Assembly: GCA_029858345.1 (NCBI GenBank)
Contig: JAOUFG010000014.1
Location: 1-38,444, forward strand
Origin: Phycisphaerae bacterium
GTDB taxonomy: Bacteria; Planctomycetota; Phycisphaerae; Sedimentisphaerales; Anaerohalosphaeraceae
Reading direction: 5' to 3'
Length of the DNA stretch: 38,444 nucleotides
Shown here: positions 1-38,444 of the stretch, in pieces
How positions within the stretch are numbered: the stretch's first letter is position 1
Layout: every line of letters begins with the position of its first letter
Program-made: the position numbers and the translations under genes
Notes under the pieces: generated by a model
What the model saw: only the letters and a program-made list of their open reading frames with translations
What the model was told of the DNA's origin: nothing
The model's database searches: none

Positions 1-216
1 CGGCTCTGTTGCCGCAAGGTAATAACCCGCGATTTTCAGTGGCCACACGCCACCGTATCGCATAAGCACTATCGGCTTATGACGACCCTTTACAATCGCA
101 GGGCCGGTCGTTCCATATTTTCTATATCCGGCGTCAGGAGCATGAGGAACACGAGGAAGATCAAGGTCGCTTTTAACGGATAATGTAAACGTAAATGGCC
201 GTCTTTGAGACGGCTC
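1..216 (-). other. Open frame running off the window edge, identity unknown
   Basis: On the minus strand one frame is open from the TAG at 217-219 to the window edge, about 72 codons. It contains no convincing start codon with a ribosome binding site near its beginning, and the translation (including KGRHKPIVLMRYGGVWPL) does not match a family I recognise. It may be the rest of a broken gene, since it follows the truncated spermidine-synthase-like gene, or it may be chance. A perfect 7-bp stem with a 3-base loop (198-204 and 208-214) lies at its start and looks like a small intergenic repeat. Confidence 0.2.
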
Positions 217-223
217 CTAACCG

Positions 224-433
224 TCAAGCCACCCCTTTATGGGGTGCGTTATGACTTCCAATTGTAATACCCAACAAGATAATCCCAATGACAGAAGTCC
301 ATGTATAAATAGAAGACCCCAAATCACGGGCAATCAGTCTGCTTGCGACCAGTTCAATGATCATGATACAGGCACTGGAAAGAAAAGCCGTTAAGCATAA
401 TAGTAAAAGATAATGTTTTTTGTTTCCACTCAT
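224..433 (-). pseudogene. Truncated N-terminus of a membrane spermidine-synthase-like protein
   Basis: The 69 residues from the ATG at 433 contain a first membrane segment and then the stretch ELVASRLIARDLGSSIYTW. That is the typical opening of multi-pass proteins fused to, or resembling, spermidine synthase (normally several hundred residues). The match stops after about residue 64 (ITIGS). The frame then runs into an unrelated GC-rich palindromic sequence and ends at a TGA (224-226). The expected continuation, a glycine-rich second transmembrane region, is not visible in any minus-strand frame downstream. I read this as a gene remnant cut by rearrangement or repeat insertion. A misassembly near the window edge would look the same. 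A TTG at 451 would add six residues but has no better ribosome binding site. Confidence 0.55.
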
Positions 434-690
434 ATTGAGATTTCTTCGCAAAAAAGGGATGACATATTCGTCGCTAATCCTTTATCGCCAATAAAATACT
501 TCAAAAATGCAAGAAAAGCAAAAAAAATAAGTACAGTCTTTCCTTTTTTCATGCGTCCCCCACGGACACACCACATCCGTCGCGCCGTTTGCGATTACGC
601 GTATAGAAAAGACTCAAATTGATAGGTGCGTTTGCCCTCCGTGCCAACATGGCACTGAAGCGTTGGCTAAAAGCGAAAAACTCTGCCGGA

Positions 691-1233
691 TTAGTTTTTT
701 TGGGAGGGCAATTTCAGTTTCGAGCCGACTACAAGCGTCTGCTTTTCTGAGATGTTAGGATTCAGCAGCAGGATTTCCTTATAGCGCATCCCGTTGCCAA
801 GCTGTTGTTCTGCGATCTTCCAGAGACTGTCGCCGTCCTTGATGACATACTCGGTTGCCGGTCCCGTCGGCGCTGTCGCGGCGGGCTTTATGACCGGTTT
901 CGCTTCTGTCACTGCGTCCGGGCCAGTGACGCCCGGCTGGATATTCTGGCTTTTGAGCCGGGTCAGTTCGGCTCTGGTGCGTGTCAGCTCTGTCTTGAGC
1001 TGATTTAGCACCGCTTGATTGCCGGCAAGCGTATTGTTTAATCGGGTAATTTTGTCTGCGGCTTTTTGGATGGTCTTCTCGGACTCGGCCTTCTCGGTCT
1101 GCATCAGAGCCATTAACGACTCGACAAGTGCCTGGTTTTTTTCCAGCTTTGGTTTTGTAATCATAAATCCAGCGCCGACACCGATGCCGATCCCCAGAAC
1201 CAATGCGGCTAAGGATGCTGTCAATTGTTTCAT
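691..1233 (-). CDS. Membrane-anchored coiled-coil protein with C-terminal LysM domain
   Basis: This 180-residue protein has an N-terminal hydrophobic segment (about residues 5-25, glycine-rich) acting as a signal or anchor. A helical region follows (about 30-95), rich in Glu, Lys, Leu and Asn and likely to form a coiled coil, then a Pro/Ala/Thr linker. The C-terminal LysM domain spans about 130-177 (EYVIKDGDSLWKIAEQ, then LLLNPNI and VVGSKLKLP). LysM domains bind N-acetylglucosamine polymers, so the protein probably sits on the outer face of the inner membrane and touches peptidoglycan. AAGGGACT about seven bases upstream supports this start. It is separated from its neighbours and has no evident operon partner. 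The domain call is firm; the cellular role is not known. Confidence 0.85.
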   Translation of the reverse strand: MKQLTASLAALVLGIGIGVGAGFMITKPKLEKNQALVESLMALMQTEKAESEKTIQKAADKITRLNNTLAGNQAVLNQLKTELTRTRAELTRLKSQNIQPGVTGPDAVTEAKPVIKPAATAPTGPATEYVIKDGDSLWKIAEQQLGNGMRYKEILLLNPNISEKQTLVVGSKLKLPSQKN

Positions 1234-1358
1234 ATTTGAGTCCCTTAATGTAAAAATTGATTAAACCGTTGATCTGTCTCCCTGGATTGTACCGATGCAA
1301 TACAGCCAAATCAAGCAATTAAATCCGGCCAATTGTTGATGGGGTTTTCGATGAGCGG

Positions 1359-1976
1359 TCAGGGGCCGTCAAATGCATACGCCGCGGCCCATTGCTGATC
1401 GGTGGTGATGGTGACGTGGCCCTGCACACGGCGATCCGGTCCGAGCCAGCCGGTCAGCCAGCAGGTTCCTTTTTCGCCCCCGAAAGCCGTGTCGCTGCCC
1501 AGCGGCCTCTTGGTATAGGGGCCTTTGGCGATAAAGAACAGTTGTTTTTTGTCCCTGCCTTGGGCGTCCTCATAGGTTCGTTTGACAGAAATGTTACCTT
1601 TCATCTCGGTGTCGATTTGGTATTCCCGGCCCGTTTGCTCATAGGCACACTGCCACCGGGCTGTCATTCGGCCGTTGGTATCGAAGGAGAGGGTTACGGT
1701 TCCGCGATCCGCATCGTCCCGGTGAACCGCAGCTGAGATCGAAAACGCTTCGTCCAGGTCCGGCTTGGGTGAGCGGGGCAGCTTAATGTCTTCCCCTTCC
1801 GGCACCAGCAGATCCTCGAGCACCCAGGGGTGCTGCTCAAGTCCCGCCGGCTGAGACGGCAGACCCGGGCCGAAAAACGCATCAATCTGCACAAAATACA
1901 GCAGCATCAGGATCGCCACGGCCACCAGCACGATCAAGATTGCAAAACCGCTTCTTCTGACATAAAAACCCAACAT
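1359..1976 (-). CDS. Membrane-anchored protein of unknown function
   Basis: This 205-residue protein has a single N-terminal transmembrane helix (about residues 11-29, preceded by two Arg) and an extracytoplasmic remainder that is acidic and proline-rich at first and then mostly beta-like. I recognise no domain. The C-terminal half alternates short beta-type stretches (GTVTLSFDTNGRMTARWQC, then KGNISVKRTYE and GHVTITTDQQWAAAY), suggesting a beta-sandwich or barrel. It contains two cysteines, one in the middle (RWQCAYEQ) and one near the C-terminus (GTCWLTGW), which could form a disulfide. The frame is uninterrupted and codon use resembles the neighbouring genes, so I believe it is expressed. 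No clear ribosome binding site is visible, so the start is uncertain. Confidence 0.6.
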   Translation of the reverse strand: MLGFYVRRSGFAILIVLVAVAILMLLYFVQIDAFFGPGLPSQPAGLEQHPWVLEDLLVPEGEDIKLPRSPKPDLDEAFSISAAVHRDDADRGTVTLSFDTNGRMTARWQCAYEQTGREYQIDTEMKGNISVKRTYEDAQGRDKKQLFFIAKGPYTKRPLGSDTAFGGEKGTCWLTGWLGPDRRVQGHVTITTDQQWAAAYAFDGP

Positions 1977-2024
1977 AATGCCAGTTTAGCATAAATGGTA
2001 TTGTCGGCAATAGAATATTAAAAA

Positions 2025-2050
2025 AGCCGTCGGGTTTGACGCCGGCGGCT
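2025..2050 (-). terminator. Intrinsic terminator of the AraC-type gene
   Basis: A 9-bp stem (2025-2033 with 2042-2050, one G-T pair) has an 8-base loop and is followed on the minus strand by a run of five T. It lies 33 bases past the AraC stop codon, which is the expected place and orientation. Confidence 0.7.
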
Positions 2051-2082
2051 TGGAAATTTTTCTGCCGATTTGGTTGAAAGCG

Positions 2083-3102
2083 CTATTCAAATGTCAAATT
2101 TCTATACTGCGACGGTGTGAGTCCTGTTTTCTTCTTAAAGACGGTTGCGAAATACTGGCTTGATTCGAATCCGCAGGACATCGCGATATCCAATATGTTC
2201 ATCTCCTGATTCTCGATTAACAGCCGTTTGGCTTTTTCGGTTCTGCAATGGTTCAGGTGCTCGGCGGCCGTCATGTTTGTGATTTGCTTGCAGTAGTGTG
2301 CAAAGCGGCTTCGGCCCAGATTGCAATGCTGGGCCATTGTCTCAAGCGTCCAGGGGTAATCGATATGCTCGTTCAGGCCGGCCAGAAACATTTCGACACT
2401 TCGCCGGGTACTGCTGAGTTTGGCGTTCAGCTTGATGTTTTGCGTTTGGAGCATTTCAAAGACCTCCAGGAACAGTTCGTTGATGTACAACTGAAGCCGT
2501 GTCTGGATGGATTCGGGGGCGTCGCTGTTTTGGATATATTCAGCGATTTGTTCAAAGCATTTTTCAATGTGTTTATTGCCTTTCCAGACAACCTGCTCGT
2601 TGTGACTCAAAAGTTGCGTCAACTGCTGTAGGTCCTGCGGGGCAAAATTGATCCAATCCGGCCAATTCCAGAGATCATTGGGGCGGCGGACGCCGACGTC
2701 TAGAATCAACCAGTGCATTCGGCTGGCAGATATTAAAGGGGATCCGACCTGGTGGGGCTGCCAGGGGCGTGTGATGGTCATGTCGCCGGCCTTGAGCTGA
2801 TAGGGTTTTCCTTCTATGATAAAGTCCAGATTGCCGCGGGTAAGATAGCCCAGTTCGATGCCCTCGTTTCTGTGCTGCGGCAGGCCCTAGGACTGGTCCT
2901 TGTTGGCGTCCCATACGCAGGCAACGCATAATTCCGGCAGCATTTTAGGAGGCATTTTGACGCCGGGGTAGCAACCGTGAGCAAATGCGGAATGGAACAA
3001 TTCGCCGCGTTTTTTTGCAGCTTTGAGGTTTTCGCAGGTATCGGCCTTGTGGGTGCCGTCTACGTCATAAAAGATCGCGGATTTTTGTTTGGTTTTGGCC
3101 AT
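2083..3102 (-). pseudogene. AraC-family regulator interrupted by an in-frame TAG
   Basis: Read from the ATG at 3102, this frame encodes 71 residues, a TAG at 2889-2887, then 267 more residues in the same frame, a normal AraC size of about 339. The first part ends VCVWDANKDQS and the second begins GLPQHRNEGIELGYL, so the stop sits inside the N-terminal cupin-like ligand-binding domain. In related planctomycete regulators as I remember them a Trp stands here, and TGG to TAG is one base. The C-terminal domain is intact: two helix-turn-helix motifs (about residues 235-335), ending DIAMSCGFESSQYFATVFKKKTGLTPSQY with breaks between. The gene diverges from the sugar locus across 161 bp, so it was probably that locus's regulator. 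Restart at the ATG at 2781 would give a 232-residue protein without most of the sensor. A sequencing error is also possible. Confidence 0.75.
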
Positions 3103-3263
3103 GCTGTTTTGATAAAATGTTTAATATTTACCACTGGTCAATTTTAGTAGATAATTTAACGCATTAGGTCTATATTTCAAGCAGATAACGTGAAAATAGT
3201 GTAAATATAGGCGGGCGAACTGTCGCAAGACCTTGTAAGATACTAATATTAAAGGGGATAGGT

Positions 3264-4436
3264 ATGAATTTTGGAAGAACACTGAAAATGGGGATGGTTG
3301 GTGGCGGCCCAGGTGCGTTTATTGGAGAAGTCCACCGCAAAGCGGCTCGGATGGACGGGGGCATTGAGTTGGTTGGCGGCGCTTTTGACATCAACCCTCG
3401 CAAATCCAAAAAAATGGCAAAAGAGCTGTGTCTGGACCGTAAACGCTGTTACGGCAACTACGAAGAGATGATCGAGAAAGAACTGAAACTTCCCGTTGGC
3501 GAACGGATGGATTTTGTGACGATTTGCACACCGAACAACTGGCATTTTCCGATCGCCAAGGCGTGTCTTGAAGCGGGTTTTCATGTGATGTGTGAAAAGC
3601 CGATGACGGTAACGGTTAAAGAGGCCCGTCAATTGGTCAAAATCGTCCAAAAAAGCCGCAAAGTGTTTGGCCTGATGCACAATTACACCGGCTACCCCAT
3701 GGTCAAGTTGGCTCGTGATATGGTCAATAACGGCGAAATCGGCAACGTTCGCAAAATCGTTGTACAATATCCGCAGGGGTGGCTGGCGACGGCACTGGAA
3801 AAAACGGGCCAACAGCAGGCCTCCTGGCGGACGGATCCCAAACAAAGCGGCGCTTCCGGCTGTGGCGGGGACATTGGAACCCACGCCGAAAACTTAGCCG
3901 AATACATTACGGGCTTGAAAATGACGGACTTGTGCGCCGAACTGACCACGTTTGTCAAGGGCAGGAAGTTGGATGACGATGTCAATTGTCTTGTTAAGTA
4001 TAATAAAGGCGCTAAAGGTGTACTTCACGCCAGCCAGATATCTGTGGGCGAAGAAAATAACCTGGCGATCTGGATTTATGGCGAAACAGGCGGAATGGAA
4101 TGGCATCAGGAGCATCCAAATTACCTGTATGTGACCCCGATGGGCCAGCCGACCCGCATTTACAAACGCGGCAACGACTATGTGGGCAACTACAGCGCCG
4201 CCGCAGGACGGGCCACCCGTTTGCCGTCTGGCCACCCCGAAGCGTTTCTGGAGGCGTTTGCCAATAATTATGTAAACTTCGCCGATACGGTGCGGGCCAA
4301 GCTGACGCGGACGAAGCCGGACGGTTTGATGCTGGACTTCCCCGATGTCAAAGACGGCCTTCGCGGGATGCTGTTTCTCGACACGCTGGTGGCCAGCGCC
4401 AAGAGCAAACAAAAATGGACAAAATTTAAGAAATAG
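3264..4436 (+). CDS. Gfo/Idh/MocA-family NAD(P)-dependent oxidoreductase, cytoplasmic
   Basis: This 390-residue protein has an N-terminal Rossmann fold beginning KMGMVGGGPGAFIGEVH (a glycine-rich dinucleotide loop, about residues 8-24). It carries the family's canonical CEKPMTV motif near residue 112 and a C-terminal alpha/beta domain with the conserved Asp/His stretch GCGGDIGTHAENL (about 197-209). There is no signal peptide, so it should act in the cytoplasm. The family oxidises or reduces sugars and inositols; substrate cannot be read from sequence. It is first in the plus-strand locus, 11 bases before a TIM-barrel isomerase, and AAGGGG lies upstream of the ATG. In described keto-glycoside pathways such a pair interconverts 3-keto sugars or their products. 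That role here is inferred from context. Confidence 0.9.
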   Translation: MNFGRTLKMGMVGGGPGAFIGEVHRKAARMDGGIELVGGAFDINPRKSKKMAKELCLDRKRCYGNYEEMIEKELKLPVGERMDFVTICTPNNWHFPIAKACLEAGFHVMCEKPMTVTVKEARQLVKIVQKSRKVFGLMHNYTGYPMVKLARDMVNNGEIGNVRKIVVQYPQGWLATALEKTGQQQASWRTDPKQSGASGCGGDIGTHAENLAEYITGLKMTDLCAELTTFVKGRKLDDDVNCLVKYNKGAKGVLHASQISVGEENNLAIWIYGETGGMEWHQEHPNYLYVTPMGQPTRIYKRGNDYVGNYSAAAGRATRLPSGHPEAFLEAFANNYVNFADTVRAKLTRTKPDGLMLDFPDVKDGLRGMLFLDTLVASAKSKQKWTKFKK

Positions 4437-4447
4437 GAGAGTTACAG

Positions 4448-5440
4448 ATGGCACGACCTGTTACCATGTTTACCGGCCAATGGGCCGATTTATCATTGGA
4501 AGAGTTAGCAAAAAAGATGGCCGAGATTGGTTATGATGGCCTGGAACTGGCCTGCTGGGGCGACCATATGGACGTTTTTAAGGCCGCGGAAGATTTGGAG
4601 TATTGCAAAAAACAGAAGGCGATTCTGAAAAAGAATAATTTACAGCTTTTCGCCATCAGCAATCACCTGGCCGGACAATTGGTATGCGACCCGAACGACG
4701 ACAGTCGTTCGGATATGTTTGCTCCCCAAGACTGTGCGGGCGATGCTGAAAAGAAACGCGCCTGGGCTGTTGATGCAATGAAAGCAACCGCTAAAGCCGC
4801 AAAGAATCTGGGGCTCGGCGTGGTCAACGGTTTTACCGGCTCGAGCATCTGGCACATGCTGTACAGTTTTCCGCCGGTCAGCGATCAGATGATCGAAGAC
4901 GGTTTTAAGCACTTTGCCGACATGTGGAACCCGATCCTGGATGTTTTTGATGAGTGCGGCGTGAAGTTTGCCTTGGAGGTGCACCCGACCGAAATTGCCT
5001 TCGATATTGTCACCGCAAAAAAAGCACTGAAAGCGATTGGAAACCGTGAAGCGTTTGGGTTTAATTTCGATCCGAGCCATCTTCACTGGCAGATGGTTGA
5101 TCCCGTTCGTTTTATTAAGGAATTTCCGGACCGCATTTACCATGTACACATGAAAGACGCGGCTTTGCAGCTGGACGGTTTCAGCGGCATTCTGTCATCC
5201 CATTTGAACTTTGGTCAGCCCGACCGCGGTTGGGATTTCAGATCTCTGGGGCACGGGGGAGTGGATTTTGAAGAAATCATCCGTGCCCTGAATCGCATCG
5301 GTTACACCGGGCCGCTGTCGGTGGAATGGGAAGACTGCGGCATGGAACGCTTCCACGGCGCTGCAGAGGCATGCGAATTTGTCAAAAATATTGATTTTGC
5401 CCCCTCAAATGTCCAATTTGATGATGCATTTGACAAGTAA
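4448..5440 (+). CDS. Sugar phosphate isomerase/epimerase-like TIM-barrel protein
   Basis: This 330-residue protein belongs to the xylose-isomerase-like TIM-barrel superfamily (AP_endonuc_2 type). The expected metal and acid residues are visible along the barrel: LELACWGDH (about 36-44), FALEVHPTE (Glu and His), FNFDPSHLHW (Asp and His), YHVHMKDA (His, Asp) and the closing LSVEWED. Members isomerise or epimerise sugars, and several relatives in oxidative glycoside pathways act on 3-keto sugars. There is no signal peptide, so it is cytoplasmic, like the oxidoreductase just upstream. AGGAGAG lies about six bases before the start. The 135-bp gap after it is larger than the others in the locus and could hold an internal promoter, but I see no clear one. 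The substrate is unknown. Confidence 0.88.
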   Translation: MARPVTMFTGQWADLSLEELAKKMAEIGYDGLELACWGDHMDVFKAAEDLEYCKKQKAILKKNNLQLFAISNHLAGQLVCDPNDDSRSDMFAPQDCAGDAEKKRAWAVDAMKATAKAAKNLGLGVVNGFTGSSIWHMLYSFPPVSDQMIEDGFKHFADMWNPILDVFDECGVKFALEVHPTEIAFDIVTAKKALKAIGNREAFGFNFDPSHLHWQMVDPVRFIKEFPDRIYHVHMKDAALQLDGFSGILSSHLNFGQPDRGWDFRSLGHGGVDFEEIIRALNRIGYTGPLSVEWEDCGMERFHGAAEACEFVKNIDFAPSNVQFDDAFDK

Positions 5441-5575
5441 TCAGGCGGCTTCTTAAAACTGCGTCCGTCAGATTTGAAACATGCTGTCTGTTTGCAGCGT
5501 TCGTACTGGTGAATACACAGTGTTGTGTTTACAACTTGAATTCCAATGTCAGTGGGTCTTAAATTTGGAGAGGCC

Positions 5576-6436
5576 ATGAAAATTAAAATGACGACAATCT
5601 GTTATATCGTATCGATAATGTGCATTCTAAACCACGGTTGTCAGGCACAGCAGGCCTCTGAGAGCAAAGAACCTGTCATCAAGAAATGGACAGAGCTTGA
5701 TAACGATGGTAAAAAAGTTGAATTTATGACGATTGACGGGGTAATGGTTCACGAGAAGGACCCCGCCAAACAGCCGCCGCCGGAGAAAATCACTCCGGGC
5801 ACACCCAGTTGCGGCGATCAGGTCGGCACGGCTCCCTCGGATGCGATTGTCCTGTTTGACGGAACCAAGGAATCGATGGCCAAGAACTGGACCAATAACA
5901 AGTGGAAATTTTTTGACGGCGCGATGGAGTCGGTAAAAAAGGCCGGTTATAACAAGACCAAGCAGAAGTTTGGTTCGTGCCAACTGCACATTGAATGGGC
6001 TTCCCCTGCAGTTGTAAAAGGTAAAGGCCAGGGTCGAGGCAACAGCGGCGTATTCCTGATGGATTATGAGGTGCAGGTATTGGATTCTTTCAATAATACG
6101 ACGTATCCGGATGGACAGGCCGGCGCTTTGTACGGCCGGAGCAAACCGCGGGTGAATGCATCGCGCGGACCGGGACAGTGGCAGACATACGACATCATAT
6201 TTCATCGCCCCATCTTCGATAAAGATGGAAAAGTCGTTAAGAAAGCCACATTTACAGTGCTGCATAACGGCGTGCTGATTCAGGACCATGTGGTTCTTAG
6301 CGGAGGAACAGGATGGAAAGGCCCTCATTCAATCTCTGAATACAAGGCACATGCCGATGCGATGCCGATTCAGTTGCAGGACCATGGAAACCCGGTCAGA
6401 TTTCGAAACATTTGGATTCGGCCATTGAAAGATTAA
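5576..6436 (+). CDS. DUF1080 (3-keto-disaccharide hydrolase-like) exported protein
   Basis: The 286 residues from the ATG at 5576 are preferred over an ATG 30 bases upstream because GGAGAG sits just before this one and a signal peptide then begins at once. The leader ends near GCQAQQ. The Cys suggests a lipoprotein, although NHG before it is a poor lipobox, so ordinary secretion is possible. The DUF1080 concanavalin-like fold covers about residues 90-285: AIVLFDGTKES, GRGNSGVFLMDYEVQVLDS, WQTYDIIFHRP, PIQLQDHGNPVRFRNIWIRP. Members of this family are known to hydrolyse or lyse glycosidic bonds of 3-keto sugars. It sits between the isomerase and a Tat-exported oxidoreductase, consistent with extracytoplasmic cleavage after oxidation. 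The exact substrate is not predictable. Confidence 0.88.
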   Translation: MKIKMTTICYIVSIMCILNHGCQAQQASESKEPVIKKWTELDNDGKKVEFMTIDGVMVHEKDPAKQPPPEKITPGTPSCGDQVGTAPSDAIVLFDGTKESMAKNWTNNKWKFFDGAMESVKKAGYNKTKQKFGSCQLHIEWASPAVVKGKGQGRGNSGVFLMDYEVQVLDSFNNTTYPDGQAGALYGRSKPRVNASRGPGQWQTYDIIFHRPIFDKDGKVVKKATFTVLHNGVLIQDHVVLSGGTGWKGPHSISEYKAHADAMPIQLQDHGNPVRFRNIWIRPLKD

Positions 6437-6460
6437 CCCTGAAATACGGACTGAGATACT

Positions 6461-7864
6461 ATGAACAGAAGACATTTTTTGAAATCAACCACCGCAAGCA
6501 TGGGCCTGTTTTCGATTGTACCCAGCCATGTTTTGGGGCTAAACGGCAAGACGCCGCCCAGTGGAAAACTGAACATCGCCGGTGTTGGCGTGGGCGGCAT
6601 GGGCAAGGGTAATCTGCGTGCTATTTGCAAGCCGCTGAGTCAACGAAATGAGGAAAACTGGCCGGATGACAATTCTCAGAATATTGTTGCCCTTTGTGAT
6701 GTGGACTGGGCTCATGCTGATAGAACATTCAAGGAGTACCCGGAAGCGAAGCAATTTAAAGACTACCGTGTGATGCTGAAAGAGATGGGTGATAAAATTG
6801 ATGCGATTGTGGTTGCCACACCGGACCACACCCATGCCTGTGTTGCGATGGAGGCCATGCGTTATGGCAAGCACGTTTATGTTCAAAAGCCGTTAACGCA
6901 CTCTATTCATGAGGCCCGTGTCCTGACGGAAGCGGCTCGCAAGTATGGTGTTGTGACCCAAATGGGCAACCAGGGACACAGCAGCAATGATATCCGCCGG
7001 ATTTGTGAGTGGATTTGGGATGGTGCGATCGGTGATGTTCGCCAGGTTCATGCCTGGACAAACCGTCCGGTCTGGCCGCAGGGTCTGCCGCGGCCGACAG
7101 AAACCCCGCCGGTACCGGAAACATTGGACTGGGATTTGTGGCTCGGCCCGGCGCCACAGCGGCCGTATCATCCGGCCTATCTTCCCTGGAACTGGCGGGC
7201 ATGGGTGGATTTCGGCACCGGCGCGCTGGGCGATATGGCCTGTCATATCCTGGATCCGGTTTTCTGGGCATTGAAGCTGAAATATCCTATCAGCGCACAG
7301 GGCAGTTACGCGACGAATATTATTGAAAAATGGGAAAAGCCCGCAATCACTGAAACCTATCCGCTTGGTTCAATCATTCATTTTGAGTATCCCGTTCGGG
7401 AATCGATGCCTGCGGTAAAAATACATTGGTATGACGGGGGGTTGATGCCGGAACGTCCGGACGATCTTGAAGAAGGTCGCCGGATGGGGATAGACGGCAG
7501 CGGTGTTCTTTTTGTCGGGGACAAGGGGAAGCTGATGTGCGGGTGTTACGGAGAAAGCCCCCAGTTGATTCCTTATTCGAAGATGAAAGCGTACAAAAAA
7601 CCGGAAGAAACATTAGCTCGTGTCAAAACCAGCCATGAAATGGACTGGGTCAATGCGATTAAAGAAGGTCGTCAGCCCAGTTCAAATTTTGACTATGCCG
7701 GCCCGCTCACCGAGATGGTGCTGATGGGCAATCTGACTCTGTTCAAGCCGGGAGAAAAGCTTCTCTGGGATGGCGACAACATGAAAGTGACCAATTTTCC
7801 CGAATTAAATGAACATGTCAATCCGCCTTATCGGGAAGGGTGGCATCTGGAAAAAGATGCTTAA
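6461..7864 (+). CDS. Tat-exported Gfo/Idh/MocA oxidoreductase (QKP variant)
   Basis: This 467-residue protein opens MNRRHFLKSTTASMGLFS, a twin-arginine signal. The Rossmann loop follows (IAGVGVGGMGKGNLRA, about residues 39-54), then VALCDVDWAHADR and ATPDHTHACVAMEAM. The family's EKP motif reads VQKPLTH (about 147), with Gln in place of Glu. The C-terminal domain has GALGDMACHILDPVFWAL (about 252-269), with the usual Asp and His. This form is common among exported planctomycete members. Because Tat carries folded proteins, the nicotinamide cofactor was probably loaded before export and must be recycled in place. It follows the DUF1080 gene by 24 bases and precedes the fusion gene by 22, so they are almost surely co-transcribed. 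Its likely role is oxidation of a glycoside hydroxyl; this is inference. Confidence 0.9.
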   Translation: MNRRHFLKSTTASMGLFSIVPSHVLGLNGKTPPSGKLNIAGVGVGGMGKGNLRAICKPLSQRNEENWPDDNSQNIVALCDVDWAHADRTFKEYPEAKQFKDYRVMLKEMGDKIDAIVVATPDHTHACVAMEAMRYGKHVYVQKPLTHSIHEARVLTEAARKYGVVTQMGNQGHSSNDIRRICEWIWDGAIGDVRQVHAWTNRPVWPQGLPRPTETPPVPETLDWDLWLGPAPQRPYHPAYLPWNWRAWVDFGTGALGDMACHILDPVFWALKLKYPISAQGSYATNIIEKWEKPAITETYPLGSIIHFEYPVRESMPAVKIHWYDGGLMPERPDDLEEGRRMGIDGSGVLFVGDKGKLMCGCYGESPQLIPYSKMKAYKKPEETLARVKTSHEMDWVNAIKEGRQPSSNFDYAGPLTEMVLMGNLTLFKPGEKLLWDGDNMKVTNFPELNEHVNPPYREGWHLEKDA

Positions 7865-7886
7865 TGCGGATCTGAAAGGGAAACTC

Positions 7887-9305
7887 ATGAAGACGTATCT
7901 TTTTGTTTTATTTAGTGTTATTATCATGTCGACAATGGTTTCTGCTGAAAAAGATTGTTTAACGAAACATCCAACGCCGGAGACCTATGACGGCTGGCGG
8001 CTGGGAGTGCAGACGTGGACCTTTAAAGAGTTTACCCTGTTCGAGGCAATTGATAAGACCCGTTCGCTTGGACTGAACTGGATACAGGCATTTCCGGGTC
8101 AGCAGGTATCCGATGTAATCACCACGAAGTTCGGGCCCGGCCTTACCCCGGAGGAAAAAAAGCAAGTCAAGGAAAAGCTTCAAGACGCGGGAATTCAGTT
8201 TTTTGCGTTCGGTGTTGTCGGAATTGCGAAAGATGAAGCAAAGGCGAGAGAACTGTTTGAGTTTGCAAAGGAAATGGGTATTCCAATGCTTGCTTCAGAG
8301 CCCAAAGAAGACCAGTATGACCTGCTTGATAAATTATGTCAGGAATACAAGATTAAGCTGGCAATCCACAACCATCCCAAACCGAGTCATTACTGGAACC
8401 CGGATACCGTGCTGGAAATGTGTGCCGGCCGCAGCACGTGGATCGGTGCCTGTGTGGATGTCGGACACTGGGTTCGCAGCGGTTTGGATCCGGTTGAATG
8501 CCTCAAAAAGCTCCGGGGTCGGATTCACGATGTGCATATCAAGGAAATTGACGACGGTCATGATGTCATCTGGGGAACCGGACAAGGCCGGATGAAGGGG
8601 ATTCTTGACCAACTGCATCGTCAGAATTATCAGGGAACATTCGCGATTGAGTATGAATACAACTGGGACAACAATGTCCCGGAGATTCGTCAATCGATTG
8701 CCTATTTCAATTCAATTGCGTCCACATTGAACCCCACCGGTTGGAAGGATCTTGTCGCTTCCGATTTTTCAAATGTGGATACTCCCCAAAACAACTGGAG
8801 CTTTGACGAAGGCGTATTAGTATTGAATCCGATGAAGAAGAACGCCGATCTGTGGACGAAAGATCAATACGGTAACTTCATCCTGGATTTTGAATTTAAG
8901 CTTGATAAAAGTGCCAACAGTGGTATTTTTATTCGTACACAGGATCATAACTGGCTGCCCTGGATCGAAGTACAGGTTGAAGACTCCTATGGAAAGCCCG
9001 TTAGTAATCATATTTGCGGTGGAATCTTTGACATCAAAGAGCCGACAGTGAATGCGGTGCTGCCTGCGGGTCAATGGAACCGAATGACCATCATGGCGGA
9101 TAATTCCAGCGTGTGTGTTGTTTTGAACAATGAACCGGTTCTCAATATCGACCTGAATGACTGGACCGAAGCCCAAAAAAATCCGGACGGCACTAAGAAT
9201 AAGTTTAATGTGGCGTATAAGGATTTGCCTCGCAAAGGTTATATCGGCCTGCAGGACCACGGGTTCAAGGTGTGGTACCGCAATATCAGAATCAAAGAGC
9301 TCTAA
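7887..9305 (+). CDS. Secreted fusion of sugar-isomerase-like TIM barrel and DUF1080 domain
   Basis: The 472 residues from the ATG at 7887 begin with a signal peptide (MKTYLFVLFSVIIMSTMVSA), which decides this start over in-frame starts at 7809 and 7857 that would bury it. Residues about 38-280 form a TIM barrel of the sugar isomerase/epimerase type: LGVQTWTFKEFTLFEAI, KLAIHNHPKPSHYW, GACVDVGHWVRSG, IHDVHIKEID, FAIEYEYNWD. Residues about 290-472 form a DUF1080 domain: FILDFEFKLDKSANSGIFI, WIEVQVEDSYGKP, YIGLQDHGFKVWYRNIRI. Both families are implicated in processing 3-keto glycosides, so the fusion may perform two successive steps, or elimination with product binding, outside the cytoplasm. AAAGGGA precedes the start. 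It is flanked by Tat-exported oxidoreductases. Confidence 0.88.
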   Translation: MKTYLFVLFSVIIMSTMVSAEKDCLTKHPTPETYDGWRLGVQTWTFKEFTLFEAIDKTRSLGLNWIQAFPGQQVSDVITTKFGPGLTPEEKKQVKEKLQDAGIQFFAFGVVGIAKDEAKARELFEFAKEMGIPMLASEPKEDQYDLLDKLCQEYKIKLAIHNHPKPSHYWNPDTVLEMCAGRSTWIGACVDVGHWVRSGLDPVECLKKLRGRIHDVHIKEIDDGHDVIWGTGQGRMKGILDQLHRQNYQGTFAIEYEYNWDNNVPEIRQSIAYFNSIASTLNPTGWKDLVASDFSNVDTPQNNWSFDEGVLVLNPMKKNADLWTKDQYGNFILDFEFKLDKSANSGIFIRTQDHNWLPWIEVQVEDSYGKPVSNHICGGIFDIKEPTVNAVLPAGQWNRMTIMADNSSVCVVLNNEPVLNIDLNDWTEAQKNPDGTKNKFNVAYKDLPRKGYIGLQDHGFKVWYRNIRIKEL

Positions 9306-9333
9306 GGGATAAAAGAAAAGGATATTGATTGTT

Positions 9334-10695
9334 ATGGTTTATCAATTAAACAGACGACAGTTCCTCCGGACATCAACAGCGATCGGGGCCGGCTTATATG
9401 TCAGCGGCAAAGCGCTTGGGGCCGATGCGAAACACAAAGACGTGATCAATGTAGCACTGCTGGGCGCCGGGGCGCAGGGCCAGGTCCTGATGGATGCCAT
9501 CTTGAAAAAGATGGACCCAGGCATTCGCTTTGTAGCGGTGTGTGATATCTGGGAAGCAGGCAATCTCCGCAAGGTTTCCCGACGACTGAAATCATGGGAG
9601 AAAATTGGCCATAAAGGAACCCCCTATACGGATTACAGGGAAATGCTGGATACGGAAAAAGATCTGGACGCGGTCATTGTCGCTACGCCGGATTTCTGGC
9701 ATTCGGAACATACCGTTGCCTGTCTTGAAAAGGGCCTGCATGTCTATTGCGAAAAAGAGATGAGCAATACGCTCGAAGGCGCCCGGAAAATGGTTGAGGC
9801 CCGAAATGCCAGCGGTAAACTGCTGCAGATCGGCCACCAGCGACGCAGTAACCCCCGTTACCGGCATTGCTACGATAAACTCATTCAGGATGCCGGACTG
9901 ATCGGACGCATTACCACGATTAACGGTCAGTGGAACCGCAGCAAAGCGTCGTGTGAAGACCGGGCTTTGAGCGAAAAGGAAACGCCCATCGACGAAGCCA
10001 CCCTGAACAAGTACGGCTTTAAGAATATGCATCAGTTCCTCAATTGGCGCTGGTTTAAGGGACTTGGCGGCGGCCCGATTGTCGACCTTGGCAGCCACCA
10101 GATCGATATTTACAGTTGGTTCCTCGGTTGTAACCCCAAGAGTGTCATTGCCAGCGGTGGCGTCGATTACTGGACCGGTCACGAATGGTACGACACGGTG
10201 ATGGCGGTTTATGAATATGAAACCGCTGCCGGCCCCGTTCGTGCGTTTTACCAGACCGGAACCACCAACAGCTCCCGTGGTTATTTTGAAAGCTTTATGG
10301 GCGATCAGGGCACCCTGACAATCTCCGAAGACCCTAAAGTTGGAGGGGTTTACAGAGAGGGGTGGATTTTAGAGGAGCAATGGGACCAGTGGGTACAGGG
10401 TGGATATGTGCTCAAACCGAAGGGAGCGCCGGTTTTTAAGGGTGACGACGATGCAGAGGCCGTTTTGGATCCTCGTGCGACCGTTCCACCGGATCTTTAT
10501 ACGCTTCCGGTGACAATGAATGTACCGTATCACCAGCCGCACTTGATGAATTTCTTTAACACCATTCGGGGTACCGAAACGTTGAACTGCCCGGCGGAAA
10601 TCGGATATGAAAGCGCCGTCAGCGTCTTAAGAGTCAACGAGGCGGTTGCCCAAAATCGCCGCCTTGAATTCAAGCCGGAAGACTTCCATATTTAG
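9334..10695 (+). CDS. Tat-exported Gfo/Idh/MocA oxidoreductase (EKE variant)
   Basis: This 453-residue protein starts MVYQLNRRQFLRTSTAIGAG, a twin-arginine signal. The nucleotide loop is VALLGAGAQGQVLMDA (about residues 39-54). The usual EKP motif reads CEKEMSNTLEGA (about 146), so the Pro is replaced by Glu, and a conserved GGGPIVDLGSHQIDIYSW (about 248-265) carries the catalytic-region Asp and His. A TTG at 9325 lies only two bases from AAGGA, so the ATG at 9334 is the better start. It differs from the other exported oxidoreductase of this locus in that key motif, suggesting a different hydroxyl, substrate or direction. The gene is 28 bases after the fusion gene and 25 before the cytochrome. 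Family membership is firm; reaction unknown. Confidence 0.88.
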   Translation: MVYQLNRRQFLRTSTAIGAGLYVSGKALGADAKHKDVINVALLGAGAQGQVLMDAILKKMDPGIRFVAVCDIWEAGNLRKVSRRLKSWEKIGHKGTPYTDYREMLDTEKDLDAVIVATPDFWHSEHTVACLEKGLHVYCEKEMSNTLEGARKMVEARNASGKLLQIGHQRRSNPRYRHCYDKLIQDAGLIGRITTINGQWNRSKASCEDRALSEKETPIDEATLNKYGFKNMHQFLNWRWFKGLGGGPIVDLGSHQIDIYSWFLGCNPKSVIASGGVDYWTGHEWYDTVMAVYEYETAAGPVRAFYQTGTTNSSRGYFESFMGDQGTLTISEDPKVGGVYREGWILEEQWDQWVQGGYVLKPKGAPVFKGDDDAEAVLDPRATVPPDLYTLPVTMNVPYHQPHLMNFFNTIRGTETLNCPAEIGYESAVSVLRVNEAVAQNRRLEFKPEDFHI

Positions 10696-10720
10696 CCATT
10701 CGAATGAAAGATGTATCATT

Positions 10721-12577
10721 GTGAAGACATTTAGATTATTGACGGCGTTACTATTGGCGGTTTGTGTTTATCCGGTCAGGGCCGAAGTTGGACAGTTGGT
10801 CGGCCAGGGCAGCGACGGTAATCGGAGTACCCCGGTCCATCAGATTGAACTGTACGACGAAGAGGGGAATCAAATACGTCCTTTCGATAAGGATCCGAAG
10901 CCGTTTTCGACCCGAATCACCTGCGGCCGGTGTCATGAGTACGGAACCATCGCTTCGGGCTGGCACTTCAACGGGTATGAAAGTGAAGCATTCAATGACG
11001 AAGGAGAATTGGTTAAAATCGACTGGGGCCGTCCCGGCCAGCCGTGGGTGCTGACCGACAGCAAAACACGAACACAGATTCCGCTTTCCGGCCGCAAATG
11101 GCCCGGTACGTTTTCGCCGGACGAACTGAGAATTTCATCGTGGAAATTTCTTGAAATGATTTCCAGCCATTTCCCCGGCGGCAGCTATGGTGAAATAAAA
11201 GCCGAGCAGCCCTACGAGGAGAGGCGGCAGGAAATCAGCGGCCTCTACGAAGTCAACTGCCTGGCGTGCCATAATGCCGATCCGCATCAGGACCAGAATA
11301 TGGCGGCTTTACAGGCGGCCCGTCAGAACTATCGCTGGATTCCTGCGGCCTCGAGCCGCATGGCGGATGTCAGCGGCGATACGCTGGATCTGACAATGTT
11401 TTATGACCCGGAAGTCAATATAAACGGACCGACGATGACCTATCGTAAAGATCTGTTTGATAGCGAAGACACGGTCTTTTTTGACATCACCGGTAAACCG
11501 TCGAATGAACGCTGCTATTTCTGCCATTCCAATCAAAACCTGTCCGTTAGCGAGGACAGGGAATGGACGCGGGACGAAGATGTGCATTTGAAATCGGGCT
11601 TAAAGTGTGTCGATTGCCATCGTAATGGCGACAACCACATGATCACCCGCGGCATCGAAACCGAAGGCGACGGCAAAACGCTGACCTGCGAAGGATGCCA
11701 TTTGCCGGACCCTGCCGACACGCCCCAATCCGGTCGTCTCGGCGCTCCCGAACCCAAACATCGCGGCATCCCGACGATTCATTTTGAAAAATTGACCTGC
11801 ACCGCCTGCCATTCCGGAACCTGGCCCGCCGAAGAGGCGGCGCGCTGGAAGACCGCACGCATGCATGAAACCGGGCTGCATGGTCCGCATACGCCGTATG
11901 TTCCCCAGCCCCATGTGTACGCACCGGTGCTGATGAAAGGCGCCGGCGGCAAGATCGGTCCCTATAAACTATTCTGGCCGGCCTACTGGGCCGCCCAGCG
12001 CGATGATGCAATGACGCCGATTCCGCCCGAACAGGTGCTTGAAAAAGCCGGCGATGTTTTGGGAGCGTATATCGAAAAGACCGATGACTGGAAGCCGCTG
12101 ACAGAGCAGCAGATTGCCGGTGTTTTGGAAAGACTAAGCACCGGTGGCGAAAGGGGCGTTTATATCGCTGGTGGCAAGAGCTATCGGTTGGATGCCGAAG
12201 GAAACGTGACAAGTTGTGACGATGAAGCTGCACAGCCGTATGCCTGGCCGATGGCTCATGATGTGCGTCCGGCCGAGCAGTCGCTGGGGGTTCGCATGTG
12301 CAAAGACTGCCATACGACCGATTCGCCGTTCTTTTTCGGCACGGTCGAGATGGATACGCCGGTCAAAGCGGACAATGGCGTCAGAACAATGGAAATGATT
12401 CAACTGCAGGGCATCGACCGGTTGTATATGTGGGTCTTCAACGCGTCGTTTGTTTTCCGTCCGTTTTTGAAGATTGTTGCGTTCGCATCCTGTGGTCTGA
12501 TTGTGCTGGTTTTACTGGCCTATGGTGTTCGGGCTGTTGCGGCCGTTTCTAATGCTTGTACTGAGGAGCCGGAATAA
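10721..12577 (+). CDS. Seven-haem c-type cytochrome, membrane-anchored
   Basis: The 618 residues from the GTG at 10721 are chosen because a signal peptide (about residues 1-21, ending PVRA) starts there and the upstream gene has just ended. Seven CxxCH haem sites are present: CGRCH (68), CLACH (180), CYFCH (265), CVDCH (296), CEGCH (323), CTACH (360) and CKDCH (527). One transmembrane helix near the C-terminus (about 582-605) would tether the haem domain outside the cytoplasm. Many extra His residues (including HETGLHGPH around 382-390) could be distal ligands. The stop codon abuts the start of the next, four-helix membrane gene, so the two are probably a complex. Such cytochromes move electrons between the quinone pool and extracytoplasmic partners. 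The partner here is unknown; the sugar oxidoreductases next door are candidates. Confidence 0.9.
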   Translation: MKTFRLLTALLLAVCVYPVRAEVGQLVGQGSDGNRSTPVHQIELYDEEGNQIRPFDKDPKPFSTRITCGRCHEYGTIASGWHFNGYESEAFNDEGELVKIDWGRPGQPWVLTDSKTRTQIPLSGRKWPGTFSPDELRISSWKFLEMISSHFPGGSYGEIKAEQPYEERRQEISGLYEVNCLACHNADPHQDQNMAALQAARQNYRWIPAASSRMADVSGDTLDLTMFYDPEVNINGPTMTYRKDLFDSEDTVFFDITGKPSNERCYFCHSNQNLSVSEDREWTRDEDVHLKSGLKCVDCHRNGDNHMITRGIETEGDGKTLTCEGCHLPDPADTPQSGRLGAPEPKHRGIPTIHFEKLTCTACHSGTWPAEEAARWKTARMHETGLHGPHTPYVPQPHVYAPVLMKGAGGKIGPYKLFWPAYWAAQRDDAMTPIPPEQVLEKAGDVLGAYIEKTDDWKPLTEQQIAGVLERLSTGGERGVYIAGGKSYRLDAEGNVTSCDDEAAQPYAWPMAHDVRPAEQSLGVRMCKDCHTTDSPFFFGTVEMDTPVKADNGVRTMEMIQLQGIDRLYMWVFNASFVFRPFLKIVAFASCGLIVLVLLAYGVRAVAAVSNACTEEPE

Positions 12578-13165
12578 ATGTTTCAATGGATTTCAATCAT
12601 CGGATTTAGTGTTGTTTTTGCGGGCCTTTTTTTGCATCACCTGATATTTCCGTGCGGCTACAAACCGCGGTTTACAGCCGGTTCGCTGATTCGTAAAAAA
12701 GTGCATCTGCTGACGCTGCTGTTTCCGGAACAAAAACTGAATTGGCCGACGAAATTCAGAAAGCTTGTTTTCGTGCTGGGGTTGTTCAGTTTTTGCGTAC
12801 TGCTGGCGACCGGCTTTGGCCCGCTGTTATGCGGTTGCCGACTGCATGGATATCTCTTAATGATCCACGCGACCTTTGCCCCGGTCTTCATCGGATGTGC
12901 GGCGATTGTGGCGATTTTGGGTGCGGGACAATATTGTTTCAATAAAAAGGATGCCGGTACCAAGGCGGGCTTTTGGGTACTTCTGGCGCTGTCACTGCCG
13001 GTTACACTGACAATGGTGTTGAGTATGTTTCCCCTGTTTGGGACCCACGGCCAGGAAATCCTGCTCGACGCCCACCGCTGGAGTGCCCTGATATTTGCCT
13101 TGATTGCGATTATTGAACTCTATATGCTGATACGGATGGAAGTTCTTAAGGACACGGAAAGATAA
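12578..13165 (+). CDS. Four-helix membrane protein, likely cytochrome b-type partner
   Basis: This 195-residue protein has four predicted membrane helices (about residues 5-24, 62-82, 95-117, 131-152, with a further hydrophobic stretch 166-186 that may make five). Histidines lie in or near the helices: His20, His21, His90, His97 and His166 are the best haem-ligand candidates. I know no exact family name; the pattern resembles small haem-b quinone-oxidising subunits that pair with multihaem cytochromes. Its ATG directly follows the TAA of the cytochrome gene, which argues for coupled translation and a fixed ratio. If the pair works as a quinone:cytochrome module, it could draw electrons from, or deliver them to, the exported redox enzymes of this locus. 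That step is inference. Confidence 0.75.
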   Translation: MFQWISIIGFSVVFAGLFLHHLIFPCGYKPRFTAGSLIRKKVHLLTLLFPEQKLNWPTKFRKLVFVLGLFSFCVLLATGFGPLLCGCRLHGYLLMIHATFAPVFIGCAAIVAILGAGQYCFNKKDAGTKAGFWVLLALSLPVTLTMVLSMFPLFGTHGQEILLDAHRWSALIFALIAIIELYMLIRMEVLKDTER

Positions 13166-13191
13166 CATTAACTAATCAGGAGAATGACCTA

Positions 13192-14556
13192 ATGGCAAAC
13201 GGAACATTACCAAACTATCTCAGTGCGGCAAGTGCGAATCCTATAGAAGCACGCGGCCCGTGGTACAAAAATACTGCTCCAGCTTATGCGGGCATTTTTC
13301 TGTCCGTACCGTTTATGGCGGGTATGGCAGGGGCATTGGCTTACGGCAGTATTCTGGCTACTGCGATTGGACTGATTATGGGCGCGTTTTTCTGCTTAGT
13401 CATTTACTATGTTCCGGCAAAACTGGGCATGAAGACAGGGATGCCGTTATATGTGGTAGCATCATCTACTTTTGGTTCGGCTGGAGGAGTTGCCATTCCC
13501 GGCTTATTAATGGGCATCGTGCAGATATTCTGGCATGCTGTTTTTACAACATCCGCGGCAGGTTTCTTTATGGAAGCGATTGGTAAAGTTCCGGCAGAAA
13601 ATGTTGCGCTGTATTGGATTGTTTGTGCTGTCTGGGGACTGGCGATGGCATTTGTGGGAGCAGTTGGTATTGGACTGCTGGCCAAGCTTTCTTCATGGTT
13701 GCCGATCTTTCCTCTTGTGTTTATTGCTCTGGCGGCTATTTCAAATAAGAGCGGACTGGGCAATTTCAGCACTGCCGTTGCTCCGGCAGAAGGTGTTGTT
13801 GGCGTTGCGATGGCGTTGGCAATGTTTGCCGCATTGCAGTCGACAGCGGGCTTTTTTGCATCAGCGGGCGTTGCCGGCACGGATTTTGGGATGAACAGCC
13901 GAGATGAAAATGATGTTGCTTTGGGCGGCTTCTTTGGTATTACTGTTGCTGCGATCGTTGCCGGTCTTTTGGCAATTCTGGCAATCGCCGGTGCTGCTGG
14001 GAAAAATCCTGAAATTGCCTCGAAGATTTCCAACGGCGATGCGTTTGGTGCATTCTTTGCTGCGATTGCTGAAACAGGTGGATTGGCAAAAGTATCAGCT
14101 TGGGTGTTTGTGATCGCCTGTATTTGCCCGACGGGTTTTTGTGCGTTTCTGGCATCGAATGCTTTTGCAACCATGTTGCCAAAATTACCGCGTGTCCCAA
14201 TGACTTTGATTGCTGGTTTGATTGGTGTGATTCTTGCTGCAACAGGCATTGCGAATAATCTCATCGGCTTCTTCCTCATGGTGGGTGCCGCATTCGGGCC
14301 GATTGCCGGTGTGATGCTGGCCGATTATGTTCGTAGCGGTTGGAAAGGTCCCCGCAGAGGCATCAATTGGGCGGGCTATATTGCATGGGCCTTTGGTCTG
14401 GTGCTCGGCTTGCTTGGTGTCATTACCAAGGGCAAATTTGGCTACGGCTTGGAAGCCTTGATCCCGATGGTTTCAGCGGCGGCGGCTTACTTTGTGCTGG
14501 CTGGATTCGGCTTAGAACCGGAAACCATTTCACTTGAAGAAAAGGCGGTGGCCTAA
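13192..14556 (+). CDS. NCS1-like (purine-cytosine permease family) transporter
   Basis: This 454-residue hydrophobic protein has about twelve membrane helices. The N-terminal ARGPWYKNTAPAYAGIF and the later GVMLADYVRSG followed by INWAGYIAWAFG match the pattern of NCS1 permeases, which couple import of nucleobases, hydantoins, allantoin or related small solutes to sodium or proton flow. GGAGAATGACCTA precedes the ATG. It is 26 bases downstream of the cytochrome partner and thus in the same transcription unit as the glycoside genes. A nucleobase-type importer is an odd choice for sugars. It may import an aglycone released by the secreted enzymes (for example a base cut from a nucleoside), or this branch may have changed substrate. 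Family call is good, substrate open. Confidence 0.78.
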   Translation: MANGTLPNYLSAASANPIEARGPWYKNTAPAYAGIFLSVPFMAGMAGALAYGSILATAIGLIMGAFFCLVIYYVPAKLGMKTGMPLYVVASSTFGSAGGVAIPGLLMGIVQIFWHAVFTTSAAGFFMEAIGKVPAENVALYWIVCAVWGLAMAFVGAVGIGLLAKLSSWLPIFPLVFIALAAISNKSGLGNFSTAVAPAEGVVGVAMALAMFAALQSTAGFFASAGVAGTDFGMNSRDENDVALGGFFGITVAAIVAGLLAILAIAGAAGKNPEIASKISNGDAFGAFFAAIAETGGLAKVSAWVFVIACICPTGFCAFLASNAFATMLPKLPRVPMTLIAGLIGVILAATGIANNLIGFFLMVGAAFGPIAGVMLADYVRSGWKGPRRGINWAGYIAWAFGLVLGLLGVITKGKFGYGLEALIPMVSAAAAYFVLAGFGLEPETISLEEKAVA

Positions 14557-14660
14557 TCGTGATAGATACGTCACTCACCGGGATAAAAAACTTTGCTGCA
14601 GGTAGAGTGAGAGAGTAGAATAACTGAAACGGTAAGTGATTTTAATTGGAGATTGAATCT

Positions 14661-15356
14661 ATGAAAAAGATTATGATATTAGTATTGGTGGCTGCGATGA
14701 TGGCGGTTATGAGCGGCTGTTCTAAGAAAGTGCCTGACGAAAGCCCTTCTGGTGGCGGTGAAGCTGGAAGGGCGCCGATTTCAATTGAACTGCCCAAGCC
14801 GCTGTTCGAGGGAACCCCGGAAAACCTGACCGGAATTGAGAATCTGGAACCGGACACCAAAAAGCCGCGGCCACCGTTTCTGGCTCCGGCAGGTGTGAAG
14901 AACCTGGCCCTGAATAAAACCGTCACCAGTTCGGAGATGGATCCGATCAATGGGACGCTGGACATGATTGTCGATGGTGACAAAGAAGCCACCGAAGGCA
15001 GTGTCGTGGAACTGGGTCCGTTCGAGCAATGGGTGGTGGTTGATCTGGGAGCCGAGTATGAATTATACGCGATCGTTTTCTGGCATTTCCATAGGCAGCC
15101 GCGCGTGTACAAGGATGTTGTCGTTCAGCTTTCCAGCGATCCGGAATTCATTACGGATGTAACAACGTTGTTCAACAACGATATGGACAACTCATTGGGC
15201 CTGGGCGTCGGTACCGATATGCACTATATCGACAAAGCCGAAGGAAAACTCGTCGATGCCAAGGGAACTAAAGCACGCTATGTGAAACTGTGGAGCCAGG
15301 GCAACAACCAGAACGATTACAGCCATTACATCGAGGTCGAAGTCTTTGGCCAATAG
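14661..15356 (+). CDS. Lipoprotein with discoidin/F5-8C-like galactose-binding domain
   Basis: The 231 residues from the ATG at 14661 (GGAGA ten bases upstream) include a lipoprotein signal with lipobox MSGC at about 17-20, then a Pro/Gly-rich linker. About residues 80-231 resemble a discoidin (F5/8 type C) beta-sandwich: NLALNKTVTSSEMDP, IVDGDKEATEG, QWVVVDLGAEYELYAIVFW, VQLSSDPEF, ARYVKLWSQGNNQNDYSHY, EVEVFG. Such domains bind glycans or act as accessory modules. It comes 104 bases after the permease and is probably the last gene of the locus, perhaps tethering glycoside substrate at the cell surface. No catalytic residues are apparent. The function in substrate capture is inferred from fold and position. 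Confidence 0.75.
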   Translation: MKKIMILVLVAAMMAVMSGCSKKVPDESPSGGGEAGRAPISIELPKPLFEGTPENLTGIENLEPDTKKPRPPFLAPAGVKNLALNKTVTSSEMDPINGTLDMIVDGDKEATEGSVVELGPFEQWVVVDLGAEYELYAIVFWHFHRQPRVYKDVVVQLSSDPEFITDVTTLFNNDMDNSLGLGVGTDMHYIDKAEGKLVDAKGTKARYVKLWSQGNNQNDYSHYIEVEVFGQ

Positions 15357-15427
15357 CATCCTCGTATGGCTATCGGGGAATTATCATTGATTGTGTGAAG
15401 GGGTCGGTATTTTTCAGCATAAAAAAA

Positions 15428-15454
15428 GCGGCACGGGCCAAAGACCCGTGCCGC
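15428..15454 (-). terminator. tig: Intrinsic terminator downstream of tig
   Basis: A perfect 10-bp GC-rich stem (15428-15437 with 15445-15454) has a 7-base loop and is followed on the minus strand by seven T. It lies about 130 bases past the tig stop. On the plus strand there is no T run, so it mainly serves tig. Confidence 0.8.
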
Positions 15455-15585
15455 ACAAGATATGTCATACCAATCCCAATAAAAAACTGCGCTCGCTGCG
15501 TGGCTATGTCTATTTTTCAAAGTACGTTAGAGCCGTCCTCGCGGAAATTTATTACCCTGAAGGGTATCAATCGTCCGAAAGGATG

Positions 15586-17076
15586 CTATCCATTTTTCTT
15601 TTTGGCCGCGGTTTTGGGGCTTCGTTTGGCGGCTGTTTTCTTTCGCGCCTTGGTTGTTTCAGATTCCTTGGTATCAGCAGTGTCGGCTTTCGGTGTTGAT
15701 TTTTTTCCTTTGGCGGCGGGTTTCTTTTCTTCGACGTCCTTTATCGTTGCTTTTTCAAGAATCTTTTCGATGCATTTCTCTTCACGAATCTGCAATGCAA
15801 ACTGCGTCAGCGAGCCGTCGCGGGCCAGTTCTTCCCGCATCTTTTCGGGTCGGCGGCCGCGCATCGCCGCGACATAAGCGATATGCCCGTTAATCTCTTC
15901 TTCGCTGACTTCAATCTCAAATTGATCCGCGAGTTTGTCCATCACGAAATACAGTTTAAGCTGCTCGGCGGCCTGCTCTTCCGAACTGGCCCGCAGCTGA
16001 TCCATCTGCTCGTCAATCTGTTCCTTGGCCATGCCCTGCATCAGCATATTTGAATACTGCCGCTGCAGCAGCGACAGCGACTGCTCAGCCACGACGGCTT
16101 CCGGGAGGTCGAACTCGATGTTGTCCTGCAGATAGCTGTAAACCTGCTCGCTCATGGCGGCTTTGGCCTGTCGTTCGGCCTGCTGGCTCATCTGGTCGCG
16201 GATGCCGTCTTTCAGCTCATCGGCGTCTGCAACCCCGAAGCGTTTGAAGAAGTCTTCGTTCAGCTCGGCAGGTTCCATTTGTTTGACTTCCTTGACCTCG
16301 ATGGTGACATCGACCTTCTTGCCGCGATATTGTTCATTGAAGTAGGTTGCCGGGACATCCACGGTGGTCTTCTTTTCGTCGCCGTGTTTGGCACCGGTCA
16401 GCAGTTTGCCAAGTCCATCGACCGGGATGCCGGCGACAAAGCCGTTTTCCCGAATGGCGATCTCGGTGTTCTCACGTTTATCGTGGTCGGCCGAACCTTC
16501 GGTCACCAGAACCACATCCGCAATCACCTGATCGTCAATCGCCGCGCCGCCTTTTTCCTTAGGAGCCCAGATGCCGGCCCGTTTTTGCTGGGCGGCCACT
16601 TCCTCATCGACCCGGTCATCGGTGACTTCAATTTTGGGCTTTTCGATGGTGATGCCTTCCAGTTCCGGCAGGTCGAATTCCGGACGAACTTCGACCTCAA
16701 ACTCAAACTTCAGCGGACCCTCGTCCGGCAGTTCGATCTTTTCATGGTCAATATCCGGGTCCCGCAAAGAGTTGATTTCGTTTTCCTTGATGGCTTCCTC
16801 GCTGGCAGTGGCCATCAGCTCCAGCTTGACCTGGTTGGAGATATCCGTGCCAAACCGTTTTTCCAGCAAGCGGATCGGGGCGCGGCCTTTGCGAAAGCCC
16901 GGCAGAACCGCATCGCGGCGGAGTTCCTTGTATTTTTCATCCAGTTTTTCATGGATCACCTCAGCGGGAATCTCGATCTCGACCTTTTTCTTGCAGGGGC
17001 CGGCATCGCTGACGGTGATGATGTTCTTGCTTTGTTCTTTGGTTTCTTCGGTTGTTTGTGTGTCTTTTTCAGCCAT
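15586..17076 (-). CDS. tig: Trigger factor, ribosome-bound folding chaperone
   Basis: This 496-residue protein has the N-terminal ribosome-binding domain with the signature LPGFRKGRAP (about residues 58-67). A diverged FKBP-type domain follows (about 175-265, including ENGFVAGIPVDGLGKLLTGA), then the long helical C-terminal domain (about 270-450). The last 50 or so residues are an extra tail full of Lys, Ala and Thr (KKTAAKRSPKTAAKKKNG), longer than usual (ordinary length about 430) and like a histone H1 tail. Trigger factor binds ribosomal protein L23 and shields nascent chains. AGGAG lies eight bases before the ATG. It stands alone with its own terminator, downstream of tRNA-Gly. The tail could add RNA or ribosome affinity, which is my inference. 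Confidence 0.95.
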   Translation of the reverse strand: MAEKDTQTTEETKEQSKNIITVSDAGPCKKKVEIEIPAEVIHEKLDEKYKELRRDAVLPGFRKGRAPIRLLEKRFGTDISNQVKLELMATASEEAIKENEINSLRDPDIDHEKIELPDEGPLKFEFEVEVRPEFDLPELEGITIEKPKIEVTDDRVDEEVAAQQKRAGIWAPKEKGGAAIDDQVIADVVLVTEGSADHDKRENTEIAIRENGFVAGIPVDGLGKLLTGAKHGDEKKTTVDVPATYFNEQYRGKKVDVTIEVKEVKQMEPAELNEDFFKRFGVADADELKDGIRDQMSQQAERQAKAAMSEQVYSYLQDNIEFDLPEAVVAEQSLSLLQRQYSNMLMQGMAKEQIDEQMDQLRASSEEQAAEQLKLYFVMDKLADQFEIEVSEEEINGHIAYVAAMRGRRPEKMREELARDGSLTQFALQIREEKCIEKILEKATIKDVEEKKPAAKGKKSTPKADTADTKESETTKARKKTAAKRSPKTAAKKKNG

Positions 17077-17281
17077 CGCCGAACTCCTAACAGTTTATTT
17101 TCAATTGAGTTATGTTTATATTTCACAAAAAAAGCCGACGAATACAATCCGACGACCACAAGCATCCAAAACTCATTTCGAGCTTTCAAACGCCAATGCG
17201 ACCGGTGCCAGACTACTTTTAGCCGATAACTCGCAAAAGCTATGTCAAATTTTCAAATCTACCTAAATTTATGAGTGCTCC

Positions 17282-17329
17282 CCTGAACAGACGAAACTAA
17301 CGCATCAATAATGCGTTCGCCCGTTCAGG
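17282..17329. other. Nested stem-loop between tRNA-Gly and tig
   Basis: A 7-bp outer stem (17282-17288 with 17323-17329) encloses a perfect 7-bp inner stem (17299-17305 with 17311-17317, five-base loop). There is no following T run on either strand. It could be a processing signal after the tRNA, a leader element of tig, or a repeat. I cannot say which. Confidence 0.35.
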
Positions 17330-17352
17330 AGTTTGGCACCCCTCCGGTAAAA

Positions 17353-17424
17353 AGCGGGTGATGAGATTCGAACCCACGACATTCACGTTGGCAACGTGAC
17401 GCTCTACCACTGAGCTACACCCGC
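17353..17424 (-). tRNA. tRNA-Gly (anticodon GCC)
   Basis: The minus strand folds into a full 72-base cloverleaf: a 7-bp acceptor stem (GCGGGTG with CACCCGC), a D arm GCTC AGTGGTA GAGC, a 5-bp anticodon stem TCACG/CGTGA around TTGCCAA (anticodon GCC), and a T arm with TTCGAAT. The T stem GTGGG/CTCAT uses two G-T pairs. The discriminator base is T and CCA is not encoded, so it must be added after transcription. Confidence 0.95.
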
Positions 17425-17437
17425 ATAAGGAGTATAA

Positions 17438-17465
17438 AGTATACATCGTTCTGTACGGATTTCAA
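17438..17465 (-). promoter_or_regulatory. Promoter of tRNA-Gly
   Basis: On the minus strand TTGAAA (17465-17460) and TATACT (17443-17438) are 16 bases apart. Transcription would start a few bases before the tRNA 5' end at 17424, the short leader expected for a tRNA gene. Confidence 0.55.
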
Positions 17466-17521
17466 GCCCTAATCAAGCAAAATTTGTGATTTTTCTGTGC
17501 TATGAGTTGGGCCGATTTTGC

Positions 17522-17549
17522 TTGCGGTTTGGAGGGCGGGTACTACAAT
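17522..17549 (+). promoter_or_regulatory. Possible promoter of the NCS2 permease
   Basis: TTGCGG (17522-17527) and TACAAT (17544-17549) are 16 bases apart and lie 38 bases before the permease start. The -35 box is weak. I looked for a purine riboswitch in this leader and see none; it would be too short. Confidence 0.4.
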
Positions 17550-17586
17550 GATAGGCAGGATAGCCATTTATGGGAGAAATTGCGAT

Positions 17587-18873
17587 ATGGTTGACACATT
17601 TTTCAAGTTACATACCCGCCGGACTACGCTGCGGACCGAGATCATCGCCGGATTCACCACGTTTTTGACGATGGCGTACATCATCTTCGTCAATCCCAAC
17701 ATTCTCGCCGAGGCGGGCATGGATAAATCCGCCCTGATTGCGGTGACGTGCCTGGTAACAGCGATCGCGACCATTGCCACGGGACTGCTGGCCAATGCTC
17801 CGATTGCGATGGCGCCGGGGATGGGGCTCAATGCTTTTTTCGCCTATACGCTCGTACTGACCAGGCAGGTCAGTTGGCAGACGGCGCTGGGCGTGGTCTT
17901 TCTGTCGGGTTTATTCTTTCTGCTGCTGACACTGGCCGGGCTTCGCCGCAAGTTGGTCGAGGCCATCCCCAAATCACTGGTCGCGGCGATTTCCGTCGGC
18001 ATCGGGCTGTTCATTACCTTTATCGGCCTGCAGAATTTGGGCATCATCGTCGATCACCCCGTCACCTTGGTCACCAGTGCGCACCTGACGCCGACGATCC
18101 TGTTCGGTCTGGCCGGGTTGGCGGTGATGATCATTCTCGAAATGAAACGCATACCGGGAGCGCTGTTGATTGGCATCGCATTCTCTACCGTGCTGGCGGC
18201 GTTGTTCGGCGAGATACCGCGGCCGGAGAAAATCATACAGTTCAATCTGAACATTTCGCCGACCCTGTTCAAAATGGATTTAGTTGGTGCGCTGAAGTGG
18301 AGCATGTTCTCCAGCATCTTTACGCTGATGTTTATCGACATGTTCGACAGCATCGGCACGCTGCTGGCTGTCGCTCCGCCGGCGGGCCTGGTGGATGAGA
18401 AAGGAAACATTAAAGAACTGGACCGGTTATTGATGATCGATGCGGGCGCGACGATGCTGGGTGCCGTTTGCGGCACTTCAACGACGACATCGTATATCGA
18501 ATCCGCCGCGGGCATCGAGCAGGGCGGCCGAACGGGATTGACCTCAGTCGTGACGGGTGTGCTGTTTTTATTTTCTCTGCTGTTTGTGCCGCTGGTGGGA
18601 ATTGTGCCCGGCCATGCAACCGCTCCGGCGCTGATAATGGTGGGCCTGTTCATGATGAAGCAGATTCGCGAGATTGATTTTTCGGATATGCAGCACGGGC
18701 TGCCGGCGTTTATCATCATGGTGATGATTGCCCTGAGCTATTCGATCAGTACCGGTCTGGCGTTTGGATTTATCGCGTACGTGCTGATCCAAATCCTGTC
18801 CGGCAAACTCTTCGAGATCAAGCTGACGATGTGGATTATTGCGATTCTGTCGGTATTATATTTTTATGTGTAA
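17587..18873 (+). CDS. NCS2-family (AzgA-like) purine permease
   Basis: The 428 residues from the ATG at 17587 (GGGAG about 11 bases upstream) match the AzgA-type branch of NCS2 permeases that import adenine, guanine or hypoxanthine with protons. Family marks are RTEIIAGFTTFLTMAYIIFV (about 17-36), ANAPIAMAPGMGLNAFFAY (about 70-88), and FIDMFDSIGTLLAVA with the later GAVCGTSTTTSYIESAAGI, carrying the acidic and polar substrate-site residues. About twelve or more helices are predicted, as in the family. The gene stands alone on the plus strand between tRNA-Gly and a PEBP lipoprotein. It may supply purines, and it is the second nucleobase-type permease in the window. Upstream in-frame starts at 17518 and 17548 would only add a hydrophilic extension. 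Confidence 0.92.
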   Translation: MVDTFFKLHTRRTTLRTEIIAGFTTFLTMAYIIFVNPNILAEAGMDKSALIAVTCLVTAIATIATGLLANAPIAMAPGMGLNAFFAYTLVLTRQVSWQTALGVVFLSGLFFLLLTLAGLRRKLVEAIPKSLVAAISVGIGLFITFIGLQNLGIIVDHPVTLVTSAHLTPTILFGLAGLAVMIILEMKRIPGALLIGIAFSTVLAALFGEIPRPEKIIQFNLNISPTLFKMDLVGALKWSMFSSIFTLMFIDMFDSIGTLLAVAPPAGLVDEKGNIKELDRLLMIDAGATMLGAVCGTSTTTSYIESAAGIEQGGRTGLTSVVTGVLFLFSLLFVPLVGIVPGHATAPALIMVGLFMMKQIREIDFSDMQHGLPAFIIMVMIALSYSISTGLAFGFIAYVLIQILSGKLFEIKLTMWIIAILSVLYFYV

Positions 18874-18882
18874 CAAAAGCGC

Positions 18883-18982
18883 GAGAGCGCAAGCTCTCCG
18901 ATTGCATGACCGTGTGCGAAACATAACAACACAGCGCCTGCTGTCGCCCACAGGGTCACGTAATCGGGCGGCTTGCGCCGCC
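18883..18982. repeat. Two small GC-rich hairpins between the permease and PEBP genes
   Basis: A 6-bp stem with a GCAA tetraloop (18883-18898) and a second 6-bp stem with loop TTGC (18967-18982) lie in the 137-base gap. Neither is followed by a clear T run, so they look more like dispersed palindromic repeats than terminators. Confidence 0.4.
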
Positions 18983-19010
18983 TCGCTGTTGTTTATAGGA
19001 GATTGCTTAT

Positions 19011-19562
19011 ATGAACAAGTGGATGTGTTTGATGGTGGCCATGGTGACGCTGAGTGCCTGTAAACCGCAGGACGACCAGCAGAAAGGGGAGTCAAAAATG
19101 GATTTAACAGTAACAAGCACCGCGTTTGAAGACGGCCAGATGATCCCGTCAAAGTACACCGCCGACGGGCAGGATATCTCGCCGCCGCTGGCGTGGCAGG
19201 GCGCCCCGGACGGAACAAAAAGCATTGCTCTGATTAACGATGACCCGGACGCACCCATGGGGACCTGGGTACACTGGCTGGTGTGGAACATTCCGCCGGA
19301 TGCGACGGGGTTAGATGAAGATACGCCGCCGGATGCTGAACTGGCGGATGGTTCACGGCAGGGGACGGCGGATTTCGGCCGCACCGGCTACGGCGGGCCC
19401 GCGCCGCCGTCGGGCGTGCATCGGTATTTCTTCAAGGTGTACGCGCTGGATACGATGCTGGATTTGCCCGCCGGGGCGACGAAACCTCAGCTGGAAAAAG
19501 CGATGGCCGGACATATTCTCGCGCAGGGCCAACTCATGGGCAGGTACACCCGTGAGAAGTGA
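19011..19562 (+). CDS. YbhB/YbcL-type PEBP-family lipoprotein
   Basis: This 183-residue protein starts with a lipoprotein signal (MNKWMCLMVAMVTLSACKPQ, lipobox LSAC at 14-17). About residues 30-180 are a phosphatidylethanolamine-binding-protein fold of the bacterial type: FEDGQMIPSKYTADGQDISP, LINDDPDAPMGTWVHWLVWN (the conserved anion-pocket Asp-Pro-Asp-Ala-Pro and His), then YGGPAPPSGVHRYFFKVYAL. Substrate and function of bacterial members are poorly known; some influence signalling or bind small anions. AGGAG precedes the start. Its stop abuts the stop of the converging birA gene with no visible terminator between. A second in-frame Met at residue 30 would give a soluble cytoplasmic form, which the good lipobox argues against. 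Confidence 0.88.
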   Translation: MNKWMCLMVAMVTLSACKPQDDQQKGESKMDLTVTSTAFEDGQMIPSKYTADGQDISPPLAWQGAPDGTKSIALINDDPDAPMGTWVHWLVWNIPPDATGLDEDTPPDAELADGSRQGTADFGRTGYGGPAPPSGVHRYFFKVYALDTMLDLPAGATKPQLEKAMAGHILAQGQLMGRYTREK

Positions 19563-20417
19563 TTAGTCGTAAGCGATCGAAGTCTGTGCGGCGCCGAACA
19601 TGCGGACGAGGCTGTTGTCGAGATGAACGATTAATCCCTCGACCGGATCAACGCCCCGGCAGAACCCGCTGAATCGCTGTCCGTCGCATTCCAGCGTAAT
19701 GTGCCGTCCGAGCATCCCGGACAGTTCCAGCCAGCGGTCGACGACAGGGGACTGTCGATTGTTGATTGACGATGGACGATTTGCCTTATCGAGCCATTCT
19801 TCAAGCTTAGCAAGCAATTCACAGATAAGACCAGTGCGGTCAATGCCCTGACTCCCTTCAATCGCCAAACTGGTGGCGGGTAGATTCAGATTGTATTCTT
19901 GAAATGTTTCGCGAGTCTGATTGCAGTTGATGCCGATGCCTACGACAAAACACGGCTTTGATTTGATATTTCGTTTTTCGACGAGGATCCCGGCGGCTTT
20001 TTGGTTGCGGATCAGGATGTCATTGGGCCACTTGATCCGACAGGGCAGGTTGCAAAAAGCGCTGATGGCCTCTGCTGTTGCCACCGCTGCGGCCAGCGTC
20101 AGTAATTCGGCTTCGATATTGGTTTTTGTCAACAGGACCGAGCACAGGATGCTTTGGCCCGGCTCGCTGAACCACATCCGCCCGCGTCGGCCGCGGCCCT
20201 TGGTTTGACTCTCGGTCAGTACGCAGAGCCCGTCGTTATCCGCATTGGATGCATACTCCCAGGCAATGTCATTCGTCGATGCCGTGGACTGAAACACCAC
20301 AACCTTGCTCCCAATCCGGGCATCCTTTCGAGGAATTACAACCTTGCTCCCAATCCGGGCATCCTTTCGAGGAATTAAAGGGGTCAGACACCTTTTTTTG
20401 TTTACTTTTGATGTCAT
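19563..20417 (-). CDS. birA: Biotin-protein ligase (class I, no repressor domain)
   Basis: This 284-residue enzyme makes biotinyl-AMP and transfers biotin to carboxylase carrier proteins. The catalytic core is clear: STASTNDIAWEY (about 44-55), the adenylate loop TKGRGRRGRMW (about 72-82), CRIKWPNDILI and VVGIGINCNQ, then a small C-terminal SH3-like domain. There is no N-terminal DNA-binding domain, so it is not a repressor. The first 40 residues are odd: a 13-residue unit PRKDARIGSKVVI is present twice, and the stretch before it (KVNKKRCLTPLIP) is translated from a GGGTCAGACACCT repeat. The ATG overlaps the stop of the RAYT gene (ATGA). The native start seems to have been replaced by repeat sequence; I see no alternative good start. 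Confidence 0.93.
   Translation of the reverse strand: MTSKVNKKRCLTPLIPRKDARIGSKVVIPRKDARIGSKVVVFQSTASTNDIAWEYASNADNDGLCVLTESQTKGRGRRGRMWFSEPGQSILCSVLLTKTNIEAELLTLAAAVATAEAISAFCNLPCRIKWPNDILIRNQKAAGILVEKRNIKSKPCFVVGIGINCNQTRETFQEYNLNLPATSLAIEGSQGIDRTGLICELLAKLEEWLDKANRPSSINNRQSPVVDRWLELSGMLGRHITLECDGQRFSGFCRGVDPVEGLIVHLDNSLVRMFGAAQTSIAYD
20300..20377. repeat. birA: Perfect 39-bp tandem duplication inside birA
   Basis: Two identical 39-bp units (20300-20338 and 20339-20377) lie inside the birA 5' coding end. The unit length is a multiple of three, so the reading frame is kept and 13 residues are repeated. Complete identity suggests a recent event. Confidence 0.95.
20381..20393 (+). repeat. RAYT-associated repeat copy 1
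   Basis: GGGTCAGACACCT, flanked by A-rich and T-rich sequence. It lies within the birA 5' coding end and is the downstream flank of the RAYT gene. The same motif occurs inverted at 21131-21143 and direct at 21306-21318. Confidence 0.75.
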
Positions 20418-21088
20418 CCGGCTGTTGTTTCTTTTTTCGGTCTGCCGCGGGGGCGTAAGGACGATTCCAGCGACAATTCTTTGGCTGCTTTAATCATCCA
20501 GTCATCCTTGCCGAACGGGCGGCCGCGTTGGATGCAGGTTTCGATTTCGTCCAGCGGCATATCGGCGACTTTATCCGCCTGCGATTTCCACAGTCGCGGC
20601 AGGTGGATCGGTCCGTCGGCCAGCGTCAGCGGTTTTTCTTCGCCGCAGCGGATGGCCAAACTGCTCCACGGCCAGTCGGCGCTGCGCGTGACCAGTCCCG
20701 CACGCAGCGGATTGCTCTCGACGTACCGCATCAGCGTCTGGTAGTACAACCCGTCCTGTACCGGAAAGCTTTTATACCGGCCCTGGTAAAGATGCCCGAT
20801 GCCGACGGTGTTATGTGCGGCGTGCCAGCGGTGCGAGTGAGTGACCGTCACCCATTTCATAAAATGTGACAAGTCGCCATCTTGCCGCGGCCACAGTACC
20901 AAATGCCAGTGCGTGCCCATGATGCAGTAGCCGCAAAGACGCATGTCGAAACGTGCCAATCCTTCAGCCAGAATTGCTTCAAACGCCTCAAAATCGCCAC
21001 GCTTCTTAAAAATACGCAAGCGACCGTTCGCACGGTTCAAGGCATGATAAACAAGATTTCCCTTCGCAATCCGCTTTTGTCGAGGCAT
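20414..21088 (-). CDS. REP-associated tyrosine transposase (RAYT), Y1/HUH family
   Basis: This 224-residue protein is a single-domain Y1 transposase of the IS200-related RAYT group, which nicks single-stranded DNA at REP-type palindromes. The HUH metal motif is GTHWHLVLW (about 58-66), preceded by YHALNRANGR and followed by HLYQGRYKSFPV and YVESNPLRAGLV, the segment expected to carry the catalytic Tyr. A basic tail ends RPRGRPKKE. The ATG at 21088 sits right at the predicted transcription start, so the message may be leaderless; a TTG at 21097 would precede transcription. It is flanked by three copies of GGGTCAGACACCT. Unusually its TGA overlaps the birA ATG, so it shares a transcript with an essential gene. 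RAYTs are usually single-copy and domesticated, and not self-mobile. Confidence 0.9.
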   Translation of the reverse strand: MPRQKRIAKGNLVYHALNRANGRLRIFKKRGDFEAFEAILAEGLARFDMRLCGYCIMGTHWHLVLWPRQDGDLSHFMKWVTVTHSHRWHAAHNTVGIGHLYQGRYKSFPVQDGLYYQTLMRYVESNPLRAGLVTRSADWPWSSLAIRCGEEKPLTLADGPIHLPRLWKSQADKVADMPLDEIETCIQRGRPFGKDDWMIKAAKELSLESSLRPRGRPKKETTAG

Positions 21089-21096
21089 AAGCGACA

Positions 21097-21124
21097 ATTA
21101 TAATGCCAAAAGCCGAAATGTCAA
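21097..21124 (-). promoter_or_regulatory. Consensus sigma-70 promoter of RAYT-birA
   Basis: On the minus strand TTGACA (21124-21119) and TATAAT (21102-21097) are both perfect, with a 16-base spacer. The start of transcription would fall near 21090, one to three bases before the RAYT ATG. The promoter touches repeat copy 2, so it could have come with the repeat unit. Confidence 0.75.
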
Positions 21125-21523
21125 CGAAAAAGGTGTCTGACCCAATCCTGTTCGGCACTGATTTTGCTTAGTTTTATCCTCTTGAAAATTTTTTCACAAC
21201 TTACCTATTTTAAACTTGCGCGCTGTTTGACGCTGTGTTTCAATAGCGTTCATGAGTGACAAGCGTAAAAAGATCAAAGAATCGCAACTTCAGTGCAATT
21301 AAAAAGGGTCAGACACCTTTTCTCTGGAGAGGGATCTGTTTTGGCTGTCAATTCTTCTCGTTTTGTTCTGAAATCTGCCACCTGAATCCTTATGCCCTAA
21401 ACGCCATCGCTCAATTTAGCCGTTTGGATAAATTCATTTTTCCCTCAAACCTGTAAAAATGTCTCGCCCGAGAGGGCGAATCCTCAATTTTGCATTTTAG
21501 ACTTTGGTTTTTAATCTTTCAAA
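21098..21523. repeat. Intergenic region with two inverted RAYT-associated repeats
   Basis: No gene is supported in these 426 bases. Repeat copy 2 (AAAAAGGTGTCTGACCC, 21127-21143) and copy 3 (AAAAAGGGTCAGACACC, 21301-21317, continuing with T) are inverted with respect to each other, 157 bases apart, and could form a large cruciform. The interval between them is AT-rich with no other clear structure. The rest, up to nadC, holds a small hairpin listed separately. Confidence 0.75.
21465..21478 (-). terminator. nadC: Possible terminator of nadC
   Basis: A 5-bp GC stem (CGCCC/GGGCG) closes a GAGA tetraloop. On the minus strand, 45 bases after the nadC stop, it is followed by AGACATTTTTAC. The T run begins five bases after the stem, so this is only a fair candidate. 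Confidence 0.4.
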
Positions 21524-22438
21524 TTACCGATCCAGCGCAATATCGACGGCGATGGCCGAGTGGGTGATCGCGCCGACCGAGATGCGGTCCACGCCGCAGC
21601 TTGCCACGGCCAGCACATTGTTCAGCGTAATACTGCCGCTGGCTTCCAGCAGGGGTTTTTTGCCGATCTTATCCCGCAGCTCTTTGGCGTGCTTAAGCTG
21701 CCACTGCCCCATGTTGTCCAGCAGGATAATATCCACGCCGGGAATCGTTAGCACACGGTCAAGCTGGTCGTCCACATGGTCCACTTCAACAACGACGAAC
21801 TTGACGTTTTTATTGGCGCGTGCCTGTTGGACCATCTTTTTTAGCCGGGGTTCAAAATTGCGGCCCAGTTCGGCGATATGATTATCCTTGAACATGACCG
21901 CATCGCCCAGCGACATGCGGTGGTTGTATCCGCCGCCGCAGCGAACGGCGTACTTTTCCAGCTCCCGCCAGCCGGGAATGGTCTTGCGCGTATCATAGAT
22001 CTTGGCTCGGGTGCCGCGGGTTGCGCTGACAAACTTCCACGTCATCGTGCTGATGCCGCACAGCCGCTGCAGGAAATTCAAAACCACCCGCTCGGCACTC
22101 AGCATCGGACGCAGCGGGCCTTTGATCACACCCAGCCGGTCGGCGACACTCGCCCGGTGACCGTCCGGCACCAACGCCTTAAACTCAAGCCGCGGATCGT
22201 ATTTTTTCAGAATCATCGGCACCATTTCCATGCCGCTGACGACGATCTCCTCACGGCTGACCAGAAACCCTTTTGTTATTTCGTGAGCGTCAACGGTGAT
22301 CTCGCTGGTCGGGTCACCCTTGCCGAAATCCTCTTGGACAGCGATGTCGATTAACGGTTCGATCTTGGCCAAATCCAGCGTTTTCAGATTTTTTCTCGCG
22401 ATACGCTCATGCCTGCCAAGTGGGACGATTTTTTTCAT
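21524..22438 (-). CDS. nadC: Nicotinate-nucleotide pyrophosphorylase (carboxylating)
   Basis: This 304-residue quinolinate phosphoribosyltransferase converts quinolinate and PRPP to nicotinate mononucleotide in NAD synthesis. Key stretches are EDFGKGDPTSEI (about 35-46), ERVVLNFLQRLCGIST, the active-site run YDTRKTIPGWRELEKYAVRC and GGGYNHRMSLGDAVMFKDNH, then VVVEVDHVDD, IILLDNMG and LLEASGSITLNNV with GVDRISVGAITHS. All the Arg, Lys and His residues expected to hold quinolinate are present. The ATG at 22438 follows GAAAGG; a GTG at 22465 lies in a repeat end and is less likely. Length is slightly above the usual 280 owing to a basic N-terminal extension. It follows uvrB on the same strand, separated by a repeat element. 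Confidence 0.95.
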   Translation of the reverse strand: MKKIVPLGRHERIARKNLKTLDLAKIEPLIDIAVQEDFGKGDPTSEITVDAHEITKGFLVSREEIVVSGMEMVPMILKKYDPRLEFKALVPDGHRASVADRLGVIKGPLRPMLSAERVVLNFLQRLCGISTMTWKFVSATRGTRAKIYDTRKTIPGWRELEKYAVRCGGGYNHRMSLGDAVMFKDNHIAELGRNFEPRLKKMVQQARANKNVKFVVVEVDHVDDQLDRVLTIPGVDIILLDNMGQWQLKHAKELRDKIGKKPLLEASGSITLNNVLAVASCGVDRISVGAITHSAIAVDIALDR

Positions 22439-22457
22439 CGCTGTTTGCCTTTCTCTT

Positions 22458-22622
22458 AGAACCACGAATATACACTAAATACATAGTTCTATATTAATGT
22501 TATTCCAAATTTGTGTTCGTTGGCGATTATCGATTTTTAATAAACAATTCTTTTCCATTGCACAGCCCACGATATCAAACACGTCTTCGTTGTATAGTAA
22601 TTCGTGTTCATTTGTGGTTCCT
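22458..22622. repeat. Dispersed element with AGAACCACGAAT inverted ends
   Basis: The ends AGAACCACGAATATACAC (22458-22475) and, reversed, GGAACCACAAATGAACACG (22621-22603) are imperfect inverted repeats about 165 bp apart, with AT-rich sequence between. The right end carries the last codons and the stop of uvrB. The same end motif bounds an element at 29734-29919. Confidence 0.6.
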
Positions 22623-24644
22623 TCTTTTAACACGTCCGTCCGTGGCGGGTCGCCTGCGGGCATTCTCGCCATCCATCTCCGGCATGTCTTTCAGTTCCTG
22701 TATCTGATCACGTAACTTTGCCGCCTTTTCAAACTCCAGCTTCTCAGCGGCCTCGAACATGTCTGCTTCAAGCTGCGCAATCATCTCCGTCCGGTCGTAC
22801 TCGGTTTCCGTAAAGTGGACGGCTTCCTGGGCGGTTTTTCTGGCCCGCAGTTCTTCGGCCAGCCCGGACTTAATCCCTTTTCGGATCGTTTCCGGCGTGA
22901 TTCCGTGCTCCGCATTGTAGGCCAGTTGAATTGTACGCCGGCGGTTGGTTTCGTCAATAGCTTTTTTCATGGAACCGGTGACGGTATCGCCGTAGAGGAT
23001 GACTTTGGCATTGACATTGCGGGCCGTCCGGCCGATGGTCTGCACCAGCGAGGTCTCGCTCCGCAAAAAGCCTTCCTTGTCGGCGTCGAGGATCGCCACC
23101 AGCGACACTTCCGGCAGGTCCAGCCCCTCCCGCAGCAGGTTGATGCCCACCAGCACGTCAAATTCGCCGCTCCGCAGGTCCCGCAGGATCTCCACCCGTT
23201 CCAGCGTCTGAATCTCGCTGTGCAGGTATTTGCAGCGGATCCCTTTGCTCGACAAAAAGCCCGACAAATCCTCCGCCAGCCGCTTGGTCAGGGTGGTCAC
23301 CAGCACCCGCTCTTTGACGGCCACACGCTCGGTGATCTGCTCCAACAGGTGGTTGATCTGGTCCGAGGCCGGATGCACAAAGATCTCCGGATCGACCAGA
23401 CCTGTTGGACGAATGATCTGCTCGACCACCTCACCCTCGCACAGTTCCAGTTCATACGGCGCCGGCGTCGCCGACACAAACACCACCTGCTTCCACCGCT
23501 GCTGAAACTCCTCGAACCGCAGCGGCCGGTTGTCCATCGCGCTGGGCAGCCGGAACCCGTGGTCGACCAGCACCTGCTTGCGGCTGCGGTCGCCGGCGTA
23601 CATCGCCCGAAGCTGCGGCAGCGTCACATGCGACTCGTCGATGAACAGCAGAAAATCCTCCGGGAAATAGTCGATCAGTGTATACGGCCGCGCTCCCGGT
23701 TTCAGGCCCGCCATGTGCCGGGCGTAGTTTTCGATGCCGCTGCAGTAGCCGACCTCGGTGATCATCTCCAGGTCGTACATCGTCCGGGCCTCCAGCCGCT
23801 GGGCCTCGAGCAGCTTGCCCTCATGCCGTAGTTGGATCAGGCGATGGTCCAGTTCTTCTTTGATGCTCGCACAGGCATGTTCGATCCGCTCAGCGGGCAG
23901 GATGTAATGCTTGGCCGGGTAAATAAAAACCTGCGATTCGGTGGCCAATGTTTCGGCGCTGACCGGGTGGATGTAGCTGATGCCCTCGATCTCGTCGCCG
24001 AAGAATTCGAAGCGAATCCCGAACGACTCATACGACGGCCACAACTCCACCACATCGCCGCGCACACGGAACTTGCCGCGGGCAAAGTCGATATCGTTGC
24101 GTTCATACTGCAGGTCCGCAAACCGCCCCAGCAGCTCGTTCCGCTCGATGGTATCACCAACGCGGATGGCGATGACGCTGGCCTGGTAATCCTCCGGGCT
24201 GCCCAGGCCGAAAATGCATGACACGCTGGCGACGATGATGACGTCGTCGCGGCTGAGTAAGCTGGTCGTGGTCGACAGACGCAGCCGGTCCAGTTCGTCA
24301 TTGCGCGAGGCGTCTTTTTCGATGTAGATATCCCGCTGCGGAATATACGCTTCCGGCTGGTAGTAATCGTAGTAGCTGACAAAATACTCGACCGCATTAT
24401 CGGGAAACAGCTCCTTGAATTCCTCATAAAGCTGGGCCGCCAGTGTTTTATTATGCGAGATGACAAGGGCAGGGCGGCGCACGCGCTCGATGACGTTGGC
24501 CATGGTGAACGTCTTGCCGCTCCCCGTAACGCCCAGCAGCGTTTGGTACCGCTTGTCTTCACCGATCCCGGCCGCAAGCGCATCGATGGCCCCGGGCTGA
24601 TCACCCCGCGGCTCGAACGCACTGTGTATCTTGAATTGTCCCAT
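22608..24644 (-). CDS. uvrB: UvrABC excision repair helicase subunit B
   Basis: This 678-residue UvrB loads at DNA damage with UvrA and recruits UvrC. Walker A is [14 protein letters not shown] (about 38-51), and the DNA-clamping beta-hairpin is [15 protein letters not shown]. Walker B is [14 protein letters not shown]. Helicase motifs near the end of domain 3 include [20 protein letters not shown] and QTIGRTARN. The C-terminal UVR motif (about 625-655, [17 protein letters not shown]) binds UvrC. The last 25 residues ([17 protein letters not shown]) are not family sequence: they are translated from a palindromic repeat and the end of a dispersed element, whose ATGA supplies the stop. The length is close to normal, so the chance tail replaced little. 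Confidence 0.97.
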
Positions 24645-24925
24645 ACAAGCCCGACATCATAGCATGAATTTCGCAGGTTTACACCGTTTTTATGGCCATG
24701 AAGTATATAAGAATACAGGAATGTAGGAATACAGGATATTGTGGCCGAGGCTTCCAGCTTCGGAGTAAAATAGAAAAATTCCATAAGCCCGTAGGGCTTA
24801 AATGTTGGTAGCCCCGTATGAGCGAAGCGAAATGCGGGGTTTGCGATCCATAAATCCCCGACGACCCCAACGGGGTCGAATAATTTATAAATCTACGATC
24901 AAATTAAATTTTTCTAAATTTCCCA

Positions 24926-24953
24926 TTGACATCTGGCGATATAGTGTTATAGT
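24926..24953 (+). promoter_or_regulatory. Promoter of the GntR-ABC operon
   Basis: TTGACA (24926-24931), a 16-base spacer and TATAGT (24948-24953). Transcription would start near 24960, about 20 bases before the GntR ATG. Confidence 0.7.
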
Positions 24954-24964
24954 TATGTATAACA
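24945..24964. promoter_or_regulatory. Probable GntR operator overlapping the -10 box
   Basis: TGTTATA (24945-24951) and TATAACA (24958-24964) are perfect inverted 7-base arms with a 6-base spacer. They cover the -10 box and the start of transcription. The position and symmetry fit a binding site for the dimeric YtrA-type repressor encoded just downstream, giving self-repression. Confidence 0.6.
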
Positions 24965-24980
24965 GTTATTGGAGCATGAC

Positions 24981-25412
24981 ATGTTTATACGAATAGAACC
25001 ATCTTCATCGGTGCCCATTTACCGGCAGATTGCCGACCAGATCCGGTACCAGATCGCCGCGGGAATTCTCAAAGAGGGCGATAAAGTGCCTTCTGTAAGG
25101 GAGTTAGCGGCACAATTGGCAGTCAACCAAAACACCATCCTCAAGGTCTACAATGAACTGTGTCGGGAGAATATCCTGAAAATCGAGCGGGGCGAGGGCA
25201 CCTTTGTCTCTTCCGGCAGACAGGATATCCCCATGGACGAGCGAAAAGAGATGGTTGCCGGACCCCTGCGTGAGGCGGCGGTCCTGGCGATGCAGCTGGA
25301 TATCCCCATCGAGCAGGCGGCAGACCTTTTCCGCAAAGAATACGACAAAATCAATTCCCAGCGGACAAAAGGGCAAAACGAAGGCGGCACTAAGGAGCAA
25401 ACCGATGTTTAA
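24981..25412 (+). CDS. GntR-family (YtrA subfamily) transcriptional repressor
   Basis: This 143-residue protein starts at the ATG at 24981, six bases after GGAG. The winged helix-turn-helix covers about residues 8-78: VPIYRQIADQIRYQIAAG, KVPSVRELAAQLAVNQNTIL, IERGEGTFVSS. The C-terminal part is short and helical (about 85-125), the YtrA type, with no sugar- or acid-binding domain. YtrA regulators usually control ABC transporters and sit in front of them, and the three next genes are one. The next gene starts inside the end of this one (ATGTTTAA overlap of eight bases), so translation is coupled. A palindrome over its own promoter suggests autoregulation; the inducing signal, often cell-wall stress, is not known here. 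Confidence 0.9.
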   Translation: MFIRIEPSSSVPIYRQIADQIRYQIAAGILKEGDKVPSVRELAAQLAVNQNTILKVYNELCRENILKIERGEGTFVSSGRQDIPMDERKEMVAGPLREAAVLAMQLDIPIEQAADLFRKEYDKINSQRTKGQNEGGTKEQTDV

Positions 25413-26208
25413 GCACTCTGGCAAAACCCAAGGTTGTCATTCCGAACGTCCCAATGTCATTCCGAACGGAGTGAGGAATCTATTTTTCAGCAAAATTCCT
25501 TATTTTGCACCGGCAGTTTTTCGACACTTACTCTGGAAAGAATGGCGAGAGAACCTGTGGAAATTGACCTTCGGTGGTGCGGTCAGTGCGGCATTTGTGC
25601 TGCTGCTGTTTCGGATTCGCCTCTTTCCGGATAGCCAAAATTGTATCATGATCTCATTCGTCCAGATGCTGGCACTGCCGGTGATCTACGCCCTGGACAT
25701 TTTTTCCGGCGAGATGAGCAACCGCACCATCCACCTGCTGTTCAAGTTTCCCGTCCCGCGATGGAAAATCTTTTTCAGCAAATACCTCATATCAATCGGC
25801 GGGATGGCAATCGTCTTTTTTATCAGCAGTTTGTTGATGGAACTGGTGGCACAGGGACGAGAAACCGATACGGGATTCTTGCTGAAACTAAACACTTCAT
25901 TTGGTGTGGCAGCACTGCTATTGTTTACCTGGTTTTGTGCCTTTGATGTTCAAAATCGCAGTGAAGGAGAGTCGTTGATAGCCATTATAGTGGTAATCAT
26001 TGGCTGGGGGGCCGTTTTTCTCTGGGCAGGTGTATGTAATGTTAAATGGGCAATGCATTTTGTGCCTTATAATTATATTACAATCCATGTACCCGAAAAG
26101 TCCTTTCACATTGACTTGATTCGATTAATTCTATCCACAGGATTCGCGGCGATTATAAATCTTGTTATCGCCTGTTACCGCTTTGTCAAAATCAGGAGGG
26201 TGCTATGA
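25405..26208 (+). CDS. ABC-2-type transporter permease subunit
   Basis: The 267 residues from the ATG at 25405 overlap the GntR stop by eight bases. Six membrane helices are likely (first near residues 55-75). The stretch YALDIFSGEMSNRTIHLLFKFPVPRWKIF is broken here as DIFSGEMSNRTIHLL and FPVPRWKIFFSKY, the cytoplasmic pattern of ABC-2 permeases. Residues about 10-35 (GCHSERPNVIPNGVRNLFF) are translated from a dispersed TGTCATTCCGAACG repeat and are not family sequence; the true N-terminus seems to resume at about residue 38 (VFRHLLWKEWRENLW). If the message starts upstream of GntR, as expected, this insertion is translated. It forms the exporter with the next two genes. Confidence 0.82.
   Translation: MFKHSGKTQGCHSERPNVIPNGVRNLFFSKIPYFAPAVFRHLLWKEWRENLWKLTFGGAVSAAFVLLLFRIRLFPDSQNCIMISFVQMLALPVIYALDIFSGEMSNRTIHLLFKFPVPRWKIFFSKYLISIGGMAIVFFISSLLMELVAQGRETDTGFLLKLNTSFGVAALLLFTWFCAFDVQNRSEGESLIAIIVVIIGWGAVFLWAGVCNVKWAMHFVPYNYITIHVPEKSFHIDLIRLILSTGFAAIINLVIACYRFVKIRRVL
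25435..25485. repeat. TGTCATTCCGAACG dispersed repeat inside a coding end
   Basis: TGTCATTCCGAACG occurs at 25435-25448 and again at 25455-25468, the second copy continuing GAGTGAGGAATCT. This is the well-known kind of intergenic repeat whose chance translation reads HSERSEES. Here it lies inside the permease gene and keeps the frame open. Confidence 0.75.
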
Positions 26209-28124
26209 AGATTGGGCGAATCATCCATCAGCAGGTGATGCAATTGCGATGGCACTTTCTGTCGTGCCTCGGACTTTTGATGGCATTGCCGATTGAGGAG
26301 GCGTTTATTAACTTAAGAGACGGACATGGTTTTTACGTTACCGGTTTATCACTCGGCATACCAATTGTAGTTGCGCCTTTGCTGGCCGGACTTATTGCCT
26401 GCGGCAATGTTCAGGCCGATCTTGATGAAAATCGCTTCATTTTTTGGCGGTCCAAACCGGTGGGTGTGAAAACTTTTATGACAATAAAATATCTGGTTGG
26501 GCTGTTCATGGCTTTTGTTGTGATTGCTTCACCCGTTTTGTTCGCGATTATAAGTTGTAAGTTTGTTCAGTACGAAAGAATTGAACTTGGCATTTATCAA
26601 GCAATGGGCAATTCTCTGATGATTTCTCTGCTGGCGTACAGTTTATGCTTTTTCTGTAACACGCTGGTACGAAAAACCGCGAGGGCATGGCTGATTGGGA
26701 TGGCGGTGACTGTGTTTCTGTTGCTGGTGCCGTTTGTCCTGCCGTTGAACTTCAAAGATGTCGTTTCGAGCTTTCGATATTTTTCTGTGATCTACCTGGT
26801 AATCACGCTGACGCCTTCGCTTGTCGCGTTTATTATTTCTCTTGTTGCCGTCAGCCGCGACTGGCACCTGCAAACCAATCTCAAAGGTCTGCTTTGGACA
26901 GGTGCATCGCTTATTTTCCTGCTGATGTTGCTGTTCACGCGACAAGTAGCCAACATCAAGGTGCTGGATGAAGAAGAGATTTATAATGCTTACCCTCGTT
27001 GTATGAAGCGAATTGATGGAAAACTTCTCTTGGAAACTCAATCGATACGAGAACTCGGCTCCAGTCCGGAAAAACAAACATGTGAGAATTTTTATATTAA
27101 TATAGAAAACAACCAAATCCACTTTGATACGATTGATGATCCTTTATTGCGATATCGGGGAGCAATCTTTGCTCCTGAAGCCTCTAATGAAAATGAACAT
27201 GCCACAGGAAATTTAATTTTCAAGAAAAATGATGGAAATCTCTACATTGTTTCCATGTATGTTAACAGCCGTCGGGTAAAACCAAGCAGGAGCCAAACGG
27301 TACACGAGAACGTTTATTTGAGAAGCTATGACTTAAGCAATCCCAAGTTCGAGATGGTTTCAGAGATTGATTTATCCGAATTTGTAGAGAATCCTCAATC
27401 TTGGCCCGATGTCGTAATGCGGCAAATAGAAAATAAGATCATTGCAATAGTCAATGGAAGCTGTGTTGTTGTGGAATTTGGCCCTAAAGGTCAATTGAAG
27501 GTGGCTGAAAAACTAGTGCGAAAAATCAGAGTGGGTCCTGCTTATTGGAAGGGTAAGCAATTTTCAGTTCCAATAGTTCCATTGGAGTCGATCAGTTTGG
27601 AAGATCGGATTAAGCTTAGTCTGGATTTGGCAACTGTTGATGGCTCTTATTATTTGAAAGATTTGAGTGCACGAGTCGACAAGCGTGATGGGCAATATTA
27701 CTTCATCGCTGTTTCAGAATCGGGAATAACACGTTATCAAGTGATTGGTTGGGATGATAAGTTTATTCAATGTGAGATCAAAGACTATCGTGCATTTACG
27801 GTTTTAGAACATATGGTAGATGACACATGGAAATATAAATCCCAATACTTTATAAAGGATGGAATATTGTACACCTATGCCAATAAATCTTTGGTTGTTT
27901 TTGACATTCGTTCTGATCGCATCCGAAAACTGGGACACTATATTCGACCGAAGCAGATAGAGGATATCGAAGTGCTTGACAACGGCGACATTCTTTTATG
28001 TGCTGAAACTGAAAAGGGGTTCAGAATACCTAGTGATGCAAGTTCCAGAGAGGTTAATTATCTTGTCAGAAGTGGTTGTTTTACCGGTAAAGTTTGTCTT
28101 TCTTTATTAAAAAATCCGAAATAG
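26205..28124 (+). CDS. ABC-2-type permease with large extracytoplasmic domain
   Basis: This 639-residue protein overlaps the previous gene by ATGA. Residues about 15-260 contain six or seven membrane helices with the ABC-2 style DLDENRFIFWRSKPVGVKTF segment after the second helix. From about 265 to the end it is soluble and mostly beta, with repeating strand patterns (YLRSYDLSNPKFEMVSEIDL, SLVVFDIRSDRIRKLGHY, IEVLDNGDILLCAET), like blades of a propeller. Such an added domain is unusual for exporter permeases and may be a sensor or binding part outside the cell. The codons of this half are visibly richer in A and T than the membrane half, which suggests separate origin or weaker constraint. 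The paired permease is the upstream gene and the ATPase is downstream. Confidence 0.75.
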   Translation: MKIGRIIHQQVMQLRWHFLSCLGLLMALPIEEAFINLRDGHGFYVTGLSLGIPIVVAPLLAGLIACGNVQADLDENRFIFWRSKPVGVKTFMTIKYLVGLFMAFVVIASPVLFAIISCKFVQYERIELGIYQAMGNSLMISLLAYSLCFFCNTLVRKTARAWLIGMAVTVFLLLVPFVLPLNFKDVVSSFRYFSVIYLVITLTPSLVAFIISLVAVSRDWHLQTNLKGLLWTGASLIFLLMLLFTRQVANIKVLDEEEIYNAYPRCMKRIDGKLLLETQSIRELGSSPEKQTCENFYINIENNQIHFDTIDDPLLRYRGAIFAPEASNENEHATGNLIFKKNDGNLYIVSMYVNSRRVKPSRSQTVHENVYLRSYDLSNPKFEMVSEIDLSEFVENPQSWPDVVMRQIENKIIAIVNGSCVVVEFGPKGQLKVAEKLVRKIRVGPAYWKGKQFSVPIVPLESISLEDRIKLSLDLATVDGSYYLKDLSARVDKRDGQYYFIAVSESGITRYQVIGWDDKFIQCEIKDYRAFTVLEHMVDDTWKYKSQYFIKDGILYTYANKSLVVFDIRSDRIRKLGHYIRPKQIEDIEVLDNGDILLCAETEKGFRIPSDASSREVNYLVRSGCFTGKVCLSLLKNPK

Positions 28125-28137
28125 TGGGAGTAATATT

Positions 28138-29043
28138 ATGACAGAAGCAGCAATAGAGATTAAAGATTTACATTTTTCGTATGGGCGTAAGAAGGTGTTG
28201 ACGGGGGTGAATCTGGATGTCCCGGCGGGGTCGATTTTTGGGTTTCTTGGCCGCAATGGCGCGGGCAAGACCACGTTGATCAAGACACTGTTGGGCTTGC
28301 AGAAACCGTCGGCAGGCAAAGGTTCGATTTTGGGGTTGGATTGTTTCGAGCATGCACTCGAGGTTCGCAAGCGAATCGGCTACATGGCCGAGGACCAGCA
28401 GATGTACGGCTGGATGCGCGTCGGCCAGATCATTAATTGGGTCGCGGGCTTTTATCCCAACTGGGACATGACATTCACAGACGAACTGGTGGACATCCTG
28501 CGGCTGTCCAAAAACACAAAAGTCAAGGCGTTATCAAAAGGGCAGAATTCCAGCTTAGCACTCCTGCTGGCATTGGGTCACCATCCCGAACTGGTCATCC
28601 TCGACGACCCAACGCTGGGACTTGATCCAATCGCCCGCAAGGATTTCCTACGCCATGTCATCGAGCTTTTGCAGAGCAACAATGTCACCGTCTTCTTTTC
28701 CAGCCACCTGCTCTACGAGATCGAGCCGGTCGCTGACCACATCGCCATCCTCGACGCTGGCGTCATCCGCAAAACCGGCAAAACAGAGAACCTGCGAGAC
28801 AGTGTTCGCAAATTCCTGCTGAGTCCAAAATCGGAGGCAGACTTTTCAAATATTGGGGGACTCTTGGACGTCATGCATTCCGGCGACAGCGTCTCGGTGA
28901 CGATTGAAGATTGCACTGATGAAAAACGAAGCCAATTACAAGCCCATTCGGCAAACGGGATGACGGAAACGGCTTTGAACCTCGACGAAATCTTCGAAGC
29001 GTATGTGATTGGCAACAAAGGCGAATTGCTCGCGACAGGGTAA
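28138..29043 (+). CDS. ABC transporter ATP-binding protein (YtrB-like)
   Basis: This 301-residue ATPase energises the two permeases before it. Walker A is GFLGRNGAGKTTLIKTLLGL (about 35-54) and the Q-loop region is YMAEDQQMYGWM. The signature LSKGQNSSLALLLALG (about 135-150) differs from the usual LSGGQ. Walker B and D-loop are LVILDDPTLGLDPIARK, with Asp rather than the usual Glu after the Walker B Asp, and the switch His is in FFSSHLLYEIE. The C-terminal 75 residues are a poorly conserved extension common in ABC-2 exporters. GGGAG lies eight bases before the ATG. Substitution of the catalytic Glu (DDP in place of DEP) occurs in YtrB-like relatives and may lower turnover. The substrate is unknown; regulation by the GntR gene is likely. 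Confidence 0.9.
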   Translation: MTEAAIEIKDLHFSYGRKKVLTGVNLDVPAGSIFGFLGRNGAGKTTLIKTLLGLQKPSAGKGSILGLDCFEHALEVRKRIGYMAEDQQMYGWMRVGQIINWVAGFYPNWDMTFTDELVDILRLSKNTKVKALSKGQNSSLALLLALGHHPELVILDDPTLGLDPIARKDFLRHVIELLQSNNVTVFFSSHLLYEIEPVADHIAILDAGVIRKTGKTENLRDSVRKFLLSPKSEADFSNIGGLLDVMHSGDSVSVTIEDCTDEKRSQLQAHSANGMTETALNLDEIFEAYVIGNKGELLATG

Positions 29044-29407
29044 TCAAACGGATTATTATTGAATGATTCATTTTGAATCTGTGGCTGTTAAAATCGCCCG
29101 GGGTTTAGCCGGACTGCTCGGAGTCGGGCGGGGACACAGAAACATGTTTCGAGCATTCCGGCCGGATCTGAGCAGTTTAGCAGCCGAATCGGTTGCGGCG
29201 ATTTCTTTCCGTGCACTTCCGTGTATTCCGTGGTTAATTTTCATTCGCGTTTATTCGCGTGTATCCACCCTCCGTAGCAGAGCTACTGCGGAGGACGGGT
29301 TCGCGGTTCTGATGTTATGCGGGCGCGTAAAAAAGCCGCAGCGGGCTTTTTTCAAAGCGGGCTGCGACTGTTGGGATTCATCCGTTGAATCAATTGCCGT
29401 GTTCGCG
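29044..29407. repeat. Intergenic repeat mosaic between the ABC operon and rpsU
   Basis: No gene is supported. A unit at 29129-29210 (GGGACACAGA to GGTTGCGGCGATTTC) is repeated imperfectly at 38131-38208. It is followed by GTGTATTCCGTGGTTAATTT and CATTCGCGTTTATTCGCGTG (about 29220-29262), relatives of the ACCACGAAT element ends, and an imperfect palindrome around CCTCCGTAGCAGAGCTACTG (29269-29294). The terminator below completes the region. These look like accumulated dispersed repeats. Confidence 0.65.
29329..29352. terminator. Bidirectional terminator between the ABC operon and rpsU
   Basis: AAAAAAGCC (29329-29337) pairs perfectly with GGCTTTTTT (29344-29352) around a 6-base loop. It gives a T run on both strands, so it can end both the ABC operon and rpsU, which converge here. 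Confidence 0.8.
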
Positions 29408-29605
29408 TTAGATGCGTTTGGTCGAGCTGGTGATGCGGCTCATCCGCTGCGATTTTTTGCGTTTGCGGCGGTTGACCTCAGAGGGCTTCTCGTAGTAGCT
29501 GTTCCGCTTGATATCGCGGATCAGGCCTTCCTTTTCGCACATCTTCTTAAACCGCTTGACCATCTGCTGGATACTCTCACCGGCTCTTGACTTCACTTTA
29601 ATCAT
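29408..29605 (-). CDS. rpsU: Small ribosomal subunit protein bS21
   Basis: This 65-residue basic protein is a clear bS21: MIKVKSRAGESIQQMVKRFK, then CEKEGLIRDIKRNSYYEKPS and a basic tail RKRKKSQRMSRI. It binds the 30S platform next to the anti-Shine-Dalgarno end of 16S rRNA and helps initiation. The full conserved region is present and the length is normal. It is a single-gene unit on the minus strand with a plausible promoter 80-105 bases upstream and a shared terminator downstream. Confidence 0.97.
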   Translation of the reverse strand: MIKVKSRAGESIQQMVKRFKKMCEKEGLIRDIKRNSYYEKPSEVNRRKRKKSQRMSRITSSTKRI

Positions 29606-29923
29606 ACTGGCTTAAACACCTCTCTTAAACGATTACAAACGCTTTTACTAACTTACCACCCTTACAGGTGACGAAAAGCCCTAACATAGTTATTTGTCGG
29701 ACAATTTCAAGAAAATTCACACAATTTTTTAAATAGAACCACGAATCCCAATGCATCGGGACGAATCATCACTAATCTTAAAAGCTTAAAATCGCCTTTT
29801 TCATGGCCCTAAGGCCGTTTTTCAGGTAAAAAACGGCCCGGTCTGTCATGTGGGGCTTGCTTTACTGTAAACGCTTTTATATAAATAACTTAGCGTGTAT
29901 TTGTGTGAATTCGTGGTTCGATG
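29606..29923. repeat. Intergenic region with an inverted-repeat element
   Basis: No gene is supported. An element is bounded by GAACCACGAAT (29736-29746) and its exact inverse ATTCGTGGTTC (29909-29919), the same ends as at 22458-22622. Inside lie a palindrome around TCCCAATGCATCGGGA (29746-29761) and a perfect 10-bp stem GGCCGTTTTT/AAAAACGGCC with a 6-base loop (29813-29838). The stem lies about 90 bases past the rodA stop and could act as its terminator, although no T run follows it on the minus strand. The rpsU promoter is at the low end. Confidence 0.65.
29683..29710 (-). promoter_or_regulatory. rpsU: Possible rpsU promoter
   Basis: On the minus strand TTGAAA (29710-29705) and TATGTT (29688-29683) are 16 bases apart, leaving a leader of roughly 70 bases before rpsU. 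Confidence 0.4.
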
Positions 29924-31252
29924 TTATCCAAATTCAAAGGGTTTTTTGGCGACGGAGAAGGGGCGGTGCTTTCCGATGTTGTTGAGCAGGCCGATGGCGA
30001 TGAGGTTGGCGACCATGCTGGAGCCGCCGTAACTGACCAACGGCAGCGTCAGCCCGGTAATGGGCATCAGTCCCAGCGTCATGCCGACATTGACCAGCAC
30101 CTGCACGGCGAACATCGCGGCGATACCCACCGCGACCAACCGACCGAACGGGTCGGTATTGAGCCAGCCCAATTCGATGGCGCAGGCGATAATCGTAATA
30201 TACAGCATCAGCAATACCCCGCAGCCGAGAACACCAAACTGGTGGGCGATCATCGGGAAAATCATGTCGTTATCCGCTTCCGGCAGATGGGCATAGGCGG
30301 TTTCCAGATACGGCCCCTTGCCGAAGCCGTAGCCGCACAACCCGCCGGAAGCGATGGCCCGTTTTGCGTGAAGAAGCTGAAAGCCCTCGTCTCCTTTCCA
30401 GCTCCGCAGGTTATCCGGGTCGCCCACGAGGATTTTGGCCAATGTCTCATGGTTTTCAGCGGCGGCAAAGATTTTATCATTCTGCAGCAGGACCGAGGAG
30501 ATCCGCATTCGCTGGTACGACTTCATAGATTTCCACATGATCGGACTGACGGCCAGCCCGATGCAGAGAATAATGACCAGGTGCTTGACCCGGGCTCCGG
30601 CCACAAAAAGCATGGTAAACAGCACCGGCATCAATAATACCGTCGTCCCCAGGTCCGGCTCCAGCAGGATCAGCACCATGGCCAGCAGTGTCAGGGTGAA
30701 CGGTCCGATAAGACCGGCGAATGTGCGGTAATTGGACCGAAACCGCAGATACCACGCCAGCGCGAGGATATAGGCGACCTTGCAGAACTCCGACGGCTGA
30801 ATCAGAAAGCCGAAGCCGATCTTGATCCAGCGGTGCATGCCGAGGCGGTCGTGGACGAAGGGGATCGTGAAAATTTCCTTGTCCGCCAGAATAATGGCCA
30901 GCAGGAAAAGGATCAGGCCATAGAGCAGATAGCTGATCGGGCCGAGGTGTCGATAATCGAACAGATTTACCAGGGCGAGACAGAAAAACCCCGCTCCGGC
31001 ATAAGCAAGCTGCTTTTTCCATTTATTGCTGTATTTATTGGGGCTTGAGACCTGAGGCCTGGGACCTGAGGCCTGAGAGTCTGTTCCGGGAGCATTATTC
31101 TTGTATTCCTGTGTTCCTGTGTCCTTGTATTCCTGAACCGGATGTCCGATGGCGTAGATGGTCAGGATGCTGACACAGACCAGCAGCATCGTTGCGGTAA
31201 GCAGCAGCATCCGCATCAGTAAAAACCGGCCCTCAAAAATCGAAAATATCAT
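29924..31252 (-). CDS. rodA: Rod-shape SEDS protein, peptidoglycan glycosyltransferase
   Basis: This 442-residue protein has about ten membrane helices and the marks of the RodA/FtsW family: GMHRWIKIGFGFLIQPSEF (about 136-154), VLILLEPDLGTTVLL, the long extracytoplasmic loop with GGLCGYGFGKGP, DMIFPMIAHQFG, and GLTLPLVSYGGSSMVANL near the end. SEDS proteins polymerise glycan strands of peptidoglycan with a partner transpeptidase. No mrd or mre neighbour is present. Residues about 40-75 (QEYKDTGTQEYKN, then SGPRPQVSSPNKY) are an insertion translated from degenerate simple repeats, lying in the first loop after helix 1. I keep the ATG at 31252; an ATG at 31216 would still leave helix 1 intact. 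RodA rather than FtsW is judged from overall feel and is not certain. Confidence 0.88.
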   Translation of the reverse strand: MIFSIFEGRFLLMRMLLLTATMLLVCVSILTIYAIGHPVQEYKDTGTQEYKNNAPGTDSQASGPRPQVSSPNKYSNKWKKQLAYAGAGFFCLALVNLFDYRHLGPISYLLYGLILFLLAIILADKEIFTIPFVHDRLGMHRWIKIGFGFLIQPSEFCKVAYILALAWYLRFRSNYRTFAGLIGPFTLTLLAMVLILLEPDLGTTVLLMPVLFTMLFVAGARVKHLVIILCIGLAVSPIMWKSMKSYQRMRISSVLLQNDKIFAAAENHETLAKILVGDPDNLRSWKGDEGFQLLHAKRAIASGGLCGYGFGKGPYLETAYAHLPEADNDMIFPMIAHQFGVLGCGVLLMLYITIIACAIELGWLNTDPFGRLVAVGIAAMFAVQVLVNVGMTLGLMPITGLTLPLVSYGGSSMVANLIAIGLLNNIGKHRPFSVAKKPFEFG

Positions 31253-31256
31253 AGGT

Positions 31257-31284
31257 CCACAGATTACACCGATTTCACAGATTA
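31257..31284. repeat. CCACAGATTACACCGATTTC repeat upstream of rodA
   Basis: CCACAGATTACACCGATTTC followed by ACAGATTA is a simple, imperfectly internally repeated sequence (ACAGATT at both ends). Sequences of this kind are familiar dispersed repeats in many bacterial genomes. It covers the leader of rodA. Confidence 0.5.
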
Positions 31285-31363
31285 AGATAGAAAAAAATGA
31301 ACGCTAACGACGCTGTAAAATGTATACAAATTGCGTCCCTTGCGGCTTTCGCGTTAAAAACCC

Positions 31364-31392
31364 TTGTCAATCCAGTCCTTGGCGGCTATAAT
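31364..31392 (+). promoter_or_regulatory. Promoter of the DUF4160-DUF2442 pair
   Basis: TTGTCA (31364-31369) and a perfect TATAAT (31387-31392) with a 17-base spacer. Transcription would start about 27 bases before the ATG at 31426, and GAAAGGG lies in that leader. Confidence 0.75.
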
Positions 31393-31425
31393 AAGAATCC
31401 AGCAATAGTCAAAGAAAGGGATTTT

Positions 31426-31671
31426 ATGCCAACGGTGTTTCGATATCGGGGTTATCGGTTTTTCTTTTATTCGAATGAAGGCGACCCTCTTGAGCCATTG
31501 CATATTCATGTAATAAAGGGTGAAAAAATCGCCAAATTTTGGGTTGAACCAACGATTACGGTTGCGCAAAACTACGGTATGAGCCCTTCGGAGTTGACAA
31601 AGCTTGCAAAGATTATAGCCGATCACAAAGAATTAATCAGGGAGTCCTGGGATGAATACTTTAATTTCTGA
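31426..31671 (+). CDS. DUF4160 protein, putative toxin of a toxin-antitoxin pair
   Basis: The 81 residues from the ATG at 31426, chosen because the promoter lies only 34-62 bases upstream and GAAAGGG precedes it, form a DUF4160 domain: MPTVFRYRGYRFFFYSNEG, EPLHIHVIKGEKIAKFWVEP, then a helical end. A longer reading from 31297 would start before the promoter. DUF4160 proteins almost always sit beside DUF2442 proteins and are listed as candidate type II toxin-antitoxin pairs, but activity is not well established. The next gene begins 20 bases before this one ends, so they are translated together. Base composition is more AT-rich than the neighbours, consistent with a mobile accessory module. Confidence 0.85.
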   Translation: MPTVFRYRGYRFFFYSNEGDPLEPLHIHVIKGEKIAKFWVEPTITVAQNYGMSPSELTKLAKIIADHKELIRESWDEYFNF

Positions 31672-31912
31672 ACCGGTTGCGAAAAAAGTTACTTTTGATG
31701 CTGATAATATGTGGGTAGACTTTGCTGACGGCAGAAAACTCGGGGTTCCATTGGCCTATTTTCCCCGATTACTGCATGCAAAAAGCAAACAGCGAAAGAA
31801 TTACATAATCAGCGGCGGCGGTACCGGGCTGCATTGGGAAGAGATCGACGAAGACATCTGCGTTCAGGCCCTCATGCAGGGCATCGGTGACAGAACCGGA
31901 CCATCAAAATGA
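31652..31912 (+). CDS. DUF2442 protein, putative antitoxin partner
   Basis: This 86-residue protein is a DUF2442 domain: VTFDADNMWVDFADGRKLG and VPLAYFPRLLHA (about 14-43), then NYIISGGGTGLHWEEIDEDI (about 50-69), the family's conserved core. It overlaps the DUF4160 gene by 20 bases in another frame and shares its promoter. Members are thought to be partners of DUF4160 or to be DNA-binding antitoxins; a role here is by analogy only. No terminator is evident after it. Confidence 0.85.
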   Translation: MNTLISEPVAKKVTFDADNMWVDFADGRKLGVPLAYFPRLLHAKSKQRKNYIISGGGTGLHWEEIDEDICVQALMQGIGDRTGPSK

Positions 31913-32255
31913 TGAATGTCGATTGGATAAGGATGATTCAAAAAGAGGTTTTGCCGCGAATTAACACCTGCCGCGACGGGCATCGGCACGGCGGGCGAAT
32001 TTTCACAAATTATGTATTTAGTGTGATCACGATTTGAATTTCCCTCTTTTCTGCGGTTTAAAATCGTCCCTTGTCCCTTCTTCATTCTCAATTCTTCATT
32101 CTGCGCAGCAGCATTCCTACCTCCCTATATCCCACCTCCCCACTCTCTCTTGTCACGGTGTAGCTTGAAGAGCGAAGACGGATACATCCCTGCATTCCTG
32201 TATTCTCAAGTTGCTTTCCCGAGCAAATACTGTTATAATACGCGCCAATAAACCA
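31913..32255. other. Intergenic region, simple-sequence rich
   Basis: No gene is supported in these 343 bases. There is pyrimidine-rich degenerate repeat sequence (CTTCATTCTCAATTCTTCATT at 32079-32099 in broken form, and CCTACCTCCCTATATCCCAC at about 32116-32135). Then comes CCCTGCATTCCTGTATTC (about 32188-32205), which resembles the TATTCCTG repeats inside rodA and near 38000. The end holds the promoter of the first phosphodiesterase. Confidence 0.6.
32211..32239 (+). promoter_or_regulatory. Promoter of the first phosphodiesterase gene
   Basis: TTGCTT (32211-32216), a 17-base spacer and a perfect TATAAT (32234-32239). The start of transcription would be near 32246, only about ten bases before the ATG at 32256 and with no ribosome binding site, so the message may be nearly leaderless. 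It supports 32256 as the gene start. Confidence 0.7.
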
Positions 32256-34351
32256 ATGAATAATTCTTATTACAAAAAACAATGGTTGCTGATCCTGCTG
32301 TTGCTGGCGGTTTCCAGTCAGGCCCATGCGTATATCGGACCGGTGCCGGTTTCGCGGTGATGGGGTCTTTTCTGGCCATTTTTTCCGCGGTTCTGGCGGG
32401 ACTGCTGGCGGTCTTCACCTGGCCCATACGCTATCTCATCCGGTCGATCCGCTACCGCCGGGCCTTTGCCAAAGCTCGCATCAAGCGATGCGTCATTCTG
32501 GGCCTGGACGGCATGGACCCGAAGCTGGCCGAAAAATTCATGGATGAGGGGAAGCTGCCGACCCTGGACAAACTCCGAAAGCAGGGGACGTTCAGGCCGC
32601 TGGCAACGACGATCCCCTCGATGTCCCCGGTGGCATGGTCCTCGTTTCAAACCGGCGTCAATCCCGGCAAGCACAATATCTATGACTTTTTGACTCGTGA
32701 CAAACAGACCTATGCCCCCAAACTCAGTTCAACCGATATTCGCGGCCCCCGGCGAATGCTCAAGATCGGCTCGCTCAACCTGCCGATTGGAAAGCCCGAT
32801 ATCCGCCTGCTCCGCAAGGGCAAACCGTTCTGGGTCACGCTCGGCGAAAACGGCATTTTCAGCAGTATCCTTCGTGTCCCCATCACGTTCCCGCCGGAAA
32901 AGTTTTATGGCGTTTCGTTGTCCGGAATGTGCGTGCCCGACCTTCGCGGCTCTCAGGGTATGTTTTCGCTGTTCACGACCCAATCGCCGGACCAGATGGA
33001 GGTCACCGGCGGCCAGTATCATCATGTTCAGCGAAACGGCAATACGATAACCGCAGAACTCATAGGCCCCGACGACCCGTTTCATGCCGATGGTAAGCCG
33101 CTGACAATTAAATTTTCTGTAATTGTTCAAGATGACGCAACGGCGACAATGAAGATCGGTTCTGAGAAGATTACGCTCAAGAAGGACGAGTACACCGACT
33201 GGATCAAAGTGGACTTTAAGGCGGGCTTCGGGGTCAAGGTCAAAGGCATCTGCAAGTTCCTGCTGCAAAGTACCGCCCCGGATTTCCAGTTGTATGTCAC
33301 CCCGATCAATATCGATCCCGAAAAACCGGTCATGCCGGTCACCCATCCGCTCGTCTTTGCCACCTACCTGGCCAAGAAGCAGGGCTCCTTCGCCACGCTT
33401 GGGCTGGCCGAGGACAGTTGGGCGCTCAACGAAAAAGCCCTGCCGGATGAGGGATTTATCCAGCAGTGTCTCGAACTGGACGAAGAACGCGAAAAGATGT
33501 TCTTTGATTCGCTGGACAAGGTGTCAAAAGGTCTGTGTGTCTGTGTATTCGACGGCACCGACCGCCTCCAGCACACCTTCTGGCGTGATATCGACGCCGA
33601 CCACCCGGCCCATGATGACGCCTTCGATGGCCGCCATGTGATCGAAGATCTCTACAAGCGAATGGACGACCTGGTGGCCAGGACGCTTAAAAAGTGCAAC
33701 GGTGACAACAGCATGCTGATGGTCATCTCCGACCACGGTTTTAACACCTTCCGCTACGGCGTGGACCTCAACCGCTGGCTGGAGGAGAACGGCTATCTGG
33801 CCCTGAAAGACAATGATCGCGAGGGTAAATACCTCACCACCGTCGATTGGTCCAAAACCCGGGCCTTTGCAATCGGTTTGTCGGGGATATTTCTCAACAT
33901 AAAGGGGCGAGAATCGCAGGGGATCGTCGACCCCGGCGATGAGGCCGACCGGCTCCGCACCGAGATCGCTGAGAAGCTGTCGGGCCTTGCTCATGATACC
34001 CAACAGAACACACCGGCCATCAAGAGCGTATACAATGCACTCAAATTGTATAATGGACCCTATAAACAGAACGCCCCGGACCTTTTAGCCGGCTATTATC
34101 CCGGCTACCGGGCATCATGGGAGACCGCTGTCGGCCAGGTAACCGAGAGCGTTTTTCATAAAAATACCAAGGCCTGGAGCGGTGATCATTGTATCGACGC
34201 CTCGTTCGTTCCGGGGGTTTTGTTCAGCAACCGCAAAATTGAAGCCGAAAACCCGCGTCTGATGGATCTCGGTCCGACGGTGCTGGATTTATTCGGTGTA
34301 AATGTGCCCGGTTATATGGATGGCAAGCCATTGGAAGTTATGAGTTCGTAG
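32256..34351 (+). CDS. Alkaline-phosphatase-superfamily phosphodiesterase, membrane-anchored, with a one-base frameshift
   Basis: From the ATG at 32256 a signal peptide (about residues 1-25, cleavage after AHA) leads into YIGP. The frame then ends in VPVSR and a TGA at 32358. Shifting back one base after CCG (32340-32342) continues GAGFAVMGSFLAIFSAVLAG, a membrane helix, and then the full enzyme: about 698 residues in total. AYIGPGAGFA is what I would expect in an intact homologue, so one G seems to be missing. The catalytic domain has VILGLDGMDP (metal Asp), SMSPVAWSSF (Ser nucleophile candidate), MLMVISDHGFNTF and WSGDHCIDASFVPGV. This is a type I phosphodiesterase/nucleotide pyrophosphatase fold. 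If the frameshift is real, restart at the ATG at 32360 (TGATG overlap) would give 663 residues. Confidence 0.82.
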
Positions 34352-34362
34352 GTAAGCGTTCA

Positions 34363-34512
34363 CCCGGAATGACAAGCAGGTGAAATGACGGCCTGAAAGG
34401 CCGAGGTAATATAGCCCAGGGCAACGCCCTGGGAAAACCCGGAATGATAAGCAGATGAAATCACGGCCTGAAAGGTCGAGGTAATATAGCCCAGGGCAAC
34501 GCCCTGGGAAAA
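34363..34512. repeat. Two 75-bp tandem repeat units between the phosphodiesterase genes
   Basis: Units 34363-34437 and 34438-34512 are equal in length and differ at four positions. Each contains GGCCTGAAAGGCC (stem) and CCCAGGGC aac GCCCTGGG (8-bp perfect stem). One mismatch changes the first stem to a G-T pair, so its folding is kept. A related AGCCCCGAAAGGGCGAA follows (34534-34550). They lie between two related genes, without a T run typical of a terminator. Confidence 0.9.
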
Positions 34513-34572
34513 CAAATTGTCCAACAGGATAAAAGCCCCGAAAGGGCGAAATAAAAAAACAAAGAATGATTT

Positions 34573-36600
34573 ATGAATAAAGACAAAAAAAATCAGATTC
34601 CGCGCAGGTCTTTTATTCAGGGCGCCGGTTTAACACTGGCCGGGGTGAGTGCAGGATTGTGTTCGGTTCCGGAGTCTGTTTTCGCAGGCTCGAAACCATC
34701 GGCCAGGCATCCCAAGGTGATCGTGATCGGTTTTGACGGCATGGACCCGTTTTTGACAGAGAAAATGATGGATACCGGCCAGTTGCCGACATTTGCGTCT
34801 CTTCGAAAAAGCAATGGCTACCGACGGCTTGGAACCAGCAATCCGCCGCAAAGCCCGGTGGCCTGGGCCAATTTTATCAACGGTGCCGGACCCGGCACGC
34901 ACGGTATCTTCGATTTTATCCATCGCGACCCGGCCAGGCAGTGTGCCCCGTTTTTTTCGGCCGCTGAAACAGTTGAGGGTGAGGGTTCTATTGGATTTGG
35001 AGAACATCAGATCCAGCTCAACTTCTGGCCGTTCAATCATTCACCCACACAGACATTACTGCGCCGTGAGGGCACCCCATTCTGGAACTACCTGGATGCC
35101 GCTGGCATTCCGTCAGCGTTTTATGACCTGCCCTCCAACTATCCGCCCAGCAAATCCCAGCACGGCCATCACCGCTGTCTGTCGGGCATGGGCACTCCGG
35201 ATCTGTTGGGGACATACGGGACCTACCAGCACTACGCTGAAGACGGCCCTGTCCGAACCAAAGAGGAACCCGGCGGGATGCGGTCGATGCTCTTTTTTGA
35301 GAACGAAACGGCTCCGGCCAAACTCATCGGTCCGATGGACAGTTTCCTCAAAGAACCCGTTCCCATTACGATTGACTTTCAGGTCCACCGGGATCTGGAT
35401 GCCAAGGCGGCCGTGATCGAACTGCAGGAGCATACTGTGCTGCTCAAAGAGGGCGACTGGAGTCCGTGGCTTCAGATCGATTTTCCCTTGTCCATGCCCG
35501 GTCCGGATAAGCACCTGTCGGGCATCTGCCGATTTTACCTGCAGGAGGTGGCCCCGAATTTCCGATTGTATGTCACCCCGATCAATGTGGACCCCTCCAA
35601 TCCCGCGACGCCGATCACCGAGCCGGAAGATTTTTCAAAAGAACTCGCGTCCCGGTTGGGCCTGTTCTATACCACCGGCTTTCAGGAGGACCACAAGGCC
35701 CTGTCGAACAAGGTATTCAATGAGGCCGAGTTCGCTGCACAGGCACAGATCGTGCTGGACGAGCGGATGAACCTGCTCAATGATGCCCTTGAAAATTATG
35801 ACGACGGCCTGCTGTTTTTCTATTTTTCTTCAACCGATCTGCAGTCGCATATGTTCTGGTGGGATTCCGACCAGGACCATCCCGCCCGTCCGAAGGAACA
35901 GGCACAGCAGTATTTTGAGCATATTAAGGATATTTATCGCACCGCCGACGGCATTGTGAGCAACATGATTAAGGACTACGGTGATACGGCCCGCATTCTT
36001 GTGATGAGCGACCACGGGTTCGCCAATTTCAGGCGGCAGTTTAACCTCAATACCTGGCTGCGCGACAACGGCTACCTCGGCCCCGCCGATGCAACGTCGA
36101 TTATGACCGATGTCGATTGGAGCCAGACCCGGGCCTATGGATTGGGCATTAACGGTCTGTATCTGAACCTCCAGGGCCGCGAGAAATACGGCATTGTCGC
36201 CCCCGAAGAAAAGGATGCCTTAATGGACGAGCTGGTCGAGAAACTCGAGGCCGTTCGTGATGGTGACGGCAGCGTCGTCATTAAAAAAGTACGGCGATCC
36301 GACAAGACCTACAAGGGGCCTCATACCGCGATGGCACCCGATCTGATCATTGGGTACAAAAGGGGGTATCGCGGGGCATGGACGACGTGTCTGGGCGACA
36401 TGGACAAAACGGTCTTTTCGGACAACGATTCGGCCTGGGGCGCCGACCACTGCGGTGATTCCACCGAGGTCCCCGGCATTCTGTTTTCCAATAAACCGAT
36501 CGCCAAAGAAGATCCGGCCCTGATTGACCTGGCCCCGACCATTCTTGCTCAGTTTGGCCTGGATAAACCCGAAACCATGACCGGCAAAAATATCTTTTAG
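34573..36600 (+). CDS. Tat-exported alkaline-phosphatase-superfamily phosphodiesterase
   Basis: This 675-residue protein has the twin-arginine leader NQIPRRSFIQGAGLTLAG and an N-terminal catalytic domain with the same motifs as the preceding gene: VIVIGFDGMDP (about 49-59), PPQSPVAWANFINGAGPG (Ser nucleophile candidate), ILVMSDHGFANFRRQ, and WGADHCGDSTEVPGILFS. The central part has a matching beta-rich insertion (VTPINVDPSNPATPI against VTPINIDPEKPVMPV), so the two genes are paralogues of the same length and order. Family members hydrolyse phosphodiesters or transfer phospho-groups, commonly with two metal ions. Export by a different route (Tat, not an anchored Sec leader) suggests a different site of action. 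It may transfer or remove groups on a cell-surface polymer; this is conjecture. Confidence 0.88.
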   Translation: MNKDKKNQIPRRSFIQGAGLTLAGVSAGLCSVPESVFAGSKPSARHPKVIVIGFDGMDPFLTEKMMDTGQLPTFASLRKSNGYRRLGTSNPPQSPVAWANFINGAGPGTHGIFDFIHRDPARQCAPFFSAAETVEGEGSIGFGEHQIQLNFWPFNHSPTQTLLRREGTPFWNYLDAAGIPSAFYDLPSNYPPSKSQHGHHRCLSGMGTPDLLGTYGTYQHYAEDGPVRTKEEPGGMRSMLFFENETAPAKLIGPMDSFLKEPVPITIDFQVHRDLDAKAAVIELQEHTVLLKEGDWSPWLQIDFPLSMPGPDKHLSGICRFYLQEVAPNFRLYVTPINVDPSNPATPITEPEDFSKELASRLGLFYTTGFQEDHKALSNKVFNEAEFAAQAQIVLDERMNLLNDALENYDDGLLFFYFSSTDLQSHMFWWDSDQDHPARPKEQAQQYFEHIKDIYRTADGIVSNMIKDYGDTARILVMSDHGFANFRRQFNLNTWLRDNGYLGPADATSIMTDVDWSQTRAYGLGINGLYLNLQGREKYGIVAPEEKDALMDELVEKLEAVRDGDGSVVIKKVRRSDKTYKGPHTAMAPDLIIGYKRGYRGAWTTCLGDMDKTVFSDNDSAWGADHCGDSTEVPGILFSNKPIAKEDPALIDLAPTILAQFGLDKPETMTGKNIF

Positions 36601-36878
36601 TTGTAAAAAGTGCTCTTTAAAAAAACGATTCATGCCAGACCCCGAAGGGGTCATAGTATGGTAGCCGGGGTGTGTGCTTGTCCCGCCATAGCTCGCAGAG
36701 CGACGGCGGAAACCCCCGGTGAGAAGGGCCCCGTCTTTTTTTAAGCCCCGAAGGGGCGACAGAAGCTGATATCTGATTACTGATTACTGATTGCTAACCG
36801 CTAAAAGCTAAAAGCTACGAACTACGAACTACGAACTACGAACTACGAACTACGAACTAAATAACTAAGGACTAAATT
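36601..36878. repeat. Palindromic repeats and a heptamer array before the RHH gene
   Basis: Within this gap are CCCCGAAGGGG (36640-36650), an imperfect long palindrome with CCGCC and GGCGG arms (about 36683-36711), AGCCCCGAAGGGGCGA (about 36744-36759), and CTACGAA repeated six times exactly (36815-36856) with a partial seventh. The last is immediately in front of the next gene and replaces any normal leader, with only CTAAGGACTAAATT as a ribosome binding site. Confidence 0.85.
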
Positions 36879-37064
36879 ATGCCCAAGATCAAAATTGACA
36901 GTAACCTCTACGACCGGCTTAAAAGCGTTACTGAGGTTGCCGGTTACAGCAGCGTCGAGGAGTTTGTGACCCACATGATCGAAAAGGAATTGGAACAGAT
37001 CGAGGCCCCGGACGACGACAAGGCCGTCGAAGAGCGTCTGCGCGGACTGGGGTACATCGAATAA
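36879..37064 (+). CDS. Ribbon-helix-helix-like small protein
   Basis: This 61-residue protein has MPKIKIDSNLYDRLKSVTEV, then GYSSVEEFVTHMIEKELEQI and a short acidic end. The pattern, a basic beta strand followed by two helices, is that of a CopG/Arc-type DNA-binding fold, but the strand (KIKI) is short and a non-DNA role is possible. AAGGA lies before the ATG. Its TAA overlaps the next gene's ATG by one base (TAATG). It follows the phosphodiesterase genes on the same strand after a repeat region. Close relatives that I recall often stand beside such phosphodiesterases, which suggests a linked function rather than a toxin-antitoxin role; no toxin is adjacent. Confidence 0.75.
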   Translation: MPKIKIDSNLYDRLKSVTEVAGYSSVEEFVTHMIEKELEQIEAPDDDKAVEERLRGLGYIE

Positions 37065-37906
37065 TGGGGATGCTTGCCCGCCTGATTAGCTGGCTCAATG
37101 CCGTTGGTAACGGTCTGTTTGGATTGCTGAACAAGCCGATGACGGTGTTGCCCGCATGGCTGTCGCTGACGCTTGTTTCAGCCGTTCTGGGCGTGCTGAT
37201 GTTGATCCTGTTCAAATACACCTCCAATCAGGCCGCCATCGGCCGGGTGCGCGATGCGATCAAGGCCAACCTGCTGGCGATGAAGCTGTTCAAGGACAAT
37301 ATCCCTGTGGTGCTCAAGTCGCAGGCGAAGATTTTGCTGAATGCGTTTCTGCTGCTGGTTTTTTCCCTTCAGCCGATGCTGGTGATGATCATCCCGTTCT
37401 CCCTGCTGCTGGGTCAGCTGGGTCTGTGGTACCAGTCACGTCCGCTGGAGGTCGATGAGCAGGCGGTGGTCACAATGCAGTTGGCCGATTCCGGGACAAA
37501 TCCCTTGCCGTCAGTATCGCTTTTACCGTCTGGAGCGGCCAGGGTGGTGGTTGGGCCTATTCGTGTGCCGTCCAAGCGGCAGATTTATTGGCAGATCCAG
37601 GCCAGAGAAAACGGCGAGCACACCCTGATTTTTCAGGTCGCCGGCGAGCAGGTCCGCAAAGAATTGGCCGTCGGCGATGGACTGATGCCGGTCAGTATGA
37701 CCCGCCCCGGACTGAGCATAATGGATTTAGTCCTGCATCCGGCCGAAAAACCGTTTGATGAATCCTCGTCTGTCCAGTCGATTCGGATTGGTTATCCCGA
37801 CCGACGAGCCAAGTTCACCGGCACCGATATCTGGATCGTTACGTTGTTCGTCATCTCGATGCTCATAGCGTTCCTTGTAAAACCATTCCTCAATGTAAAA
37901 ATATAG
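37064..37906 (+). CDS. Membrane protein of unknown function, YidC/EMC3-like topology
   Basis: This 280-residue protein has two or three N-terminal helices (about residues 29-50 and 90-122), a basic loop between them (SNQAAIGRVRDAIKANLL, about 53-70), an extracytoplasmic beta-rich domain (about 130-250) and a last helix (about 255-274). The N-terminal half, with a charged amphipathic stretch between helices, resembles the layout of Oxa1/YidC/EMC3-type insertases, but I cannot make a confident family match. The beta domain has VEVDEQAVVTM in its VDEQAVVTMQLADSG start and REN GEHTLIFQVAGEQV later, like a small sandwich. It is translated jointly with the RHH-like protein and lies in the phosphodiesterase cluster. 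Confidence 0.6.
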   Translation: MGMLARLISWLNAVGNGLFGLLNKPMTVLPAWLSLTLVSAVLGVLMLILFKYTSNQAAIGRVRDAIKANLLAMKLFKDNIPVVLKSQAKILLNAFLLLVFSLQPMLVMIIPFSLLLGQLGLWYQSRPLEVDEQAVVTMQLADSGTNPLPSVSLLPSGAARVVVGPIRVPSKRQIYWQIQARENGEHTLIFQVAGEQVRKELAVGDGLMPVSMTRPGLSIMDLVLHPAEKPFDESSSVQSIRIGYPDRRAKFTGTDIWIVTLFVISMLIAFLVKPFLNVKI

Positions 37907-38376
37907 CGTCACCCGCTGCTCACTGTTCACTGATAACTGTTCACTGATATCTGACCGCTGACTTCCTCTCTATCTCCCTGTATACCCGTGTACCTGCATA
38001 CCTGCATCCCTGCATCCCTATATCCCTATATCCCTATATCCCTATATCCCTATATCCCTATATACTTGTGCCCTTGACTTCCTGCACCCCAAATCGCCCC
38101 GGAGCCAGCCGGGTTGATCAAAAATGGATGAGGGCACAGACGCTCGCGTCGAGTACCTCGGCCGTTTTGGAGGAACTGAGCAGCCGCAGGTTGCGGCGAT
38201 TTCTTCCAGAGTTAGAATTCGTGTTATTAGTGATCATTCGCGGTTTGAAAGCTCAAAATCCCTATCTTTCGCGACTCTCGCGCCGCTTGCGTTAATGTAT
38301 TTTTTCGTGCTTTTCGTACTACTTTTACTGTCCAATTTCATTTTCGTTCTTTAACCCTTAGTGGAGCCAATAGCTT
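37907..38376. repeat. Intergenic region with an octamer array and a dispersed repeat
   Basis: No gene is supported in these 470 bases. Near the start are CACTGTTCACTGATAACTG-type repeats. TATATCCC is repeated five times exactly (38019-38058), preceded by degenerate TGCATCCC and TGCATACC units. A unit at 38131-38208 (GGGCACAGACGCTCGCGTC to GGTTGCGGCGATTTC) resembles the one at 29129-29210. The last 150 bases are AT-rich, with no promoter I can support. Confidence 0.8.
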
Positions 38377-38444
38377 ATGTCGCTTGTAATGATAAAACCG
38401 AGCAAGCTCTCTGCGTTTGCTTTTTCGTTTGATACAGCGTCTGG
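38377..38444 (+). CDS. Start of a gene cut by the window end, unknown
   Basis: From the ATG at 38377 the frame is open to the edge (22 codons, beginning MSLVMIKPSKLSAFAFSFD). GTGGAG lies 11 bases before it. The protein begins without a signal peptide or an obvious motif, and so little is visible that I will not name it. It could also start at the ATG four codons on. Confidence 0.4.
   Translation, partial: MSLVMIKPSKLSAFAFSFDTAS

Follow-up and report, generated by a model that had tools for sequence, protein, structure and literature searches.

A heptahaem cytochrome c and a b-type membrane partner beside an exported Gfo/Idh/MocA enzyme suggest a route for sugar electrons outside the cytoplasm in a Phycisphaerae bacterium

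Results

A cytochrome pair within a sugar operon

The window, meaning the whole 38,444-nucleotide stretch of Phycisphaerae DNA analysed here, is contig 96 of a 3.0-Mb genome with a completeness of 99.5%. Between 3264 and 15356 its main genes all lie on the + strand with short gaps, and the run is closed by a long opposite-strand ORF at 15586–17076. The operon opens with genes for a Gfo/Idh/MocA protein, a TIM barrel, a 3-keto-disaccharide hydrolase (PF06439) and a BT_2158-like exported Gfo/Idh/MocA protein (6461–7864), and continues with a TIM-barrel and 3-keto-disaccharide hydrolase fusion (7809–9305); the segment occupied by the last two (6461–9305) matches NF058561 at 597 bits (cut-off 750), PF06439 at 2.6e-40 and PF01261 at 2.1e-19. 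These are followed by GfoB (9331–10695; PF01408 at 3.7e-17, PF22725 and PF02894), a Tat-exported Gfo/Idh/MocA protein of the CEKEMSN type that we propose as the partner enzyme; by CYC (10721–12577; PF14522 at 2.2e-9, PF14537 at 2.3e-8), an exported heptahaem c-type cytochrome of 618 residues with a C-terminal anchor; and by cytb (12578–13165), a five-helix membrane protein and divergent relative of FdnI and cytochrome b561 with one predicted haem b. An NCS1-type permease (13192–14556; PF02133 at 8.8e-10, TIGR00800 at 1.6e-14), whose place is taken in relatives by either an NCS1 or an MFS permease, and an F5/8 type C (discoidin) lipoprotein (14661–15356; PF00754 at 3.7e-7, lipobox MSGC assigned by eye) complete the series.

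Elsewhere in the window, an ORF at 19563–20417 carries a tandem N-terminal repeat, IPRKDARIGSKVV, and overlaps by a few bases a second ORF, 20414–21097, which by eye resembles a REP-associated transposase.

CYC is a predicted seven-haem electron-transfer protein

The start of CYC was placed at GTG 10721, an in-frame TTG at 10646 being a mechanical ORF start only. The N-terminus, VKTFRLLTALLLAVCVYPVRA, appears signal-like by eye (signal peptide approximately 10721–10783), and seven CxxCH motifs follow on the + strand: CGRCH (residues 68–72; 10922–10936), CLACH (180–184; 11258–11272), CYFCH (265–269; 11513–11527), CVDCH (296–300; 11606–11620), CEGCH (323–327; 11687–11701), CTACH (360–364; 11798–11812) and CKDCH (527–531; 12299–12313). 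A hydrophobic C-terminal membrane anchor (12458–12562) begins at an invariant Arg580 and is modelled as a helix spanning residues 580–614. An earlier note on this DNA had described just such a protein, with seven motifs, a signal and a C-terminal anchor, and each of these features was confirmed. Scanning the genome collection with the single CYC sequence returned zero relatives, and an alignment-based scan was needed to recover them; it found 365, the nearest named ones being Sedimentisphaerales/Phycisphaerae MAGs of the Planctomycetota. Seven CxxCH motifs in one 618-residue frame, together with 365 relatives, are therefore not a product of chance.

Conservation of histidines points to the ligation of these haems. 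In an alignment of 20 divergent CYC relatives, no histidines are invariant apart from those in the seven CxxCH motifs and seven more, and the latter (H40, H82, H289, H306, H347, H354 and H513) are each kept in 96 of 96 relatives; the next-best histidine outside the motifs, H382, is kept in 93 of 96. The simplest reading is that CYC carries seven bis-His haems with one candidate distal histidine for each. With an invariant candidate for every haem there would be no open catalytic haem, and CYC is thus predicted to be an electron-transfer protein. An AlphaFold2 model of CYC reached a pLDDT of 79.6 and a pTM of 0.78. Foldseek searches of the PDB with this model and with the model of a fused relative (described below) gave no significant match, FdnI included, and the fold searches therefore neither support nor refute the assignments made here.

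cytb is a divergent relative of FdnI

The earlier note took the partner of CYC for a four-helix protein, whereas we count five hydrophobic segments. By itself, cytb returned nothing of note in domain searches and no match to PF01292 even at an E-value of 10. Its family is more informative: the relatives L041 and L048 pass PF01292 with 53.7 and 60.5 bits (cut-off 30.1; E = 2.9e-14 and 2.4e-16), and members of the family come near the formate dehydrogenase gamma model TIGR01583 with 88.4 and 104.5 bits (cut-off 115.85). The best match of the family profile among PDB chains is E. coli FdnI (1kqf_C; E = 0.0069, weak by itself), and a profile–profile comparison (hhalign) with FdnI/FdoI gave an E-value of 6.6e-6.

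Only two membrane histidines of cytb are conserved, H97 (67 of 68; codon 12866–12868, + strand) and H166 (68 of 68; codon 13073–13075, + strand). From the profile alignment and their conservation they are predicted haem-b ligands equivalent to FdnI His57 and His155, which we take to be the ligands of the periplasm-nearer haem in the 1kqf structure. The claim that the partner is b-type-like, with several membrane histidines, thus holds for this one FdnI-aligned pair; the remaining membrane histidines are not conserved. Val64 and Glu180 occupy the positions of FdnI His18 and His169. As a test of a second b haem, ligated by His20 and His180, in part of the family, we counted the two residues across relatives: both occur in 21, only one of them in 23 and 15, and neither in 9, with no co-variation. 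A K/R-rich loop (residues 27–60) lies on the opposite face, which would place H97 and H166 near the outer face, on the CYC side. Thus, cytb is expected to carry one haem b, close to CYC.

CYC and cytb form one unit

The cytochrome stop codon (TAA 12575–12577) directly abuts the start codon of cytb (ATG 12578), as the earlier note had stated. This arrangement was followed in 98 non-redundant loci, the majority from Planctomycetota and the others from Verrucomicrobiota, Omnitrophota, KSB1 and one Caldithrix MAG. In this set, of which 80 were picked as the best-scoring CYC relatives so that proportions apply to its nearer relatives, cytb lies directly downstream of CYC in 78 of the 91 loci with enough flank and is fused to it in another 8 (86 of 91 together). 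A further fusion was seen by eye in L045. In the fused relatives the c part is N-terminal and the b part C-terminal, and the CYC anchor opens the membrane domain as its first helix; a model of the fused relative L084 (pLDDT 77.0, pTM 0.77) likewise has five membrane helices, beginning with the anchor. These observations support the view that CYC and cytb make up an electron-transfer unit combining c-type and b-type haems. The seven bis-His haems predicted in the c part, the single one predicted in the b part and the natural fusions all agree with the c-type/b-type pairing put forward in the earlier note.

The pair is tied to an EKE-type dehydrogenase

GfoB matches PF01408 at 63.6 bits (cut-off 24). 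Its family keeps the GxGxxG motif and D74, an acidic residue typical of NAD binding (74 of 74), the RRxF twin-arginine signal (73 of 74), the CEKEMSN motif (73 of 74) and the catalytic residues K144, D254 and H258 (73–74 of 74). Where GfoB has CEKEMSN, EKP is found in 48 of the 60 other Gfo proteins from the neighbourhoods whose motif could be read, and GfoB scores only 78.7 bits against the BT_2158 model (cut-off 750).

GfoB lies immediately 5′ of CYC, reading in the same direction, in 76 of 86 loci, the proportion again describing the closer part of the family. The earlier note had named a pair found mainly in unrelated loci as something that would speak against its reading, and this is not what we found. 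A divergent CYC branch (28–38% identity; L037, L045, L049 and L050) has an FGE-sulfatase-domain protein directly upstream in place of GfoB. We also sampled 392 genomes of the phylum irrespective of linkage, counting a match as strong at E-values up to 1e-60. Strong CYC matches occur in 19 genomes and strong GfoB matches in 17; 14 genomes have both, 5 only CYC, 3 only GfoB and 370 neither (Fisher p = 4e-19, a guide only, as kinship is ignored). When the host's own family is left out, CYC is found in 8 of 11 genomes with GfoB (p = 2e-11, with the same limit from kinship). Both genes are carried even in G127 and G145, where they lie far apart or on separate contigs, and the module is found in the single-contig genomes G287 and G127, of the same family and order as the host. 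Co-occurrence of the pair with the EKE-type oxidoreductase, which the earlier note had named as a check, is thus borne out by both neighbourhood and genome counts, and they support the view that the EKE-type GfoB is the enzyme that belongs with CYC.

Recurring neighbours include ApbE

Among 49 loci with at least 7 kb of flank on each side, three further genes recur within 10 kb of CYC: the F5/8 lipoprotein (38 of 49), an eight-helix Agl23-like glycosyltransferase that scores above the TIGR03663 cut-off (37 of 49) and ApbE (39 of 49). The last two are a single gene in several loci. In most module relatives the glycosyltransferase adjoins ApbE or is fused to it, as at L031 2531–5071 and L034 15688–18144; in L113 the module ApbE (18022–19004) is broken into two ORFs, by a frameshift or a sequencing error. 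The host genome has a fused PMT–ApbE gene away from the window, with one piece at an end of contig 163 and the other at an end of contig 59 (L057 and L058).

The presence of ApbE in the module is a hint of a flavin between nicotinamide and haem. Most stand-alone module ApbE proteins are without a signal peptide and look cytoplasmic. The flavinylation motif [DS]GA[ST]x[AST] gave scattered single matches in module proteins, none in conserved columns, and the lack of a usual-motif acceptor in the neighbourhood counts against a flavin step.

Quinone and haem-c supply in the host

Members of the Sedimentisphaerales are reported to be strictly fermentative, with the respiratory chain missing (PMC11266412). 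The host genome encodes MenA and MenG/UbiE (contig 64, L141 5013–7263) and a Ccm-type haem-c assembly cluster, which makes a naphthoquinone and c-haem assembly plausible. MenB and MqnA/D were looked for in the host genome and not found, leaving quinone synthesis incomplete on paper; the quinone may derive from a scavenged precursor or be made by an unrecognised route. At the start of the Ccm cluster lies a cytochrome with 11 CxxCH motifs (contig 114, L143 1184–2857), which may be a further redox partner.

Discussion

Our results favour a model in which CYC and cytb form a membrane-bound conduit, resembling a cytochrome c–b quinone oxidoreductase, that serves GfoB and delivers electrons from glycosides into the naphthoquinone pool; we put the probability of this reading at about one half. 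The haem motifs, candidate ligands, export signals, topology, fusion and linkage to GfoB and ApbE are supported by the sequences. GfoB would transfer hydride to its bound NAD from a sugar or glycoside outside the cytoplasm, in chemistry that is probably of the C3 type because 3-keto-disaccharide hydrolases adjoin. NAD(P)H donates single electrons to haem poorly; the electrons would next pass, probably via a flavin, to the seven bis-His haems of CYC, then to the haem b that cytb would carry at its periplasmic face, and on to the naphthoquinone pool. We infer that GfoB touches CYC, that a flavin lies between them, that cytb has a quinone site and that electrons flow in the direction described. 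In FdnI, the second haem pair (His18/His169) lies beside the quinone site, and its loss in cytb weakens the case for a quinone site there. On our reading, sugar electrons are most likely passed to quinone by CYC–cytb. A broader proposal, which we advance tentatively and think may well not hold in full, is that these proteins represent a new class of respiratory sugar dehydrogenase carrying out quinone-linked glycoside oxidation, in which the NADH bound to the Tat-exported nicotinamide enzyme GfoB would be re-oxidised in place by CYC and cytb, possibly via a covalent flavin installed by ApbE.

The known systems closest to the pair are CbcL, MtrH and MtoC of Geobacter and Fe(II) oxidisers, which act as quinol oxidase or quinone reductase and with which we compared CYC–cytb by description. 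In CbcL, a multihaem c domain precedes a HydC/FdnI-like membrane b domain, and exchange with the quinone pool has been proposed (PMC6295460). CYC–cytb likewise has an exported multihaem c part and an FdnI-like membrane b part, N- and C-terminal respectively when fused. It differs in that its seven haems have their own invariant ligand pattern, in being mostly encoded by two genes, in its single conserved b-haem pair, where CbcL has two b haems, and in its tie to a sugar dehydrogenase rather than to metal respiration. Because the two-b-haem feature described for CbcL is missing, we do not class the pair with CbcL. Similarly, cytb resembles FdnI/FdoI of the b561 superfamily (PF01292) in its profile match and in keeping the His57/His155 pair and Tyr171, but it is without equivalents of His18/His169, has an extra N-terminal helix and is paired with a haem-c protein instead of an iron–sulfur subunit. 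The view that the pair fits no named complex stands as far as nitrite, sulfite and tetrathionate families are concerned, all far under their cut-offs, and needs qualifying for its resemblance to CbcL/FdnI-like c–b quinone oxidoreductases.

This resemblance also underlies the best placed of the alternatives, an outward path like that of CbcL or MtoC, in which quinol would be oxidised at cytb and electrons would leave through CYC to other acceptors in the periplasm or outside the cell, with the sugar genes merely giving reducing power. The order of domains in the fused relatives is that of CbcL (PMC6295460), and the 11-CxxCH protein beside the Ccm genes gives the host another multihaem cytochrome. 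We nevertheless consider an outward path unlikely, since a general export route would not need CYC to be bound to one dehydrogenase family across phyla, and no genes for an outer-membrane conduit were seen in CYC neighbourhoods. The linkage evidence is identical for our preferred reading and for a reverse flow, in which quinol would reduce cytb, then CYC and finally GfoB, which would reduce a 3-keto sugar in the envelope. The operon does encode 3-keto-disaccharide hydrolases whose products need reduction somewhere, but this could be done by the other Gfo enzymes of the operon, and a fermenter would gain little from spending quinol on sugar. Reverse flow thus seems improbable to us and ranks second among the alternatives.

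GfoB might instead be a closed-cycle enzyme with tightly held NAD, like glucose-fructose oxidoreductase, with CYC–cytb and ApbE serving another flavoprotein and the linkage reflecting shared regulation only. ApbE and the glycosyltransferase recur as well, and the divergent branch has the FGE-domain protein directly upstream of CYC, not GfoB, both of which would fit such an arrangement. However, the position of GfoB immediately 5′ of CYC in 76 of 86 loci and its genome co-occurrence (14 of 17, including the two genomes with the genes far apart) favour a functional partner, and we regard the closed cycle as rather improbable, placing it third. GfoB does resemble glucose-fructose oxidoreductase and BT_2158-type glycoside 3-dehydrogenases in fold family, NAD motif and Tat signal, and differs from them in CEKEMSN, the low BT_2158 model score and the genetic coupling to a cytochrome. 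Finally, that CYC is itself a catalytic multihaem reductase of the nitrite, sulfite, tetrathionate or selenite type is very improbable: the matches to octahaem tetrathionate reductase (TIGR04315), NrfB and ExtN models are weak and far under the cut-offs (30.8 against 375, 26.9 against 166.6 and 25.8 against 200 bits), and these scores, together with a ligation pattern that offers all seven haems a candidate distal histidine, led us to reject a catalytic nitrite, tetrathionate or selenite role.

With regard to our preferred reading, in which CYC–cytb carries electrons from GfoB to quinone, a functional parallel is found in LacABC of Caulobacter, a flavin (GMC) dehydrogenase that includes a cytochrome c component. 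The CYC, cytb and GfoB module resembles it in envelope-side sugar oxidation, membrane attachment and the PF06439 hydrolases alongside, and the host differs in having Gfo/Idh/MocA enzymes instead of a GMC oxidoreductase. LacABC works as a lactose 3-dehydrogenase in the periplasm, bound to the membrane, and its genes lie with those of DUF1080 (PF06439) 3-ketoglycoside hydrolases (PMC9007349). We do not file the GfoB system under LacABC because the expected GMC-type oxidoreductase is absent, a search of the host genome returning no match. In the literature searched, where coverage of subscription journals is limited, we found no account of the CYC–cytb–GfoB module, and the flavinylation literature, for the terms searched, held no mention of the arrangement.

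Exported Gfo/Idh/MocA enzymes recur in the sugar-degrading operons of Planctomycetota and their relatives, and dismutation is the only obvious route by which their envelope-bound nicotinamide could be re-oxidised. A dedicated c–b conduit, kept with one Gfo/Idh/MocA enzyme across several phyla, would answer this question. A multihaem c/b pair linked to a nicotinamide-dependent sugar dehydrogenase is surprising in organisms reported to be strict fermenters. In summary, the position of CYC–cytb beside GfoB suggests a so far undescribed route for sugar electrons outside the cytoplasm. If this is true, the Sedimentisphaerales would gain a quinone-linked route, and their description as strict fermenters would have to be qualified.
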